From Natronomonas sp. CBA1123 (lineage in GTDB: Archaea; Halobacteriota; Halobacteria; Halobacteriales; Haloarculaceae), in NCBI RefSeq assembly GCF_009741925.1, contig NZ_WPCC01000016.1, positions 1 through 64,000 on the forward strand: DNA of 64,000 nucleotides. Reading direction: 5' to 3'. The translations under genes were made by a program, and so were the position numbers. Shown here piece by piece: positions 1 to 64,000 of this stretch. The notes under the pieces were generated by a model. The model saw only the letters and a list, made by a program, of their open reading frames with translations. It searched no databases and was not told where the DNA came from. Within the stretch, counting starts at the first letter, position 1. Each line of letters begins with the position of its first letter.

Positions 1-3
1 TAA

Positions 4-147
4 TTGTTACATTCCCTCCGTCCCCATACTCAGCTTAAAGAAACTGACCGCGTACTGACATGTGAATACTGCGGCGAGAGTAATTTGACCTATCTGCGAA
101 AATCGTGGAGGCTGAGGAAGCCGTCGGAGTGGCTCAAGCCGGAATAG
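4..147 (+). CDS. possible 47-aa zinc-knuckle ORF or gene remnant
   Basis: An in-frame stop at 1-3 is followed by an open frame with a TTG start and a TAG stop at 145-147. It contains one CxxC knuckle (CEYCGE) and a basic, Trp-containing C-terminus ending SEWLKPE. Base composition is lower in G+C than the neighbours. The single CxxC and non-ATG start make it equally likely to be the degraded tail of a larger gene. I do not recognise a family. Confidence 0.2.
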   Translation: MLHSLRPHTQLKETDRVLTCEYCGESNLTYLRKSWRLRKPSEWLKPE

Positions 148-177
148 ATGCTTGAGGAGACGCTCTCCGGGGCGATT

Positions 178-225
178 AAACCGTTTGAACGGTAATGAAA
201 TCGGTAGAACGCCGTCCAACGGTTT
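178..225 (+). promoter_or_regulatory. operator-like inverted repeat with three half-sites
   Basis: ACCGTT-TG-AACGGT at 180-193 is a perfect 6+6 inverted repeat. A third half-site, AACGGTTT, lies at 218-225 and also pairs with AAACCGTT at 178-185. The array ends about 10 nt before the ATG at 235, where a regulator would overlap transcription initiation. Which protein binds is unknown. Confidence 0.4.
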
Positions 226-234
226 CCCTGATTT

Positions 235-891
235 ATGTCTCTCACAGCCGTCGCGCCGAATGCAATGTCAGTCTCAAAAACGATGGTGGCGGTGCTGGCA
301 GTATTGCTCGTTGCTGGAAGCGGTGCCGCAGTAACGGGTCTGGCCCAAACGGATAGCGGCGCGTCGTCGGCGTCCGTGTCCGACTTGGAGATGGATGCAA
401 CGCTCGATAACGAAACCGTCACGGTGACTGTGACTGACGACGGCACGCCCGTAGAGAACGCCTCGGTCACCGTCGAAGGAGAAGAAGAGGTAACTGTCAC
501 AACCGACGCTGACGGGACCGCGACAGTCAATCAGTCAGCGGTCAGTGAAGACGACGAGTCCCTCGAGGAGCTCGAAGTCGAGTACGAATCCGACCACGCG
601 GAGGGCGAACTGGAGTACGTCGTTGCGGATGGCTCGCTGACCCTCGTCGAAGAGAAATACGAGTACGATGTCGATGAAGAAGATGACGAGGCAGATGACG
701 ACGAGGCAGATGACGACGAAGCAGATGACGACGAGAGCGAGGAAGACGATGAGGGCGAGGAAGAGGACGAACGTGACGAGTCCGATGACGAGGACGACGA
801 TGAGAGCGACGATGAATCCGAGGAAGGAGAGGACGAAGAGGCAGATGACGACGATGACGAGGAAGACGACGAAACTGAAGAAGCGGACTAA
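235..891 (+). CDS. secreted protein with acidic repeat tail
   Basis: The 218-aa product starts with a signal-like segment (hydrophobic residues about 16-37), so it is probably exported. Residues about 45-110 look like a single Ig-like or carboxypeptidase-regulatory-like beta domain (Thr/Val-rich strands with TDADGTATV). From about residue 142 the chain is almost entirely Asp and Glu, with EADDD repeats, giving a very charged flexible tail that could bind cations or resist salt. A second ATG at 265 gives a shorter signal peptide and may be the real start. No lipobox or PGF-CTERM anchor is visible. No function can be assigned. Confidence 0.6.
   Translation: MSLTAVAPNAMSVSKTMVAVLAVLLVAGSGAAVTGLAQTDSGASSASVSDLEMDATLDNETVTVTVTDDGTPVENASVTVEGEEEVTVTTDADGTATVNQSAVSEDDESLEELEVEYESDHAEGELEYVVADGSLTLVEEKYEYDVDEEDDEADDDEADDDEADDDESEEDDEGEEEDERDESDDEDDDESDDESEEGEDEEADDDDDEEDDETEEAD
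688..732 (+). repeat. 15-bp tandem repeat coding EADDD
   Basis: Three near-identical copies of GAGGCAGATGACGAC lie at 688-702, 703-717 and 718-732 (the third has GAA for GAG). A fourth copy is at 838-852. They encode the EADDD repeats of the acidic tail and could change length by slippage. Confidence 0.8.
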
Positions 892-978
892 CCGTTTGTA
901 ACGTCTCCCGCTCTACGGACGGCAAGCAGATTTTCTCGCCGACTCACTTCATTTTCCCACCGTTTAAGAAAAGGAGTG

Positions 979-2334
979 TCAAGACTCGGGAGCCAGACAG
1001 TAGGCGTGTCCGGGCGTTTCGACGACGGTCTCGGCGTCGTCGTTCCAGTATCCGGAGATATCCGCCCGCTCGGCGTAGTAGATACGGCCGTCGTGCGGCA
1101 CCGCTTCGCTTGTCACGTGGCCGATGTTCGAGACGGTCCAGCGAACGTCGCCGGTGTCCTTTTCGAGGGCGTACAGATTGGTGTCGTAGGAACCGACGAG
1201 GACGGCGTCGGCGGTGACGGTGAGCGAGCCGATGACGTGGCCGCCGACATACGTCGACCATAGTTCCTCGCCCGTTTCGGTGTCCAGCGCGTGGACGTGT
1301 TGATTGTCGCTGCCGACGTAGACGACGCCCGAATCGGGGTCGATGCCTGGGTTCGACATGGTGACGGCGCCCGTCTCGAAGGACCACTCTTCGCTGCCGT
1401 CTTCGAGGTCGAGCCGATAGAAGTAGCCGTCCCAGGACCCGACGAATGCGCCACCCTCGTAGGTCGGGATGGTGCCCTTGATTTCGGCGTCGGTTTCGAA
1501 CTCCCACACTGGTTCGAGGGAGGGAAACTCCCAGCAGTAGCAGACGCCGTCGTTAGAGCCGGTGAGCATTCGCTCGGTGGCGGGGTCGATAGCGGTCGAG
1601 GGGTGTGGCATCCCCCAGAGCCTGTCGTCGTGCCACAGGGGTCGGCCCGTCTCGGCGTCGAGCGCCCACATCGTACCCGAGGGCTCCTGCCAGGGGTAGT
1701 TGTACTCGGCGACGACGTAGAGGACGCCGTCCCAGTAGGCGGGGCTGGAGCCGATGGCGATGGCGCCGTGGAGCCGCCAGTTCGAGGTCTTCCACACTAG
1801 CTCGCCGCTCCGGACGTCGAAGGCGTACATCGACCCGTCGTAGCCGCCGATGTAGCCAGTGTCCCCGACGATGGTCGGCGTACCGTGGAAGCCGAGGCTG
1901 GTCGAAGCCCCCGTCTCGGTGGTCCACTGGCGTTCGCCGTCGGGTGTCACTGCGTGCAGTTTGCCCGTATCGTCGGGGATAATCAGCCGGTCGCCGGCCG
2001 GCGTCGGTCGGGGACTGGATTTCGCGGCCGTATGACCGATTTCGTTCATCGGTATCGACCACTCGACGTCGACCGACTGGGGGACGACCGCGTCGGGGTA
2101 ATACCCCAACCGTCGGGTTCCGCGGCGGAACATCGTCACGTCGTCTCTGGGTGGGTACGTCTCGTCGTATGGGAGAATTTCGGGGTCGAACGACGACTGG
2201 TCGCGGTCGTAGCCGAGTCCCGGAAGGCTCGTACAACCGGCGAGGGCGGCGACCGCGGCGGTACCGGCGCTTCCGAGAAACCGACGCCTCCCGACTCGAC
2301 CGCGCTCGCTCGAACCGTCTCCGGATTCGGACAT
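979..2334 (-). CDS. Tat lipoprotein with PQQ-like beta-propeller
   Basis: The 451-aa protein begins with a Tat signal (RRRFLG, residues about 16-21) and a lipobox LAGC with Cys34, so it should be a folded, lipid-anchored surface protein. The rest is a series of blades with A-x-D-x-x-x-G-x-x-x-W type motifs (for example LDAETGRPLWH, LDTETGEELWS, LEKDTGDVRWT), the signature of PQQ-like/BamB-type eight-bladed propellers. Such domains act as scaffolds or as quinoprotein dehydrogenases; no clear catalytic residues can be picked out, so a scaffold role is more likely. The ATG at 2334 is preferred over an upstream GTG at 2355 because it gives a normal n-region. Confidence 0.85.
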   Translation of the reverse strand: MSESGDGSSERGRVGRRRFLGSAGTAAVAALAGCTSLPGLGYDRDQSSFDPEILPYDETYPPRDDVTMFRRGTRRLGYYPDAVVPQSVDVEWSIPMNEIGHTAAKSSPRPTPAGDRLIIPDDTGKLHAVTPDGERQWTTETGASTSLGFHGTPTIVGDTGYIGGYDGSMYAFDVRSGELVWKTSNWRLHGAIAIGSSPAYWDGVLYVVAEYNYPWQEPSGTMWALDAETGRPLWHDDRLWGMPHPSTAIDPATERMLTGSNDGVCYCWEFPSLEPVWEFETDAEIKGTIPTYEGGAFVGSWDGYFYRLDLEDGSEEWSFETGAVTMSNPGIDPDSGVVYVGSDNQHVHALDTETGEELWSTYVGGHVIGSLTVTADAVLVGSYDTNLYALEKDTGDVRWTVSNIGHVTSEAVPHDGRIYYAERADISGYWNDDAETVVETPGHAYCLAPES

Positions 2335-2392
2335 CTGCCGGCGGTTCGACCCCACTCGACATAGATGCCCCGATTGGCTTCCGGAGGCGTGT

Positions 2393-3547
2393 TCAGTACG
2401 CTGCGATGCCGGCTTCGATGCGGTCCAGTCCGATTTCGAGGCGGTCTATCGAGTTGGCGAAGGAAAGCCGGAGTCGACCTTCGCCGGCCGTACCGAAGCC
2501 ACTTCCGGGCGCCAGAACGACGCCGTGTTCCTCGAGGAGGTACTTCGCGAACGTGAGGGAGTCGGCATCGACTGCAGGGTCGAGAAACGCGTAGAAAGCC
2601 CCTTCCGGTCGGGGCGCCGACAGACCGTCGATAGCCTCGATTCGGTCGACGACGTAGTCGCGGCGACGCCGGAACGCCTCGTACATCTCCTCGAAGGGCC
2701 CCTGTGGGCCGGTGAGTGCCGCGATGGCGGCGTGCTGGGAGACACTCGACGCACAGGCCGTCGTCGATTCTCGCACCTTCAGTACCTCGTCGACGACGCT
2801 CCTGTTGCCCGCGAGCCATCCGAGCCTCCAGCCGGTCATCGCGTAGGTCTTCGAACAGGACCCGACCGTGAGGACGTGGTCGGGATGACCGCAGAGCGCC
2901 GCGATGCCGCGCGGTTCGCGGTCGTAGGTCAACCCGGCGTACACCTCGTCGGCGATGACGTAGACGCCGCGGTCGGCGGCCGCCTCGACGACCGCCCGAA
3001 TCGCCTCCGGGTCGTAGACCCGCCCCGTCGGGTTCGAGGGCGTCGTGAGAACGACCGCCGCCGTCGCCGGTCCCATTCGGTCGATGAGTCGGTCGGCGTC
3101 GAGGTCGAAGCCGGTTCCGGGCGCCATCGGCACCTCGACAGGTTCGCCGTCGGCGAGAAACGCCTGTGTCGCGTAGTTGGGCCACGCCGGCCCCGGGTAC
3201 AGCAACTCCTCGTCCGGCCCGACGGTGGCCAGCGTCGCCAGGTGAAGGGCCTCCATTCCGCCGACGGTGACGACGACCTCCTCGGGGTCGTGTTCGACGC
3301 CGTAGTCTGTCGCCATCGCGTCGCATATCGCCCGTCGGCACTCCGGGAGACCGGCGTTGGAGGTGTAGTGAGTGGCCCCCTCGCGGGCCGCGGTCGCGGC
3401 CGCCTCGACGACGTGTGCCGGCGTGTCGAAGTCCGGTTCGCCGACCTCCAGACGGACGATGTCGCCCTCCGTCCGGGCCGCGAGGTCGTACATCACGCGA
3501 ATCTGCGAACGCTCTGCTCGCCGGACCCGGTCGGTCGGTTCGTGCAT
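2393..3547 (-). CDS. PLP-dependent class I/II aminotransferase
   Basis: This 384-aa protein has the full fold-type I aminotransferase layout: the N-terminal substrate-specificity stretch with EVGEPDFDTP, the TSNAGLPECR loop, TTPSNPTGRVYD with the pyridine-ring-facing Asn, IADEVYAGLTYD with the Asp that contacts the PLP nitrogen, and the Schiff-base lysine in GSCSKTYAMTGWRLGW (about residue 233). The C-terminal RLSFANS motif carries the arginine that binds the substrate carboxylate. It transfers an amino group between an amino acid and a 2-oxoacid; aspartate or aromatic/branched amino acids are likely substrates. It lies upstream of the beta-propeller gene on the same strand with a 58-nt gap. 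Confidence 0.92.
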   Translation of the reverse strand: MHEPTDRVRRAERSQIRVMYDLAARTEGDIVRLEVGEPDFDTPAHVVEAAATAAREGATHYTSNAGLPECRRAICDAMATDYGVEHDPEEVVVTVGGMEALHLATLATVGPDEELLYPGPAWPNYATQAFLADGEPVEVPMAPGTGFDLDADRLIDRMGPATAAVVLTTPSNPTGRVYDPEAIRAVVEAAADRGVYVIADEVYAGLTYDREPRGIAALCGHPDHVLTVGSCSKTYAMTGWRLGWLAGNRSVVDEVLKVRESTTACASSVSQHAAIAALTGPQGPFEEMYEAFRRRRDYVVDRIEAIDGLSAPRPEGAFYAFLDPAVDADSLTFAKYLLEEHGVVLAPGSGFGTAGEGRLRLSFANSIDRLEIGLDRIEAGIAAY

Positions 3548-3599
3548 GGCGACTTCTCGAACCGGGCGTAGTAAACTCGCTCGTTCCGTGGGTCGGGAG

Positions 3600-3947
3600 T
3601 CAGTTCGCCTCGTCGAGGATTTCCTTCAGGCGGCTTTTGCCCAGTTCCTCGATGAGGACGGAGAGTTCGAGGATTTTCTCTTCGCCCAACTCCTCGACCA
3701 GCGCCGCTATCTCGTCGGGAGTGAACGTTCGTGCGAGACTCGCCATCGTCTCGACGACCTCGGCCGTCCGGTCTGCGACATCCGACGACGGCGCTACCGT
3801 CAGGGGACGGTTCACGAACTCCCCGTCCTTGTAGTAACAGAACCGGAGTTGGTTCTCGTCGCTGGACTCCGGGGTGACGATTTGGACGACGCCGTAGCCG
3901 TCCTCCCACTCGTCGACTTTCTGCTCCAGCAGTGTCCTGTATCTCAT
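3600..3947 (-). CDS. hypothetical 115-aa acidic protein
   Basis: The ATG at 3947 starts MRYRTLLEQKV and gives 115 aa; the upstream in-frame extension is Arg/Ser-rich and looks untranslated. The N-terminal half looks like a small beta sheet (VVQIVTP, LRFCYYKDGEFV), the C-terminal half is helical and acidic (EEKILELSVLIEELGKSRLKEIL). A TATA-like CGCTTAATC on the minus strand near 3971-3979 fits a short leader. I do not recognise the family. It lies 52 nt upstream of the aminotransferase gene, so the two may share a transcript. Confidence 0.6.
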   Translation of the reverse strand: MRYRTLLEQKVDEWEDGYGVVQIVTPESSDENQLRFCYYKDGEFVNRPLTVAPSSDVADRTAEVVETMASLARTFTPDEIAALVEELGEEKILELSVLIEELGKSRLKEILDEAN

Positions 3948-4295
3948 CGTCCCAACGGTTCTACCGTGTGTGATTAAGCGTTTTCGCTTGGAACCATCTT
4001 GGATTTGCCCGGTTGAGACTCGATTTGCGCTCCCGGGGGCAAGCATCGAGCAAAGAGCCACGCCCTCTTAGTCGGTCGTCACTACCAAGCATACAATATA
4101 CTCATTCGCTTATGTACACAACCGATATCGATTGTGAAAGTTCAAATTTTATCCAGGATGGTTTCTCGGGCAGAACTCTCGACCACATAGAGTCGCGTTC
4201 CTCGGACGATTCGGATAACAAATTTAACTATGTTATTTCGTGGCGGGGCGAATCGAATCCGAATCGCCGGGGACCGCGGGGATGTGTGGGGTCTT
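3948..4295. other. AT-richer intergenic region downstream of sph3
   Basis: This 348-nt gap has no convincing gene. It holds the probable promoter of the 3947 gene, an inverted repeat AAGCG-TTTT-CGCTT (3976-3989), a BRE/TATA-like 12-mer TCGCTTATGTAC (4106-4117) pointing right, and an inverted repeat ATAACA-N10-TGTTAT (4215-4236). The A+T content between about 4090 and 4240 is clearly above the neighbours. It could carry a short untranslated RNA. Confidence 0.45.
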
Positions 4296-6236
4296 TCAGA
4301 ACGATTCGATGCGACGGTCCGCCTCGACGTTCGCTGCGTCCTCGGGGAGCAACGCGACGACGAGGTACTCGCTGTACTCCGCGACGTACTCCACGAGCGT
4401 CGCGATTCGGTTCGCGTCGATGGCTTCCAGCGAGTCGAGAACCATGAACGGGACGGTCTCGTACACCTCGTGGGCCAGATAGCCGGCGAGCGCGAAAATG
4501 AGCCCGGTCACTTCGCGTTCGCTCTCCGAGAGATGGTCGACGGTGTCCTCGTAGGTCGTCCCCGACTCCGTCTGCCGGATGATGTGTAAATCGAAGACGC
4601 TCTTGGTGACCTTCCGACGACCCTCCCGTACCTGCTTTTCCGTCCGCTCCAGCCAGATGCGGGCGAGGTTGTCGTACTCGAGGAGGTCCAACACCGTCTC
4701 CATGTGCTCGTTGAACGCCTCGATTGCCTGCCCTTCGATGCGTTCGATTTTCGTTCGCAGTTCCTGGATTTCCTCCGAAACCTCTTCCTTTCGCGTTTCG
4801 AGGTCGGTTTCCTCCTCGAGTCGCTCTTCTATCGTCTGGATGTTGTCCTCGACGCGTTCGAGGTCGTTTTCGAGGGTTCCGAGGTCGTATTCGAGCTGGT
4901 TGGCCTCCTTGTGGAGGTCGAGGACCTCCTCGTAGGAGTCGTCTTCGAGTTCTTCGATTTCCGCTTCGACGCTCTCGATTTCCTCGCGGAGTTCTTCTCG
5001 ACGCTCGGAGAGCCGTTCGATGCGGGTCTCCGTCTCCTCGATTTCGTCTTCGAGTTCCCGTTCGCGGCGGTCGAGACGTTCACGCCGGCGCTGTTGGTCC
5101 TTCCGGTCCCGGCGCTTCCCCTTCAACTCCTCGAGTTCGTCGTCGATGTCGTTGATTTCGCTGACCGTATCTTGGCTCAGGCTTCGCAGTTTTTCGATGG
5201 TCGACTCGATTTGAGCGGCGTCGACTTCGCTCCCGCAGGTCCAACAGGTCACGCTGTCGTCGGGGAGGAGTTCGTCGGTCACGCCCGCACCACCGTCACC
5301 GTCGCGGAGGGCATCCGACACCTCGTCGCCGGACTCTTCGAGCATCTCCTGATTGAACCCGATGACGCTCTGGAGTTCGTTCAACTCGGATTCCAAGCCC
5401 TGTTTTCGGGTCCGCAGCGTGTCGATTCGACTCTCGATTTCCTCTAAATCCCCTGCCGGTGTCTCCGGGAGTTCCTCGTACTCCGCCCCGATATCCTGTT
5501 TTTCGGTCCGGAGGGACTGAAGGCTGTCCTCTTCAGTTTCCAGTTCGTACCGAACGTCTTCGAGGTCCGAACGGGTCTCACGCAGTTCCTCCAGTTTCGC
5601 CTCGAGTTCGGCCTGCTCCTCGCGGCTCTGTTCGACGTCGGCGTCCTTGGATTCGATTTGCTCTTCGAGCGCTTCGAGTTCCGACGTCGTCTCCTCGATT
5701 TGGTTTCGGAGGCGGGTTCGCTTTTCCTCAAGGGACGGCAGTCGGTCCTTCAGGGAGTCCAACTCGTCGATTTCCTCCGAGAGCTCCTGTCGCTTCTCGA
5801 CGAGTCTGTCGATTTCCGCCTGAATCTCGTCGGTGTCGACGGGACGCATGATGAGGTCACGGAGGTCCGCGTCGGTCACGACGGCCCGACGGGCTTCGTT
5901 GGACTCGAGCAGGAACGCAAAGAGGTCGGCAACCGTGGGGTCATCGAGGTACGGGTCGCCGCTGGTCTGTACCGTTCCGTTCCGACGCTGAAGCATTCGC
6001 GTGTACGTTTCTCCAGCGATATCCAACTCCACGTGTGCCTCCTCGGCGTCGCCCTTCATCGAGACGTTGTCGCTCCCGAGCGCTGCCATGATGGCCTGCA
6101 GCAACGATGTTCTATTCGTCGCATTGCGGCCTGCCAGTACCGTCACCCCCGGCTCGAAGTCGACATCGGCCTCGTCGATGCCTCCGATGTTACGGACCGA
6201 AATTCGGCTACCGGGTTCGGTCTGCTTCGTACTCAT
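4296..6236 (-). CDS. sph3: archaea-specific SMC-related protein (Sph3-like)
   Basis: The 646-aa protein has SMC/Rad50 architecture: an N-terminal nucleotide-binding half (residues about 10-110), a first long coiled coil, a Rad50-like zinc-hook CWTC (about residue 333), a second coiled coil, and a C-terminal half with the signature-like HLSESEREVTGL and a Walker B-like MVLDSLEAID. The Walker A is altered: GRNATNRTS, with Arg where the Lys should be, and the Walker B has Asp-Ser instead of Asp-Glu. It is encoded 71 nt downstream of rdfA, the arrangement known in Haloferax volcanii, where this pair influences cell shape. The ATG at 6236 is chosen because the match to the family starts at MSTKQ. 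Confidence 0.85.
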   Translation of the reverse strand: MSTKQTEPGSRISVRNIGGIDEADVDFEPGVTVLAGRNATNRTSLLQAIMAALGSDNVSMKGDAEEAHVELDIAGETYTRMLQRRNGTVQTSGDPYLDDPTVADLFAFLLESNEARRAVVTDADLRDLIMRPVDTDEIQAEIDRLVEKRQELSEEIDELDSLKDRLPSLEEKRTRLRNQIEETTSELEALEEQIESKDADVEQSREEQAELEAKLEELRETRSDLEDVRYELETEEDSLQSLRTEKQDIGAEYEELPETPAGDLEEIESRIDTLRTRKQGLESELNELQSVIGFNQEMLEESGDEVSDALRDGDGGAGVTDELLPDDSVTCWTCGSEVDAAQIESTIEKLRSLSQDTVSEINDIDDELEELKGKRRDRKDQQRRRERLDRRERELEDEIEETETRIERLSERREELREEIESVEAEIEELEDDSYEEVLDLHKEANQLEYDLGTLENDLERVEDNIQTIEERLEEETDLETRKEEVSEEIQELRTKIERIEGQAIEAFNEHMETVLDLLEYDNLARIWLERTEKQVREGRRKVTKSVFDLHIIRQTESGTTYEDTVDHLSESEREVTGLIFALAGYLAHEVYETVPFMVLDSLEAIDANRIATLVEYVAEYSEYLVVALLPEDAANVEADRRIESF

Positions 6237-6307
6237 ATGTCCGTTCAATCGATTGAGTCACATATCAAGGTTTGGGACTCGTCAGGAATCGAACGGGACG
6301 CCGCCTG

Positions 6308-6934
6308 TCACTCAGAATCGCAGTTACAGCCACCGCGGTCGAACAGTTCGAGAACGTCGAACTGGGTGTTGCAGTCCTCACAGATGACCTGAATCTCCGC
6401 CAGCGTCCGGAACTCACCGAGCGTGAGGTGACCGCCGTCTCGGAGCTGTTCGAGTTTCCCCTCGGTGACCGAAACCATCCGCCCGCGCAGTTTCTGGACG
6501 TTCGTCGCTTCCCGCTCCAGAGGGTCAGTCTCGGCGGGCGTGTACTCGGCGCCCCGGTGCTCCTTGAGATACGTCCGAATCGCCTGATAGGTGACGAAAT
6601 CCCGTTGCAGGGCGTCGACGTCGACGCCGTCGCGTTCGAGCCGCCGTTGAATCCGCGTCGATTCTGCACTGCTCACGTCGTCGTCAGTCAGCAGCCGGTA
6701 GGTGTTCTCCAGTTCCCCATCGAGGTGTTGGACGTTCGCCGCTTCGAGGGCCTCTCGGAGGAGTTCCTGATTGAACTGTGCGGCCAACTCCCGGAGGCTG
6801 CTCCGGTCCTCGTCGGCGGTCCAGCGCTGTTCGAGTTCCGCGCCGAGACCCTGGAGGTCGTACTCCTCGATGAGCCGGGCGACCTTGCTCCGTCGGCCAC
6901 GCCCGGACCCCGGTGTGTCGTCGGACTGGTCCAT
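6308..6934 (-). CDS. rdfA: rod-determining factor RdfA-like protein
   Basis: The 208-aa protein begins MDQSDDTPGSG and reads RGRRSKVARLIEEYDL, typical of the haloarchaeal RdfA family, followed by a helical body and a C-terminal four-cysteine zinc site (CEDC ... GGCNC). In Haloferax volcanii RdfA is needed for the rod form and is encoded next to the SMC-like sph3, as here. A small ordered LeuArg-rich region (LRELAAQFNQELLREAL) suggests protein-protein contacts. The ATG at 6934 is preferred; the upstream open frame is not family-like. A regulator or scaffold role in the disk-to-rod switch is inferred from the family. Confidence 0.85.
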   Translation of the reverse strand: MDQSDDTPGSGRGRRSKVARLIEEYDLQGLGAELEQRWTADEDRSSLRELAAQFNQELLREALEAANVQHLDGELENTYRLLTDDDVSSAESTRIQRRLERDGVDVDALQRDFVTYQAIRTYLKEHRGAEYTPAETDPLEREATNVQKLRGRMVSVTEGKLEQLRDGGHLTLGEFRTLAEIQVICEDCNTQFDVLELFDRGGCNCDSE

Positions 6935-7048
6935 ATCCACCTCAACGGGAGTGGGCTGGTTGTACCTTTCGTCTCGTGAACAGAACACCCGTATCGGACC
7001 CGATACCAGGCTGAATGCCGGTACTCCTCTGCCGTGCACAACGCATAT

Positions 7049-7066
7049 CGCTTATGTACTTAAGCG
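7049..7066. promoter_or_regulatory. inverted repeat between rdfA and zinc-ribbon gene
   Basis: CGCTTA-TGTACT-TAAGCG is a perfect 6+6 inverted repeat in the divergent intergenic region. Read rightwards, CGCTTATGTA resembles a BRE/TATA about 27 nt before an ATG at 7082; read leftwards, CGCTTAAGTA could serve rdfA. It may therefore be a bidirectional core promoter or an operator. Confidence 0.4.
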
Positions 7067-7171
7067 TTAAACATTGGTATAATGTTGCGAGTATACTACC
7101 TTGGGATGTGGTTCTCACTGCGCTGGAAATACGGAGCGTGCTTTATCCGGTCGCGTTCTACACCGAACACG

Positions 7172-7348
7172 ATGAGTCCCGACGAGGGGAGCCGATACGC
7201 GTTCGTCTGCCCGGGGTGTGCGGAGTCCATAGCGGTAGACGAGTCGATGAGAGACGTACTCCTCGAGCGGGGCTGTGTCATCTGTGAGACCTCGGTGACG
7301 ACGGCAGCGTTCAGGCGAGTCCGGTCGATGGATACGCGAGAGCTGTGA
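7172..7348 (+). CDS. small zinc-ribbon protein (DUF7560-like)
   Basis: The 58-aa product starts MSPDEGSRYAF and has two knuckles, CPGC and CVIC, 25 residues apart, forming a single zinc ribbon. A TATA-like CTTTATC at 7141-7147 lies about 28 nt before this ATG, supporting a leaderless start here. An in-frame ATG at 7082 would add 30 residues that are not family-like, but it has its own TATA-like CGCTTATGTA upstream. Such tiny zinc proteins in haloarchaea often sit next to regulators, as here, and probably act through protein contacts. Confidence 0.65.
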   Translation: MSPDEGSRYAFVCPGCAESIAVDESMRDVLLERGCVICETSVTTAAFRRVRSMDTREL

Positions 7349-7539
7349 CAAAGCCCGGCCCCCGCAAGCGACGACCGAAACGAACGCGGCGTCACCCAGT
7401 ACGCCGAGCTTACTGTCGGAGGGCGGACGTCGTGGTGGGCTCCCGAACCGTATCGACGCGTCCGAGGGGGTAGCGTCCGCTTTCCCGTCGGTCCCGACCG
7501 CATACTGAAGTGACTCCTTTCGAATCGTAGGAGACGTAT

Positions 7540-8175
7540 ATGCCGTCAGGGATTCGAGCCACCGTGGAGTTCACAGGTCACGACGTTTGCCCGGTCGTGA
7601 ACATCTCGGTGGCGGCAGAGACGACGGTTCACTCCCAGACGGCAAACGTCTGTCCCTCGGGTTGTTCGGAGAGCGTGACCGAATTCACGCTGGAAGCCGA
7701 CCGCGCACCGGACGGAGACCTCACGCCGATTTTTTCGCGGGGCTCGACACACCGGTATCGGCTGCCCCACGACGGCGACGCGAACTGCCCGTGTGAGTGT
7801 CTCGGAGAAATCGGTTGTCCGGTGACCCGGTACGTCGCCCGGGAGGGGACCCTTACGGTGGTGTTCCACGCAGCCGACTACGACCAACTGCAGGCGGCAA
7901 TCGGCGAACTCCGCGAGCGGTTCCCCGAGGTGAACGTCAAACGGTTCGTTCGGTCCCCGGCCGACGGCCAGCCACGGGACACCGTCTCCGTAAACCGAAG
8001 CAAACTCACGGCGCGCCAACTCGAAGTGGTGGAGACGGCTTACGAACGGGGCTACTTCGAGCGGCCGCGTCGGGCTAACGCCACCGAAATCGCGGCCGAC
8101 CTCGGTATCAATCCCTCGACGTTCAGAGAACACCTCACCGCAGCGGAGTCGAAAATCCTCGGCGACGTACTGTGA
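7540..8175 (+). CDS. Cys-rich bat-type HTH regulator (NarO/DmsR-like)
   Basis: The 211-aa protein ends with a bacterio-opsin-activator-type HTH (LTARQLEVVETAYERGYF ... IAADLGINPSTFREHL), which binds DNA. Its N-terminal sensor half has seven cysteines: DVCPV, VCPSGC and NCPCECLGEIGCPV. Cys-rich N-termini of this kind mark NarO and DmsR of Haloferax, which switch on denitrification or DMSO respiration when oxygen is low; that role is inferred here. No reductase operon is visible in the window, so the targets must be elsewhere, or the next genes. It is followed by a winged-helix gene 89 nt downstream. Confidence 0.8.
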   Translation: MPSGIRATVEFTGHDVCPVVNISVAAETTVHSQTANVCPSGCSESVTEFTLEADRAPDGDLTPIFSRGSTHRYRLPHDGDANCPCECLGEIGCPVTRYVAREGTLTVVFHAADYDQLQAAIGELRERFPEVNVKRFVRSPADGQPRDTVSVNRSKLTARQLEVVETAYERGYFERPRRANATEIAADLGINPSTFREHLTAAESKILGDVL

Positions 8176-8264
8176 CGGTCGAACGCGACCGACGCGGAGG
8201 GTGATAAACGTGCCCGGATACTGTGGGTGTGGGTTCCTGCCGTCGGCCGGTGACAGAATGACGT

Positions 8265-8669
8265 ATGAGCCAGTCATCGAAATCGTTTCCGAGCGACGAC
8301 ACCGACCGGTCGTCCCAGTGGGTTCGTGCAGTCGACGCCGAACCGGCGAAACAGCGGCTGCTCGATGCGCTCGACGACCGCGGCTGTCGTGCGATTCTCG
8401 ATGCGACGAGCGACGAGGTGTTGTCCGCAAACGAGGTTTCCGAAACCTGTGACCTCCCGCTGTCGACGACCTATCGGAAACTCGATTTGCTCACCGACTC
8501 CGGACTGCTCGAAGAGCGGACTCGCATCCGGCAGTCCGGGAAGCACGCGAGCGAATTCTACCGGGCAGTCGAGGACGTTCTCGTCTCCCTCGGCACCCAC
8601 GGTGGGATTTCACTGCACGTGATACACCGAGAGCATGCCGAGGAGGTCGTCCCGACCGTCCCCCGTTGA
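8265..8669 (+). CDS. winged-helix transcriptional regulator (ArsR-like)
   Basis: This 134-aa soluble protein has a compact winged helix: helices AEPAKQRLLDALDDRGCRAIL, then the recognition region LSANEVSETCDLPLSTTYRKLDLLTDSGLLEERT and a wing (IRQSGKHASEFYRAVEDV). It resembles the haloarchaeal ArsR-type/DUF7342-like regulators often found beside bat-type HTH genes. The neighbouring Cys-rich regulator and zinc ribbon suggest a joint redox or metal response. No ligand-binding domain is present apart from single cysteines at the N-terminal half. Confidence 0.75.
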   Translation: MSQSSKSFPSDDTDRSSQWVRAVDAEPAKQRLLDALDDRGCRAILDATSDEVLSANEVSETCDLPLSTTYRKLDLLTDSGLLEERTRIRQSGKHASEFYRAVEDVLVSLGTHGGISLHVIHREHAEEVVPTVPR

Positions 8670-8761
8670 GGTCGGCAACGTGTCCAGCCCGCCGTAGTGA
8701 GCACCTTACCAGTCATCCGGAGTCGCGAGACTTATACTGCACCCAATCATGAACCCCAACA

Positions 8762-9013
8762 ATGGACTGTACGAATTTTACTGAGGGGAACGTGATTTCA
8801 CTCGAAGACCGCCTCCCCAGTGAAGCCGTAGTGAACGCGGTCGCCGATGTGGAGGATTCGGACGCGACGGACCTGCCGCCGCTGTACGGCGCCATCGACA
8901 CCGATGCGTTGGACGCCATCTTCGCCGGGAACGCCGCCGCGAGCGTCACGTTCGAGTACCACGGATACACGGTCACCGTCGAGGATAACGAAGTCGTCTT
9001 CGTCCAACAGTAA
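8762..9013 (+). CDS. HalOD1 output domain protein
   Basis: The 83-aa protein matches the halobacterial output domain 1: SEAVVNAVADVEDSDATDLPPLY, then AIDTDALDAIFAG, then a beta hairpin FEYHGYTVTVEDNEVVFV. In larger proteins this domain lies downstream of receiver or PAS domains; here it stands alone, so it may work with a partner in signal output. The TATA-like ACTTATACT near 8729-8737 supports this short leader start. Confidence 0.8.
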   Translation: MDCTNFTEGNVISLEDRLPSEAVVNAVADVEDSDATDLPPLYGAIDTDALDAIFAGNAAASVTFEYHGYTVTVEDNEVVFVQQ

Positions 9014-9100
9014 ACGAACGTTCGTCTCAGCACGCCGGACTGATTCTTATTCGATGAGAAACGGGGAGAGGGGTTTCCCCGCGCCGGCCGAAGCGAGACC

Positions 9101-9520
9101 ATGTACGAGAGAATCCTCGTCGGAACCGACGGTAGCGAAGCAGCGAACCGCGCGATAGCCCACGCGCTCGAGCAGGCGGAGCGCCACGACGCCACGCTTC
9201 ACGGTATCTTCGTCGTGGACACGTCTCGCTACGACGAGCCGGCACTGAGCAGCGAGGAGTTGGTGACCGACGACATCGAGGACGTGGGCCGGGAGTACCT
9301 CGAAGCAATCGAACAGCGGGCGCGCGACCTCGACATCGAGTTCGTCCGACGGTCTTGCCACGGGCGGCCACACGAGGAGATTATCAGTTACGCCGACGAC
9401 ATCGACGCCGACCTGATAGTGCTGGGGTATCAGGGCCAATCACACACCCAAACCGACACCATCGGAAGCGTGACCGAGCGCGTGGTTCGAAGCGGCGTTC
9501 GCCCCACGTTCGTCGCCTGA
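9101..9520 (+). CDS. universal stress protein, UspA family
   Basis: The 139-aa single Usp domain starts with the nucleotide-facing beta strand (MYERILVGTDGSEAANRAI) and ends with the ATP-binding signature: LIVLGYQG, then GSVTERVVRSGVRP. The conserved Asp (GTDGS) and the Gly-Ser of the G-x2-G-x9-G-S/T pattern are present in slightly altered form, so ATP binding is plausible. It is separated from HalOD1 by 87 nt on the same strand. Confidence 0.88.
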   Translation: MYERILVGTDGSEAANRAIAHALEQAERHDATLHGIFVVDTSRYDEPALSSEELVTDDIEDVGREYLEAIEQRARDLDIEFVRRSCHGRPHEEIISYADDIDADLIVLGYQGQSHTQTDTIGSVTERVVRSGVRPTFVA

Positions 9521-9783
9521 AGAAGACCCCTGCTGCCGTTTCGACCGAACGCAACTGCTCGACGGTCCGGAAACGGTGGCGAAGGCAGGGACCTGCCATA
9601 TCGAGATTTCCTGCCCCCGCCTACGAAACACCCACCAGCAAACGAAAATAGCACTATCGCCGGACATTGCCCGTGTTTTATTTCTGCGGCCGTCCCGTGG
9701 TGCTCGCCGGCGACACATTGCGGCGGCCGGGAAAAACGGGCCGACGAAACGTTTTTTCGCCCCCGCTGGGACTCGAATATCGT
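9521..9783. other. non-coding gap before the membrane-protein module
   Basis: This 263-nt gap has no supported gene. A TTTTATTT run at 9674-9681 is TATA-like but lies about 100 nt before the next ATG. CGAAACGTTTTTTCG near 9746-9760 resembles a degenerate form of the palindrome found upstream of the uspA gene at 40584. It may be the control region of the following pair. Confidence 0.35.
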
Positions 9784-11799
9784 ATGGGGGGCGACTCCGA
9801 ATCCGACGGAAGCGACGAGGATAGCGAGGTGTCTCGACGGGTCGTCGTCGGAACCGGCCGTGGACTCGACAAGCGCGACCGCTTCGAGACGCGAAAGCAC
9901 GTCAGCACGGACTGGGACTTACAGAAACTCTCGTTGCTCGGTCCGATTCTGTGGAGCGTCGTTTTGGTGGTGTTCATCGCCGGAACGGTCTGGTACGTCG
10001 TCTTCTCCGCCGGCGGCTACCTCGATTTGCTTCTCGGATTGCTCGGTGACCTCGCGTCGTTCCGGCTTCCGGAAATAAACGCCTTCGCTCGGTCTCGAAG
10101 CCTCGAAGTCGTCTCCGTACTCGCGGTGACCGCGTGGATCGCACCCCGCGTCGTCGCCGTGGTGCGTGAGGAGGTCGCGAGCATCCGCGACAAGGCGCTG
10201 GCCGGACTGTATCAGGTCCGCCACCTCGGCGTCCTGTTGGACATCGACACGTGGTCGAACCACAACTACTGGCACCCGTTCACGTCGCATCTCTCCGACC
10301 GCGACCCGCTCGTGATGTTGGCGAACGCCGACCTCGACGCGACGGTCAGCGGCGTCTTCACCGACGTGCCGTACTACCGGAACGTGTTCGTCGACAGCGT
10401 GTACGTCACGTTCGATTCGCTGCCGGACCGAGCGACGCGACTGGAGTTGGGCTGGTTCGACTGGCGACTCGCCTACCCACGGCGATACGTCCTCGGAGCG
10501 GCCGTCCTGTTGCTCGTCATCACGCGGTTTCCGACGACAATCGGTGTCGTTCCGGCCCTTCCGTCGGTGCCGTGGTCGACGCTGGAGTTGGGCGCGCTCT
10601 ACGGTCTCTCCGGCTACATCGTCGTGACGGCTTTCACCGACTACGTCGGCTTCCGGCGGCGGTTCTTCGGCAACTCCGCCGGTTTCTCGGAGTACGGTCT
10701 CCTCCAGAGCACCGAAAAGTCGACGCTGTTCGAAGACGAGGCGAAGACGGTCGACCGACTCGGCAACTCACTGGCCGGCTACGGACTGTTCTACGTCAGC
10801 GAGTTCCTCTGGAGCGTCGTCGGCCGCGACCGTTCCTATCGCGTCGAGAACGCCGTCGAAGCCGACGAGGACAACCGAGAAATCGCCGCCGAGGCGGGAA
10901 CGGAACTGCTGGAACGTGCGATACCGGCGCCGACCACCGCCGAGACGGGAGACGGCGACAACGACAAACCAATCGAGATGCACCTGGAGGGCGTCGACTA
11001 CCTCCGACAGGATATCCACCGCCGACGACTGCTCGAACGCGTCCCGGCCGTCGGCAAGCGCTACGGTCGCTCGGTCGGCGAGGGCAACGACCGGGGGTTG
11101 GACCACGCCGGCGCGAAACGCGGCGTCAGACTGCCGGTGAAGCGGTTCGTCAGCGTTCCGCACCCGTTCTTCGCCGACTACAACCTCGAAACCGACGACG
11201 AATTCCCGTTTTACTTCGACCGGACCTGGGACGAAGACGAGACCCACTACCTGCTGTTGGGCGGTGCCGAACATCAGGAAGCACTCGTGAAGTTCATCCA
11301 GTACCTCCGCTCGCCCGACGGGGCCGGCTTCGAGAACGTCGACCTCATCGAGAACGCCTTCACCGACGAGGACGACCTCCAGTTCGTCTCGGAGTACTTC
11401 GTCTCCTCCGTGTTGCGCGGCGACGACGACTTCCGCGGGTCCCGCGACGAAGACGGGAAGGTGTTTCTCGTGTTGCGACACCGCATCGACGACGACCGAA
11501 CCGTCCACGTTGTCTACGGCATGGGCGCCCTCGAGAGCAAGATGGCGTTTCTGTTCTGGCTGGACTCCTTCCCGGAGGCCCCCTACGACGACGACGTACT
11601 GTACCGAGTTCGATACCGGGACGACGTCGACGACGTGGGTCGACTGTACGCCGACCCTTCGTGGCTGAACGACCCTGAAAAATCGGTCACCTTCGACTGG
11701 CAGACCGACACCGAGACGGCCGTCGTCGAGGGCGGAGAATCGACGCTCGACTGCCGACAGGTAGACGTGGAGGTGCGATTCGAAGATGGCGATGAATGA
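9784..11799 (+). CDS. unrecognised 671-aa membrane protein
   Basis: The ATG at 9784 starts MGGDSESDGS. A charged cytoplasmic N-terminus is followed by a hydrophobic helix pair (GPILWSVVLVVFIAGTVW; LEVVSVLAVTAWIAPRVV), a soluble loop with aromatic and His residues (WSNHNYWHPFTSHL), another pair of membrane segments (YVLGAAVLLLVITRF; LYGLSGYIVVTAF), and a soluble C-terminal region of about 350 aa rich in HYLLLGGAEHQE and VVYGMGALESKMAF motifs. I do not recognise the family. The C-terminal portion resembles an alpha/beta domain with Gly-rich loops and could bind a nucleotide-like ligand, but that is a guess. The stop overlaps the start of the following gene by 14 nt, so the two proteins are probably made together. 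Confidence 0.7.
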   Translation: MGGDSESDGSDEDSEVSRRVVVGTGRGLDKRDRFETRKHVSTDWDLQKLSLLGPILWSVVLVVFIAGTVWYVVFSAGGYLDLLLGLLGDLASFRLPEINAFARSRSLEVVSVLAVTAWIAPRVVAVVREEVASIRDKALAGLYQVRHLGVLLDIDTWSNHNYWHPFTSHLSDRDPLVMLANADLDATVSGVFTDVPYYRNVFVDSVYVTFDSLPDRATRLELGWFDWRLAYPRRYVLGAAVLLLVITRFPTTIGVVPALPSVPWSTLELGALYGLSGYIVVTAFTDYVGFRRRFFGNSAGFSEYGLLQSTEKSTLFEDEAKTVDRLGNSLAGYGLFYVSEFLWSVVGRDRSYRVENAVEADEDNREIAAEAGTELLERAIPAPTTAETGDGDNDKPIEMHLEGVDYLRQDIHRRRLLERVPAVGKRYGRSVGEGNDRGLDHAGAKRGVRLPVKRFVSVPHPFFADYNLETDDEFPFYFDRTWDEDETHYLLLGGAEHQEALVKFIQYLRSPDGAGFENVDLIENAFTDEDDLQFVSEYFVSSVLRGDDDFRGSRDEDGKVFLVLRHRIDDDRTVHVVYGMGALESKMAFLFWLDSFPEAPYDDDVLYRVRYRDDVDDVGRLYADPSWLNDPEKSVTFDWQTDTETAVVEGGESTLDCRQVDVEVRFEDGDE

Positions 11800-12589
11800 T
11801 TACATCCCGTCGGCGTACGACGACCGCGTGTTCTTCTACGCGAACAGAATCGTCCACGACGCGGCTACTGGCGAGTGGGACGTACACGTCGACCCGGAGA
11901 ACTGTCTCGTCGCTCTGAACGACGCGGCGAACGAGCGGCTCGGGACGGCGTTTCCGACCGTCGAAACCCTCGTCGACGAACCGGTCGAGCGTCGCGTTGC
12001 GGGCGACCGCGAAATATACGAAGGGCGACTGCTGTTGGGGGCGGGCGTGATTCCGATGGTCGGCGACGACCTCGTGCTCATCTTCAGGGACGCCGACGCG
12101 CCGGCGGACCCGCTCCGGTGGACCGCGGCCGACGGCCGCGTCGACGCCACGCCCACGCGGACGGCCTTCGAGGAGTTCCACGAGGAGTTGCTGGTGTTCC
12201 GGGAAGGGACGCCGGTGTACGTCGACGTACCGGGGGCACCGTCGTTGCGCGACACGTACACCGAGGCGCTCCGCGAGAACGGCTACGAGGTTCCGGACCC
12301 ACTCCCGACCGTCGCGGGGACGGTGCCAGAGCGCTACCGCGAGTCGTTCGAAACCGTCCGGACCCACTTCGGCGAGGAACAGACGAGTGGCTCGTTTTTC
12401 GTCGATTGGTACCCCGAGACGGGCACCCTCGGTGCGGCCACAGTCGTCGCAATCGAGGGGTCGGACCTCACCTTCGCCGACGGGGAGTTCGACCGCTGTG
12501 TCGAGCGGTTCCCTCTGGAGGTGGCCGCCGACCGCCCAGCGGGGATGTACGTGGGAACCGTCGCGAGGTTTCTCGACTACGCTATCTGA
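11786..12589 (+). CDS. degenerate Nudix-like protein, coupled partner
   Basis: The 267-aa soluble protein has a central segment that reads like a Nudix fold: strand LLLGAGVIPMVGDDLVLIFRD, then W-x4-G-R-V-D ... TAFEEFHEELLVF. This matches W-x-x-P-G-G-x-V-E ... A-x-x-R-E-F-x-E-E-L, but the leading PGG is AADG, the box is two residues short, and the Arg before the Glu pair is replaced. The EE pair is kept. It may bind, rather than cleave, a nucleotide derivative. Its start lies within the end of the 671-aa membrane protein gene (translational coupling), implying a complex. A second ATG, 6 nt in (MNDYIPS), is also possible. Confidence 0.65.
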   Translation: MAMNDYIPSAYDDRVFFYANRIVHDAATGEWDVHVDPENCLVALNDAANERLGTAFPTVETLVDEPVERRVAGDREIYEGRLLLGAGVIPMVGDDLVLIFRDADAPADPLRWTAADGRVDATPTRTAFEEFHEELLVFREGTPVYVDVPGAPSLRDTYTEALRENGYEVPDPLPTVAGTVPERYRESFETVRTHFGEEQTSGSFFVDWYPETGTLGAATVVAIEGSDLTFADGEFDRCVERFPLEVAADRPAGMYVGTVARFLDYAI

Positions 12590-12628
12590 CGTCACAGGGC
12601 AGAATCGAAACGCTACACCGTCGCCGAA

Positions 12629-12637
12629 TTTATATTA
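12629..12637 (+). promoter_or_regulatory. TATA box of the AI-2E permease gene
   Basis: TTTATATTA lies about 26 nt before the ATG at 12659, the spacing expected for a leaderless haloarchaeal transcript. Confidence 0.6.
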
Positions 12638-12658
12638 GTCGGGAGAAACTGCCGAATT

Positions 12659-13768
12659 ATGGACGAGAAGCGCGCAGTGGTCGCCCTCTTCGGTGTTGCC
12701 GTGGCCGCAGTCATCGCCTACGTCGCCTACCGGTTCATCGCCGCACTGACCGTGGCCGTCTTCCTGTATTACTCGACGCGTGGCTTCTACAAGGCACTCA
12801 CCCGGCTTCGACTCCCGAAGCGAATTCGTGCCGTCACGGCCATCTCGGTGATTGCGTTGCCGCTCATACTGCTCATCAGCTACACGGTCGTGTTACTCGT
12901 GACCGAGCTCCAGACGTTCATCAATCAGTCCGCACTCATCGAGTCGACGGCGAGCAACGTCTCGTGGCTGCAGGGGTTGGAGGACCCGCCGGAACTCACA
13001 CCGAGTGGGTTGTACGAAGCGTACCAGAACGGCCAATTCGACACTATCATTGACTTTCTCTCCGACAACGCCTCCTTCCTGACCAGCGCCATCTCCGGGT
13101 TCTTCCTCAACCTCCTCATCGTCATCATCGTCACCTACTACCTGCTCATCGACGGCTCGAAGATTCACTCGTGGCTGTTGCGCTTCGACGACGACGCCAT
13201 CGTCCGTGCGTTCCTCGAAGACGCTGACGCGGAGTTGGAGGCCGTCCTCTTCGGGAACTTGCTCAACGTCATCGCCATCTCGATTATCGCCATCGCCTCC
13301 TATCTCGCGTACAACGCCGTCGTTCCGGCCGCCGTCGAGGTTCCCTACCCCGCCCTCGCCGGCGCTCTGACCGGTATCGCGAGTCTCATCCCCGTCGTCG
13401 GGATGAAAATCGTTTATATCCCGCTGGCTGCGGCGACGGCGCTGCCGACTGTACTCGGCGGCGGTGACATCTCGTTGCTCGTGTACACCGCCGGGTTCCT
13501 CGTCGTCGCGCTCGTCGTCGTCGACACCATCCCCGACCTGGTGCTCCGGCCGTTTTTGAGCGGCGAGAAGACCCACGTCGGCCTGCTGATGCTCGCGTAC
13601 ATCCTCGGGCCGGTCGTCTTCGGGTTCTACGGCCTGTTCTTCGCCCCGATACTGCTCGTGTTGGGGCTGACGTTCTCCGACATCGCGCTCCCGCGACTCC
13701 TCGGCGCAGAACCACAGGACGACGGCCTCCCGGACGAACAGACCATCCTCGACGAGTTCCGGACCTGA
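12659..13768 (+). CDS. AI-2E family transporter (PerM-like permease)
   Basis: The 369-aa integral membrane protein has two N-terminal helices (residues about 8-40), helix 3 (VTAISVIALPLILLI), a soluble extracytoplasmic insert of about 100 aa (IESTASNVSWLQGLEDPPEL ... DNASFL), then five C-terminal helices with the family motifs GIASLIPVVGMKIVYIP and FYGLFFAPILLVLG. The family includes quorum-signal (AI-2) exporters and Na+/H+ antiporters, so substrate is uncertain. The gene has its own TATA box and is monocistronic, with 137 nt to the next start. Confidence 0.88.
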   Translation: MDEKRAVVALFGVAVAAVIAYVAYRFIAALTVAVFLYYSTRGFYKALTRLRLPKRIRAVTAISVIALPLILLISYTVVLLVTELQTFINQSALIESTASNVSWLQGLEDPPELTPSGLYEAYQNGQFDTIIDFLSDNASFLTSAISGFFLNLLIVIIVTYYLLIDGSKIHSWLLRFDDDAIVRAFLEDADAELEAVLFGNLLNVIAISIIAIASYLAYNAVVPAAVEVPYPALAGALTGIASLIPVVGMKIVYIPLAAATALPTVLGGGDISLLVYTAGFLVVALVVVDTIPDLVLRPFLSGEKTHVGLLMLAYILGPVVFGFYGLFFAPILLVLGLTFSDIALPRLLGAEPQDDGLPDEQTILDEFRT

Positions 13769-13905
13769 GAGCTGAGTACCGGTCAAAATCTTGTGGATTA
13801 TAAGTCGGCCTCGCGTGGTGACGAACAACTCTGGACCGACTCGGTTCTCGCGGCGGGTGTCGAATCCCCGCTCGGCCGTGGACGGGTCGGCAGCACTCAC
13901 AAAGC

Positions 13906-15291
13906 ATGAAACGACAATCTCTCGGTGCGATTGCGGCGGCCGTCTTCCTGACCGTCCCGTGGCTCACCATCTGGCTGTTCACGACGGTTCTCCCGAGGGT
14001 CGCCGCGCTGGTGGGTGTCCAATACACCCCGCCAGCCGTCCTGACGAACCTCCCGACGCTCGCGATAGTCGGTATCAGCGGACTGTCAGTACTCGGTGCG
14101 GCGTTCCTGTTGGCGTGGGGCGCCGAAACCGCCGAGAAAGACGTTCCGCGTGCCTTCGCAATCGCCGTGTTGGCGGTCCTCGCTGTGGCCCCGGAGTACG
14201 CCGTCGACGCGCTGTACGCCTGGAACGCCGGGCAGTTCGCGGGTACACCTCGTGGTATCGAAGCCGGTAACCTCGCCGTCGCGAACATGACCGGCGCGAA
14301 TCGCATCCTCATCGGCATCGGGTGGGCCGGTATCGTCCTGTTCAGCGTCTATCGGAGCGGGTCGACGGCCGACCCCGCAATCGAGTCACGGCCGGGATTT
14401 CTGGCCGACACCGTCCAACTCGACCGTGACCTCAGCCTCGACGTAGTGTTCCTGCTCGCGGCGACGATGTGGGCGTTTCTGGTTCCGGTCAACGGCGGCA
14501 TCGACATCCTCGATATGGTCGTCCTCGTCGGACTGTACGTCGCCTACATCGCAATCATCATCCGAGGCGACGTCGACCCAGAAGAGGAACACGTCGGCGT
14601 CCCACAGTACCTCCAGTCGTATCCGAAACCGAAACGCGTCGCGACCGTCGTCTCGTTGTTCGCCTACTCCGGATTGATGATATTCACGGCCGTCGAGCCG
14701 TTCGCCCACGGTCTCGAAGCGCTCGGCACCGAAATCGGCATCCCCTCGTTCTTCATGATTCAGTGGATTGCGCCGCTGGCCTCCGAATCACCCGAACTCA
14801 TCGTCGTCGCCTACCTCGTGAACAAGGCCCGTTCGACGGCAGGGTTCAACGCACTCATCTCCTCGAAACTCAACCAGTGGACGCTGCTCATCGGAACGCT
14901 CGTCGTCGTCTACTCCCTCGGCCTCGGCCAGTACGGCCCCCTAATGTTCGACCAGAAGCAGGCCGGCGAAATCTGGCTGACGGCCGCCCAGTCGTTCTTC
15001 GCTATCGCCCTGCTCATCAACTTCGAACTCTCGGTCCGGGAGGCACTGGCGCTTCTGTTCCTGTTCAGTTCGCAGGTGCTTCTGGAGTTCTCACTGATAC
15101 GCGGGTACGTCGAACTCCCGGTGACCGACTACGAACTCCTCCTCGGGTTCAGCGTCGTGTACATCGTCCTCGGGGTTGGCCTGTTCGTCTATCGAAGGGA
15201 GCAGTTCCAGTACCTCCTTCGGCGGACGGCCAGGACGGTCAGCGACGCCATCTCCAGTACCGAGACGCGGCCGAAAAGCGCCGACGACTGA
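13906..15291 (+). CDS. CaCA-type sodium/calcium exchanger family protein
   Basis: The 461-aa polytopic protein has two inverted membrane repeats, each with the acidic cation-binding core of the CaCA superfamily: VAPEYAVDAL near residue 95 and LASESPELIVV near residue 290, the second followed by NALISSKLNQWTLLIGT. A cytoplasmic charged linker (residues about 210-250) joins the halves. It should exchange Na+ or H+ for Ca2+ or another cation across the membrane. The stop is directly adjacent to the convergent stop of the zinc-finger gene at 15292. Confidence 0.85.
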   Translation: MKRQSLGAIAAAVFLTVPWLTIWLFTTVLPRVAALVGVQYTPPAVLTNLPTLAIVGISGLSVLGAAFLLAWGAETAEKDVPRAFAIAVLAVLAVAPEYAVDALYAWNAGQFAGTPRGIEAGNLAVANMTGANRILIGIGWAGIVLFSVYRSGSTADPAIESRPGFLADTVQLDRDLSLDVVFLLAATMWAFLVPVNGGIDILDMVVLVGLYVAYIAIIIRGDVDPEEEHVGVPQYLQSYPKPKRVATVVSLFAYSGLMIFTAVEPFAHGLEALGTEIGIPSFFMIQWIAPLASESPELIVVAYLVNKARSTAGFNALISSKLNQWTLLIGTLVVVYSLGLGQYGPLMFDQKQAGEIWLTAAQSFFAIALLINFELSVREALALLFLFSSQVLLEFSLIRGYVELPVTDYELLLGFSVVYIVLGVGLFVYRREQFQYLLRRTARTVSDAISSTETRPKSADD

Positions 15292-15426
15292 CTACTGGAT
15301 GTAGGAGGGACCCTCGGCGTCGCAGTTGGCCTCGTGTTGCTTCGCGTCGGATTGGTCGTCGAACAGCAAGCCGCACTCCTCACACTCGTACCACGTCGAC
15401 CCGTCCCGTTGTGTGGTCGCGACCAT
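15292..15426 (-). CDS. small zinc-finger protein (DUF7128-like)
   Basis: The 44-aa protein starts [10 protein letters not shown] and has a C2HC/C2H2-like finger: [24 protein letters not shown], i.e. C-x2-C-x12-H-x3-C. It closely resembles a conserved haloarchaeal 44-aa protein ending in SYIQ, as here. Such small zinc-finger proteins often influence stress or biofilm phenotypes. A large antisense open frame across the adjacent ATPase gene shares this end; only the last 44 codons are real. Confidence 0.8.
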
Positions 15427-15513
15427 ACCAGACAATGTGCCGTGGTAACGTATAGTCGTTTCTCCGAGCGGGGCCAGCGGAACGATAAAGCCGCCGGCGG
15501 CCCCACGTCGGGT

Positions 15514-17643
15514 ATGGACAGGCGGGTGACGCTGACTGTAAAAGGGGCCGAGAAACGGGATGCGGGGCGCGGCGTCGCCCGGCTTCCCGAATCGGCCCGA
15601 CGAGCCCTCGGCGTTCTCAGCGGCGACACCGTCGTCATCGACGGAGAGCGCCCCACGGTCTCGAAAGTGTGGCCCGCAAGCGGTGACGACGGCGTCGTTC
15701 GCATCGACGCCGACACCCGAGCGAACGCCGGCGTGAACATTGGCGAGACCGTGACCGTCCGGCCGGTTTCCGTCGCCGAAGCCAATCGAGTGGTCGTCGA
15801 ACTTCCCGTCTCCGTCGACGACGAACTGCTCGATGCCGTCGCAACGGACCTCCGTGACCGCCCCCTCCAGACCGGCGAACAGGTCCGCCTCGAACGGCCC
15901 GGCGTCCGGGCGACCGTCGTCGAGACGACGCCCGACGGCACAGTAAGGGTCACCGACCGGACGAACGTCCGCGTTCGGGAGGCTCCCGAGAGGGCCGACG
16001 TAGACCGAACGCCCACCGCGGACGACGCGGGTGGAACCGACGGCGAACTCGCGCCGACGCCCGAACCGACCTCCGAGGCCACCTACGAGGACATCGGCGG
16101 ACTCGACGACGAACTCGAGCAGGTTCGGGAGATGATAGAACTCCCCCTCTCGGAACCGGAACTGTTCCGAAAACTCGGCATCGACCCGCCCTCCGGCGTC
16201 CTGTTGTACGGCCCGCCCGGCACCGGCAAGACCCTCATCGCCAAAGCGGTCGCCAACGAAGTCGACGCCCACTTCGAGGTCATCGACGGCCCCGAAATCG
16301 TCTCGAAGTACAAGGGTGAAAGCGAAGAGAAACTCAGAGAGACGTTCGAACGTGCCGTCGAGAACTCCCCCGCCGTCGTCTTCATCGACGAAATCGACTC
16401 CATCGCCGGGACTCGCGACGACGACGCCGACATGGAGAACCGCGTCGTCGCCCAACTGTTGACGCTGATGGACGGCCTCGATTCCCGCGGACAGGTCATC
16501 GTCATCGGTGCGACGAACCGCGTCGACGTAATCGACCCCGCGTTGCGCCGGGGCGGCCGCTTCGACCGCGAAATCGAAATCGGCGCCCCCGACGAGACCG
16601 GCCGCCGGGAGATACTCGACGTCCACGCCCGGGGGATGCCGCTCGCCGACGACGTCGACCTCGATTATCTGGCCTCCCGCACCCACGGCTTCGTCGGCGC
16701 CGACATCCACTCGCTCGTCACCGAGGCCGCGATGCGTGCACTCAGGGACCGCGAGGAGCGCGAGGACCTCCTCGTCACCGCCTCGGACTTCGAGGCCGCC
16801 CTCGCCGCCGTCGACCCCTCCGCGATGCGGGAGTACGTCGCAGAGACGCCACACGTAACCTTCGAGGACGTGGGCGGCCTCACGGAGGCCAAACAGGTGC
16901 TCACCGAGGCCGTCGAGTGGCCGCTGTCCTACGGTGCGCTGTTCGAGGCGACCAACACCGACCCGCCGTCGGGCGTCCTCCTGTACGGCCCGCCCGGTAC
17001 CGGCAAGACGCTTCTCGCCCGCGCCCTCGCCGGCGAGAGCGACGTGAACTTCGTCAGCGTCGCCGGTCCCGAACTCATCGACAAGTACGTCGGCGAAAGC
17101 GAGAAGGCCGTCCGAGAGGTGTTCGACCGCGCCCGGCAGGCCGCCCCGTCGATAATCTTCTTCGACGAAATCGACGCCGTCGCGGGCGTCCGCGGTGATT
17201 CCAGCGACGCCGCCGAACGCGTCGTCTCCCAACTGCTGACGGAGTTGGACGGTCTCACCGACAACCCCAACGTCGTCGTCATCGCGGCGACGAACCGCCG
17301 GGAGGCACTCGACCCCGCGCTGTTGCGGCCCGGGCGCCTCGAAGCCCACGTCGAGGTTCCGGACCCCGACGAGGCCGCCCGCCGAGAGATTCTGGCCGTC
17401 CACGCCCGCGGGAAGCCGCTCGTCGACGATGTCGACCTCGACGAACTCGCCGCCGACACGGAAGGATTCTCCGGCGCGCAACTGGAGGCACTGCTCCGTG
17501 AGGCCTCGATGCGAGCGATTCGGGAATTGGCGACCGACCTCGGACCCGAGGAAGCGACCGAACGGGCCGAGGAAATCGAGATTCGCGAAGAACACGTCGC
17601 GGCGGCTCTAGAGTCGATTCGACGTTCCGAACGCGGTGGCTGA
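15514..17643 (+). CDS. AAA+ ATPase, Cdc48/VAT family
   Basis: The 709-aa protein has an N-terminal double-psi beta-barrel (residues 1-180: [21 protein letters not shown]), then two tandem AAA modules. Module 1: Walker A GPPGTGKT at about 232, Walker B VFIDEID, and second region of homology [17 protein letters not shown]. Module 2: Walker A GPPGTGKT at about 491, Walker [25 protein letters not shown]. Both have pore-loop and arginine-finger regions. It is a hexameric unfoldase that extracts and unfolds proteins for the proteasome. No C-terminal HbYX tail is present (it ends ERSERGG). The ATG at 15514 was chosen because family similarity starts at [11 protein letters not shown]. Confidence 0.95.
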
Positions 17644-17667
17644 GACTGCCGTCTCGACCGACGCCGG

Positions 17668-20508
17668 TCAGTCCCAGAAGGACTTCGTCTTCGCGTACTG
17701 CCGTTCCCGTTCGAGGATGTCCCGGTAGAAATCCGTCTCGTCCTCGCGGTGGTTGTTGATGATGTAGGCGGCGTTCCGCGGGCCGACGCCGCGAGCAGCG
17801 AGTGCGACGACGGCCTTCTTGCCGTGGCTCTGGACCAAACTGGCCGCCTTGTAGGCACGTTCGGTCTGTTTCTGCTGTTCGTCGTCCTTCTCCTCGCTTC
17901 GGACTGCCTCGAGCACCTCGTCGGCCCATGGGTTCAGTGCGGCGACCCGCGTCGACCCACAGTTCGGACACTCCGGTTGCTCGTCGACGCGGCGCACCTG
18001 CTGGCGGCGGTCCCACTCCTGGCAGTGGAGACACGCCAACAGCACGCGGTCGCTCTGGATGCGTTCCTTGACCGTCTCGATGACGGAGGCGTCGGCGTTC
18101 TCCGGTGACAGCAACTCCCGGCCAGAGGAGCGCCCGCCGCGACCGATTGGCGTCCGTTCGCCGACCGTTTTGAGGTCGAACTCGCCGGACTGGAGGCGAC
18201 GCAACGCGTCGGCGGCCCCGTCGGCGTTCAACTGCTCGTGGAGGACGACCCGAACCGCCTCGTCGTAAATCGGCGTGTCCTCCAGTGCCTTCAGCAGGCG
18301 GTCCTTGCCGAAGCGGTTCTGACTGGACCCCTTTCCTTTCCAACGCTTCAGCGACCCGAACTTCGCGGCGACCTGTGCGAGCGTGAACTTCAGCGCGTCG
18401 CTGTTCTTCAGGCTCAACTCCACGAGCGTTCCGACGTGGTCGGGGTCGGTCGTCTCCAGTATCTCGACTACGTCGCCCATCGTCGTCCCGCCCGGCACCT
18501 CCAACTCGATGCGATAGGGGTCGGCCTCCATCGCGACCGACGACCCGGTCCGCTGGCCGATAAGCGCCGACAGCAGGCGGCCGAGCGTCTCGTTTATCGT
18601 GTGGCCGAACGCCGCGTTGACGACGACTTCCCGGCCGTACCCCTCGACGACGATGCGGTCGTCGGCGGGGAAGGCGGCGTCGTGCCGTTCGACCGGCTCC
18701 AGCGCCCGACTGGCGGTGTACTCGTCCGTCGGGAAACGGTCGGCGAGTCCGCGGGCGACGAGTTCGCGGCTGGCACCGGCGTCGAACCGCGTTCTCGCTT
18801 CGGCCCGCGTCCGGCCGACGTGTTGGGCCACGTCGTACGGGACTGGAATCTCCTGGCCGACCCACGACGGCACCTCGCCGGTTGGGTCCTCGATTGGCGT
18901 CACCAACACCTCCTCTTCTTCGTCGTCTATCTCGGTGATGCGCCACATCTCCCCGCGCTGGATGAACGTCTCACCCGGTTGGGCGAAGGTGACGACGAAC
19001 CGCTCGGCGAGGGTGCCGACGGTTCGCCCGGAGGCCATGTCCTTGACCGTGTAGTTGGCCTCGTCGGGAATCATCGAGAGGTTCGCATAGAAGTACTGCC
19101 AGGTGCCGCCGGATTTCTCCAGTCGGTCCTCGGCTTCGTCGAGCCACAGAACCCGGTTCTCCGATAACTCCCGAACGACCGCTTTGAAATCCGCTTCGGT
19201 GAGGTTTCGGAACGGGTACGCCCGAGTGACGATGTCGTAGGCCCGCGCGGCCGACAACTCGCCGAACCCCATCAACAGGCCCGGTATCTGATTCGCGACC
19301 GTATCGAGGCTGGCGTGGTGGATGCCGGCCGCCTCCACCTCCCCGCGTTCGGCGCGGTCGACGATGGCCAGCGCCTCGAAGGTGTCGTCGGGGTGGGTCG
19401 TCAGTACCGTCCCAGAGGACGTTTCGTCCCGACGGTGGCCCGCCCGGCCGACTCGCTGGAGCAGTCGGCGAACCTCTCGGGGACTCGAGTACTGCACCAC
19501 GTGGTCGATGCGGCCGACGTCGATGCCCAACTCCATCGACGAAGTACACAGCAGTGCGTCGATTTCGCCGGCCTTGAACCGGTCTTCGACGTCGATGCGT
19601 GCCTCTTTCGACAGCGACCCGTGGTGGATGCCCACGTCGGTGCCGTATGCCTTCAGACGCGACCCGAGTCCCTCCGCGGTCTGTCGCGTGTTGACGAAAA
19701 TCAGCGTCGAATCGTTTTCCGCGACGAGTTCGTCGATGGCTCGGACGTGGCTCGCGACCGTCGCGTCGGTCAGCAACTCGCCGGCGGCGCTTTCGTCTTC
19801 GGATTCGACTTCCGGCTCCCGCACCCGCACGTCGATGTTCGAGCCGGCTTCGACCTCGACGACCCGACAGCCGCGGTCGCCCGTGAGAAAGCGGCCGACC
19901 TCATCGGGGTCGCCGACGGTCGCCGAGAGGCCGATACGCTGGAACGCCCCCGCGTGCTCTCGGAGATGTTCGAGGCCGATGGTCAACTGTGCGCCGCGTT
20001 TCGAGGCCGCGAGTTCGTGGACCTCGTCGATGACGACGTGTTCGATATCCTCGAGCGCCCGCCGTAGTTTCTCGCCGGTGAACATCGCCTGTAGCGTCTC
20101 CGGCGTCGTCACGAGCACGTCCGGTGGGTTCTCCGCTTGCTTGCTCCGCTGGTAATCCGTCGTATCGCCGTGGCGCACGTCTATCGTGATGTCGAGGGTC
20201 TCGCCCCACCACTCGAGGCGCTGGCGCATGTCGCGGTTCAGCGCCCGCAGCGGCGTGACGTAGAGCGCCTGAATCCCGTGGCGGTGGTCGCGGTCCTGGA
20301 TGGCCGACAGCACCGGCAACATCGCCGTCTCAGTCTTCCCCGACCCCGTCGGCGCGACGACTAGGGCATGCTCCCCCGCAGCCAGCGGCGGAATCGCCTT
20401 CCGCTGTGGCGCCGTCGGCGTCGAGAACCCACGCTCCGACAGCGCCTCGCGCACGTCGGCGTGAAGTCGCGAGAAGGCGTCCATCCCGGCGGCACGGCCC
20501 TCACTCAT
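17668..20508 (-). CDS. lhr: Lhr-type ATP-dependent DNA/RNA helicase
   Basis: The 946-aa SF2 helicase starts MSEGRAAGMD, with motif I APTGSGKTETAMLP, motif II DEVHEL, motif III SAT (GLSATVGD), motif IV IFVNTRQTAEGLG, motif V TSSMELGIDVG and motif VI LLQRVGRAGHR. The winged-helix and Lhr-core C-terminal domains follow, and a 4-Cys zinc site (CLHC ... CPNC) lies near residue 830. It unwinds branched DNA and RNA-DNA hybrids. Directly upstream on the same strand is the rpe-rpap1-rpa1 operon, and COG1407-type phosphoesterases are often neighbours of Lhr. Confidence 0.93.
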   Translation of the reverse strand: MSEGRAAGMDAFSRLHADVREALSERGFSTPTAPQRKAIPPLAAGEHALVVAPTGSGKTETAMLPVLSAIQDRDHRHGIQALYVTPLRALNRDMRQRLEWWGETLDITIDVRHGDTTDYQRSKQAENPPDVLVTTPETLQAMFTGEKLRRALEDIEHVVIDEVHELAASKRGAQLTIGLEHLREHAGAFQRIGLSATVGDPDEVGRFLTGDRGCRVVEVEAGSNIDVRVREPEVESEDESAAGELLTDATVASHVRAIDELVAENDSTLIFVNTRQTAEGLGSRLKAYGTDVGIHHGSLSKEARIDVEDRFKAGEIDALLCTSSMELGIDVGRIDHVVQYSSPREVRRLLQRVGRAGHRRDETSSGTVLTTHPDDTFEALAIVDRAERGEVEAAGIHHASLDTVANQIPGLLMGFGELSAARAYDIVTRAYPFRNLTEADFKAVVRELSENRVLWLDEAEDRLEKSGGTWQYFYANLSMIPDEANYTVKDMASGRTVGTLAERFVVTFAQPGETFIQRGEMWRITEIDDEEEEVLVTPIEDPTGEVPSWVGQEIPVPYDVAQHVGRTRAEARTRFDAGASRELVARGLADRFPTDEYTASRALEPVERHDAAFPADDRIVVEGYGREVVVNAAFGHTINETLGRLLSALIGQRTGSSVAMEADPYRIELEVPGGTTMGDVVEILETTDPDHVGTLVELSLKNSDALKFTLAQVAAKFGSLKRWKGKGSSQNRFGKDRLLKALEDTPIYDEAVRVVLHEQLNADGAADALRRLQSGEFDLKTVGERTPIGRGGRSSGRELLSPENADASVIETVKERIQSDRVLLACLHCQEWDRRQQVRRVDEQPECPNCGSTRVAALNPWADEVLEAVRSEEKDDEQQKQTERAYKAASLVQSHGKKAVVALAARGVGPRNAAYIINNHREDETDFYRDILERERQYAKTKSFWD

Positions 20509-20671
20509 TGTCGACCGTTGGAGCGCGAGCGGATTAAGCGCCGCGCTCGCGGACGCCGGATATAAAAAGCCGGCTGTGTCCCGCGATGGTGCTTTGTCGC
20601 TGTATCGACCACGAACGGATACGGAGAACGGGAGTCCCCGAGCCCTGTTCTCCGCTGTCTCCTGTCTCCGA

Positions 20672-21406
20672 TTACACCGACCGATAGTCACCGAGTCGCG
20701 TCCCGTCGAGCAGGTACGCCTCACCTTCGGCCAGCCCCTCGGGCAGAAACGGCGAGAGAAAGTCGTCGCTCTCGTTGACCAGCGTCCCGCCGGAGAGGTC
20801 GTTGAACGCCGGACAGACGACGATACGCTCGCCGACGCGGTCGTAGTCGGAAAAGCCCGCCTCGTCGAGGCGGCCACGGAGCCACACTCGCTCTCGACGC
20901 GACCCGCCCACGTCGTCTTCCAGTCGGACCATCGGGTGTTCGTGGGCGGTACACAGCGTCGGCGCTGCGACCACCTCCTCGCCGGGCCAGGTGTGACCGT
21001 GACAGAAGCCAACGTCGCCGATTCTGACGCCGGGGCCGTCGACGACTTCGACGCCGTCGATTTTCTCTACAACCGACTCGATGCGACCATCGTGGTTCCC
21101 CTTCGTCAGCGTTACCGGTACCCGCTCGGTGACAGCGTCGAACAGCGCCGACAACTCCTCGCGTTCGGCGCCGCTCGGTTCGCCGATGGCGTCGCCGGCG
21201 TCGCCCAACAGCACCAGTCGGTCCACGTCGGAGTCGGCCAGCAGTCGGAGCAACGACTCGCGGCGCTCGGCCGCGTGGCTTCGAATCTCGACGCCGTCTC
21301 GTCTGAGTCCGACCTCCAGACCGGCGTGGTAATCAGCGACGACGAGGGCTCGTTCGACGCCACAGTCGGCGACCGCCGCCGGCCGGCCCGACACCGGTTC
21401 GAGCAT
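20672..21406 (-). CDS. rpe: RPA-operon metallophosphoesterase (Rpe)
   Basis: The 244-aa calcineurin-like phosphoesterase has motifs VADYHAGLE, GDAGDA, KGNHDGRI and CHGHTWP for two metal ions. It abuts rpap1 with no gap (stop at 21407-21409). In Haloferax volcanii the order rpa1-rpap1-rpe is an operon linked to DNA repair. It probably cleaves a phosphodiester in DNA metabolism; the exact substrate is not known. Confidence 0.85.
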   Translation of the reverse strand: MLEPVSGRPAAVADCGVERALVVADYHAGLEVGLRRDGVEIRSHAAERRESLLRLLADSDVDRLVLLGDAGDAIGEPSGAEREELSALFDAVTERVPVTLTKGNHDGRIESVVEKIDGVEVVDGPGVRIGDVGFCHGHTWPGEEVVAAPTLCTAHEHPMVRLEDDVGGSRRERVWLRGRLDEAGFSDYDRVGERIVVCPAFNDLSGGTLVNESDDFLSPFLPEGLAEGEAYLLDGTRLGDYRSV

Positions 21407-22981
21407 TCAGATGGACTTCAGGACGCCGTCAGAGGGCTCGTAACACCGACCGCTCATCAGCGCGTCCTGGATGGCATCCTCGACTGCGTCGGCGGCGACG
21501 CCGTGCTCTTCGACGAGCGTCGCGACGAGTTCCTCGCGGTCGGCGCCGTCGCCGTCGTCCAGCGCTTCCATCGTCTCCATGACGGCATCTTCGAGGTCTA
21601 CGTCGTCGGCTCCCGCCGCGTCTTCGGCGTCTTCAGTCGCTTCCGGTTCGGCTTCGGATGCCGGTTCGGGTTCGTCGCTTGCTTCCGCTTCGGCCGTTTC
21701 GAGTTCGTCTTCGGGCCCCGGCGTCTCGATGCCCGCTTCCTCGACTTCCCCGGCCGTCGAGAACTCGGTGCCGTACTCCTCTTCGACCTCGCGGCGCTCC
21801 TCCTCGTCGAGTTCGAACTCGCCCGGGTCGAAGTCGTCCAACTCCTCTTCGACTTCCTCGCGAACGTCCTCGTCGGCGCCGGCCGCCGGTTCGGTGGCCG
21901 TCTCCGTGGGTTCCGTCTCGGCGGCGGTCTCCTCGGCCGGTTCCGAGTCGGCAGTCGTCTCGACCGGCTCGGTGTCCGATTGGGACTCTTCGGGTTCTTC
22001 AGGTGTTTCGACCTCGTCGGATTCGTCGGTTGCGAGACCCCCCTCTGACTCTGACTCCGATTCCGTGCTCGTGTCGGTGTCGGAGACTGCCGGTTCGGCC
22101 TCCTGTGTCGACTCCGTCTCGGCACTCACTGGTTCAGGTTCCGTCGTCTCGGCCGATTCGCCTGCGTCGTCGGAGTCGTCGGCCTCGGATGCCGATTCAG
22201 CCTCACCCACACCTGCCGCAGCGGCGGCTGTCTCCGGCGACGGCGCCCCCGAGAGGTCGAGCGTCGCGAGCGCGCTCGCATCGCCCATTCCCTCGTCGGG
22301 GGCTACGTCGAGTCGGCCCACTTCGTCTTTCTCGCCGGCGACGACGCGGAGCGCATCGAGAGCGGTCTCGCGGAGCGCGTCGAGGTACGCCGGCGTGGTG
22401 CCGTAGTAATCCAAGGCGAGTGCGACGCCGTCTGCGAGGCGTTCGTCTACGCCCGCCTCCAAGAGCGCGGCCCGTAACTGCTCGCCGGCGAGGCCGGATT
22501 CGATGGCCGAGGCCATGATGCCGATTCGTTCGAGCGTTCGCTCGGCGGTCGTGACCACCCAGCGGTCGCGGGTCTCGGCGTCGACTTCGCTGACCGACTC
22601 CGGGCGGACCGACGAGTAAATACGGTCGCCGTCGTCGGGTTCGAACGTTCGGGCCTTTCCCGAAAGCGCGAGGAACGTCGGCGGGTCGGCGCGTTCGAGG
22701 AACGTGAGCGCGTCGGGTTGATACTGACCGGCGTAGGTGACGAACGCCCCGGTCGGGCCGACGACCCGGCCACGGACCATCTCGGGGTTGACGTCCTCGA
22801 CTTCGGTGAGGACTCCGACCGCAAAGAGGCGATTGACCCGCGCTCCGGTCGGCGTGACGACGTAGTTCGGTGCCCGTTCCTCGTCGGATTCGCTGTAGTC
22901 GAACTCCGAGTCGTCGAACTCCGCCGCGAACAGTCGGTAGGCGACTTCCCGGCGTCCGGGGCCGTCGTCGCTGGAACTCAT
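21407..22981 (-). CDS. rpap1: RPA-associated protein Rpap1
   Basis: The 524-aa protein has an N-terminal OB-fold-like region (residues about 20-200: EVAYRLFAAEFDDS, VRGRVVGPTGAFVTYAGQY), a helical region, and a long acidic, Ser/Thr/Glu-rich low-complexity linker (about 250-450), then a short C-terminal helix bundle (DDGDGADREELVATLVEEHG). Rpap1 works with RPA1 in single-stranded DNA handling and is essential to its function in Haloferax. Its ATG overlaps the stop of rpa1 (ATGA), showing coupling. Confidence 0.85.
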   Translation of the reverse strand: MSSSDDGPGRREVAYRLFAAEFDDSEFDYSESDEERAPNYVVTPTGARVNRLFAVGVLTEVEDVNPEMVRGRVVGPTGAFVTYAGQYQPDALTFLERADPPTFLALSGKARTFEPDDGDRIYSSVRPESVSEVDAETRDRWVVTTAERTLERIGIMASAIESGLAGEQLRAALLEAGVDERLADGVALALDYYGTTPAYLDALRETALDALRVVAGEKDEVGRLDVAPDEGMGDASALATLDLSGAPSPETAAAAAGVGEAESASEADDSDDAGESAETTEPEPVSAETESTQEAEPAVSDTDTSTESESESEGGLATDESDEVETPEEPEESQSDTEPVETTADSEPAEETAAETEPTETATEPAAGADEDVREEVEEELDDFDPGEFELDEEERREVEEEYGTEFSTAGEVEEAGIETPGPEDELETAEAEASDEPEPASEAEPEATEDAEDAAGADDVDLEDAVMETMEALDDGDGADREELVATLVEEHGVAADAVEDAIQDALMSGRCYEPSDGVLKSI

Positions 22982-24255
22982 CGACTCACCTCCGCGAGCA
23001 TGGCTTCGGCACGTGCAGCGGGGTCGTCACCGCTTTCCTCGAACTCCGTCGCATCGAGGTTCGCGCCGTACTCGTCGACCGACAGCGCCCCGCGGACGCG
23101 GTACTCCCGTCCGACGACGCCCGCGGCGATTTCCTCCGAGACGACTTCGCGGTCCATCGCGTCGCGGGCGTGGTCCAACGCTTCCTCCAGCGTGCCGCCG
23201 TACACCTCCTCGGTCAACTCTCGGCCGAGGACGACCGTCACCGTGTCGGTCCCGTCGTCGAGGATGGCTTTCACTCGCATGTCGTCTTCGGCCTCGACCT
23301 CGCCGTGGCTGCGGCACTGGCCGTTCTGGACGACCCGACCACACTCGGGGCAGCGCTGGATGAGGCCGGACCCGTCCCGGACTTCGATGACGTTGCCGAC
23401 CAACGCCACGTCGAAGACGCCGCCGGCCTCGACGGCCTCCCGGACGCCCATCTCCGTCGCGGAGTCGCTCACGTCCACGTCGGCGGTCGGTTCGACCGTC
23501 GAGAACTCCGTGACGTTGACCGAGGGCACGCCACGGAACTCGCGGATGTAGGCGTCCTCGATGCGGACGGATGCGCCTTCGGCGATGTCGGCGTGTGGGT
23601 CCCAGTCGGTAAAGGGCAGTCGGGCGGTTTCGTCGCCGACGACGCCGCTCAGGATGTCGGTTTCCCCGTCGCGGCCGTCGATGGTCTTTTCTTCGACTTC
23701 GAGTACCTTCACCTCGACCGTCCGGCCACGGTCGCCCGGCCGGAGGTCGATGAGGTCGCGCTCGCCGCCGACCTCGTAGGGGACCTCGAGGGACTCCTCT
23801 TCGAGCGTCACCGTCGTCGACTCCCCGAGGTTGAGTTCGGGGTCGCCCTCCCACTCGCGGACGCCCGCGTTGCCGGCGGTGATAGTGTCGCCCGGCGACA
23901 GCGAGAAATCCGTCCACGCTGTGTAGGAGATTTTGCCCGTCTCGTCGGCCAACTCGCCCTCGAAGATGACCTGGTCGTCGCCCTGATACCGGATGGAGCG
24001 CTTGCCGACCGTCAGTACGCGCGCGGTAACGCTGACGTTGCCCATATCGGGTTCGATGTCGACGATGTCGGTCGCCGGTGGCTCGCCGCCACCGCCGCCT
24101 CCGCCACCGGAATCGCCGTACTTCCGGCGCAGGCTCTGTTTGGCCTCGTCCATCGGCACCGAATACGAGACGAGTTTCTCCAAGTCCTCTTTGACCTCCG
24201 CTTTGTCTACGCCGAGGGTGGAGGCGAGCTCCTCGGCCGCGTCGTCGAGACTCAT
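22978..24255 (-). CDS. rpa1: replication protein A (RPA1), single-stranded DNA binding
   Basis: The 425-aa protein starts MSLDDAAEEL (ATG at 24255) with an N-terminal helical domain, then three OB-folds (about residues 70-160, 170-280, 290-400). OB-1 starts after a Gly-rich linker of eight glycines. The third OB carries a four-ligand zinc site, CPECGRVVQNGQCRSH, like eukaryotic RPA70. It coats single-stranded DNA in replication and repair. The upstream ATG at 24336 would add an Arg-rich non-family stretch. Confidence 0.92.
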   Translation of the reverse strand: MSLDDAAEELASTLGVDKAEVKEDLEKLVSYSVPMDEAKQSLRRKYGDSGGGGGGGGEPPATDIVDIEPDMGNVSVTARVLTVGKRSIRYQGDDQVIFEGELADETGKISYTAWTDFSLSPGDTITAGNAGVREWEGDPELNLGESTTVTLEEESLEVPYEVGGERDLIDLRPGDRGRTVEVKVLEVEEKTIDGRDGETDILSGVVGDETARLPFTDWDPHADIAEGASVRIEDAYIREFRGVPSVNVTEFSTVEPTADVDVSDSATEMGVREAVEAGGVFDVALVGNVIEVRDGSGLIQRCPECGRVVQNGQCRSHGEVEAEDDMRVKAILDDGTDTVTVVLGRELTEEVYGGTLEEALDHARDAMDREVVSEEIAAGVVGREYRVRGALSVDEYGANLDATEFEESGDDPAARAEAMLAEVSR

Positions 24256-24431
24256 TTCAGTCGGGGGTTCGTCGCCGTGGGTCAAAAGCGTTCGCCGCAC
24301 GGACGAACCTCCACGCACTCGGCGACGAGGTCGCACAGTCGAGCGTCGTGGGTTTGGGTACGCGTTTCACAGCAGATGTTGACACACTTCGTGTGCCATT
24401 TATGTCGCTTCGGCTCCAACTTTAAGTCGTT

Positions 24432-24941
24432 ATGAGAGATGTGAGCCGACGACGATTCGTGCAGGCTACCGGCGCCGCAGTCGCGGCCGGTACACTGGCG
24501 GGCTGTACCGGCAACGGCGGCGGAAACGGGAACGGAAACGGGAACGGAAACGGCAATGGCAACGGCGGCGGTGCCGAAGTTCCCCAGGAAATCGACGACT
24601 TCCTTTCGGAAGCCAACCTCTACGACGGCACTATCGCCGACATGACCGGCGAGGACGAGGTGACCATCATGGTCGGTGCCGGCGACGGTGGACTGGCGTT
24701 CGACCCCGCAGCGGTTCGCATTACCTCCAGTACGACGGTCGTCTGGGAGTGGACCGGCGAGGGCGGCAGCCACAACGTCGCCTCCGTCGAGGACTCCGAA
24801 TCCGACTTCCAGAGCGAAATCGTCGGCGAGCAGGGCCACACGTTCAACCAGTCCTTCGACAACACCGGCATCCAGCTGTACGTCTGCCAGCCCCACGAAG
24901 CACAGGGCATGAAGGGCGCAATCGAAGTCGTCGAAGAGTAA
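24432..24941 (+). CDS. halocyanin, blue-copper lipoprotein
   Basis: The 169-aa Tat lipoprotein has RRRFVQ, then lipobox LAGC (Cys25), a Gly-Asn repeat linker (residues about 31-44), and a cupredoxin fold. The copper ligands are His114, Cys152, His155 and Met160 (GGSHNV; VCQPH; GMKG). It is a membrane-anchored electron carrier, probably to terminal oxidase. It is transcribed away from the rpa1 operon, with a 176-nt divergent spacer. Confidence 0.93.
   Translation: MRDVSRRRFVQATGAAVAAGTLAGCTGNGGGNGNGNGNGNGNGNGGGAEVPQEIDDFLSEANLYDGTIADMTGEDEVTIMVGAGDGGLAFDPAAVRITSSTTVVWEWTGEGGSHNVASVEDSESDFQSEIVGEQGHTFNQSFDNTGIQLYVCQPHEAQGMKGAIEVVEE
24522..24563 (+). repeat. hexanucleotide repeat coding Gly-Asn linker
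   Basis: Seven GGN-AAY units encode a Gly-Asn flexible linker between the lipid anchor and the copper domain. A similar nine-unit array occurs in the ABC binding protein at 48941-48994. Confidence 0.85.
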
Positions 24942-24995
24942 GCCGCGACGAGCCGCGACCGCGTTCTTTTATTCACCGCTCGCCTACCGCCCGGT

Positions 24996-25583
24996 GTGAA
25001 GCGCGTGACGGACCGGGTGTCGAACCCCTTCGGAATGACTGCCCCGGGCGAACCCGCCGTGTACGGCTACGGTGACGCCAACGCCGACTTTCACGTCCTG
25101 GGTCTCGACGGCGAGACTCACGGCGGCACCGACAGGGGCGTTCCGTTCACCGGAACGCTCGCCGGCCGACGGATACAGGAAACCCTCCACGCCGTCGGCT
25201 TCGCCGCCGAGCCGTACAGCGACGCCCCCGAACTGTCGAACTGCTATCTCTCGTACCTGTGGCTCTCCCCCGGCGACCCCGCGGACCTCGAACGATACGC
25301 CGACGCCGAAATCCGTGCGGTGAACGCCCACATTCTCCTCCCGGTCGGCGACGAGGCGCTGTCGTACGTCCTGACGGAGTTCACGACGCAAGCGCAAAAG
25401 CTCCCACACGACGCCGCCCGACTCCACGCGACCGAAGTGCGGGGCCGCGGCTTCCTCGTCGTTCCCGTCCGCGAGCCCGCAGAGTGGGAACCGGGCGACA
25501 GGCCGGCACTCGTCGACCGACTCGAGGCGCTGCTGGACAGCGACTATCGGCAGACGAAAGGCGTCGCGACGACCGTCGGTTAA
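24996..25583 (+). CDS. uracil-DNA glycosylase superfamily protein
   Basis: The 195-aa protein (GTG start at 24996) matches a haloarchaeal branch of the UDG superfamily: VLGLDGETHGGTDRGVPFTGTLAGRRI aligns with motif A, CYLSYLWLSPGD with the strand that follows, and AHILLPVGDEAL with the fold core. It lacks the four cysteines of family 4 UDGs and the C-terminal HPSP motif is not evident, so enzymatic activity is not certain. The stop codon shares bases with the stop of the convergent hydrolase gene. Confidence 0.75.
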   Translation: MKRVTDRVSNPFGMTAPGEPAVYGYGDANADFHVLGLDGETHGGTDRGVPFTGTLAGRRIQETLHAVGFAAEPYSDAPELSNCYLSYLWLSPGDPADLERYADAEIRAVNAHILLPVGDEALSYVLTEFTTQAQKLPHDAARLHATEVRGRGFLVVPVREPAEWEPGDRPALVDRLEALLDSDYRQTKGVATTVG

Positions 25584-26476
25584 CTTCGCTCGACGAAAGC
25601 GGCTATCTCGTCGGCGATTTCCTCGCCTTTGTCCTCCTGGAGGAAGTGCATCGCACCCTCTATCCACGTATCGGGCTGTTCGCTCGCGGTCGGAATCAAC
25701 TCCCGGAGCGGGTCACGGGCGTTACGCGTGATGGGGTCGGAATCCGAAAACAGGACGAACGCCGGTTTCTCCCACTCGCTCAACCGCTGTTTGGCGGCTT
25801 GCATCGTGTCGGCGCCTTCGTCGTCCGGCGAGTGCGGGATGAGGAAGGGCAGCACCCGAGCGCAGGCCTTCGACTCCTCGGTCGGGAACGGCGCCTCGTA
25901 GGCGGCGATGACCTCCTCGGATAGCTCCTCAGCGGTGGCGTTCTGAATCAACATCCCGATGGGCAGTTCCTCGACGTTCTCGACGAAGTCGGCGAACTGG
26001 TGCCACGCGTCGGACATCTCCTGTGTGCCGTCGGGAACGCCCGTGTTCATCGCTACGAGGCGGGCGAACCGCTCGGGATTGTGGCCCGCGAGCGCGAGGC
26101 CCAGAATGCCGCCCCAGTCCTGACAGACGAGGGTAATCTCCGAGAGGTCCAACTCATCGAACAGCAGCGTCTCGAAGGCGTCGTAGTGGAGGTCGAAACT
26201 GTAGGCGTCGGGATCGGTGTACTTATCCGAGCGGCCGAGACCGAGCATGTCCGGAACGATGACGCGGCCGTGCTCGGAGAGTGTGGGTATCATCTTCCGA
26301 TAGAGGAATCCCCACGTCGGTTCGCCGTGCATGAGCAGGAACGTCTCGTCTCCGTCCCCCTCGACATCGACGTAGGCCATCTCCGCGCCGTCGTCGGTGA
26401 CGGGAACCTTCTCGTGAGGATACTCGTAGTCGGGTACGTCCTCGAACCGCTCCTCGGGTGTGGTGGTGAGAGTCAC
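25580..26476 (-). CDS. alpha/beta hydrolase, haloalkane dehalogenase-like
   Basis: The 298-aa protein has the haloalkane dehalogenase pattern: HGEPTWGFLYRKM (oxyanion loop), VCQDWGGILGL with a nucleophile Asp (about residue 120), VALFSDSDPIT-type acid region, and a catalytic His in GAMHFLQEDKG (about 280). A Trp after the nucleophile (DWGG) is a halide-stabilising residue in that family. It may hydrolyse haloalkanes or an epoxide-like substrate; which cannot be read from sequence. It converges on, and overlaps by 4 nt, the UDG-family gene. Confidence 0.88.
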   Translation of the reverse strand: MTLTTTPEERFEDVPDYEYPHEKVPVTDDGAEMAYVDVEGDGDETFLLMHGEPTWGFLYRKMIPTLSEHGRVIVPDMLGLGRSDKYTDPDAYSFDLHYDAFETLLFDELDLSEITLVCQDWGGILGLALAGHNPERFARLVAMNTGVPDGTQEMSDAWHQFADFVENVEELPIGMLIQNATAEELSEEVIAAYEAPFPTEESKACARVLPFLIPHSPDDEGADTMQAAKQRLSEWEKPAFVLFSDSDPITRNARDPLRELIPTASEQPDTWIEGAMHFLQEDKGEEIADEIAAFVERS

Positions 26477-26583
26477 GGGCGCAACTCCCGCGGGGCGCCC
26501 AAAAGCGTTCGGGTGACGTTTGCGTCACCCGGTATCATCGAGGGCAGAGGGGTCTATTTGAGGCTCGACCGCCTATCGGGGAT

Positions 26584-27193
26584 ATGGAACACACCCCGGA
26601 ACACGAGGTCACCGCGGAGAAACCCGACAGCCCAGTCCACACCATCGGAACCGACCACATGACCGTGATGGGCGGCGACGCCGCGAGCACGCTCGCCTTC
26701 TATCGGGATTTGCTGGGGATGCCGCTCGTGCTCGAACAGCCGAACCTCGACGCCCCGGAGTTGACACACCTATTTTTCGACACCGGTGACGGCCGCATTC
26801 TCACCTTCTTTGTCGGCGAGAACCGCTCGCCGCGACCGTACCGTGGCGCCGGCAACGTCCACCACCTCGCTTTCTCCATCGCCCCCGAGGAGTTCGACGA
26901 CACGAAGAACGCACTCCGTGCCGCCGACTACGGCTTCAACGAGTTCGACCGGGGGGGCGTTCCACTCGCTGTACACCCAGGACCCGACGGGCCTCGTCAT
27001 CGAGTTAGTCGTCGAAAAATACGACTTCCCGGCCGAACGCCGTGGCGAAGTGCTCGCTCTCGCCCACGAGAAACGCGTCGAAGACGGCTCGGGGTTCGTC
27101 GACGACGAGCACATGCAGGCGGCCTTAGAGGAGTTGGGGCTGAACCCCGAACCACGGTTCGAAGGCGACGCCCCGACCGGGGCGGGCGTATAA
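26584..27193 (+). pseudogene. VOC/glyoxalase-family gene with one-base frameshift
   Basis: The N-terminal half (MEHTPEHEV ... DHMTVMGGDAASTLAFYRDLLGMPLV ... NVHHLAFSIA) is a VOC-family ring-cleavage dioxygenase/glyoxalase repeat. At a seven-G run (26951-26957) the reading frame is lost; the C-terminal half continues in frame +2 as FHSLYTQDPTGLVIELV, with the second metal-binding Glu and the expected tail to 27193. With six G the gene would be one 202-aa protein. The original frame runs on as an Arg-rich nonsense tail. Either a real mutation, a phase-variable site, or a sequencing error. Confidence 0.8.
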
Positions 27194-27283
27194 TCGACCA
27201 GTGAGGAATCGACGGGGTCGAAGCTCCTGACCGACATTGCTGCCGAGGGAAAGCTTTTGCCGGACAGGCGACCACCGTGTGGT

Positions 27284-27595
27284 ATGCAACTCCACTTCGA
27301 GTTCTACGCGACGCTTCGCGATGCAGTCGGTGAGAAATCAGTGGTCCGAACCGTTCCAGACGGGGTCACGGTCGCGGATGCCCTTCGAGCCGTCGCCGAG
27401 GACTATGACGGCCTGCAGTCGCTGCTGTTCCGCGAGAACGGCGCGCTGCGCTCTCACATCACCGTTGCACGGAACGACCAGCCACTTCTCGAGGACCGGG
27501 ACGACGTGGTGCTCTCCGAGGGCGACACGCTCGTGTTGTCGCCGGGCGTCTCGGGCGGAACGGCGACGGCGCGACTCGCGGAGGCCTCCCAATGA
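27284..27595 (+). CDS. ubiquitin-like SAMP/MoaD-family protein
   Basis: The 103-aa beta-grasp protein starts MQLHFEFYATL and resembles haloarchaeal SAMP/ThiS/MoaD proteins: VTVADALRAVAEDYDGLQSLL, HITVARNDQPL and DTLVLSPGVSGG. In SAMPs the Gly-Gly is C-terminal and is conjugated to lysines; here it is at residues 91-92 and is followed by 11 residues (TATARLAEASQ). The tail overlaps the start of the MBL hydrolase (ATGA). It may need processing to work as a modifier, or act as a sulfur carrier without it. Confidence 0.82.
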   Translation: MQLHFEFYATLRDAVGEKSVVRTVPDGVTVADALRAVAEDYDGLQSLLFRENGALRSHITVARNDQPLLEDRDDVVLSEGDTLVLSPGVSGGTATARLAEASQ

Positions 27596-28635
27596 CGGAC
27601 CCCGCCCTCGATTTCGAACTCGGACTCGTCGCGCTCGGTAACCACGCCTTCGAGGGGAACAACAACTGCTACGTTCTCGGTCTCGAAGACGGTGCGACGA
27701 CGACGCTCGTCGACACCGGCGTCGCGTCCGATGACACCCGGAGACAACTCCAGGAGGGGTTGGCGAGGTACGACCTCGCGTTCGCCGACATCGAGCGAAT
27801 CCTACTCACGCATCACCACGCCGACCACACCGGCTTGGCCGGCGAGATACAGGCCGAAAGCGGCTGTCCGGTCAACGTCCACGAGGCCGACGCGCCGCTC
27901 GTCGCCCAAGACCCCGACGCCACCGCCGCACAGGAGGACCGACTCCGGAACGCCATCGACGAGTGGGGGATGCCCGAGGAGAAACAGGAGGAACTGCTTG
28001 CGTTCCTCGACGGCAGCGCGGGCATGGACGGCGAGGCTCCCGAGGTGACTACCTTCGAGGACGGCGCCACCTTCGACCTCGGCAGCGTCGAACTCGAGGC
28101 GGTTCATATGCCGGGGCACGCCGCCGGACTGGCGGGCTTTGCCTTCGAAGGCCGTGATGGCGAGGAGTTGTTCAGCGGCGACGCGCTGTTGCCGTACTAC
28201 ACCCCCAACGTCGGCGGCGCCGACATCCGCGTCGACGGTGCGCTCGAACAGTACCTCGACGCCCTCCTCGACATCATCTCACGACAGTACACCCGGGCGT
28301 GGCCAGGCCACCGCGGTCCAATCGTCGACCCGCCGGGACGGGCCGCCGACATCATCTCCCATCACCGCGACCGAACCGAACGCGTCGTGGGCGTGCTAGA
28401 CGACGGACCCGCGACGCCGTGGGAGGTCAGCGCCGAACTGTTCGGCTCGCTGTCGTTCATCCACATCCTCCACGGACCGGGAGAGGCGTTCGCCCACCTC
28501 GAACACCTCCTCGAAGCCGGTGTCGTCGCACGGACCGGTCGCGCGTTCGAACTGCTGGAATCCGAGCCGGACCTCGATTCGCTGTTCCCCGACGTGCCCG
28601 CCGCCCTCGACGTCGGCCGTCGTCCCGGTCACTGA
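27592..28635 (+). CDS. metallo-beta-lactamase-fold hydrolase
   Basis: The 347-aa protein has the MBL zinc motif HHADHTG (residues about 74-79), then MPGHAAG, GDALLPYY and a late His in WPGHRG, so a binuclear metal site is complete. The C-terminal region (about 240-330) is a winged-helix-like domain of the glyoxalase-II/LACTB2 type. LACTB2-type enzymes act on RNA or thioesters; the precise substrate is unknown. Its ATG overlaps the SAMP-like gene, implying co-translation. Confidence 0.88.
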   Translation: MTDPALDFELGLVALGNHAFEGNNNCYVLGLEDGATTTLVDTGVASDDTRRQLQEGLARYDLAFADIERILLTHHHADHTGLAGEIQAESGCPVNVHEADAPLVAQDPDATAAQEDRLRNAIDEWGMPEEKQEELLAFLDGSAGMDGEAPEVTTFEDGATFDLGSVELEAVHMPGHAAGLAGFAFEGRDGEELFSGDALLPYYTPNVGGADIRVDGALEQYLDALLDIISRQYTRAWPGHRGPIVDPPGRAADIISHHRDRTERVVGVLDDGPATPWEVSAELFGSLSFIHILHGPGEAFAHLEHLLEAGVVARTGRAFELLESEPDLDSLFPDVPAALDVGRRPGH

Positions 28636-28699
28636 CGGGTGTGCGCGGTGGCTACCCAACCGACCCGGGATTAAGCGGTATCCGCCCGTCGATAGCAGT

Positions 28700-28960
28700 A
28701 TGTCTGATGCCGAATCCGTGGTCAAGGACCTCCCACCGAGCGCGAAACTCGTCTACAAGACGCTCGAGTACGAGGGTCCGATGACCCAATCGCAACTCGC
28801 CGAGGAGTCGCTGCTGCCACAGCGGACGGTCCGACACGCCCTCCGGAAACTGGAGGACGCCGATATCGTCGACGAGTCGGTGTATCTCATGGACGCACGA
28901 AAGTCGACGTACGCCGTCCAGACGGGTGAGGAACCCGACGCCGCGACGCCAGCCGCGTAA
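28700..28960 (+). CDS. small winged-helix DNA-binding protein
   Basis: The 86-aa protein starts MSDAESVVKDLPPSAKLVYKTL and has a MarR/TrmB-like winged helix: MTQSQLAEESLLPQRTVRHALRKLEDADIVDE. It ends with a disordered tail. A TATA-like TTAAGCG about 28 nt upstream suggests a short leader. It is a stand-alone DNA-binding domain, probably a dimeric local regulator. Confidence 0.8.
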   Translation: MSDAESVVKDLPPSAKLVYKTLEYEGPMTQSQLAEESLLPQRTVRHALRKLEDADIVDESVYLMDARKSTYAVQTGEEPDAATPAA

Positions 28961-28970
28961 GCTCCCTTTC

Positions 28971-29237
28971 TTACAGTTCGTCGATTCGTTTGACTCGACC
29001 GACCAGTAGGTCACCGTCCGTCCCGCGAAACGCCCGCACGACGCCGTCGCGTTCGCGTTCCTTCAGCCGAACCGTCGCGTGATTCTCGCTTGTCCCATCG
29101 TCGAGGCGCAGTCGCAGTTCCGCACCCTCGGCCACGACAGTGCCGACGAGTCGTTGGTCCTCCCGGGGCTTCGGAACCGTGAGTTCGACACGCGAACCGG
29201 CGAGTGCCGCGATATCGTCGAGCGTCGGTCGGCTCAT
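28971..29237 (-). CDS. hypothetical 88-aa haloarchaeal protein
   Basis: The product looks like an all-beta domain (SRVELTVP, RLVGTVVAEGAELRLRLDD, NHATVRLKERERDGVVRAF, DLLVGRVKRIDEL), typical of a small barrel. It is convergent with the winged-helix gene (10 nt between stops). I do not recognise a function. Confidence 0.6.
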   Translation of the reverse strand: MSRPTLDDIAALAGSRVELTVPKPREDQRLVGTVVAEGAELRLRLDDGTSENHATVRLKERERDGVVRAFRGTDGDLLVGRVKRIDEL

Positions 29238-29340
29238 ACGCCTCCGTAACGCAGGGGTGGGAGTAAACGTCTCGGTAGCGCCGATTAGATTCTACACTGT
29301 TTCGAGCGACACACCGAATTCGATACAGGGCGTGACGGGA

Positions 29341-29518
29341 GTGAGAAAACGCGACGCGTTTTCGAACTACGCCACGCGCGTCGAGTGAGCGAAGCGAACG
29401 AGACGGGTGTGACGGGATTCGAACCGGAGAAAGACGGTCGCCTCGCTACGCTCGGCGCTGCGTCTTTCAGGGTTCGAACTCCGTGCCCGTTCGCTCGTCG
29501 CGTCCGCTCCTCGCAGAA
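29341..29518. other. flank of tRNA-Arg with partial tRNA copies
   Basis: The 281-nt gap before tRNA-Arg has no gene. It holds a perfect inverted repeat AAAACGCG-A-CGCGTTTT (29346-29362), directly followed by the 16-mer GCGTTTTCGAACTACG (29356-29371) that recurs beside tRNA-Gly, and a 23-nt partial copy of the tRNA 3' end (29403-29425, 21 of 23 identical). These are att-like duplications, possibly left by an integrated element. Confidence 0.45.
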
Positions 29519-29592
29519 CGGGCGTGGCGGGATTCGAACCCGCGCTCTAGAAGTTAGGAACCTCTCGCCGTAGTCCGCTTGGCCACACGCCC
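29519..29592 (-). tRNA. tRNA-Arg (anticodon CCT)
   Basis: The 74-nt gene on the minus strand folds as a cloverleaf: acceptor GGGCGTG/CACGCCC, D-arm GCC...GGC, anticodon stem AGAGG/CTTCT with loop TTCCTAA (anticodon CCT), and T-arm GCGGG-TTCGAAT-CCCGC. The discriminator base is G. No intron and no encoded CCA are seen. It decodes the AGG codon. Confidence 0.95.
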
Positions 29593-29642
29593 TACCGAAA
29601 GTGGGCGCGGGAGGCTGAAAACGATTGCTGTCCGACGGTTCG

Positions 29643-30005
29643 TCAGTTCGTCTCGGTTTCGTCGTCCGACTCCGCCTCCGCGATTTCGAAGTCCTCGTCG
29701 TCTTCGTCTTCCGCGGCGTCGGTCGTCGCGTCGCTGTCAGTTTCGGTCGACGATTCCGTTGTCGATTCCGTTGTGGATTCCGTCGACGAGCTACTCGACG
29801 ACTGCCCCGTCGCGCCGTCGCGCATGTCCTTCAGCTCTTCTTCGACCTCCTGGCGGCCTTTCTGGAACTCGCCCATCGCTTCGCCGGTCGAGCGGGCGAG
29901 TTTGGGAATCTTGTTCGCGCCGAACAGCAGCACGGCGATGAGCAGGATTATCAGCACCTCGGGCCCACCGGGAAGCCCGAACTGCATTGGAAGCAGGTCC
30001 ATCAT
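29643..30005 (-). CDS. tatA: Tat translocase subunit TatA (paralogue 1)
   Basis: The 120-aa protein has a single N-terminal TM helix (GGPEVLIILLIAVLLFGANKIP), an amphipathic helix (LARSTGEAMGEFQKGRQEVEEEL) and a long acidic, Ser/Thr-rich tail, the typical TatA layout. It forms the export pore for folded Tat substrates, many of which are in this window. It shares a promoter element with the second tatA upstream. Confidence 0.9.
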   Translation of the reverse strand: MMDLLPMQFGLPGGPEVLIILLIAVLLFGANKIPKLARSTGEAMGEFQKGRQEVEEELKDMRDGATGQSSSSSSTESTTESTTESSTETDSDATTDAAEDEDDEDFEIAEAESDDETETN

Positions 30006-30030
30006 TGCTACCCGAGGCTAGCCTAGTGTT

Positions 30031-30046
30031 GATTATAGGCTTTTTC
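30031..30046 (-). promoter_or_regulatory. promoter element shared by both tatA genes
   Basis: On the minus strand GAAAAAGCCTATAATC lies about 30 nt before the ATG at 30005. It resembles the TATA region of the other tatA gene (AAAAGCCTAYAA shared). Confidence 0.5.
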
Positions 30047-30082
30047 CTCGGAAAGCGGAATCGAGTCGGCGAAAAACGGAGT

Positions 30083-30334
30083 TCAGGCGTTCGAGCGCTC
30101 GGTGTCGCCGGACGTTTCGGCGTCGGACTCCGCGGAGACTTCCTCGTCTTCGTCCTGTATCTCTTCGAGTTCTTCTTCGACCTCTTGGCGGCCCTTCTTG
30201 AACTCGCCGGTCGCCGACCCCATCGACCGTGCGAGTTCCGGGAGCTTGCTCGCCCCGAACAGGAGAATCAGGATGCCGGCGATTAACAGCAGTTCGGGTG
30301 GACCCAGCCCACCGATGAACAGTGGCGTCGTCAT
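30083..30334 (-). CDS. tatA: Tat translocase subunit TatA (paralogue 2)
   Basis: The 83-aa protein again shows one TM helix (GLGPPELLLIAGILILLFGASKLPELARS), an amphipathic helix (GSATGEFKKGRQEVEEELEEI) and a short acidic tail. The two adjacent paralogues differ in tail length, which suggests separate pools or regulation, as in haloarchaea with a heavy Tat load. Confidence 0.9.
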   Translation of the reverse strand: MTTPLFIGGLGPPELLLIAGILILLFGASKLPELARSMGSATGEFKKGRQEVEEELEEIQDEDEEVSAESDAETSGDTERSNA

Positions 30335-30356
30335 ACCTGTTGCTTCGCGTGCCCAC

Positions 30357-30370
30357 TTGTAGGCTTTTCG
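30357..30370 (-). promoter_or_regulatory. promoter element of tatA paralogue 2
   Basis: CGAAAAGCCTACAA on the minus strand lies about 28 nt before the ATG at 30334; it matches the element upstream of paralogue 1. Confidence 0.5.
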
Positions 30371-30432
30371 CCACTCGTCGCCCGGTCGCCGGAAGCCGGA
30401 GATTCAAACGGGCGGGTCACGAGGGGCCACAC

Positions 30433-30912
30433 ATGGTCGATGTAGGCGACGACGCACCGACGTTCAGTGCACCGATGACGACACCGAGTGGCGACATCGA
30501 GGAGTTCTCGCTGGCCGACGCCACCGATGACGGTCCCGTCGTGTTGGCGTTCTTCCCCGGCGCGTTCACGAGCGTCTGCGCCAGCGAGATGACGACGTTC
30601 CGCGACCGACTCGACGACCTCACCGATGCTGGCGCCTCGCTGTACGGGGTCAGCGTCGACTCGCCGTTCGCACTCGAGGAGTTCGCCACACAGAACAACC
30701 TCAACTTCCCGCTGGTCAGCGACATCGCCAAAGAGGTCATCGACGCCTACGACGTATCGATGGACTTCGATGCCCTCGGCGTCGAAGGCGTCGCAAAGCG
30801 CGCGGTGTTCGTCGTCGACGCAGACGGCACTGTCACCTACGAGTGGGTCTCCGACGACCCCGGAATCGAACCTGATTACGAGGACGTCGAGGCGGCCGTG
30901 GGCGACGCCTGA
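30433..30912 (+). CDS. peroxiredoxin (AhpC/TSA-Bcp family)
   Basis: The 159-aa thioredoxin-fold protein has FFPGAFTSVCASEM with the peroxidatic cysteine at residue 49 and preceding Thr. A resolving cysteine is not seen elsewhere in the chain, so it probably acts as a 1-Cys type or with a partner. It reduces H2O2 or organic peroxides. The ATG at 30433 is preferred because the upstream extension is Arg-rich. Confidence 0.9.
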   Translation: MVDVGDDAPTFSAPMTTPSGDIEEFSLADATDDGPVVLAFFPGAFTSVCASEMTTFRDRLDDLTDAGASLYGVSVDSPFALEEFATQNNLNFPLVSDIAKEVIDAYDVSMDFDALGVEGVAKRAVFVVDADGTVTYEWVSDDPGIEPDYEDVEAAVGDA

Positions 30913-30953
30913 CTCGCCGGACGTTTTTTCTCGACACCCACCCTTGTCGCGAT

Positions 30954-31781
30954 ATGAGCGACTCCGATACCGCCGACAGAGGGGAACCCGGTCGCGTGTA
31001 CGACCCGGATGCGGACCACGACTTCCCCGACGAGCGCCTCAACACGGTGCTCGAAACCGTCCAGAGCGACACCGAGATTACCACCTACCTCGAAGCCCAG
31101 AACGTCAACCCCGTCGACCGCAAGGGGTACAACGACCACGGCACCAAACACATCGAAATCGTCCGCAATCGGGCGCTGTGTCTGTACGAACTGCTGAAGG
31201 CCGGCGATGTCGAGTTCAACGGCGCCGAACAGCAGGGCCTCGAAGAGGCCGACGAGTCGGTCATCATCGCACTGGCCGCGACGCTACACGACATCGGCCA
31301 CGTCGTCCACCGCGACGACCACCCCTACTATTCGATTCCGCTAGCGGCGGACGTACTCGACCGACTCCTGACGGAGTTCGATTTCTACGACGCCGCCGAG
31401 CGCGTCCGAATGAAGGGCGAAGTGCTGCACGCTATCCTCTGTCACCACACCGAGGAGACGCCGCTGACGACCGAAGCCGGCGTCGTCCGCGTCGCGGACG
31501 CTCTCGACATGGAGCGAGGCCGCTCCCGAATCCCCTACGAGAAGGGCGGTCGAGGCATCAACACCATCTCCAGTCGGGCGATTCGAAAGGTATCGCTGCA
31601 ACCCGGCAACGGCATGCCGGTCATGGTCGAAATAGAGATGACCGACGCCGCCGGCGTGTATCAGGTCGACGAACTCCTGAAGCACAAACTCCACGACTCC
31701 CGAATCGAGGAGTACGTCCGCATCGTCGCGCTCAACACCCACAGCGACGACGGCGACCTCGTCGAACGAATCGAACTGTAA
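30954..31781 (+). CDS. HD-domain phosphohydrolase
   Basis: The 275-aa protein has a metal-dependent HD domain: KHIEIVRNRALCL, then HDIGHVVHRDDH and HHTEE, then ALDMERGR. The H...HD...D motif is complete, so it should hydrolyse phosphate esters or nucleotides. A beta-rich C-terminal segment (MPVMVEIEMTDAAGVYQVDELLKHKL) follows. It lies 42 nt downstream of the peroxiredoxin on the same strand. Confidence 0.88.
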   Translation: MSDSDTADRGEPGRVYDPDADHDFPDERLNTVLETVQSDTEITTYLEAQNVNPVDRKGYNDHGTKHIEIVRNRALCLYELLKAGDVEFNGAEQQGLEEADESVIIALAATLHDIGHVVHRDDHPYYSIPLAADVLDRLLTEFDFYDAAERVRMKGEVLHAILCHHTEETPLTTEAGVVRVADALDMERGRSRIPYEKGGRGINTISSRAIRKVSLQPGNGMPVMVEIEMTDAAGVYQVDELLKHKLHDSRIEEYVRIVALNTHSDDGDLVERIEL

Positions 31782-31859
31782 CGGTGCGTCGGCGTCGGAG
31801 TCCCTCCTCCGTCGTCGGGAATCACCTCGCTTTTGGGCCCCGATTCGCTACCCCGAGAC

Positions 31860-33107
31860 GTGTCGAGTACCCTCCGTGCCTTCCGCGACCCGGAGTTCCT
31901 CTCGCTTTCGGGGACGGCGTTCGCCCGCGCACAGGCGTACTCGACTATCGCTATCGCGTTGGCGCTGTACGCCGACCAGTTCGGGACGACGAGTACCGTC
32001 GAAGGACTGTTCGGCACCGTCTTCGCACTCACGCAACTGATTATCGTCCTCCCGCTCGGCCGGTACATCGACACGCACAACGCAAAGCGGGTGTTACTCG
32101 TCGGGTTTCTCGTCAACGTCGCCGTCTTCGTCGGGTTCGCCCTCGTCGAAACCGTCTCGCACGTCATTTTGGTCCGGATGGTACAGGGAGTCGGGGCGAG
32201 CCTCCTGTGGATTACCGGTTCGACTGTGGTCGGCGACATCGCTCCCGACGGCGAGCGCGGGCTCTGGTTCGGCACCTACAATCAGGTCGGCGCGTTCTCC
32301 AGTCTCGCCGGCGACATCGTCGGCGGCGCGCTGCTCGCCGTCTACGGCTTCACCGAAACGTACGCCGTCCTCTCGGCGATTACCCTCGGGGCGTTCCTCG
32401 CCGTCGCCGCGGTCCTGCGAACCAACCCCGGCGGGCGCTCGACTGACGACCGCAGCGGCCGGGAGACGTTCCGCGACCTCCTCGGTCGACGGACGCTTCA
32501 GGCCCTGACGGCGTTTCGGCTCGGAACCGGCTTCGGAAAGATGGGCGTGCTGTTGTTCCTTCCAATCTACGCCCGGACCGGGTTCGGGATGAACGCACTC
32601 GTCGTCGGTATCGTCCTCGCGGGCGGGAAACTCACCAAAGCGCTCACACAGGGATACGTCGGCGAGTTGACCGACAGCATCGGCGGCAAGAGCCGATTTA
32701 TCGTCACGGGGGCGCTGCTGTACACCGTCGGCACGCTGGCGATTCCCTTCGCGGAGTTCGCAGACGGCCTCATCCCATCGGTCGCCGTCAGTTTGGTCGG
32801 ACGCTCGCTCACGTTCCCGCCGGCGTTCGCCGTCCTCTTCGGGGCGTTCGCACTCTGCGGCGTCGCCGATAGCATCCGCCTCCCGGCGAGCATGTCGCTG
32901 TTCATCGAGGAAGGTGAGGCCGTCGACGCGACGGCAGGAAGCATGTCCCTCCGGTCCGTGTCGTGGAAAATCGGGCAGGTCGTCGGTCCGCTGACGATGG
33001 GCATCGTCTGGGATGCCTCCGGCGTGTTCGCCGCCTTCGGGGTTGCAGCCGGTTGCATCCTCGTCTCGACTGCGGCGTTCATCGGCCTCAGTTCTCGCAG
33101 TCAGTGA
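31860..33107 (+). CDS. MFS transporter
   Basis: The 415-aa protein has 12 predicted TM helices with the cytoplasmic loop 2-3 motif (LGRYIDTHNAKRVLL) and a matching loop after helix 8 (VGELTDSIGGKSRFI). The loop between helices 6 and 7 is the usual charged linker. The GTG at 31860 is chosen because it starts SSTLRAFRDPEFL; an in-frame TTG at 31833 would add nine residues. The substrate cannot be predicted. The gene converges on the RecA-like gene, 15 nt between stops. Confidence 0.85.
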   Translation: MSSTLRAFRDPEFLSLSGTAFARAQAYSTIAIALALYADQFGTTSTVEGLFGTVFALTQLIIVLPLGRYIDTHNAKRVLLVGFLVNVAVFVGFALVETVSHVILVRMVQGVGASLLWITGSTVVGDIAPDGERGLWFGTYNQVGAFSSLAGDIVGGALLAVYGFTETYAVLSAITLGAFLAVAAVLRTNPGGRSTDDRSGRETFRDLLGRRTLQALTAFRLGTGFGKMGVLLFLPIYARTGFGMNALVVGIVLAGGKLTKALTQGYVGELTDSIGGKSRFIVTGALLYTVGTLAIPFAEFADGLIPSVAVSLVGRSLTFPPAFAVLFGAFALCGVADSIRLPASMSLFIEEGEAVDATAGSMSLRSVSWKIGQVVGPLTMGIVWDASGVFAAFGVAAGCILVSTAAFIGLSSRSQ

Positions 33108-33122
33108 CCGCCGAAGGAGACG

Positions 33123-33707
33123 CTACTGTGAGAACCCGCTTCCGCGCAGCGTGAGTTCCTCGCGGCCGACCGACACCTCGGAGTCGAAGACTGCACGAAT
33201 CGTGTTGTGCGCCTTGTCGTCGTGCATGCTCGGGTTCATCGTGAACACGCCCAGCATGTCGCCCGAGCGGATGCGAGCGGTGAACACGTGCAGGAATCTG
33301 AACATCGTTCGCAGTTCCGCGTACATCAGCGCCGTCGACACCGTCGCGAATCCCACACGAACCGGCTTCGTGTCGTCCTCGTCGAGCAGTTTCGCAAACT
33401 CGAGGCTGATGCCCGTCAAATCGCCGGGGGAACTCAACTGCTTGACTGGCACGCCTTCGACATCGCTGTCGTGGTTGGTGCACTCGATGACACCGAGTTG
33501 TTCGCGGGTGGCACCGCGGTCGAGCAGTTCTTCGACGACGGTTTCGGCGTCCGTGTTCGTCGTGATGACGATTGCACGCTCGCCGGAGGCGGGTGTGACG
33601 GCGTCGAACAGCCGCTCGTTGGTCTCCGGCGACGGCCCGGACACCAACACGCTCGTTCCGGCGTCGAACGTCGCGAGTTCGCCGAACCCGTCGACGCGAT
33701 AGCTCAC
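33123..33707 (-). CDS. RecA-like DUF7504-type protein
   Basis: The 194-aa protein has a Rossmann-type alpha/beta fold as in KaiC/RecA-like proteins (SVLVSGPSPETNERLF; AIVITTNTDAETVVEEL; RVGFATVSTALMYAELRTMFRFLHVF), but the Walker A is degenerate (GPSPETNE). Such proteins are encoded next to HalX response regulators in haloarchaea, as here. The ATG overlaps the stop of the regulator (4 nt), so the two are cotranslated and probably work together. Confidence 0.72.
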   Translation of the reverse strand: MSYRVDGFGELATFDAGTSVLVSGPSPETNERLFDAVTPASGERAIVITTNTDAETVVEELLDRGATREQLGVIECTNHDSDVEGVPVKQLSSPGDLTGISLEFAKLLDEDDTKPVRVGFATVSTALMYAELRTMFRFLHVFTARIRSGDMLGVFTMNPSMHDDKAHNTIRAVFDSEVSVGREELTLRGSGFSQ

Positions 33708-34306
33708 CTGTCCTCACCCCCTCCCTCGTCGGATTCGCCCTCGATGTCCCGGACCATCGCCACGAACTCGTCGCTCTCCATCTCCGGCAGCGTCGCATCG
33801 AGTTCCGAACGCAGCTCCGAAAGCCGACTTTCGAGGTCCGCGTACTCCTCGCTCTCGGCGAGTTCCTCGTCGGGTTTCGAGGACCGAAGCGCCGCCTGCT
33901 TGGCCGACAGCGAGTACAACTCCTGTTCGAGGTCCGCGAAATCCGACCGCGACAGCAGTCGCTGGACGGTCTTCAACAACTCGTCGCGCTCGACGGGCTT
34001 GGTGAGATAGTCGTCGAAGCCCATCGTAATCACGTCGAAGTCGGGCTCGACGGCCGTCACCATCGCCACCTTACACTCGGTGGTCCGTTCTCGAAGTTCG
34101 GCAAGCACTTCGTCACCGCTCATCCCCGGCATCAACCGGTCCAGAAGCACCACGTCGACCGAATCGTCGAGTTGTTCGAGTGCCGCCTCACCACCTTCCG
34201 CCGTCAGAACCTCGTAGTCGTCCTCCAGCCACCGAACGTACAGTTCGATGAGCGCCCGTTCGTCCTCGACCACGAGGACCGTCGGTTTTCCATCTCCCTC
34301 GCTCAT
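33704..34306 (-). CDS. response regulator with HalX domain
   Basis: The 200-aa protein has a receiver domain (residues about 10-120): acidic pocket VEDE, phosphorylatable Asp in VLLDRLMPGMSG, Thr in MVTAVEP and Lys in YLTKPVE. A C-terminal HalX domain (about 125-190, SRSDFADLEQELYSLSAKQAAL) replaces a DNA-binding domain. It would receive phosphate from a kinase elsewhere and signal to the RecA-like partner encoded just downstream. Confidence 0.9.
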   Translation of the reverse strand: MSEGDGKPTVLVVEDERALIELYVRWLEDDYEVLTAEGGEAALEQLDDSVDVVLLDRLMPGMSGDEVLAELRERTTECKVAMVTAVEPDFDVITMGFDDYLTKPVERDELLKTVQRLLSRSDFADLEQELYSLSAKQAALRSSKPDEELAESEEYADLESRLSELRSELDATLPEMESDEFVAMVRDIEGESDEGGGEDR

Positions 34307-34391
34307 TAGATATCTCGTCTTTTGGTGGGGGCTACGTATAGTTTGGCGTCTGTCTCTTCAAGAGTCGGTGTAAAAATAGCATTTCGTAGTA

Positions 34392-35936
34392 CTACGGCAG
34401 AGCCTCCGTCGTATTATCTGAATTCCCGTTACGATCGTAGACCCGGATATCAACGCTAGTAGGCTCGCCTGCTTCGTCGTGATTGATTTGCGGTGAACGG
34501 AAGATGCCTTGGCTTTGAGCTCCTTGAACCCTCTCAGTTGAATTCATTAGGGTGTTACCATTGGAATCCACTACTGCCAGCTCAATGTAGTCAAGTCCAG
34601 AACCACCAGTATCAGTCACATCGTAATCTACAATCATCTGCGAAACCGTTGCGGTTGTGAGACAGCTGGTAACAGTGTCACTAATCACAGGTATAGTAAC
34701 ATCATTGAAACTCGTACAGACAGTGAACGCATCTTCAGATAGTGTGGCGTCCTGAATAGTCGGGTCCGTCTGGTCAAGACGGGGGTTGAACGACACGTTG
34801 AATCGGATATCCTCCTTATTGTCTGGATTGAAACTGGAGTCGCTCGGTTTTCGCGCGTAACTCGCTTCGACCTCCACAACCCCTGCACCGCTACCTGTGT
34901 AGCGGGCACTCGGTTGTCCATCGTCCGTAGTAGTCGTTTCGATGGTTTGGTTCCCGTTTTGGAACTGCCCGGTATCTACGCTAATGTTGATGCTCTCACC
35001 GCTCACGGGGTTATTGTATCGGTCTCGTACCTCGATTGGTAGCCGGTTCGCTTCACCAATCTGCAACTGGCGGTTCGAGGCCCGCGTCACGTATGTCGCT
35101 TCTGTATCGGGGGTATCACTTCCCACCCCTATCTGTGGCATCCGGAGATTGTACTCTTTGGTCTCATTGAGTTCGATTTCCACGAAGTCACCACCGCCAG
35201 CAGAGCGTACGTCTTCGACGTTCTCCTCTTCCGAGAGGAGTTCCTCCCATTGGGAGGCGTCTAGGCGTGAGGGGAGTCGAAGAACCATTGGACCACCCGA
35301 AGGCTCGACGGTTACTGTTCGGGCAGGTGCGCTCGTCGGCTCTGCTTCAAGGGACATGGAACCACCGGAAGCACGAGAGAGGTTTCCGGCGAACAGCGTG
35401 AGAGAAATATCGTTTCCGCTGACTACCTTACCGGGGTCGTCGATAACCGTTTGATTGTCGAAAGCACGATAAACAGTCCCGTATTCGAGAACATTCGTCG
35501 GTGGGTTCCGGTACTCGTTGTAGTTCGCACTGTATTCCAGACGTTTTGCTTCTAAGTTAGTTATTGACCCATCAATATATTCACTAGTCTCGTCGTCAGT
35601 GGCTGTGACGTTCTGGATACTAGCCGTTTGGTTTCCGGCTAAGCGAATCTGTCCAGTCGGGTTCTGAGGGTTGAAGAACAGCAAACGCGTCGGATATGAT
35701 GTCCCCATCTGTACTTTCACCGATTCAGGGTTCCCACTGGAACTAACCCTCGAGGTTGCGCTACTGAACTCAACCAAATCACTCTGGACCTGTTGGCTAT
35801 GTTTGAATTCTACCTCCTCGTTCGCCGCCGGTATCGCCGTCGTCTGAAAAACGGCCAGTAGCGCGACGAACAGCCCGAACACCAGTATCGCGCCGACGAC
35901 CTCCGAAACACCTCTGTTGTCTGTGATGAAATTCAT
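34392..35936 (-). CDS. pilin-like surface protein with Ig-like domain
   Basis: The 514-aa protein starts MNFITDNRGVSEVVGAILVFG, a type IV pilin N-terminal motif with a short charged leader and a hydrophobic helix. The bulk is beta-rich and contains an Ig-like invasin-type stretch (RLPIEVRDRYNNPVSGESINISVDTGQF). Two cysteines in CTSF and SCLTT may form a disulfide. The base composition is more A+T-rich than the neighbours. It is encoded 5 nt downstream of a TadC-like platform, so it is likely the pilin or a minor adhesin of that system. The ATG at 35936 is chosen over 35963. Confidence 0.78.
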   Translation of the reverse strand: MNFITDNRGVSEVVGAILVFGLFVALLAVFQTTAIPAANEEVEFKHSQQVQSDLVEFSSATSRVSSSGNPESVKVQMGTSYPTRLLFFNPQNPTGQIRLAGNQTASIQNVTATDDETSEYIDGSITNLEAKRLEYSANYNEYRNPPTNVLEYGTVYRAFDNQTVIDDPGKVVSGNDISLTLFAGNLSRASGGSMSLEAEPTSAPARTVTVEPSGGPMVLRLPSRLDASQWEELLSEEENVEDVRSAGGGDFVEIELNETKEYNLRMPQIGVGSDTPDTEATYVTRASNRQLQIGEANRLPIEVRDRYNNPVSGESINISVDTGQFQNGNQTIETTTTDDGQPSARYTGSGAGVVEVEASYARKPSDSSFNPDNKEDIRFNVSFNPRLDQTDPTIQDATLSEDAFTVCTSFNDVTIPVISDTVTSCLTTATVSQMIVDYDVTDTGGSGLDYIELAVVDSNGNTLMNSTERVQGAQSQGIFRSPQINHDEAGEPTSVDIRVYDRNGNSDNTTEALP

Positions 35937-35940
35937 TGTT

Positions 35941-37965
35941 CTATATGAGGACGAACACGCCAAGCGTGAGCACTGCCAGCACGATGCTGAACTTCAGCCC
36001 GGCGAGGACGTTGTTCTCCGCGAGTTTCCCTGCGAGTAGCCCGCTGCCGATACCTTGGATGAGCGCCGAGTGGAAGAACACCGTTCGGTAGATGTCGACC
36101 GGCACCTCACCCACCGACAGCGGCGTGCCGGCCGCACCGCCGGCTTGGGCGCTCGACGGCGGCGCGGTGTCGGCCAACTGTCCGATTGGCGTCAGATAGC
36201 TCGTATCGAGCATGACGATGACCGCGAGGTACACGAGGAAGCCGATGATGACGATGGCGGTGTAGGCGCCCATCTCGCTGCGGCGCTTCCGTTCGATTTG
36301 ATAGCGGTTACGGGTGTCCTCGGCGGCGATGGAGATGATTTTCGAGAGGTCGCTGGAGGAGTGATTGCCCTTCGCGATGAGCTTCATCGTCCGAGTGACC
36401 TGCGGAACCTTCAGGCGGTTGGCGAATTCCAACAGCGCCCGTTCGATGTCGCCGTTCCAGCGGATGTCGTTGCGCACCTTCCGGAGTTCATCGGAGAGGG
36501 CGCCCTCGGACCACCGCGAGACGAGGTTCAACGCGTCGACGAGCCGGATACCCATCTGGTTCGCACTCGAGAGGATGTTCAGCGTGTCGGGGAACCGCTC
36601 TGCGATTTTCTTCTCGCGGCGACGCTGGCTCTCGTAGAACAGCGTCAGCGGCACCGACGCGATGAGGAACGGCACGACGAACAGTCCGATTGTCGCCCGA
36701 ATCGGGACTTCGAGGATGCCCTCGATGGACGCCGGGACGGCGCCGGAGATGAAGGCGAAGCCGACTGCCAGCAGTGCAATCGGGACCGTCACGAGCAGCG
36801 ACAGAAGCGGATTTCGGTCCCGAATCTGGTCGATGGGGTTGTACAGCATCTCGAGGCGTTTGTCGCGTTGTTTCTTCTGTTCGTACGTCTCGTATTGGGG
36901 GTCCTCGGTGACGCGGGAACTCCACTCGCGGTCGAACTCGACGTCTTCGATTTCGAGTTCGTCGGTGTGTTCGGCGTAGGGTTTCGAGAGGATGTCGACG
37001 GCCGCGAGGAAGCCGAGCATTCCCAGCGGTAGGCCAACGTAGACGAGGAAGTACGTCTGCAGCAGCGCCTGTCCGCCCAGCAAACTGATGACGAGCAGGG
37101 TGACGATGAGGAACAGCGGCGCGGCGACGAAGGCGACGACGAAAATCTCGGAGAGAATCGACAGCGTTCCGAGGAAACTGTCCTGTTCGTCGCGAGCCTC
37201 GTCCATGTAGGTCTCAGCTTCGTCTTCGAGGAACACCGAGAACTCGCTGCCCGAGTCCAGCACGGAAATCATATCGTCGAGGAACTGTTCGAGGTTCTCC
37301 GACGGCGTGAGGTTGCGGGCGTCACGCAGCGCCGTAAAGAGGTCGTTGCCGAACAGTTCCACGTCGCGGACCACCATGTCGAACTCGTTGGACACCTCGC
37401 CGTACACCTCGTCGGCTTCGGCGAGTTCCTTGACGACTTCGAAGGTGTTCATCCCGCCGTAGCTCAGCGCGTACATGTAGACGATGGCGTGCGGGAGCAG
37501 GATGTTGATGCTCCGTTCGCGCGTGCTCGTCCGCATGCGGGGGTAGTAGTACCCTGTCGCGAACGCGCCGCCGGCGAACAGCACGACGGAGAAGACGACG
37601 ACCGCGATGCCGAGAAGGGCCTGAAACACCACCTGGTTGACGCCCAGTTGGGAAAACCCGCCGAAGAGCGTCAACTGGACGGAAAGTAAGGCTCCGAGGA
37701 ACAGCCCGACAGCCGCCGCGATGAAGGTGTAGCCCGTGATGCGGGTGAGGTAGATGTCGTAGGTGTAGCCCATCCGCGCCTGATTGAGCCACCGCTGGAG
37801 GTCACGGAACCGTTCGGGATGGGTGAGAAACCACGTCCGCAGGTAGCCGTGCTGGTCGCGGAGTCGCTCCTTGTCGGCCTCCGAGAGGTCGTGACGTTCC
37901 GGGAAGTACTGTTCGAGTTCGTAGTCCGGAATCGGCGTCGCGTCGTCGATGTTTCCCTGGCTCAT
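35941..37965 (-). CDS. pilC: type IV pilus assembly platform (TadC-like), system 1
   Basis: The 674-aa polytopic protein has two TadC/GspF halves, each with hydrophobic helices around a soluble four-helix domain (SINILLPHAIVYMYALSYGGMNTFEVVKEL and IAERFPDTLNILSSANQMGIRL). The first 80 residues are soluble and acidic. It forms the membrane platform for pilus assembly. Its ATG overlaps the stop of the ATPase gene (4 nt). The next gene, downstream by 5 nt, is the pilin-like adhesin. Confidence 0.88.
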   Translation of the reverse strand: MSQGNIDDATPIPDYELEQYFPERHDLSEADKERLRDQHGYLRTWFLTHPERFRDLQRWLNQARMGYTYDIYLTRITGYTFIAAAVGLFLGALLSVQLTLFGGFSQLGVNQVVFQALLGIAVVVFSVVLFAGGAFATGYYYPRMRTSTRERSINILLPHAIVYMYALSYGGMNTFEVVKELAEADEVYGEVSNEFDMVVRDVELFGNDLFTALRDARNLTPSENLEQFLDDMISVLDSGSEFSVFLEDEAETYMDEARDEQDSFLGTLSILSEIFVVAFVAAPLFLIVTLLVISLLGGQALLQTYFLVYVGLPLGMLGFLAAVDILSKPYAEHTDELEIEDVEFDREWSSRVTEDPQYETYEQKKQRDKRLEMLYNPIDQIRDRNPLLSLLVTVPIALLAVGFAFISGAVPASIEGILEVPIRATIGLFVVPFLIASVPLTLFYESQRRREKKIAERFPDTLNILSSANQMGIRLVDALNLVSRWSEGALSDELRKVRNDIRWNGDIERALLEFANRLKVPQVTRTMKLIAKGNHSSSDLSKIISIAAEDTRNRYQIERKRRSEMGAYTAIVIIGFLVYLAVIVMLDTSYLTPIGQLADTAPPSSAQAGGAAGTPLSVGEVPVDIYRTVFFHSALIQGIGSGLLAGKLAENNVLAGLKFSIVLAVLTLGVFVLI

Positions 37966-39875
37966 TCTGTGTCTTCGAGGTCGCCGGGCTCTAAGGTGCC
38001 CTCGTTGACCATCTTCAGCAGTTTCTCCTTGTTGCTCCCGAACATGTGAATCGCGCTCGTGACCTCGTTGTAGCCCGAGATGTCGTTGTCGACGAGGTAC
38101 TGAAGGAACTCACGGCGCTGGCGGAGTTCCTCGGCCAACTCCCGACCGCTCCAGCCTCGGTCGTCGGCGATTTCCTGCAGCACCTGGGAGTTGTTCACTC
38201 GCTGAATGGTGTCGGAATCGGCGTCACGTGCGAAGATGTCGATAGCGCGAATGGACTCCTCGGCGTCGCTGCCGGGGAGGATTTCGGTGACGCCGTCGTT
38301 GCGCCGAACACGGTCGCCGTCCTTGAACGTCTGTTTCTGGACGGAGATGATGTCCAACTCCAAGACCATCTGTGCCGGCACGTTGAGCGGCTTGTTCTCC
38401 AGTCGGTTCAACACGCCTTCGACGCTTTCGGCGTGAATGGTCGTGTAAGCGGTGTGGCCCGTCCCGATGGCCTGGAAGAACGTGAACGCGACGTTCTGCT
38501 CGGTTCGAATCTCACCGACCAGCAGGTACTCGGGGCGCTGTCGGAGTGCGGCCTGTAGCAACTCGTACATCGACACCTCGCCGCGGCCCTCCGAGGTGAT
38601 GGACTCCCGCGTGAGGCTCTGGACCCAGTTGTCGTGCGGGAGCGTGATTTCGCGGGTGTCCTCGATGGAGACGACTTTCGCGTCCTCGGGGACGAACATC
38701 GAGACGGCGTTCATCGAGGTGGTCTTCCCCGAACCCGTACCGCCGGAGAAGATGAGCGAGCGGTTGTTCTCGATAGCGAGCCAGAAGTACGCCATCTGCT
38801 CGACGGAGAACGTCCCGCGTTCGACGAGGTCGACGGGTGTGAAGGGGATGTTGGCGAACTTCCGGATAGTGAAGTTCGACCCACGGGTCGCAACGTCCGA
38901 CCCGAAGGTCAACTGCACGCGGGAGCCGTCCGGGAGCGTCCCGTCCATCAGCGGTTCGGAGACGGACACCTGTTCGCCCGCTCGCTGTGCAAGCCGCAGT
39001 GCGAACGAAGAGAGGCGCTGTTTGCCGAACGTGATGTTCGTCGGCATGTCGCGGTGTTCGGCGTGGTAGACGTAGACGGGGATGTCGATACCGTCACAGG
39101 AGATGTCTTCGATGTTGGGGTCTCGCATCAGCGGGTCGATGCGCCCCAGGTGGACGAAGTCCCGCAGGAGGTAGTATTTGAGCTTCAGAAGCGAGCCGTC
39201 CTCGATGGTTGCGGCGGCGTGGTCGGAGATGATTTCTTTCGCCTTCTCCTCGAAGATTGCCTCGCGGTCGTCGTCGGCCTCCAGGTCCTGATACATCAGG
39301 CTGTTTCGGAGAATCTTCACGAGGTCCTCGCGGACGTACTCCTCGAACTCCGTCAGTTCTGGCTCGTGGACGTGGTATCGGAGCCGTTCTTCGTCGTCAC
39401 GCCGCAGGATGGAGACGTACGCGTAGGGCTTGTTCACCCACAGCCGCTCGATTTCTTCGTGGTTGTCGAGATACGAGAAGTCGAAGAACTGACCCTTGAT
39501 GAACTCAACGTCCGGCCGCTCGGCGAACGATTCGTCGATGTCCGCCGTCTCGAAGTACTCGTGGACCTCCCGAAGAATCTCGCCCTTTATCGGGTGGTCG
39601 GAGACGATTTGTCTGTCTTCCTCGCGCGGACGGCGGGCCTCGGCGACTGCCGGAGAGTCCTCCTCGGTGTCTGACTCGACTGACGACGCTTCGCCCTCCT
39701 CGGCCGTCGCGTCGGCCGCCCCCTCCTCGGAAGCCGACTCTTCGGGTCGTTCTGTCGTTTCGTCGTTCCACTCGAACTCCTCGACCTCACCGTCCGAGGA
39801 GTCGCTATCACTGCTCACAGTTCCTCCGTCTGTCACCGGTGTGTCGGCCGGCGAACCGTCGTTTTCGTCCCCCAT
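37962..39875 (-). CDS. pilB: type II/IV secretion ATPase (PilB/TadA-like), system 1
   Basis: The 637-aa AAA-type ATPase has an acidic, disordered N-terminus (first ~100 residues), an N-terminal domain and the motor domain: Walker A GGTGSGKTTS, Asp box EDTREI, Walker B LLVGEIRTEQ and a His box GHTAYTTIHAES. It powers pilus assembly by the TadC-like protein encoded downstream. The tail (DLEDTE) overlaps the pilC start. Confidence 0.92.
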   Translation of the reverse strand: MGDENDGSPADTPVTDGGTVSSDSDSSDGEVEEFEWNDETTERPEESASEEGAADATAEEGEASSVESDTEEDSPAVAEARRPREEDRQIVSDHPIKGEILREVHEYFETADIDESFAERPDVEFIKGQFFDFSYLDNHEEIERLWVNKPYAYVSILRRDDEERLRYHVHEPELTEFEEYVREDLVKILRNSLMYQDLEADDDREAIFEEKAKEIISDHAAATIEDGSLLKLKYYLLRDFVHLGRIDPLMRDPNIEDISCDGIDIPVYVYHAEHRDMPTNITFGKQRLSSFALRLAQRAGEQVSVSEPLMDGTLPDGSRVQLTFGSDVATRGSNFTIRKFANIPFTPVDLVERGTFSVEQMAYFWLAIENNRSLIFSGGTGSGKTTSMNAVSMFVPEDAKVVSIEDTREITLPHDNWVQSLTRESITSEGRGEVSMYELLQAALRQRPEYLLVGEIRTEQNVAFTFFQAIGTGHTAYTTIHAESVEGVLNRLENKPLNVPAQMVLELDIISVQKQTFKDGDRVRRNDGVTEILPGSDAEESIRAIDIFARDADSDTIQRVNNSQVLQEIADDRGWSGRELAEELRQRREFLQYLVDNDISGYNEVTSAIHMFGSNKEKLLKMVNEGTLEPGDLEDTE

Positions 39876-40143
39876 TTGGCTCGAACCTACGTGTGCCGTT
39901 TTTGTGTATCATCATTAGTGTTATACCGGGTTTGTACGGGGCTACTTATGTGGCTGGTCCTTGGGACCACGTCTCAGTGTCTCACGGGGAGTGTCATCGG
40001 GACGCGACAGAGACGTGTGTTAACTCAGGCCTAAAAGCGAACGGTGTTATTACTGACGCACGAAACGAACAGTGAATCTACCGAAAGTTTTCATCAGAGA
40101 GCGGCCACGGTTCGACGGATACCGGGAGTCGATACCGCGAGAA
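39876..40143. other. intergenic region, pilB promoter and a hairpin
   Basis: The 268-nt gap has the likely minus-strand promoter of pilB (CCGGTATAACACTA near 39920-39935) and a small hairpin TGGTCC-TTG-GGACCA (39955-39969). No gene is seen. The region is lower in G+C than the flanks. Confidence 0.4.
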
Positions 40144-40575
40144 TCACGCGTCGAGGCCGACGGTCATCACGGGGACGGGTGACTGCTCGACGACTCGCTG
40201 GGAAACGCTGCCGACGATGTTCCGCTCGTAGCTCCCACCGCTGGTTCCCATCACCACGAGGTCGATATCGGCCTCGTCGATGTAATCGAGAATGGCCTCT
40301 GAGGGGTTGCCGACGTCGACATCCGACGCCGTTTCGATTTCGTGTCCGTCCGCCGTGGTGACGGCCTCGTCGACAGCGGCAAGCGCCTCTTCTTCCAGTT
40401 CATGGCGAACAGTTTCGACGCGGTCGTCGTCGAGGGTCAGAAACGCACGGTCGTCGACGACGGATAGCACGTGAAGCGTTGCGTCCCGCGTCTCGGCGAT
40501 ATCGAGTGCGTACTGCAGTACCTTTTGGGAGTGGTCGGTGCCGTCCGTTGGAAAGAGAATCCGGTCGAACATCAA
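40144..40575 (-). CDS. universal stress protein, UspA family
   Basis: The 143-aa single Usp domain begins with MFDRILFPTDGTDHSQKVL and ends with the full ATP-binding motif G-T-S-G-G-S...G-S-V-S-Q-R-V-V-E-Q-S. The ATP-binding site is better kept than in the Usp at 9101. The promoter region has a 14-bp perfect palindrome overlapping the expected start site. Confidence 0.9.
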   Translation of the reverse strand: MMFDRILFPTDGTDHSQKVLQYALDIAETRDATLHVLSVVDDRAFLTLDDDRVETVRHELEEEALAAVDEAVTTADGHEIETASDVDVGNPSEAILDYIDEADIDLVVMGTSGGSYERNIVGSVSQRVVEQSPVPVMTVGLDA

Positions 40576-40583
40576 CAGTAATA

Positions 40584-40597
40584 CCGAAACGTTTCGG
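40584..40597. promoter_or_regulatory. perfect palindrome upstream of uspA
   Basis: CCGAAACGTTTCGG is a perfect 14-bp palindrome located between the TATA-like CTTATGTA (about 40598-40605, minus strand) and the ATG at 40573-40575. In this position it would overlap the transcription start and work as an operator. No regulator for it is identified. Confidence 0.55.
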
Positions 40598-40881
40598 ATA
40601 CATAAGTCCGCCGTGAACCCGCCGATACAGACGTGCTAGCGTGGTTCTCGGTGACACAGACGACCTGCTGTCGAGCACAAAGAGTGGTTTGTGAGTCGCT
40701 CGTCTCGTGGTTCACTTCGTTCACCGCTCGACTGTACGAGGCGTGACCAAAGGGAGCGCCTCGCTATCGCTCCCCGTTCATATTTTCGAGGCCTCACTAC
40801 GTTCGGCCTCGTAATGCGCCGGCCGGGAGAGAAAAAACGTGAGGCGTTTTCGAACTACGGCCGGCGCACGACCACAGGGAG
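40598..40881. other. non-coding region with tRNA-Gly repeats
   Basis: The stretch between uspA and tRNA-Gly holds a hairpin AAAACG-TGAGG-CGTTTT (40834-40850), the 16-mer GCGTTTTCGAACTACG (40844-40859) found also near tRNA-Arg, a 14-bp copy of the tRNA-Gly end, TGCGCCGGCCGGGA (40815-40828), and an 11-bp inverted repeat GGCCGGCGCAC/GTGCGCCGGCC (40859-40891) running into the tRNA. No gene is present. Confidence 0.5.
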
Positions 40882-40952
40882 TGCGCCGGCCGGGATTTGA
40901 ACCCGGGCCATGAGCTTGGAAGGCTCAGGTCCTGCCACTAGACCACCGGCGC
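40882..40952 (-). tRNA. tRNA-Gly (anticodon TCC)
   Basis: The 71-nt gene on the minus strand folds as a cloverleaf: acceptor GCGCCGG/CCGGCGC, anticodon stem TGAGC/GCTCA with loop CTTCCAA (anticodon TCC), and T-arm CCCGG-GTTCAAAT-CCGGG-like pairing. The discriminator base is A. No intron. An 11-bp copy of its 5' end lies at 40997-41007. Confidence 0.95.
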
Positions 40953-41138
40953 TCACTTCGTTCGCGCCGAGACTCGCGGTTCCGACGGAACCGCTCACCA
41001 CCGGCGCACTCGATACCCCACAACGGGGCGTATCTGGACCTATATCCGCCACCCCCTAAGGAGTTTTCCGTTCCAACCGACCACCAATACCGGTTGGGGA
41101 CGGCAAACATGTTGTCCGTATGATTGTCCTGGTCACTG

Positions 41139-41774
41139 TCACGCTGGCGTGACGACGGCGTAGCAGTTCCCACTCGAGATTCGCGAGTCGACGACTTCGA
41201 GTTCGCTCGCCGCAATGTCGGCGTCGAATTCGGCCGGCGCGTAGATGTGATAGAACCGCGGGACGGTCTCCCCGCCGGGGAGCGTCCAATCGACGTCCGT
41301 ATCGAACCCCTCCGTGGCGTCGGCGGAGGCATCGAAGGCGTCGTGGGCGGTACTCCACGCGCTCACGAGCGCCTCACCGTCCGGAGTGAGGACGCGCGCC
41401 ACCTCGTCGAGGCTCCGCCGGCGCAACTCCCGGGTGGGAAGGTGATGCAGCGTCGCAACGTACACCGCCAACTCGGCGCAGTCGTCGGTCAGGGGAAGTG
41501 CCGAGGCGTCGCCGGCGAGAAACGACCCCCCTGGCGCTCGCTCCCGTGCGAGGCCGAGCAGTCGACGGCTCACGTCGACGCCGACCACCGTCTCCGCGTG
41601 GTCGGCCAAAAGCGCCGTGTGCCGGCCGTTGCCACAGCCGATGTCGACCGCTCTGTCGGCGTGGCGACCCGCACAGAACGATTCGACCTCCGGCCAGGGG
41701 TACTCCCGGGTCGCCGCGAAGTGGTCGGCGATTCGTTCGTACGTCGCCCGAACCGCCGCCCGGTCGTCGTCCAT
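41139..41774 (-). CDS. class I methyltransferase, Trm9-like
   Basis: The 211-aa protein starts MDDDRAAVRATYERIADHFAATREYPWPEV, very like the N-terminus of tRNA wobble-uridine methyltransferase Trm9/ABH8, followed by the SAM-binding motif I DIGCGNGRHTALL, motif II VGVDVS, and motif IV-like VYVATLHHL. The C-terminal YHIYAPAEFD region matches too. It may methylate a tRNA carboxymethyl-uridine, but other small substrates are possible. It follows the second pilC with 74 nt between. Confidence 0.82.
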   Translation of the reverse strand: MDDDRAAVRATYERIADHFAATREYPWPEVESFCAGRHADRAVDIGCGNGRHTALLADHAETVVGVDVSRRLLGLARERAPGGSFLAGDASALPLTDDCAELAVYVATLHHLPTRELRRRSLDEVARVLTPDGEALVSAWSTAHDAFDASADATEGFDTDVDWTLPGGETVPRFYHIYAPAEFDADIAASELEVVDSRISSGNCYAVVTPA

Positions 41775-41848
41775 ACCGCGCGTTCGACGAGGACACACAA
41801 GAGCGCGACGGTGGACGGCGTCTCATCCCAACAGCGCGGAAGGGCGAC

Positions 41849-43945
41849 TCAGCCCAGAAGCGTCAACACGAGATACGTCACGGTGAGCATTATCGTCGAA
41901 TGTTTGACGCCGTCTTTTACCGACCCACCGCCCATCATGCCACCGACCAGTCCCGAGAGCGTCGACTGTATCAACGCGGTGTGGAAGAACACCAACCGAT
42001 AGGCGTCCTCGTCACCGCCCGTGAACCCTCCGAGGACGCTCGGTGCGTTCTGTGCGAGGTCGCCCTCGACGGCCCCACTATCCGGAAGGTTCGGGATGAG
42101 GACGAAGTCGAGGGCGACGATGACGATGAGGAAGACGACGAAGGAGACGTAGATGACGACGAGGTAGGTGAACATCTCCTGTCGCCGCTGGCGGCGGAGT
42201 CGCTTGTCAGCACGGGCCTGTTCGGCGGCGATGCGGAGCACCGGCCCGATTTCGTTCGAGGCTCGCATCGCGTTCGTGATGAGCGTGACGACCCGGGTGA
42301 CCGAGGGCGTCCGAACGCGCGTCTCGAAGCGGTCCAGCGCCTGTGCGACGGTCGCCCCCCACTGGATGTCCCGCCAGATGCGGTCGACCTCCTCGTCGAG
42401 GGCGCCGATATCGCTGCGTCGAACCCGGTCGAACGAGGAGACGACGGCGATACCCGCCTCGTTGAGACTCGCCAACCGTTCCAGCAGGTCTGGGACGGCC
42501 TCTTCGAGGCGTCGAAGCCGCCGTTGCTTGATTTCGTAGACGACCGCGAACGTCCCCATGAGGAAGATGGCCGCTTGCACCAGTAAATCGTCCAACAGTC
42601 CTACCTCGATGGCGCCGTCGACGACTACCGAGGGCGCCCGGTATGCAGTCACCAGCACCGCAATCGGAACGGTGACGACGAAGACCAGTGTCGGTCGCTG
42701 GATGACCGACTGCAGTGGGGCAGTAATCGTCTCGCGAATCGACCGGAGGCGGTCGTAGGCACGCAGACGCTGGTGGTTGGTTTCGGAGTTCGGATAGTTG
42801 TAGCCGCCGTCGGATTCGATGCCGACGTGTTCGACAGTCACGTTCGACTCCGCCTGGAGGATTCGGCTGCTGCTCCCGGTCGTCTGTAGCGGTTGCAGCA
42901 CCTCGATGAGGTACGCGAGAAACAGGAGGTTCCCCGCCGGGAGGACGACGTACGCGATTGCGCGCATGAGAAACAGCGTATCGCCGGCGGTCAACCCGAT
43001 GATGAGGAGGATAGTCACCAAAAACAGCATCCCGGCGACGACGGTGGTGACGTACACTTCCGCGGTCGTCGCGAGCAAATCGAGGATTTCCTCCTGCTGT
43101 TCTTCGGCCTCCTCGCGGTACCGTTCGTACTGCTCTCTGAGGAACTCCGAGATGTTCCGTCCGCTCTGGAGGACACTGGAGAGGTTCTCCGCGAACTGCT
43201 CGAACTGCTCGGAGGGCGTCCGCTGGGAGAGGTCCCCGATTGCCGACACGAGGTCGACGTTGAACAAATCGATGTTGCGGACGGCGACGCCGACCTCGGC
43301 GGCCCCTTCACCGAAGACGCCCTCGTTTCGCGACAGCGCTCGCATCACGTCCGGAAACGCCATCCCGCCGCGGGTCAGGGCGTACACGAACGCGACCATT
43401 CGCGGCATCCCGGCGTCTATCTGCCGTCGCCGGGTGTCCGCCCGGAGCGACGGAATCCGCCAGCGAACGGCGTAGGCACCGCCCGCTGCGAGTAATCCGA
43501 CGAGACTGCTCGTCGCCAGCAACACGACGAACACGAAGCCGTCGAACACCTCGATGCCGAACGTCGCCCCCGGGAGTTCCGAGAGAACCGGTACGTCGGC
43601 GATGCCGTCGAAGAGCCCCAGCGAGGGCACCGTAATCGTCGTCGAAATCCCCACCTCCCGAAGCACGGCCAACAGGCCGACGCCGACGTACACGCCGAGG
43701 ATACCGCCGGCCATCGCCGAACCGAAGACGTACAGGTACGTCTTGGCGGTGTACTCCCGGTACGGCGTTCCGATGGCGGCGCTGCGGAGCAACCGCTCGC
43801 GTCTGACGCTCGGTTCGATGCTCTTGCCGTCGAACAGCCTGAAACTGGTTCGTGACAACAGCGACGAGAGCCCCTCGCTGTACGGCGTCGCGAGGAACAC
43901 CCCCACGAGTGCGAGCGCTCCGAGCAGCGGGAGAAACTCCAGCAT
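41849..43945 (-). CDS. pilC: type IV pilus assembly platform (TadC-like), system 2
   Basis: The 698-aa protein has two TadC/GspF halves: the first around AGMPRMVAFVYALTRGGMAFPDVMRAL, the second around AVPDLLERLASLNEAGIAVVSSFDRV. Each is flanked by hydrophobic helices. It starts one base after the ATPase stop, so the two are cotranslated. It differs from system 1 in its N-terminus, having a membrane helix right at the start. No pilin is encoded directly downstream. Confidence 0.87.
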   Translation of the reverse strand: MLEFLPLLGALALVGVFLATPYSEGLSSLLSRTSFRLFDGKSIEPSVRRERLLRSAAIGTPYREYTAKTYLYVFGSAMAGGILGVYVGVGLLAVLREVGISTTITVPSLGLFDGIADVPVLSELPGATFGIEVFDGFVFVVLLATSSLVGLLAAGGAYAVRWRIPSLRADTRRRQIDAGMPRMVAFVYALTRGGMAFPDVMRALSRNEGVFGEGAAEVGVAVRNIDLFNVDLVSAIGDLSQRTPSEQFEQFAENLSSVLQSGRNISEFLREQYERYREEAEEQQEEILDLLATTAEVYVTTVVAGMLFLVTILLIIGLTAGDTLFLMRAIAYVVLPAGNLLFLAYLIEVLQPLQTTGSSSRILQAESNVTVEHVGIESDGGYNYPNSETNHQRLRAYDRLRSIRETITAPLQSVIQRPTLVFVVTVPIAVLVTAYRAPSVVVDGAIEVGLLDDLLVQAAIFLMGTFAVVYEIKQRRLRRLEEAVPDLLERLASLNEAGIAVVSSFDRVRRSDIGALDEEVDRIWRDIQWGATVAQALDRFETRVRTPSVTRVVTLITNAMRASNEIGPVLRIAAEQARADKRLRRQRRQEMFTYLVVIYVSFVVFLIVIVALDFVLIPNLPDSGAVEGDLAQNAPSVLGGFTGGDEDAYRLVFFHTALIQSTLSGLVGGMMGGGSVKDGVKHSTIMLTVTYLVLTLLG

Positions 43946-45571
43946 CTATTGGCTCGGCGTCTCGACGGCGTCGGCATCCATTTGGGTCGCCTCGATTCGG
44001 TCGATGACCTCCTCGGGGGTCGCGTAGTAGCGGTTCACCATCGCCGTGAACTCCTGGTACTGGTTTACTCCCTGCTCCCAGAGGTACTTCAGGAACGTCC
44101 GGCGGCGCTGCATCTCCCGGAGCAGTTCGGATTGGGACCACCCTCGCTCCTCGCGTATCTCGTCGAGTAGCTGCTTGTTCCCCTCCCGGAAGGAGTCGTT
44201 GGCGGAGTTCCACTCGTAGGCACCGGTGTAGTCGAGTTCACCCGTCCGCTGGTCGATGCCCTCGATTTCGGCGATGGCGTCCGCCCGGCGAACCCGCTCG
44301 CCGCCGAAGCGAGCGAGCGTCTGGACACACAGCACGTCCAGCGACTGAACCATCGGCCGCGGAACGTTGATGGGTTCGTTCTCCAGTCGGTTGATGACCG
44401 TCTGTACCGAGTCCGCGTGCATCGTCGACAGCGTCGTGTGGCCGGTGTTCATCGCCTGAAACAGCGTAATCGCCTCCTCGCCACGCACCTCCCCGACGAT
44501 GATGTACTCCGGGCGGTGCCGGAGGGCACTGCGGAGCAGGTCGTACATCGTCACGTTCGAGGCCTCGTCGAGGCGTTCGCGGGTGACACACGACAGCCAG
44601 TTGTCGTGATACAACGCGAGTTCGCGGGTGTCCTCGATGGTGATGAGTTTCGAACGGGGCGGAACGAACATCGAGATGGCGTTCATCGAAGTCGTCTTCC
44701 CCGATGCCGTCCCGCCGGCGAAGATGATGTTCTTGTTGTGTTCGATTGCCATCCACAGGTACGCCATCTGATGCAGCGAGTACGTGCCGAACTCCAGGAG
44801 GTCGATGGGCGTGAACGGTTCCTCGCTGTACTTCCGGATGGTGAACGCCGACCCGCGTGGTGTCACTTCTTCCCCGAGTGCTAACTCCGCCCGCGAACCG
44901 TCCTGGAGGGTCGTCTCGACGACGGGGTTGCCGACGGAGATGTGTCGGCCCGCCTGCTGGGCCATCCGGACGATGTAGTTGTCGAGTTCCTCCTCGGCGA
45001 AGGAGATGTTCGTCTCGATGTCCTGATACCCGTCGTGGTAGGCGTACAGCGGGATGTCGTAGCCGTCACAGGAGATGTCCTCAATCGAGGGGTCGTGCAT
45101 CAGCGGGTCGAGACGGCCGAATCCCTGAAACCGACGGTACAGGTAGTAGTACAGCCGATAGAACCCTGCAACGTCGATTTCCATGCCGTACTTCTCGAGG
45201 CGGTTCCGGAGTTCCTCGGCCAACACCTCCTCCGGCGTGCCGTCCCGGGAACTGTACAACAGCGGCGTTCGGACGTCGTCGTACAGCGTCGAGAGGAGTT
45301 CGCCCTCGAACCGGTCGAGTTCCGGTTCGATGACGCGGTAGAGGTGTTTGTCGTCGGTGTCGCTGTAGGTCACGACCGCGTAGGCAAACGGCGCGTTCAG
45401 CCAGTAGCGCTCGATTTCCCGGTCGTCGAACTGGCGGTCACCGACGACGTTGCCGTGATGACCGGGCTGGTACTGCGTCGCCGGAAGCTGAGAGCCGCTG
45501 AACGTCTCCGCCGTCCGACGAATGCTGTTGCGGATGGCTTCGAGCGGACCACCGGCTTGATTGCCTGACAT
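43946..45571 (-). CDS. pilB: type II/IV secretion ATPase (PilB/TadA-like), system 2
   Basis: The 541-aa motor has Walker A GGTASGKTTS (with Ala where system 1 has Gly), Asp box IEDTREL, Walker B YIIVGEVRGEE and His box GHTTLSTMHADS. It is shorter than system 1 because it lacks the acidic N-terminal extension. An unusually good Shine-Dalgarno (AGGAGGG) lies 9 nt before the ATG. Confidence 0.92.
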   Translation of the reverse strand: MSGNQAGGPLEAIRNSIRRTAETFSGSQLPATQYQPGHHGNVVGDRQFDDREIERYWLNAPFAYAVVTYSDTDDKHLYRVIEPELDRFEGELLSTLYDDVRTPLLYSSRDGTPEEVLAEELRNRLEKYGMEIDVAGFYRLYYYLYRRFQGFGRLDPLMHDPSIEDISCDGYDIPLYAYHDGYQDIETNISFAEEELDNYIVRMAQQAGRHISVGNPVVETTLQDGSRAELALGEEVTPRGSAFTIRKYSEEPFTPIDLLEFGTYSLHQMAYLWMAIEHNKNIIFAGGTASGKTTSMNAISMFVPPRSKLITIEDTRELALYHDNWLSCVTRERLDEASNVTMYDLLRSALRHRPEYIIVGEVRGEEAITLFQAMNTGHTTLSTMHADSVQTVINRLENEPINVPRPMVQSLDVLCVQTLARFGGERVRRADAIAEIEGIDQRTGELDYTGAYEWNSANDSFREGNKQLLDEIREERGWSQSELLREMQRRRTFLKYLWEQGVNQYQEFTAMVNRYYATPEEVIDRIEATQMDADAVETPSQ

Positions 45572-45580
45572 TTGTTAGTA

Positions 45581-45587
45581 CCCTCCT
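45581..45587 (-). promoter_or_regulatory. strong Shine-Dalgarno for pilB of system 2
   Basis: AGGAGGG on the minus strand lies 9 nt before the ATG at 45571. Most single genes here look leaderless, so an SD this strong marks a leadered transcript. An AT-rich palindrome AGTTATAACT (45594-45603) follows upstream. Confidence 0.5.
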
Positions 45588-45683
45588 AACGGCAGTTATA
45601 ACTCCGTTATCGCCGGGTCGGCATAAAACCACGCCGCAACTCGCGGTGTGTCCCGCCGTCGGGCGGCCACGAAACGTCGAGCG

Positions 45684-46184
45684 TCAGGTTCGTTCGACGA
45701 CGAGCAACAGCCCGCCCAGCAGGTACATGAAGAGAATCCCGACGGGAACCGTGATGCCGGCGAACCCGGTGAACAGGAAGTACGTCGACGCGGTCAACGG
45801 GACTGCCGAGAGAAGCAGCAGCGCACCCATCAGCCGAACGGGGTCGACCGGCGACTCGGCTTCCAGCCGTTCGTCGTAGACGTAGTAGACGGCGCTCAGT
45901 GCCAACGCGACGGTGAAGACGGCGGCGGCGAGTATCCACAACTGGTAGCCGAAGGCGACGCCAGCGTTGTCGGGAAACCCCGGCGCGCGATAGACGAGTA
46001 GATACGGGGTATCGTACTGTCCGAAGTCGACGCCGGGAATGAACTGGAAGAACAGATAGAGGAAGTGGATGCGGTACAGTCGCAGACCACCTTGGCTCGC
46101 ATACGAGACGCTCCACGGCAGCAGCGCACACAGCCACGCGGACAGCACCGCGAGTTCACCGGCGTACTCCGAGCGGACCCACAT
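45684..46184 (-). CDS. hypothetical 4-TM membrane protein
   Basis: The 166-aa protein has about four hydrophobic helices (LAVLSAWLCALLPWSVSY; YQLWILAAAVFTVALALSAVYYV; LMGALLLLSAVPLTASTYFLF; GITVPVGILFMYLLGGLLLVV), and a polar loop rich in Tyr. I do not recognise a family. Its TATA-like CTTTTATTT lies about 27 nt upstream. It is on the same strand as the second pilus system but 113 nt away. Confidence 0.7.
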   Translation of the reverse strand: MWVRSEYAGELAVLSAWLCALLPWSVSYASQGGLRLYRIHFLYLFFQFIPGVDFGQYDTPYLLVYRAPGFPDNAGVAFGYQLWILAAAVFTVALALSAVYYVYDERLEAESPVDPVRLMGALLLLSAVPLTASTYFLFTGFAGITVPVGILFMYLLGGLLLVVERT

Positions 46185-46206
46185 ACCACCTCACCCACGC
46201 GGGGGC

Positions 46207-46216
46207 AAATAAAAGA
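46207..46216 (-). promoter_or_regulatory. TATA box of the 4-TM protein gene
   Basis: TCTTTTATTT on the minus strand, about 27 nt before the ATG at 46184, indicates a leaderless start. Confidence 0.5.
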
Positions 46217-46324
46217 TACCGCATGACGGTCGCCGAACGATTCGTTTCGATGAGTGTGTACTGAACGTCTGACGCTGGCGTTACGTTCATCACTACGGCG
46301 ACCCTACGTCGTAGTAGCAAAGGG

Positions 46325-46780
46325 ATGCGGCGTGACTACTTCACTCTGACCGTCGACGGGATGGACGCGGACGACCCACAGCGGCCGGTCGTCACGATTA
46401 CCTACGAGGGACCGGTCGGTCAGCTCGAATCGAGGCTGACCAAAGCCGACAGCGTACTCGAAAGCGACGAAATCGACGTCGCCTTCCGGCTCAAAGAGCC
46501 GCTGGACTCCGATGAGGCCAACGGCGTCGTCGCCATCGCCGACCGCGTCACCGGCGAGTACGTCTTCGAACTCAACGCCACGGCCGGCGACGTGTTCTCC
46601 TTCGTCGAAGCCGCCCGCGAGTTCGGCCAGCGAAGCGACTCCGAAAGCCGATACCGAATCGTCCTCGAAACCGAAGACGAACACCTCGCGACCTACGACA
46701 AGTCCACACTGCTCGTCTACGACGCCGACGGCGACCTCCTCCGCGGGCAGAGTCTGATTCCCAGCGGCGTCGAACTGTAA
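46325..46780 (+). CDS. DUF5793 family protein
   Basis: The 151-aa haloarchaeal protein starts MRRDYFTLTV and ends with the family-typical QSLIPSGVEL. It is alpha/beta with acidic surface patches (EIDVAFRLKEPLDSDEANGVVAIADRVTGEYVFEL). No catalytic motif is visible and the function of the family is unknown. Confidence 0.8.
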   Translation: MRRDYFTLTVDGMDADDPQRPVVTITYEGPVGQLESRLTKADSVLESDEIDVAFRLKEPLDSDEANGVVAIADRVTGEYVFELNATAGDVFSFVEAAREFGQRSDSESRYRIVLETEDEHLATYDKSTLLVYDADGDLLRGQSLIPSGVEL

Positions 46781-46817
46781 GAGCCGTTTTTACCCGGCGA
46801 GAAAGCGACCGAAGAGA

Positions 46818-47468
46818 TTACTGGACGAGGCCGGCGACGACCCGTGATTCGGCCTTCCGGAGGTGCTCGTCGACCGTCGACGGCGCACAGCCGAGGTTGT
46901 CGGCGATGTCCTTGTGGGTGGCTTTGCGCGGAACGTCGTAGTACCCCTCCTCGATGGCCGTCTCGAACACTTCGAGCTGTCGGTCGGTCAGCGGCGACAG
47001 CAGGTCCTCCGAGCCCGGGACGTACGTGCCGGCGTCACCGACCGAGAACTCGAGGGCGTCCGGTATCGCTCCGAGTGCCCCACGGAGGTTTTCGTGTGTT
47101 CCGACGAGCGTCGCTCGCAGTCCCTCGTCGGTGAACTCCAGCGGCGTGTCGATGATGAGCGCGTACTCGTGGGCGATGTCCAACAACGCGTTGCCGTGGG
47201 TCGTCGAGTCCGCCTGGATGAACGCGTGGTACCCCTCGCCGACGATGTCGACGACCTCGTGGTCGTGGACCGACGGCTGGTCGTCGAGGGCGTCTCCGAA
47301 GGCGTCGCCGTCGCCGACGACGCGGTACAGCAGTACGGTCGTCCCGTCGGCGCGGGAGTCGACGTGTAAAAGCGACTCCCGGGAGACGGCGTCGTGGCCG
47401 GCCACGAACTCGTCGATGGGGTGAATCGCCCGTTCCGTGGGTGAGATATCGAGCTTGAGGTATTTCAT
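46818..47468 (-). CDS. bat-type HTH transcriptional regulator
   Basis: The 216-aa protein has an N-terminal alpha/beta sensor half (VDIVGEGYHAFIQADSTTHGNALLDIAHEY) and a C-terminal bacterio-opsin activator HTH (LTDRQLEVFETAIEEGYYDVPRKATHKDIADNLGCAPSTVDEHL). It lacks the cysteines of the regulator at 7540, so it senses something else. It is convergent with the DUF5793 gene (37 nt with a T-rich stretch in the gap). Confidence 0.85.
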   Translation of the reverse strand: MKYLKLDISPTERAIHPIDEFVAGHDAVSRESLLHVDSRADGTTVLLYRVVGDGDAFGDALDDQPSVHDHEVVDIVGEGYHAFIQADSTTHGNALLDIAHEYALIIDTPLEFTDEGLRATLVGTHENLRGALGAIPDALEFSVGDAGTYVPGSEDLLSPLTDRQLEVFETAIEEGYYDVPRKATHKDIADNLGCAPSTVDEHLRKAESRVVAGLVQ

Positions 47469-47597
47469 GGGGTCTCCGCTCTACCGAGTTCGGGGCCGTG
47501 TTGGGGATTTAAGCTTCTGACAAAACCATCCAAACGAAGCCGGCGTCGGGAAACCCAGAGCGGAAACGCTTTTGGGACGGGTCACCGAGTGGCCCGT

Positions 47598-47900
47598 ATG
47601 GACTGGCCCCACGACCCCGACGGCGAGGAAGGCTCCGAGGGGATGCGCAAGTACGGGCAGGCGATACTCGCGAAGAAACTGGACGAAGAGGAGGGATTCC
47701 CCCTCTCGAAAGCCGACTTCGTCGAGGAACACGGCGACGAGCCGATTCGACTGAACCATCAACGCGTCGTCAGCGTCGACGACATCTTCGAACACGTCGA
47801 GGAAGACGAATTCGAGGACATCGTCGCGTTCCACAAAGCCGTCGGGCGCGCGATGCGCTCGGCGGGGATGTGGGAAGTCGAACTCTCGAAGGGCGCCTGA
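47598..47900 (+). CDS. DUF5785 family protein
   Basis: The 100-aa protein starts MDWPHDPDGEEGSEGMRKYG, typical of the haloarchaeal DUF5785 family, with a helical C-terminal half (DDIFEHVEEDEFEDIVAFHKAVGRAMR). It may be a small adapter; no function is known. Confidence 0.8.
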   Translation: MDWPHDPDGEEGSEGMRKYGQAILAKKLDEEEGFPLSKADFVEEHGDEPIRLNHQRVVSVDDIFEHVEEDEFEDIVAFHKAVGRAMRSAGMWEVELSKGA

Positions 47901-47997
47901 GGTCCGCAACCCACGGTTTTCTCCGCGGCATGCCACGTCTCTAGCACTGCCGTCGTGGATGGTAAGGCAAATACCGGCGCGTCGAGAATCGTCTGGC

Positions 47998-48759
47998 GTG
48001 ACGAACACGCAGGTAACGCTCATCCAGATAGACAACTACGGACCGTGGACTGTCACGCCGGAGCCACGCCGCGAAGTCGACCTCCAGACGCTGCAGTCAC
48101 GACTGTACGCCGACCTCTCACAGCTGTTCGGCAACCGGGAGGGGTACGTCTTCTTCACCCGCTTCGACAACATGGTCGCAGTGACGAACGGCCTCGACGC
48201 CGACGCCCACGCCCTGATTCAGGAGTCCGTCGGCAACCGCTATCCGGTGTCGATTAGCTTGAGCATCGCCGTCGACGCTGCGCCCGCGGAGGCCCTCGGG
48301 GTCGCAACGGACCAACTGCAGGACGCCGGCAGCGCACAGGACCGCGGCCGAACCGAGGTGCTCCGTGGTGAGCCACTCGCCGACGACGAACGCACCGACG
48401 ACGACGTCCAAATCGCTCACTTCGACGTCAACGACGCGACGGGGAAGTACACCGACCAGCTCAACGAGTTCGACTCCTTCATCAACATCGAACAGGGGTA
48501 CGCCGAGTTGATGCGCTACATGCGGAAGGCACACGACTCGCTGTCCTTCTTCGTCGGTGGCGACAACATCATCGCCGTCTGCGATGCCGTCGACCGCGAG
48601 GGGTACGCCGATGCCATCGAACACGTCCACGAGACCGTCGGTGTCGACCTGAAGGTCGGCGTCGGGACCGCCAAGACCGCCCAATCCGCTGGCATGGCCG
48701 CTAAACACGCCCTCGAGACGTGCCGCGAAGAGAACACCGACGTGGAGTTCGGTCACTGA
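47998..48759 (+). CDS. arfA: GTP cyclohydrolase III (GTP cyclohydrolase IIa)
   Basis: The 253-aa protein (GTG at 47998) has two repeats of the GCH III fold: TQVTLIQIDNYGPWT and IAHFDVNDATG, then GYVFFTRFDNMVAV and LSFFVGGDNIIAVCD, each with the metal-binding Asp pair (FDNM, GGDN). It converts GTP to a formylated pyrimidine nucleotide, the first step of archaeal riboflavin and F420 synthesis. No other riboflavin gene is close. Confidence 0.92.
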   Translation: MTNTQVTLIQIDNYGPWTVTPEPRREVDLQTLQSRLYADLSQLFGNREGYVFFTRFDNMVAVTNGLDADAHALIQESVGNRYPVSISLSIAVDAAPAEALGVATDQLQDAGSAQDRGRTEVLRGEPLADDERTDDDVQIAHFDVNDATGKYTDQLNEFDSFINIEQGYAELMRYMRKAHDSLSFFVGGDNIIAVCDAVDREGYADAIEHVHETVGVDLKVGVGTAKTAQSAGMAAKHALETCREENTDVEFGH

Positions 48760-48822
48760 GTACGGCTGTATTGCTGACGATACGCCATGATTCGCCCTGG
48801 GAATCGCGCCCAAGGGGCGCAT

Positions 48823-48830
48823 CTTTATAA
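48823..48830 (+). promoter_or_regulatory. TATA box of the ABC binding-protein gene
   Basis: CTTTATAA lies about 30 nt before the ATG at 48857, with a second AT run (TTTATATA) at about 48839. Confidence 0.55.
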
Positions 48831-48856
48831 CGTATCAGTTTATATAGGAACCCGGT

Positions 48857-50131
48857 ATGCAACGCAACGTACAACGACGTGACGTGCTGAAGGGTGTTGG
48901 TGCAGCAGGCGCCACCATCACTCTCGCTGGCTGTATCGGTGGAAACGGTAACGGAAACGGCAACGGCAATGGGAACGGCAACGGGAACGGAAACGGTGGC
49001 CGAGCGCTCAAGCAGGGCGTCCTCCTGCCGCTGACCGGCGACCTCAGTAACCTCGGGCAGCCGATTCGCGACGGAGCCATTCTTCCCGCCGCCGAACTCG
49101 AAGGGGCGACCAGCTACACCATCGACATCCAAGAGGAGGACACGGAGACGAACCCGCAGGCGGGTATCTCCGGTGCCGACGCGCTCGTCGACGCCGGCTA
49201 TCCGGCCGTCACGGGACCGGCGTCCTCGGGTGTGAACATGCAGGTGACCCAACAGTCGCTCATTCCGAACTCGACGGTCGGTGTCTCGCCGTCCTCGACG
49301 TCGCCGGCGGTCACGGACCTCGACGACGACGACTACATCTACCGAACCTGTCCCTCCGACGCCCTGCAGGGGCCGGTCATCGCTCAGGTCGGCGCCGAGA
49401 CACTCGGCCAGAGTGACGCCGCGACGTTGTACACCAACAACGACTACGGCCAGGCGCTATCGAACGCGTTCACCGCTGCCTTCGAAGACGAATACGATGG
49501 CGAAGTGAAACAGCAAGTCTCCTTCGAGCAACAGCAGAATTCGTACTCCTCGCAGTTGGAGTCCGCGCTCAACGACAGCCCCGGACTGCTCGTCGTCATC
49601 GGCTATCCCGAATCCGGCAACCAGCTGTTCCGCGACTACTACAGCGACTTCGATTCGGGCGAGGACATCGTCGTCACCGACGGTCTCATCGACAACGAAC
49701 TTCCCGACAACGTCGACAACGACATGGGCAACGTCACGGGGACGGCACCGAAGTCCAGCGGTCCCGGACTGGAGAACTTCACGGAACTCTACGAAGAGGA
49801 GTACGACCGCGCACCCGGCGTGTTCAACGCTCACGCCTACGACGCGACGGCCGTCTGTCTGCTCGCCAACGTCTACGCGGGCGAAAACGACGGGACGGCG
49901 ATTCGCGACAACATGCGAGCAGCCGCCAACCCCGAGGGTGAGGAGTTCGGTCCCGGCGAACTCGCGGAGGCCATCGAGGCCGCCGACGCCGGCGACGAGA
50001 TTAACTACCAGGGTGCGTCCTCGTCGGTCGACTTCGACGAAAACGGCGACATGAAGGCCGTTTCCTACGGTATCTACGAGGTCGAAGACCGCGACTTCGT
50101 CGAGGTCGACAGCGTCAATCTCGGCGGGTAA
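48857..50131 (+). CDS. livK: branched-chain amino acid ABC binding lipoprotein
   Basis: The 424-aa protein has a Tat-like signal (RRDVLKG), lipobox LAGC (Cys26) and a nine-unit Gly-Asn linker, then a type I periplasmic-binding fold: KQGVLLPLTGDLSNLGQ, AGISGADALVDAGYPAVTGPASSGV, NDYGQALSNAF. It would capture amino acids or similar solutes outside the cell. It is convergent to the permease/ATPase operon of the same transporter type, with a palindromic terminator between the two. Confidence 0.9.
   Translation: MQRNVQRRDVLKGVGAAGATITLAGCIGGNGNGNGNGNGNGNGNGNGGRALKQGVLLPLTGDLSNLGQPIRDGAILPAAELEGATSYTIDIQEEDTETNPQAGISGADALVDAGYPAVTGPASSGVNMQVTQQSLIPNSTVGVSPSSTSPAVTDLDDDDYIYRTCPSDALQGPVIAQVGAETLGQSDAATLYTNNDYGQALSNAFTAAFEDEYDGEVKQQVSFEQQQNSYSSQLESALNDSPGLLVVIGYPESGNQLFRDYYSDFDSGEDIVVTDGLIDNELPDNVDNDMGNVTGTAPKSSGPGLENFTELYEEEYDRAPGVFNAHAYDATAVCLLANVYAGENDGTAIRDNMRAAANPEGEEFGPGELAEAIEAADAGDEINYQGASSSVDFDENGDMKAVSYGIYEVEDRDFVEVDSVNLGG
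48941..48994 (+). repeat. hexanucleotide repeat coding Gly-Asn linker
   Basis: Nine GGN-AAY units encode a flexible Gly-Asn spacer after the lipid-modified cysteine. The same solution is used in halocyanin at 24522-24563. Confidence 0.85.
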
Positions 50132-50142
50132 TCCCGGAGCGC

Positions 50143-50156
50143 AAAAATCGATTTTT
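50143..50156. terminator. bidirectional palindromic terminator
   Basis: AAAAATCGATTTTT is a perfect palindrome between the convergent livK and livF genes. It provides a T-run on both strands and fits a shared terminator. Confidence 0.6.
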
Positions 50157-50180
50157 TAGCGGCGACGACCCAATCGCGAT

Positions 50181-50960
50181 CTACCCGCCGAGGAACTCCT
50201 GTCGGACCTGCTGGTCGTTCAGGAGTGCATCGCCGGAGTCCATGAACCGGTTTTGGCCCTGTACGAGCACGTAGCCACGGTCACAGCGCCGCAACGCCTC
50301 CTTGGCGTTCTGTTCGACCATGAGGACGGCTGTGCCCGCCTCGTTGATGCGGTCGATGCGGTCGAACATGTCTTCGACGAGGTCGGGCGCCAACCCCGCC
50401 GAGGGCTCGTCGAGCATGAGCAAATCGGGGTCCAACATGAGCGCCCGCCCCATCGCGAGCATCTGCTGTTGGCCGCCCGACATCGTGCCGGCCTTCTGTC
50501 CCTTGCGCTCTTCGAGGATGGGGAACCGCTCGAACACCTCGTCGAGGCGCTCCTGTGGGACCTCGTCGAGGATGTACGCTCCCATCTCGAGGTTCTCCAG
50601 CACCGACAGCGACGAGAAGATATTGTCGGACTGAGGAACGTACCCCAACCCGAGGTGGATGATGTCCTCCGGCATCCGACCGGTGATGTCGCTGCCGTCG
50701 AACTCGACGGTACCGCCCATGACGTTCGTGAGTCCGAATATCGACTTCATCACCGTCGACTTCCCGGCACCGTTCGGGCCGACGATGGTGACGTATTCGC
50801 CGTCCTCGACGTTCATGTCGACCTCCTCGAGGATTTTGAGGTCACCGTAGCCGGCATCGAGGTCGCCGACCTGCAGGAGGCTGTCCTCGGACGTGGTGAA
50901 GTTCGTCGCGTTGACGTCCGCGTCGGTCACGTCGCGTTGGTCGCCGGTGCCCGAACTCAT
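50181..50960 (-). CDS. livF: ABC transporter ATPase LivF
   Basis: The 259-aa ABC ATPase has Walker A GPNGAGKST, Q-loop PQSDN, signature SGGQQQ, Walker B LLMLDEP and switch His region. Length and motifs fit LivF. It powers uptake with LivG. Its ATG overlaps the end of livG by 4 nt. Confidence 0.92.
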   Translation of the reverse strand: MSSGTGDQRDVTDADVNATNFTTSEDSLLQVGDLDAGYGDLKILEEVDMNVEDGEYVTIVGPNGAGKSTVMKSIFGLTNVMGGTVEFDGSDITGRMPEDIIHLGLGYVPQSDNIFSSLSVLENLEMGAYILDEVPQERLDEVFERFPILEERKGQKAGTMSGGQQQMLAMGRALMLDPDLLMLDEPSAGLAPDLVEDMFDRIDRINEAGTAVLMVEQNAKEALRRCDRGYVLVQGQNRFMDSGDALLNDQQVRQEFLGG

Positions 50961-51829
50961 ACGTCCTCACCTAGGTATGCCTCGATGACCTGTTCGTTGT
51001 TCTTGATGTCCTCGGGCGACCCCTCCGCGAGGAGTTTGCCCTGGTGCATGACGATGACGCGTTCGCAGTTCTCCATGATGAGGTCCATGTCGTGTTCGAC
51101 GAGCAGGAACGTGTATCCCTGCTCGCGTAAGTCGTGTATTCTGTCGAGTAGTTTCTCCTCCAGCGAGGGGTTGACGCCGGCGAACGGTTCGTCCAACAGC
51201 AGCATATCGGGGTCGACCATCAGCGCACGCGCGAGTTCGAGCAGCTTTCGCTGGCCGCCCGAGAGGTTGCCCGCGTACTCCTCGGCGAGGTGGTCGATTT
51301 CGAAGAACTCCAGGGTTTCCCAGACCTCCTCACGGAGGTCGGTCTCCTGGGCGACCACGTCGTCGCGGAGACCGGGCGTGACCGCGTTGACCAGTTTCTC
51401 GCCACGCTGGCCGCGAGGTGAGAGCATCATGTTTTCGAGAACGGTCATCTCTTCGAGTTCGCGGGCGATTTGGAACGTCCGAACGAGACCGCGGTTGGCG
51501 ATTTCGTACGGCTTCAGGCCGGTGATGTCCTCGCCTTGGAACAACACCGCGCCCCCGTCGGCGTCGTGGACGCCCGTGATGCAGTTGAAGGTCGTCGACT
51601 TGCCGGCGCCGTTGGGGCCGATAAGCCCCGTCAGCGACCCCTCCTCGACTTCGAAGGAGACGCCGTCGACGGCGGTGATACCGCCGAAGCGCTTTTCGAG
51701 CCCCTGAACCCGCAGCGGGAGTCCCCGCGGCGTCTCTTGGGCAGCTTTCTCGATGTCGCTGTCTTCGACCTCGGGTAGTTCGTCGGGGTCTTTACCCTGC
51801 GGGGCCGGCGTGTCGGTGGCGTCACTCAT
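50957..51829 (-). CDS. livG: ABC transporter ATPase LivG
   Basis: The 290-aa ATPase has an acidic N-terminal extension (about 45 residues), then Walker A GPNGAGKST, signature LSGGQRKLLELA, Walker B LLLDEPFAG, and H-loop VEHDMD. The ATG at 51829 gives MSDATDTPAPQ; the region before it is Arg-rich and unlikely to be coding. It overlaps livM by 8 nt. Confidence 0.92.
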   Translation of the reverse strand: MSDATDTPAPQGKDPDELPEVEDSDIEKAAQETPRGLPLRVQGLEKRFGGITAVDGVSFEVEEGSLTGLIGPNGAGKSTTFNCITGVHDADGGAVLFQGEDITGLKPYEIANRGLVRTFQIARELEEMTVLENMMLSPRGQRGEKLVNAVTPGLRDDVVAQETDLREEVWETLEFFEIDHLAEEYAGNLSGGQRKLLELARALMVDPDMLLLDEPFAGVNPSLEEKLLDRIHDLREQGYTFLLVEHDMDLIMENCERVIVMHQGKLLAEGSPEDIKNNEQVIEAYLGEDV

Positions 51830-53228
51830 CGGACTCACCTCCGTCTGCCGCCGCCGACTCCCGCTTCCGCGGCGTGCGGTCGCTGAGGTCGATGCTCGCG
51901 GCGATTTCCTTCCGGTGGCCCAAGAGGCCATCCGAGCGGTTCTGCATCAGATACACCAACACCGCCCCGAGGAAGACGAACTTCAGCGTCGAGACGTTGT
52001 CGATGGTGTAGCCGAGCCACGCCAGGGGGTTCAGCGACACCACCGCGGCGTAGAACGTGGTCGGCGACGGGAGCGACCCGAAGACCGACGTGACGAGCAC
52101 TTCGACGATTCGGGCGAGTTGCCGCGGCCCCTCGAAGAGGAACGCGGCGAAGACCGCCCCACCGATGACGCTGCCGGTGTTCGAGCCGGCGCCGCCGACG
52201 ATGAGCGCCGTGAATATGTAGAACGTCACAATCGGTCGGAACGTGTTGGGGTTGACGAAGCCGAAAGAGCCTTGCCAGAGGATGCCGCCGAGGCCCATCA
52301 GCGCACAACCGACCATGAACACCTTGACCTTGAACCAGCGGGTGTCTTTCCCGAGCGATTGGGCGACGAGTTCGTCCTCTCGGATTGCCTTCAGCACGCG
52401 ACCGAACGGCGAATTGCCGATACGGACCAACAGCACGTAGTACAGGGTTACGACGACGAGCAACAGGAAGAACGAGTACGTAGCGCCGTTGACGACGCTG
52501 GAGTTGACGCCGACGGATTCGGCAGCAGCGTAGACGGCCGACCCCAACGCGTTGGGGTCACCGCTCGGACCGTACAGGAGGTCACCAAGCGAGGTCGTCG
52601 AGTAGAGGAAATCCGCAGGCGAGGACGTCGGCGTGTTGATGCCTTGTCCCCCACCGGTACCGAACTGGATACCGAAGATATCGACGACGTTGTAGCCGCT
52701 CGCTTCGGGGTCCTGTACCGTCCCGGCGAAGTAACTCGCGTTGAGGACGAGGCGGATGATTTCGGAGAACCCGACGGTGACGATTGCGAGGTAGTCAGCA
52801 TCGAGTTGCAGCGCTGGAAGCGCCGCGATCCCGCCGACGAGGGCGGTGATGGCGACGGCACCGACGACGGCGACCGGAATCGGGAGTCCGAGGCCGGGCG
52901 GGGAGCCGGTCGCCGGGGCCGCGAGAATCGACATCGAGTAGACGCCGACGGCCATGAACCCCGCGATACCGATGTTGAACAGACCGGTGTACCCCCAATG
53001 GAGGTTCAGCGCCAGGGCCATGATGGCGTAAACCGCGATAAGGAACGTGATGTTCTGGAGGCTGTTCGCGACTGCTGGCAGTATCGCTGCGTTGTTCGCG
53101 ATTGCGAGGAACGTCTGTGCGAGAATGTAGAGGAGGTAGGTGAAAAGCAGGACTCCGGCGATGAGTTGTCTGTCGCTCTCCTTGACGGAGTCGGGAACCG
53201 CTCCCCACGCGCGTTGTGCGACACTCAT
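51822..53228 (-). CDS. livM: branched-chain amino acid permease LivM
   Basis: The 468-aa polytopic protein starts MSVAQRAWG, with helices AGVLLFTYLLYILAQ, MALALNLHWGYTGLFNIGIAGFMAVG and the LivM-type EAA-like stretch (RVLKAIREDELVAQSLGK). A large insertion of about 90 aa (DPEASGYNVVDIFGIQFG) lies between helices. It ends with an acidic, charged C-terminus (RESAAADGGESDE). Confidence 0.9.
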   Translation of the reverse strand: MSVAQRAWGAVPDSVKESDRQLIAGVLLFTYLLYILAQTFLAIANNAAILPAVANSLQNITFLIAVYAIMALALNLHWGYTGLFNIGIAGFMAVGVYSMSILAAPATGSPPGLGLPIPVAVVGAVAITALVGGIAALPALQLDADYLAIVTVGFSEIIRLVLNASYFAGTVQDPEASGYNVVDIFGIQFGTGGGQGINTPTSSPADFLYSTTSLGDLLYGPSGDPNALGSAVYAAAESVGVNSSVVNGATYSFFLLLVVVTLYYVLLVRIGNSPFGRVLKAIREDELVAQSLGKDTRWFKVKVFMVGCALMGLGGILWQGSFGFVNPNTFRPIVTFYIFTALIVGGAGSNTGSVIGGAVFAAFLFEGPRQLARIVEVLVTSVFGSLPSPTTFYAAVVSLNPLAWLGYTIDNVSTLKFVFLGAVLVYLMQNRSDGLLGHRKEIAASIDLSDRTPRKRESAAADGGESDE

Positions 53229-54361
53229 GCTGTTTTCACCCCGCCGAAGAGACCCTCGGGTCGGTACAGCAACACGAGAATCATCACGGAGAACGCCGCC
53301 ACGCGAGCGAAGTCGGAGGGAATCCACACGAGCGAGACTCGGGAGGCGATGCCGATGACGATGCCGCCGGCCATCGCGCCGTAGACACTCCCAATACCGC
53401 CCAAGATGACGCCGGCGAAGATGAGAAGCAGGAGCCGCCAACCGATGTTGAAGCTGAGCGTCCCGCGTTCGAGGACGATGAGAAAGCCTGCGATGCCAGC
53501 GAGGGCGCCGCCGATAATCCACGTCGCGCGGATGACGCGTTCCGTGGGGATGCCAGTGACCTGTGCGAGGTCCTTGTTGTCGGCCATCGCACGCATCGCT
53601 TTGCCGAGTTTGGTCCGCTGGAGCAGGAAGTGGATGCCGAACATCAACACGACGGCCGCGACGATGAGCGTCCCCTCGTGAAGGTTCATCGGAATCGTTC
53701 CGTCGCCAGTCGGAATCGCCACCTCCGGAATCGAGCCGGTGGCGGTCACGCCACGGGACCCGGTTCCGAAAATGAATACGATGGCGTAGCGGAGCGCGAG
53801 TGCGACCCCGATGGATGCGATGAGAAGCGGGATACCACCTTTATCGCGCATCGGTCGGTACACGATGCGGTCGAGAAACAGTGCGGTGAGTACGGCGCCG
53901 AGTCCCGCGAGGATAATGCCAACGACGATTGCCAGCGGCGAACTGAACGCCGAGACGAGCGACGGTGCCTGAATCATCAGGAGTCGACCGATGGGTTCCT
54001 CGACACCCAACGTGAAGGCGCCGACGAGGTACGCCGCAATCCAGCCGCTGAACGCACCGGTGGTGACGTAGTCCCCGTGTGCGAAGTTCGCGAAGTTGAG
54101 AATGCTGTACGTCATCGAAAGCCCGACGCCGGCGAGGCCGACGACGAGGCCGACGATTAATCCGTCGAGAAGGAACCGACCGAACGTCGAAACGGCGAGT
54201 GTGCCACCGATGACCTCGACGCCCATGAGTTCGACCGGAACGTTTGCGAGTCGTAACATGAGGTCGACGAACAGATACAGAAGTGCGACCCCGAGTAGGC
54301 CGACCGCCGGTCGCTCGACGAGGAGCCGTCTACCGTCCGAATATGTCTCAGCTACGTCCAT
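53225..54361 (-). CDS. livH: branched-chain amino acid permease LivH
   Basis: The 378-aa polytopic permease has SMTYSILNFANFAHGDYVTTGAF, typical LivH, and the cytoplasmic EAA loop LGKAMRAMADNKDLAQVTGI. It has a relatively long N-terminal cytoplasmic/first-helix region (about 60 aa). It is the first gene of the operon livH-livM-livG-livF. Confidence 0.9.
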   Translation of the reverse strand: MDVAETYSDGRRLLVERPAVGLLGVALLYLFVDLMLRLANVPVELMGVEVIGGTLAVSTFGRFLLDGLIVGLVVGLAGVGLSMTYSILNFANFAHGDYVTTGAFSGWIAAYLVGAFTLGVEEPIGRLLMIQAPSLVSAFSSPLAIVVGIILAGLGAVLTALFLDRIVYRPMRDKGGIPLLIASIGVALALRYAIVFIFGTGSRGVTATGSIPEVAIPTGDGTIPMNLHEGTLIVAAVVLMFGIHFLLQRTKLGKAMRAMADNKDLAQVTGIPTERVIRATWIIGGALAGIAGFLIVLERGTLSFNIGWRLLLLIFAGVILGGIGSVYGAMAGGIVIGIASRVSLVWIPSDFARVAAFSVMILVLLYRPEGLFGGVKTA

Positions 54362-54398
54362 GGCTCTTTTTCACGCAGTACCTTCGGAATTCGGAGCA

Positions 54399-54408
54399 CT
54401 AAATAAAC
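54399..54408 (-). promoter_or_regulatory. probable TATA box of livH operon
   Basis: GTTTATTTAG on the minus strand lies about 40 nt before the livH ATG at 54361. This divergent spacer also serves pgk. Confidence 0.4.
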
Positions 54409-54552
54409 CGGCGGTACCGACCAACGCGGTTGTAATGAACCCTCGGAGATGCACGGCAGTCGACGGTACTCGACGGCAACAGACGACGCCGACCGCGAGT
54501 GGGGTTGGGGGAGAACAAAACGCCTATGCGGGCGCCGTGGGCACGGGGAGAT

Positions 54553-55743
54553 ATGATACGGACGCTCGACGACCTCGACGCCGAGGGTAAGGCGCTCGGG
54601 GTTCGCGTCGACATCAACAGTCCGATTGACGGGGACGGACTCGCCGACGACGCCCGGATTCGCGCCCACGTAGACACCATCGAAGAACTGTGTCGCCGCG
54701 GGGGTCGCGTCGCCTTGCTCGCCCATCAGGGTCGGCCCGGCGGCGACGACTTCTCTGACCTCTCGACCCACGCCGAACGGTTGGACGAACTCCTCGAGGC
54801 GCCGGTCGGCTACTGTGACGCCACCTTCACTGCGGCCGCACGCGAACGCGTGGCCGACCTCGACGACGGCGAGGTCGTTCTTCTGGAGAACACCCGTTTT
54901 TACTCCGAGGAGTACATGTCCTTCGACCCCGCCGAAGCCGCCGAGACGTATCTCGTCGAGAAACTCGTCCCCGCACTCGATGCCTACGTCAACGACGCCT
55001 TCGCGGCCTCTCACCGTCGACAGCCCTCTATCGTCGGCTTTCCGAAAGTGCTCCCCTCCTACGCCGGCCGCGTCATGGAACGCGAACTGGACGTGCTCGG
55101 CAACATCTCAGAGAGCCCGGAACCGCGCGTGTACGTCCTCGGCGGCGCGAAGGTGGACGACTCCATCGAGGTCGCTCGGTCGGTACTCGAACGCGGCCTC
55201 GCCGACTCGGTGCTTACCGCCGGCATCGTCGGCAACGCCTTCTTACTCGCCGACGGCGTCTCTCTCGGGGCAGCCTCGGCGGCCGTCGTCAACGAGCGGA
55301 GCCACGACGCCGTGAAGGGCGCCGGCGACCTCCTCGACGACTTCAGCCACCGCATCTACATGCCACGGGACGTGGCCATCGAGCGGAACGGCGAACGCGT
55401 CGAACTCGACCTCGAGGACCTCCCCGCCGAGAACCCCGCGATGGACATCGGTGCTCGGACGCTGGCCGCCTACGCCGACATCCTCGAAGACGCGGGAACG
55501 GCCATCCTCAACGGCCCCGCGGGCGTCTACGAAGACGACCGCTTCGAGCTGGGTACCCGAGAGCTGTACACCGCGGCCACGCGCTCGGAGATGAGCATCG
55601 TCGGCGGCGGCGACACGGCCGCTGCGCTGCGACGCCTCGGCGTCGGCGGGTTCGACCACGTCTCCACCGGCGGCGGCGCCGCACTCAACATGTTGACCGG
55701 CGGGTCGCTCATCGGCGTCGACGTGTTGAACGACCAGTCGTGA
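54553..55743 (+). CDS. pgk: phosphoglycerate kinase
   Basis: The 396-aa protein has the PGK signature RVDINSPIDGDG (N-terminal), the substrate-binding HQGRPGG region, VNDAFAASHRRQ, and the ATP-side GGGDTAAALRRLG and STGGGAALNML motifs. It catalyses 1,3-bisphosphoglycerate + ADP to 3-phosphoglycerate + ATP. The ATG at 54553 is preferred because it starts MIRTLDDLD. The last bases overlap the acetyltransferase start. Confidence 0.95.
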   Translation: MIRTLDDLDAEGKALGVRVDINSPIDGDGLADDARIRAHVDTIEELCRRGGRVALLAHQGRPGGDDFSDLSTHAERLDELLEAPVGYCDATFTAAARERVADLDDGEVVLLENTRFYSEEYMSFDPAEAAETYLVEKLVPALDAYVNDAFAASHRRQPSIVGFPKVLPSYAGRVMERELDVLGNISESPEPRVYVLGGAKVDDSIEVARSVLERGLADSVLTAGIVGNAFLLADGVSLGAASAAVVNERSHDAVKGAGDLLDDFSHRIYMPRDVAIERNGERVELDLEDLPAENPAMDIGARTLAAYADILEDAGTAILNGPAGVYEDDRFELGTRELYTAATRSEMSIVGGGDTAAALRRLGVGGFDHVSTGGGAALNMLTGGSLIGVDVLNDQS

Positions 55744-56246
55744 CCGCGACGTGTCCGTCGGACGTGACCATCGGGGGTGCCGAAAGCGACGACGCCGCCC
55801 GACTGGCCGACATCTGGGTCGACCTCGCGACGGACCAGCGGGCACACGGTTCGAACCTCCTTCCAGCGGAGAACCGCAACCGGGTCCGTGAGGCGATGCT
55901 CCAGCATATCGTCACGGATACCGTTCTCGTGGCTCGACGCGAGGGCACAATCGTCGGCTTCGTCACGTTCGGCAGAGAAACCGAGCATTACGAGCAGGAC
56001 GTCCACCGCGGCGTCGTCCACAACATCTACGTCACCGAGGGCAACCGCGGGGCGGGAATCGGAGCCGCGCTGCTGGCCCGCGCTGAGGCGGCGCTTTCGG
56101 AGATGGGCGTCGACGCCGTTGCGCTGCAGGCAATGGCGAAAAACGACGACGCCCGTCGGTTCTACCGACGGCACGGCTACCACCCCCACCGAGTCGAGTT
56201 CGAAAAGTCGACCGAAAGCGACACTCTCACTACGGGCGACGAATAA
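55740..56246 (+). CDS. GNAT-family N-acetyltransferase
   Basis: The 168-aa protein has the GNAT acetyl-CoA motif: VHNIYVTEGNRGAGIGAALLARAEAAL, followed by ALQAMAKNDDARRFYRRHGY. The start is a GTG overlapping the pgk stop by 4 nt, so it is co-translated with pgk. The substrate is unknown. Confidence 0.87.
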   Translation: MTATCPSDVTIGGAESDDAARLADIWVDLATDQRAHGSNLLPAENRNRVREAMLQHIVTDTVLVARREGTIVGFVTFGRETEHYEQDVHRGVVHNIYVTEGNRGAGIGAALLARAEAALSEMGVDAVALQAMAKNDDARRFYRRHGYHPHRVEFEKSTESDTLTTGDE

Positions 56247-56257
56247 GACGCGAACGC

Positions 56258-56331
56258 GCCAGGGGAGCTTGGGTGGTTCAAGCACCCGACTTGTAATCGG
56301 GAGTTCGAGGGTTCAAATCCCTCCCCTGGCT
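56258..56331 (+). tRNA. tRNA-Thr (anticodon TGT)
   Basis: The 74-nt gene folds as a cloverleaf: acceptor GCCAGGG/CCCTGGC, anticodon stem CCCGA/TCGGG with loop CTTGTAA (anticodon TGT), T-arm GAGGG-TTCAAAT-CCCTC. The discriminator base is T. An acquired-looking A+T-richer stretch with a lipoprotein gene follows it. Confidence 0.95.
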
Positions 56332-56545
56332 TGTTTTCTCGCGTTCGAAGCCCCCAAAAGGCTGTTTTCAGCACTTCAGAGAAGTCAGTGTAATGAGTAC
56401 CTCACAACGTCTCCTCGGTCGGCCGTTTTGAATAGCGCGGACGTTTTCATTTCTTGGGAAGTACCCACTCGGATTTGATTTAGAGGAATAATCGTTTAGT
56501 ATGTCTAAGAGGGCTTCTTGGCGTCAGCGAACATCGAACTACAAC

Positions 56546-57295
56546 ATGTGGAGTCGGCGGAATTACCTCGTGGCGACAGTCGGGGTAGCAGCACTAAGCG
56601 GGTGTACGGGAGACACTGGTAACGGGACAACCGAACCGGAAGGCGAGGAAGAAGAGGAAGAAGGGGAAGGAGAGGAAGAACGACCAGAGGGAGTCTCAGC
56701 GGAGGAATTCGAAAGCGGCCCCGTGCCTGACGTGTACATGTCTGCGACATCGCTGGGAAACGAACAACGCAATCCCGACGAGTTAAGCTCGAAATCGGAC
56801 GTCGGCTTCTCCGAATACGAGGAGGCTCTGGAGAACGACGCACACCAGCCTGGGACGTGCTGTGCGAACTGTGCCGACTACATCGTGGACAAGAACGGAG
56901 ACACGTTCGGTGCCTGTGTGGAGGTCGAGGGGTACATCGACGGTGCGGACTGGTGTGTGATTTACGAGGCGTTGCCCGAACCTGAAGTCCCCGAGGGGAT
57001 GTCCGAAGCGGAGCTTGCGACAGCCGAGGTGCCTGAGGAGTACCGGACGGCGAGTTCGCAGGCTGGTGAGGAACGCAATCCCGACGAACTGCAGAGTCAA
57101 GAAGCCGTGAGCCTGATGGAGTCCGTCGATGCCATCGCGGACGGGCCCGCTCAACCGGGACAATCATGTGGGAACTGTGCGGAATTTATCCCGGACGAGA
57201 ACGGCGACATGTGGGGCGCCTGTGCGAAGGTTGAGGGGTACATCGCAGTCGAAGATTGGTGTACTATCTGGGAACACGTCAGCGAAGAGGCCTGA
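56546..57295 (+). CDS. Tat-type lipoprotein with two tandem HiPIP-like domains
   Basis: The 249-aa protein (ATG at 56546) starts MWSRRNYLV and has lipobox LSGC with Cys20. An acidic linker follows (residues 30-50). Two repeats of about 90 aa then appear: C106-x2-C109-x14-C124-x12-C137 and C208-x2-C211-x14-C226-x12-C239. The third and fourth Cys lie in CVEVEGYI-DGADWC and CAKVEGYI-AVEDWC, near the HiPIP rule C-x(6-9)-[LIVM]-x3-G-[YW]-C-x2-[FYW]; the conserved Gly is Asp. This predicts two [4Fe-4S] clusters in one lipid-anchored electron carrier. It follows tRNA-Thr and the region is lower in G+C, suggesting transfer. Confidence 0.72.
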   Translation: MWSRRNYLVATVGVAALSGCTGDTGNGTTEPEGEEEEEEGEGEEERPEGVSAEEFESGPVPDVYMSATSLGNEQRNPDELSSKSDVGFSEYEEALENDAHQPGTCCANCADYIVDKNGDTFGACVEVEGYIDGADWCVIYEALPEPEVPEGMSEAELATAEVPEEYRTASSQAGEERNPDELQSQEAVSLMESVDAIADGPAQPGQSCGNCAEFIPDENGDMWGACAKVEGYIAVEDWCTIWEHVSEEA

Positions 57296-57364
57296 GTGCC
57301 GTCGTGAGAGACGGAGTCACGATTCGAGGGCAGGAACCGACGACCGCGAACGGAGGCGGACCGT

Positions 57365-57382
57365 CTCCGGGCGAACCCGGAG
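57365..57382 (+). other. GC-rich hairpin downstream of the HiPIP-like gene
   Basis: CTCCGGG-CGAA-CCCGGAG forms a perfect 7-bp stem with a four-base loop. It has no T-run, so it may be a processing or stability element rather than a terminator. The whole 57296-57561 gap has no gene. Confidence 0.35.
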
Positions 57383-57561
57383 CGGTCGGACGCCGACGGC
57401 AGCACGACGGTGGTAATGGTTATCCGTAGTGTCGGCGCCCATCGTTCATTAGGACCCGAGCAGCCTAATTCCCTTGCCACGTATTGACGGGTGATTAAAC
57501 GTGTCTGCTCGGTCAGAGCGGAATCGGTTCGGTTTTGAACGCGGCCGGCGGAGTCGACGGT

Positions 57562-57768
57562 ATGACAACGGACGACGACCAACCGGAGATACCCATCGTC
57601 TGTTCGGACTGCGGGACGCGGACGAAGATACCGTTCTCGGAGGTCGAAGACGCGGTCGCACGTCACAACGAACAGCTACACGACGGCGACGCCGTCGCGG
57701 AGGTCGACCCCGACGTGTTCGACCAACTGGCCGACTACGTCGCCGAAGACCTCGGATTGCTGGAGTAG
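57562..57768 (+). CDS. small zinc-knuckle protein, 68 aa
   Basis: The product starts MTTDDDQPEIP and has a CSDCG knuckle (one CxxC) followed by helix-rich sequence (VEDAVARHNEQLHDGD ... FDQLADYVAEDLGLLE). With only two cysteines, it may bind zinc as a dimer or use His. The family is unrecognised; many haloarchaea have a similar small protein. Confidence 0.65.
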   Translation: MTTDDDQPEIPIVCSDCGTRTKIPFSEVEDAVARHNEQLHDGDAVAEVDPDVFDQLADYVAEDLGLLE

Positions 57769-57777
57769 TCGGGTCGG

Positions 57778-60042
57778 TTACTCCTCGCTCCGTTCTCCGA
57801 ACAGTCGCTCCCGAAGCGTTCGATCGTGTTTCTTTTCGGCGATAAGCACCGAACAGTCCACGTCGTTGAGGACTCCGAGGACTAGCGAATCGCTGGCGAG
57901 ACGGGAGATGACGCCACGTCCGGCAGCGCCGATGACCAACAGCGTGGCGTCCTCGGCCGCCTCGGCGATAGCGGGTTCGACCGGTCCGGTCTCAGGCCGG
58001 AGGATGGCGTCTTCGAGGTCGTGCTCGGCGGCCCACGACTGGAGGAACTCGCGGGCTTCCTCGCGGTCGCCGGCGGCGTGGAACAGCGTCACTTCGGCGT
58101 CGAACTCCGATTGGAACACCTTCGCGACGGCCGCCGAGAGGTCGGAGTTCGGCCCACCGGCAGTCGGCAGGAGGATACGCGAGGGGTCGAAGCCACGGTC
58201 CCGGAACACGAGGAAGTCACACGGCAGGGAGTTGGCGAGTTCGTCGACGAGTCCCTCGCTGCGGTGTGGTGCGTCGTGGGAGCGTTCTCCCCATCCCATG
58301 ATGGTGAGGTCGGCGCCGTAGCGCCGGGCAGCGTCGAACACCTCCTCGAACCGCCGGTGTGAGAGGACGGTGTGGGTCTCGATGTCTGCGCCGAACGTTT
58401 CGGCGTCCGCGCGGGCGTCCTCGAGTATCTGACGCGCTGCTTCGTGGTCGCCCTGTTCGCGGGCCGCCGCAAGCGAGGTCTGGTCGGGGACCTGCTCGAT
58501 GTGGACGGCGACGACGGTTCCGTCACGCTCGTTGGCGATGGCGCTTGCGAGGGTGATGAGTTCGGTCTCGTGTTCGGGGTTCGCCAGCGGCACCATCACG
58601 CGGAAGCTATCGCCTTCTGGCCGGACTGACGTAGCCGCCGACACCGCCGCGTCCGGGAGGTCCTCCGAGCGGTCGAGTATCCACGAGGCGAGAACGCCTG
58701 TCGATTCGACGCGGCTTCGTGCGTACACCAGATACCAGACGGCTGCGAAGGCGACGAACGCAACGGAGAGGACGATAACGCGCCACTCGATGTAGGCGAT
58801 GAGCGCAAAAGAGACGACCGCGCCCACAATCGGAACGACGGGGTAAAGCGGTACTTCGAAGTCCGGGTCGTAGCCCGGCGGGTCGGCCTCCCGCATGACG
58901 ATGAGCGCGAGGTTCAACAGGCCGTAAACGATTAGGTGAAGCACCGACCCCGCGGTCGCGAGCAGTTCGAGGTTCCCAACGAGCAGAAAAACGATGATGA
59001 GCGCTCCGGTGACGGCGATGGACTTGTACGGGGTTCCGAAACGGGGGTGGATATCGTTGAGTTCCGGGGTGATAATCTTCTCTCGACCCATCGCGAAGTT
59101 GATTCGTGACGACGAGAGAATGGAGGCGTTTGCCGAAGAGGCAGTCGCCAACAGCCCGCCGAGCAAGAGCAGTCCCGCACCGAGCGTTCCCAATCCGATA
59201 CCGAAGATTCCGTACTGGCCGAAGAGGAGTCGGGCGGCATCAACGACGGCGGTGTCGTTGCCGGCGACGAGTTCGTTCGGGACGGCCGCGAGCAACACCA
59301 AGAGGAACAGCGCGTAGACGACGGTAACGATAACGACGCTGCCGATGACGGCCCGCGGAAGGTTCCGACCAGGGTCTTTGATTTCCTCGGCGACGGACGT
59401 AATCTGGACGAATCCGAGATAGGAGACGAAGACGATGGCGGTCACCGGCAGTACTTCCGATGTCGTCCCGGGTGGAGCCAGCGGACGAAGGCTCTGGAGG
59501 TCCGCGTTGAACAGGCCGACGAGGGTGAACAGCCCCAGAATACCGAGCAACAGGAGGACGATGACGTTCTGGAGGCCGCCGGTCTCCTTGGCGCCGGCGT
59601 AGTTGACGCCGATGAACAGCAGCGCACCGATGAGACCGATAGTTTGGGCCGCGGACAGCGACAGCGGACCCAACGCGAGTGCGGGTGCGCCCACCAGCGT
59701 GTTGACGTACTCACCGAAGCCGTACATGTAGAACGCCGAGGCGAAGGCCAGCCCCATCCAGTTGGCCCACCCGCTGATGGACCCGAACAGCGGACCGAGC
59801 GCGCGATTGATGTAGAAGTACGCGCCGCCGGACTTCGGCATCGCGGTACCGAGTTCGGAGGCAGAAAGCGCGGTGAACAGCGCGATAATACCGCCGAGGA
59901 CGAACGTGGCCGCGGCGAGCGGTCCGGCCCGCATGACGGCGGTCCCGGGGAGGACGAAGATACCAGCACCAATCATCGTCCCGATACCGATGGTCAACGC
60001 GGCGAGCGGCCCGAGGTCCTTCGCGAGTTCCTCGTCGCTCAT
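57778..60042 (-). CDS. APC amino acid transporter fused to two Usp domains
   Basis: The 754-aa protein has an APC permease part (about residues 1-440; GIGTMIGAGIFVLPG, PKSGGAYFYINRALGP, twelve helices) and a soluble C-terminus with two UspA domains (FRVMVPLANPEHETEL; DPSRILLPTAGGPNS). It likely moves amino acids and is gated or regulated by the nucleotide-binding Usp parts, a fusion seen in other haloarchaea. Confidence 0.92.
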   Translation of the reverse strand: MSDEELAKDLGPLAALTIGIGTMIGAGIFVLPGTAVMRAGPLAAATFVLGGIIALFTALSASELGTAMPKSGGAYFYINRALGPLFGSISGWANWMGLAFASAFYMYGFGEYVNTLVGAPALALGPLSLSAAQTIGLIGALLFIGVNYAGAKETGGLQNVIVLLLLGILGLFTLVGLFNADLQSLRPLAPPGTTSEVLPVTAIVFVSYLGFVQITSVAEEIKDPGRNLPRAVIGSVVIVTVVYALFLLVLLAAVPNELVAGNDTAVVDAARLLFGQYGIFGIGLGTLGAGLLLLGGLLATASSANASILSSSRINFAMGREKIITPELNDIHPRFGTPYKSIAVTGALIIVFLLVGNLELLATAGSVLHLIVYGLLNLALIVMREADPPGYDPDFEVPLYPVVPIVGAVVSFALIAYIEWRVIVLSVAFVAFAAVWYLVYARSRVESTGVLASWILDRSEDLPDAAVSAATSVRPEGDSFRVMVPLANPEHETELITLASAIANERDGTVVAVHIEQVPDQTSLAAAREQGDHEAARQILEDARADAETFGADIETHTVLSHRRFEEVFDAARRYGADLTIMGWGERSHDAPHRSEGLVDELANSLPCDFLVFRDRGFDPSRILLPTAGGPNSDLSAAVAKVFQSEFDAEVTLFHAAGDREEAREFLQSWAAEHDLEDAILRPETGPVEPAIAEAAEDATLLVIGAAGRGVISRLASDSLVLGVLNDVDCSVLIAEKKHDRTLRERLFGERSEE

Positions 60043-60241
60043 CGGTCACCCGAACGCCCGCATCCACGGTTCATCCCTGTTACGGAGACGACTAGGTTCG
60101 GCATACTCGCCCTGAGGACTCGACGCGGTTTATATCTCACCAACTGCGAGCGAGGCGTGTGAGGAGCTCCCAAGTAAAGTCCGTTCTCAGAGCCTGAAAA
60201 ATCGAGCGCCGTTTAAGCGATTTCGGAACTAACCTTCTGGT

Positions 60242-60340
60242 ATGCATCTGGCCGCGAAGACTGGGTTGTTCGTGCTTACGGCCGTGGTGGTGGCATCGGT
60301 CGCCCTCGCCGTAACGTATCTCGGAACGACACTTGCCTAA
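60242..60340 (+). CDS. small membrane protein, 32 aa
   Basis: ATG at 60242 and TAA at 60338-60340 encode 32 residues starting MHLAAKTGLF, with one TM helix (LFVLTAVVVASVALAVTYL). A TTTAAGCG TATA-like box lies about 30 nt before. Short single-helix proteins of this kind are common in haloarchaea, but the evidence is only the ORF, the promoter and the hydrophobic profile. Confidence 0.5.
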   Translation: MHLAAKTGLFVLTAVVVASVALAVTYLGTTLA

Positions 60341-60360
60341 AGCCGGAAGAGGAGGTTCGA

Positions 60361-61796
60361 TTAGGCGGTCACGTCGGCGAGCGTCTGGACGCCCCGGATT
60401 TCGAATCTCGCGCCGCTGTTGGCGCCCTCGGCCGCGGAGATTTCCCAGCCGTGGGCCTCGGCGATGCTCTGGACGATAGCGAGGCCGAGACCGGTGCCGT
60501 CGTCGCCGGTCGTGTAGCCCGCTTCGAAAATCTCGTCGCGTTTGTGTTCGGGGATGCCGGGGCCGTCGTCTTCGACGTAGAACCCCTCGTCGTCGAGCAT
60601 GCCGACGCGAATTGTGGCGTCGTCGCCGCCGTGTTCGATGGCGTTCCGGAAGAGGTTCTCGAACAGTCGCCGAAGGCGTTCGCTGTCGGCGGTCACGGCC
60701 GGCAGGTCGTCGTACTCCACTTGCGCCCACATCTCGTCGACGCTTCCCCACGCGAGTTGGACGACCTCTTCGAGTTCGACGCGCTCGAACTCGTCGACGT
60801 CTTTGCCCTGTCGGGCCAGCGTCAACACTTCCTCGATGAGCCGTTCCATCCGTTCGAGCGACTCCTCGGCGGTTTCGAGTTGGTCGGCGTCGTCCTCGCG
60901 GCTCTTTGCCATTCCGATGTTGCCGATGGCGACGTTCAGCGGGTTCCGGAGGTCGTGGCTGACGACCGAGGCGAACGCCTCGAGTTGCTTGTTCCGCCGT
61001 TCGAGCCCCTCGACGTGTTCGCGCTCCTCGCTTCGGTCGGCGACGACGAGGACGTAGCCGAGCAGCGACTCCTCACCCTCTACCGCCGAGAGGGTGCCCG
61101 ACCCGTAGAACGTCGTTCCGTCGGCACACTGGAACTCGCCATCGATGTCCACGCCGTCGGTTCTGAGCGCCCGCTGGAGGTGCTGTTTGGCCTCCTTGTC
61201 GTCGTCTTCGGGGTACAGCGCGTCGAGACGGGCGCCGACGATGTCGGCGTCGGCGTAGCCGAATATCTCTGCTGCGCCGTCGCTCCACTCCTCGATGTAC
61301 CCTTCGGGGTCCAGGCGGGCGACCGCGAATCCGTGTGCGGCGTCGAGAGTCCCTTCGGCGACGGCCACCCGTTCGGAGAGCTCTTCGACCGTGTTCCTAC
61401 GTCTCGTGTCGACGAACGCGGCGGCGGCGGCGCCCGCGGTACCGACCGAGGCGACCGCGGCGACGACCAAAAGCGGGTCGAGCGGGGCGCCGAACGCTCG
61501 CGTTCGAAGCAACACTGCGTCGGCCGCCCCACCGACCGCGAAACCGCCGACGACGGTCCACAGGAGGATGCGACCCGCGTCGCGGAGAGCGTGGTGACGC
61601 GGTAGCCCAGCGTCAACAGCACGCCCCCGGCGAGGAACATCGGTGCGAGCGCGAGTACGAAAATCGGGTCGATGGTCTCGGCAGCCGTGGCTCGCTGTCC
61701 AGCCACGCCGATGGCGACGACGCCACCGAGCGCCAGGAGGATACCGACCGGAACTGCATCCAGGGAGCGTTCCATCGACACGTGTTTCCGCGCCAT
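60361..61796 (-). pseudogene. sensor histidine kinase with a one-base frameshift
   Basis: Frame A from the ATG at 61796 (MARKHVSMERSLDA) codes two TM helices (VPVGILLALGGVVAIGVAG; IDPIFVLALAPMFLAGGVLL) up to LGYRVTTLS. Near 61575-61590 one base is missing; frame B then codes two more helices (ILLWTVVGGFAVGG; LLVVAAVASVGTAGAAAA), a PAS domain, HisKA (VVSHDLRNPLN) and HATPase with N, G1 and G2 boxes (DDGPGIP; GTGLGLAIV). With one base restored it is a 478-aa membrane histidine kinase. In the database frame the kinase N-terminus is Arg-rich nonsense. A sequencing error is possible. Confidence 0.75.
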
Positions 61797-61880
61797 ACGG
61801 TATAATGGCTCGCATCGGATAACGATTCGACCCGCATCTGCGGTCGAAAGGGCTTTTCACCACCGGGTTCCCCCAACGGT

Positions 61881-62672
61881 ATGGTCGAACCGACGGTCCA
61901 GTTGGTCGCTGCCGTCGCCGTCGGAGCCCTCGCCGTGGCTGTCGCCGGCTGGATGGAGAGTCTCCCGTTCTCGGAGGCCACAGTCCCCGCGACGGGGCCG
62001 TGGACCGTCGCTGCCGGCGGTGTCGTCGTCGCTGCGGAAGTCGGCGTCTACGACGGGGTTCCGTTCCTCACGGTGCCGACGCTGTTGGTGAGCCTCCTCG
62101 TCGTCGCACTCGGAATCTGGTTTGCCTTCACCGGAATCGCGGAACTCCGAAAGCGGCCACACAGCGAGCGATATCTCGCAGCGTCGGGGACCGGGACAGC
62201 GGCGGTGGTCCTCGGTGGGCTACTGTACACTGCCCCCGCAGTGTCGGCGGTCCGTCTCGCATGGATTGCGTTGGCCGTTGTCGCCGCCCCCGTCGTCGCC
62301 GTCGGTCCCTATTTCGTCTTGTCGTTGGTCTACACCGACGCGGTTGCTCGACTCCGGTTCGCGGGACTGTACGCGGTCGCGGCCGTCGTCTTCGACGGCG
62401 TCGCCTCGGCCATCGCCACGGAGACGCTCAAAACCGGCCGCGAAGCGGTCGTGACCTCGTGGCTGTCCCTTACTGCCGAAGCAGCCGGCGTCTCGCCGTC
62501 GGGCTGGCAACTCCTCGCGGCACACGCGTTTGTCGGCGTCCTCGCCGTCGCGGCGCTCGGTCGAATCGGACGGTGGCGGCCCGCCGTGGGCTACGCCGGC
62601 ACCGCCGTTCTGTCGGTCACTGCGTTGGGTTCCGGGGCGGCCGTCCTGCTTTCGGCGGTGCTGTTCGGGTAG
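61881..62672 (+). CDS. hypothetical polytopic membrane protein
   Basis: The 263-aa protein is nearly all hydrophobic with about seven TM helices (VGALAVAVAGWMES; GIWFAFTGIAELRK; VVLGGLLYTAPAVSAV; FVLSLVYTDAVARLRFAGLYAVAAVVFDG). It shows weak DUF63-like features but I cannot be sure. It is divergent from the frameshifted kinase gene. Confidence 0.65.
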   Translation: MVEPTVQLVAAVAVGALAVAVAGWMESLPFSEATVPATGPWTVAAGGVVVAAEVGVYDGVPFLTVPTLLVSLLVVALGIWFAFTGIAELRKRPHSERYLAASGTGTAAVVLGGLLYTAPAVSAVRLAWIALAVVAAPVVAVGPYFVLSLVYTDAVARLRFAGLYAVAAVVFDGVASAIATETLKTGREAVVTSWLSLTAEAAGVSPSGWQLLAAHAFVGVLAVAALGRIGRWRPAVGYAGTAVLSVTALGSGAAVLLSAVLFG

Positions 62673-62726
62673 CGACGCGTCGTCCGTGACTGCGTCGATG
62701 GGGCGGTTTCTTCACGGGCGCGGCCG

Positions 62727-62966
62727 ATGCAGCGACAACGCATGCAGATACGAGATACCGTCGGGACTGGGTTCGCGCTCCTCGTCGGGGCGTTGGTCGG
62801 CGTCGTCCTCTCGGCCCCCGCCCTGCCTCGGACGGTTCCGTTCGGCGTGACCACGATTACGGTGAGTCCCGCGGGCGCCGCGCTGTTGGCCGGCTCGTTC
62901 GTGGTGTTGGTCGTTCCGATGGTGATGCTCCTGTTGTACCTACTCGTCGCCGGGAGCGAACGATGA
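62727..62966 (+). CDS. small two-TM membrane protein, 79 aa
   Basis: The product has two hydrophobic helices (FALLVGALVGVVLSA; AALLAGSFVVLVVPMVMLLLYLLV). An internal ATG at 62742 (MQIRDTV) is an alternative start. It overlaps the DMT transporter by 4 nt (ATGA), so it may be a partner subunit or a leader-type protein. Confidence 0.65.
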   Translation: MQRQRMQIRDTVGTGFALLVGALVGVVLSAPALPRTVPFGVTTITVSPAGAALLAGSFVVLVVPMVMLLLYLLVAGSER

Positions 62967-63859
62967 CGCGGGCGCGAAACCTCGGACTCTTCGTCGCGCT
63001 GGCGGGACTGTGGGGACTGTCTTTCCCGGCGATTCGAGCCGGTCTGCCGTCGCTGCCGCCGCTTCTGTTCGCTGCGGCCCGATACGACGTCGGCGGGGTG
63101 CTCCTGTTGGCCTTCCTCGTCGCTCGGGGCATCGAGTGGCAGCCACGGACACGGGAGGACGGCCTCGCCATCCTCGTCGCCGGGGCGTTTCTCATCGCTG
63201 GCAACAGCCTGCTGTTCGTCGGCCAGCAGTCGATACCCAGCGGCATCGCCTCGATACTGTACGGTCTCGTCCCCATCCTGACGACGGGCTTCGCTGCGGC
63301 GTTCCTCCCGGAGGAACCCATCGGCATCCGGCGAATCGCCGGCGTCGTCGTCGGCCTCCTCGGCGTCGGCATCATCGCGCGACCGGACCCCGAGAACCTC
63401 CTCACCGCCGAACTCGTCGGAGTGGCGTTCGTCGTCGCCGCGGCCGGAAGCGTCGCGTTGGGGAGCGTCCTCCTGCGGAATCGCCGACCGACGCTCGGAA
63501 CCGCCGGAATGACGGCGTGGGCGATGATTGTCGGTGGGCTCATGCTCCACGGCGGAAGCCTCGCCATCGGCGAGCGTGCCGCAGACGTGACGCCGTCGCT
63601 CGTCGCCGTCGCCGCCGTCGTCTACCTCGGCGTCTTCGCCAGCGCCATCGCCTACGTCATCTACTTCACGTTGCTTGCTCGCTTCGGCCCGCTGGAAATC
63701 AATCTCGTCTCCTACGTCGTCCCGGTGTTCGCGACGGCGGGCGGGGTCGTCCTGCTCGACGAGACCGTGTCGCTGCCGATGGTCGGCGGGTTCGCTCTCA
63801 TAACGGGCGGGTTCGTCGTCTTGAAGGCTCGCACTATCGCTGAAGAACTCGATGGGTAA
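62963..63859 (+). CDS. EamA/DMT-family exporter
   Basis: The 298-aa protein has two EamA repeats of five helices: the first with LWGLSFPAIRAGL and FVGQQSIPSGIASILYGLVP, the second with AYVIYFTLLARFGPLEINLVSYVVPVFA. The family exports metabolites or drugs; the substrate is not known. It is cotranslated with the small membrane protein upstream. Confidence 0.88.
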   Translation: MTRARNLGLFVALAGLWGLSFPAIRAGLPSLPPLLFAAARYDVGGVLLLAFLVARGIEWQPRTREDGLAILVAGAFLIAGNSLLFVGQQSIPSGIASILYGLVPILTTGFAAAFLPEEPIGIRRIAGVVVGLLGVGIIARPDPENLLTAELVGVAFVVAAAGSVALGSVLLRNRRPTLGTAGMTAWAMIVGGLMLHGGSLAIGERAADVTPSLVAVAAVVYLGVFASAIAYVIYFTLLARFGPLEINLVSYVVPVFATAGGVVLLDETVSLPMVGGFALITGGFVVLKARTIAEELDG

Positions 63860-63879
63860 AATCGACCGTGAACGGCGAA

Positions 63880-64000
63880 CTACTCGAGGAGTCTAAAATC
63901 GTTGCTACCACACTGACAGTTGGGGTTTCCGACCGCGTGGACGCCTCCACCGGGTCGGACCTCCACCGGTTGGATGGAATCGCATTTCTCACAGATGCCG
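63880..64000 (-). CDS. partial small zinc-ribbon protein (C-terminus)
   Basis: The stop is at 63880-63882 and the frame continues off the window edge. The visible part has two knuckles, CEKC and CQCG, separated by 23 residues, and ends NDFRLLE. It looks like a short zinc ribbon. The start lies beyond position 64000. Confidence 0.6.
   Translation of the reverse strand, partial: GICEKCDSIQPVEVRPGGGVHAVGNPNCQCGSNDFRLLE

Follow-up and report, generated by a model that had tools for sequence, protein, structure and literature searches.

A conserved haloarchaeal gene pair encoding a putative new membrane-protein family and a predicted Nudix-fold protein

The window analysed here, a 64,000-nucleotide stretch of Natronomonas sp. 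CBA1123 (contig NZ_WPCC01000016.1), contains two overlapping genes, hereafter P1 and P2, whose products are a polytopic membrane protein and a predicted Nudix-fold protein (Table 1). Both reading frames and the extent of their overlap, as given in an earlier note on this DNA, were borne out by the open reading frame (ORF) listing and the sequence. The same note had remarked that neither protein has a recognised family name, and indeed the P1 and P2 proteins of the window had no match in Pfam, NCBIfam or PADLOC profiles. The next gene after P2, which encodes an AI-2E family transporter, begins at position 12659 and has a TATA-like box ahead of it, which suggests that P1 and P2 constitute a two-gene transcription unit of their own. 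Both genes are under purifying selection in the three Natronomonas species compared, with NG86 dN/dS values of about 0.08-0.11 for P1 and 0.23-0.32 for P2.

Table 1. Features of the P1/P2 locus, in window coordinates.
Feature	Coordinates	Strand	Description	Basis
P1 gene	9784..11799	+	671-aa polytopic membrane protein	ORF and translation
TM1-TM2 hairpin codons	9946..10164	+	P1 residues 55-73 and 109-127	Hydropathy
Second TM hairpin codons	10504..10635	+	P1 residues 241-259 and 266-284	Hydropathy, alignment gap
P1 soluble C-terminal alpha/beta domain (predicted)	11101..11583	+	P1 residues 440-600	Invariant alignment columns
P2 gene	11786..12589	+	267-aa Nudix-fold protein (predicted)	Model, Foldseek, Pfam scores of relatives
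P1/P2 frame overlap	11786..11799	+	14 nt; end of P1 inside start of P2	
Short Nudix box GRVDATPTRTAFEEFHEELL	12134..12193	+	P2 residues 117-136	Alignment and model
TATA-like box TTTATATTA	12629..12637	+	~22-30 nt upstream of the AI-2E family transporter gene	Read from sequence

Upstream of the pair, the window encodes an HTH_10 (DmsR-like) regulator, an HTH_20 protein, a HalOD1 protein and a universal stress protein, and downstream of it lie the AI-2E, Na/Ca exchanger and Cdc48 genes, a neighbourhood common to two other Natronomonas carriers. The stress and regulator cluster to which the earlier note drew attention is therefore real beside the window pair, but it is a local Natronomonas feature; it was not seen beside pairs outside this genus, and so offers no basis to infer a stress function. 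At two loci in different families, in carrier genomes G034 and G273, a divergent SDR dehydrogenase gene lies beside the pair (L013:7189-7950 and L014:7099-7923, both on the minus strand), the two being 62% identical, and no SDR gene was seen at the other P1/P2 loci.

Searches with P1 gave no match in Pfam, NCBIfam, PADLOC, PHROGs or PDB sequences; judged by its sequence, P1 is a new membrane-protein family, absent from the profile libraries searched. Homologues were found in five other haloarchaeal genomes and in one distant genome (G649). Transmembrane (TM) segments, called by hydropathy only and leaving out marginal peaks (one of them inside the soluble domain), number four in the window protein, six in the relative from G400 and two in the distant homologue. 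The TM1-TM2 hairpin is conserved by hydropathy in all P1 relatives, including the distant two-TM homologue, and the second hairpin is missing from the latter, where the alignment shows a gap, and doubled in G400. Stretches rich in Lys and Arg flank the TM segments on their predicted inner sides. As the TM segments come in hairpins, the N-terminus, the middle loop and the C-terminal domain should all face the cytosol, which is the simplest topology.

Conserved motifs mark each of these predicted cytosolic parts, with VvxxGxxLDKR...DxDL at the N-terminus and NYWxPFxxHLSDRDPL...VDSVYV in the middle loop. The large soluble C-terminus, already recognised in the earlier note, is real and best described by its LPVK, LGGxEH and GxSALxxK motifs. 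The motifs of this domain read RLPVK, LLLGGAEH, NVD, EYFVS and GMGALESKMAFLFW (GxSALxxKxxFLxW), and of these the distant homologue retains LPVK / LGGPEH / VGFNALMTK. This LGGPEHN...GxxALxxK domain may resemble a widespread bacterial GGPxxN...GxxGT domain, a likeness on which none of our readings draws. The predicted pattern of strands and helices suggests a Rossmann-like alpha/beta fold, which is not established because the AlphaFold model of P1, made with six sequences, is of low confidence (pLDDT 39). P1 gave no Pfam or PDB sequence match that would link its membrane part to TRP channels or to SLOG/MHR.

For P2, the AlphaFold model is confident (pLDDT 84, pTM 0.82; six sequences), and when it was compared with the PDB using Foldseek, all 50 of the 50 best matches were Nudix-clan proteins (best E 3.2e-4). 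Three P2 relatives from other genera scored 28.5, 26.4 and 28.4 bits against PF00293 (NUDIX), for which the gathering cut-off is 21.1 bits, whereas the window P2 itself was below detection by this profile. The P2 family profile in turn matches other haloarchaeal Nudix proteins weakly or partially. On the strength of its model, P2 is a real Nudix-fold protein, and within a known clan it forms a new subgroup. The Nudix-like core that the earlier note read in this protein is thereby upheld by model, Foldseek and the Pfam scores of relatives, and the non-Nudix fold that it had named beforehand as evidence against itself did not occur in any of the three.

The Nudix box is defined as GX5EX7REUXEEXGU, and several characterised Nudix hydrolases have shortened or altered boxes (PMC5389931). 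The motif positions in P2 are W112, then G117-R-V-D, then E129-E130-F-H-E133-E134, so that its box is two residues short, just as the earlier note had read it; the first Glu of GX5E and the PGG are absent, and Glu replaces the Arg in Natronomonas, so the box of P2 is not a canonical one. The Nudix helix comprises residues 123-134 of the AlphaFold model, and E130, E133 and E134 are invariant in the alignment of all six haloarchaeal members. In Nudix hydrolases, three glutamates of this helix bind the metal. The claim that a Glu pair is kept was thus correct as to retention and too modest as to number, since all three metal-ligand glutamates are present. Loss of PGG and of the key Arg likewise holds for the window P2, although the three relatives from other genera keep PAGR in the alignment and two of them retain the Arg as well (RELYEEL, against KEFYEEL in the third), and the losses of the Arg and of the proline of PxG are therefore specific to the Natronomonas clade.

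Throughout the P2 family the box is two residues short. That this might be a lesion unique to P2 was rejected, as the short box also occurs in haloarchaeal IF-2B-NUDIX fusions (loci L028, L030, L025 and L031), which have the spacing of the P2 box (GHAEGDPDALAREEIAEE) and, like the Natronomonas proteins, Glu where the Arg would stand, and differ from P2 in having the NUDIX domain fused to an IF-2B domain. To our knowledge, no pairing with a membrane protein is known for these fusions. Because all metal-ligand glutamates are present, the word degenerate, which the earlier note applied to P2, overstates the case for the window lineage, and because the short spacing and the Arg-to-Glu change recur in the fusions, it is only partly right. 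Compared with the Nudix clan (PF00293) at large, the haloarchaeal P2 proteins share the fold, the position of the Nudix helix and the metal-ligand Glu triad, and differ, beyond the shortened box and its missing first Glu, in an insertion of ~40 residues after the box helix and following strands, and in extra N-terminal beta strands.

Among 392 genomes of the order, P1 was found in four and full-length P2 in exactly the same four. Two further Natronomonas species also carry the pair, and the haloarchaeal carriers (n = 6) represent four genera and three families. P2 lies directly downstream of P1 in all six, and with G649 included the two genes are adjacent at 7/7 loci in five genera; a pair not conserved as neighbours, the other outcome that the earlier note had set against its own reading, was thus not what we observed. 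No further carriers were found in the window's family (146 genomes searched with P2), in the family of G273 (125 genomes searched with P1) or in that of G400 (167 genomes searched with P1), and a scan of genome contigs with a narrow single-protein query returned one locus, in Natronomonas gomsonensis. The collections of phages, viral contigs and plasmids searched yielded no P1/P2 copies, and the pairing was not found in the open-licence papers searched.

A search of the phylum with the C-terminal domain of P1 led to G649, a genome that belongs to the Halobacteriota but not to this order. Its 4.6-kb contig (L049) encodes a full-length P1 relative (hhalign E 2e-12) and, in the gene directly upstream, a P2 relative (hhalign E 1.5e-5) that aligns across the Nudix core and on as far as the TFADGEF motif, the gene order being reversed relative to haloarchaea. 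The box is further decayed here (AESVEIL): the EE pair has become EI and the third metal-ligand Glu is lost, which leaves the triad with E130 and E133 alone, so that degenerate is a better description of this homologue than of its haloarchaeal counterparts. NUDT21, which has the same E-to-I change, is among the Nudix proteins with substituted boxes (PMC5389931). Given the 4.6-kb contig and the incomplete genome, the binning and completeness of the G649 pair are uncertain, and P1 was found in none of 57 other genomes of the same class. The pair is located between a tRNA-Gly gene (260-337) and, on its far side, a perfect 26-nt repeat of the tRNA-Gly 3' end (4493-4518), and the ~4.2-kb stretch between the two holds no sizeable ORF except the Nudix/membrane pair. 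This bracketed stretch looks like a minimal tRNA-integrated element without an integrase of its own; alternatively, the repeat may be a decayed second tRNA-Gly gene. The phylum search also gave a weak domain match in G670 (E 0.025), which we rejected as a family member: the short frame that contains it shows none of the other family features and overlaps an unrelated ORF on the opposite strand.

Other loci bear on mobility as well. In G400 a tRNA-Arg gene (8395-8467 of L012) precedes the pair by about 130 nt, and 19 kb of sequence contained no direct repeat of the 3' end of this tRNA; the G273 pair has a GC content of 54% vs 63% for its locus. In Natronomonas genomes lacking the pair, the AI-2E gene is flanked by no other gene of the window, so that synteny through this gene reveals no empty site. 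Based on the sparse distribution, the tRNA-flanked copy in G649, the tRNA-Arg gene in G400 and the low-GC pair in G273, we infer that P1/P2 is a laterally mobile two-gene module, whose genes seem to travel together from one genome to another.

The closest working analogy for the pair would be TRPM2: in one lineage its Nudix domain works as an ADPRase, and in another it is a pocket for ADP-ribose that is catalytically dead (PMC7555694). In both cases a membrane protein is associated with a Nudix domain (NUDT9-H in TRPM2) whose binding pocket may be active or dead (PMC7555694), but P1 and P2 are two separate proteins, with 2-6 TM segments and a different cytosolic domain, and we claim no homology with TRPM2. 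The interpretation in the earlier note is partly borne out: nucleotide-derivative sensing at the membrane, which it raised as possible, is a plausible role for P1/P2. Our preferred reading, held tentatively and at a little less than even confidence, is that P2 binds, and in haloarchaea may hydrolyse, an NDP-type ligand and thereby controls P1. One ancestral TM hairpin would anchor P1 in the membrane, with one or two more added in haloarchaeal members, and P1 would act as a ligand-controlled channel, transporter or membrane effector. P2 would be cytosolic, would bind a nucleoside-diphosphate-type molecule and would serve as a dedicated partner of P1, either by binding the ligand and relaying its state or by setting the ligand level through hydrolysis. 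Physical contact between P1 and P2, a nucleotide ligand and a transport or effector activity of P1 are what we infer under this reading. A more specific version, in which a separate Nudix protein that shifts between enzyme and sensor by lineage gates a two-, four- or six-TM P1 through its cytosolic alpha/beta domain, appears quite improbable at present; if true, it would be a two-protein prokaryotic counterpart of TRPM2 logic.

Speaking against control of P1 by P2, the pair has no conserved neighbour that would synthesise a nucleotide, and the Glu triad of the haloarchaeal proteins is also compatible with a plain enzyme. The two genes could then form a metabolic pair: P1 would convert or transport an activated lipid, sugar or cofactor as a membrane enzyme or transporter, and P2, an active Nudix pyrophosphohydrolase, would cleave the substrate or a by-product. 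The invariance of E130, E133 and E134 in haloarchaeal members argues for such a role, as does the divergent SDR gene beside the pair in two families; nonetheless, with one metal-ligand Glu gone from the distant homologue, the SDR gene limited to those two loci and P1 lacking a match to any enzyme family, we consider it somewhat unlikely. A third possibility casts P2 as a scaffold of degenerate, non-catalytic Nudix type, whose role would be to stabilise or assemble P1 with no small ligand bound. The shortened, Arg-less box of Natronomonas and the survival of only two triad residues in G649 are consistent with this, but the full metal-binding triad persists in four haloarchaeal genera, which a pure scaffold would not need, and makes the explanation very improbable.

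The patchy distribution, the tRNA-flanked copy and the low-GC copy would also suit an anti-virus or abortive-infection module, in which P1 would be a nucleotide-triggered, membrane-disrupting effector and P2 would sense or destroy the signal as an off-switch. The two-TM plus soluble-domain layout of the distant homologue fits this as well: 2TM effectors of nucleotide-signal defence (for example the Panoptes / mCpol type) are likewise few-TM proteins that bear a cytosolic domain and are encoded in small operons (PMC12657230). The likeness to these effectors goes no further than analogy; neither P1 nor P2 has a PADLOC match and no nucleotide synthase is adjacent. No enzyme that could supply a signal is encoded beside P1/P2, we recognised no defence gene on reading the neighbours identified in the window and at the other loci, and viral, phage and plasmid copies are lacking from the collections searched; we therefore regard a defence role as unlikely.

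If P2 does control P1, archaea would have a compact nucleotide-to-membrane signalling unit with a ligand that biochemistry could identify. P1 lies outside the profile libraries searched, yet even in deeply diverged archaea it remains tightly linked to a Nudix partner, and the gradient from three to two metal-ligand glutamates would allow the transition from enzyme to sensor to be studied directly.

Elsewhere in the window, a gene on the minus strand (4296-6248) encodes an archaea-specific SMC-related protein (NCBIfam NF045487, 712 bits). It is preceded by a gene on the same strand (6308-6979) for an acidic protein with no NCBIfam match, which, as a guess, could be an RdfA-type partner of the SMC-related protein.
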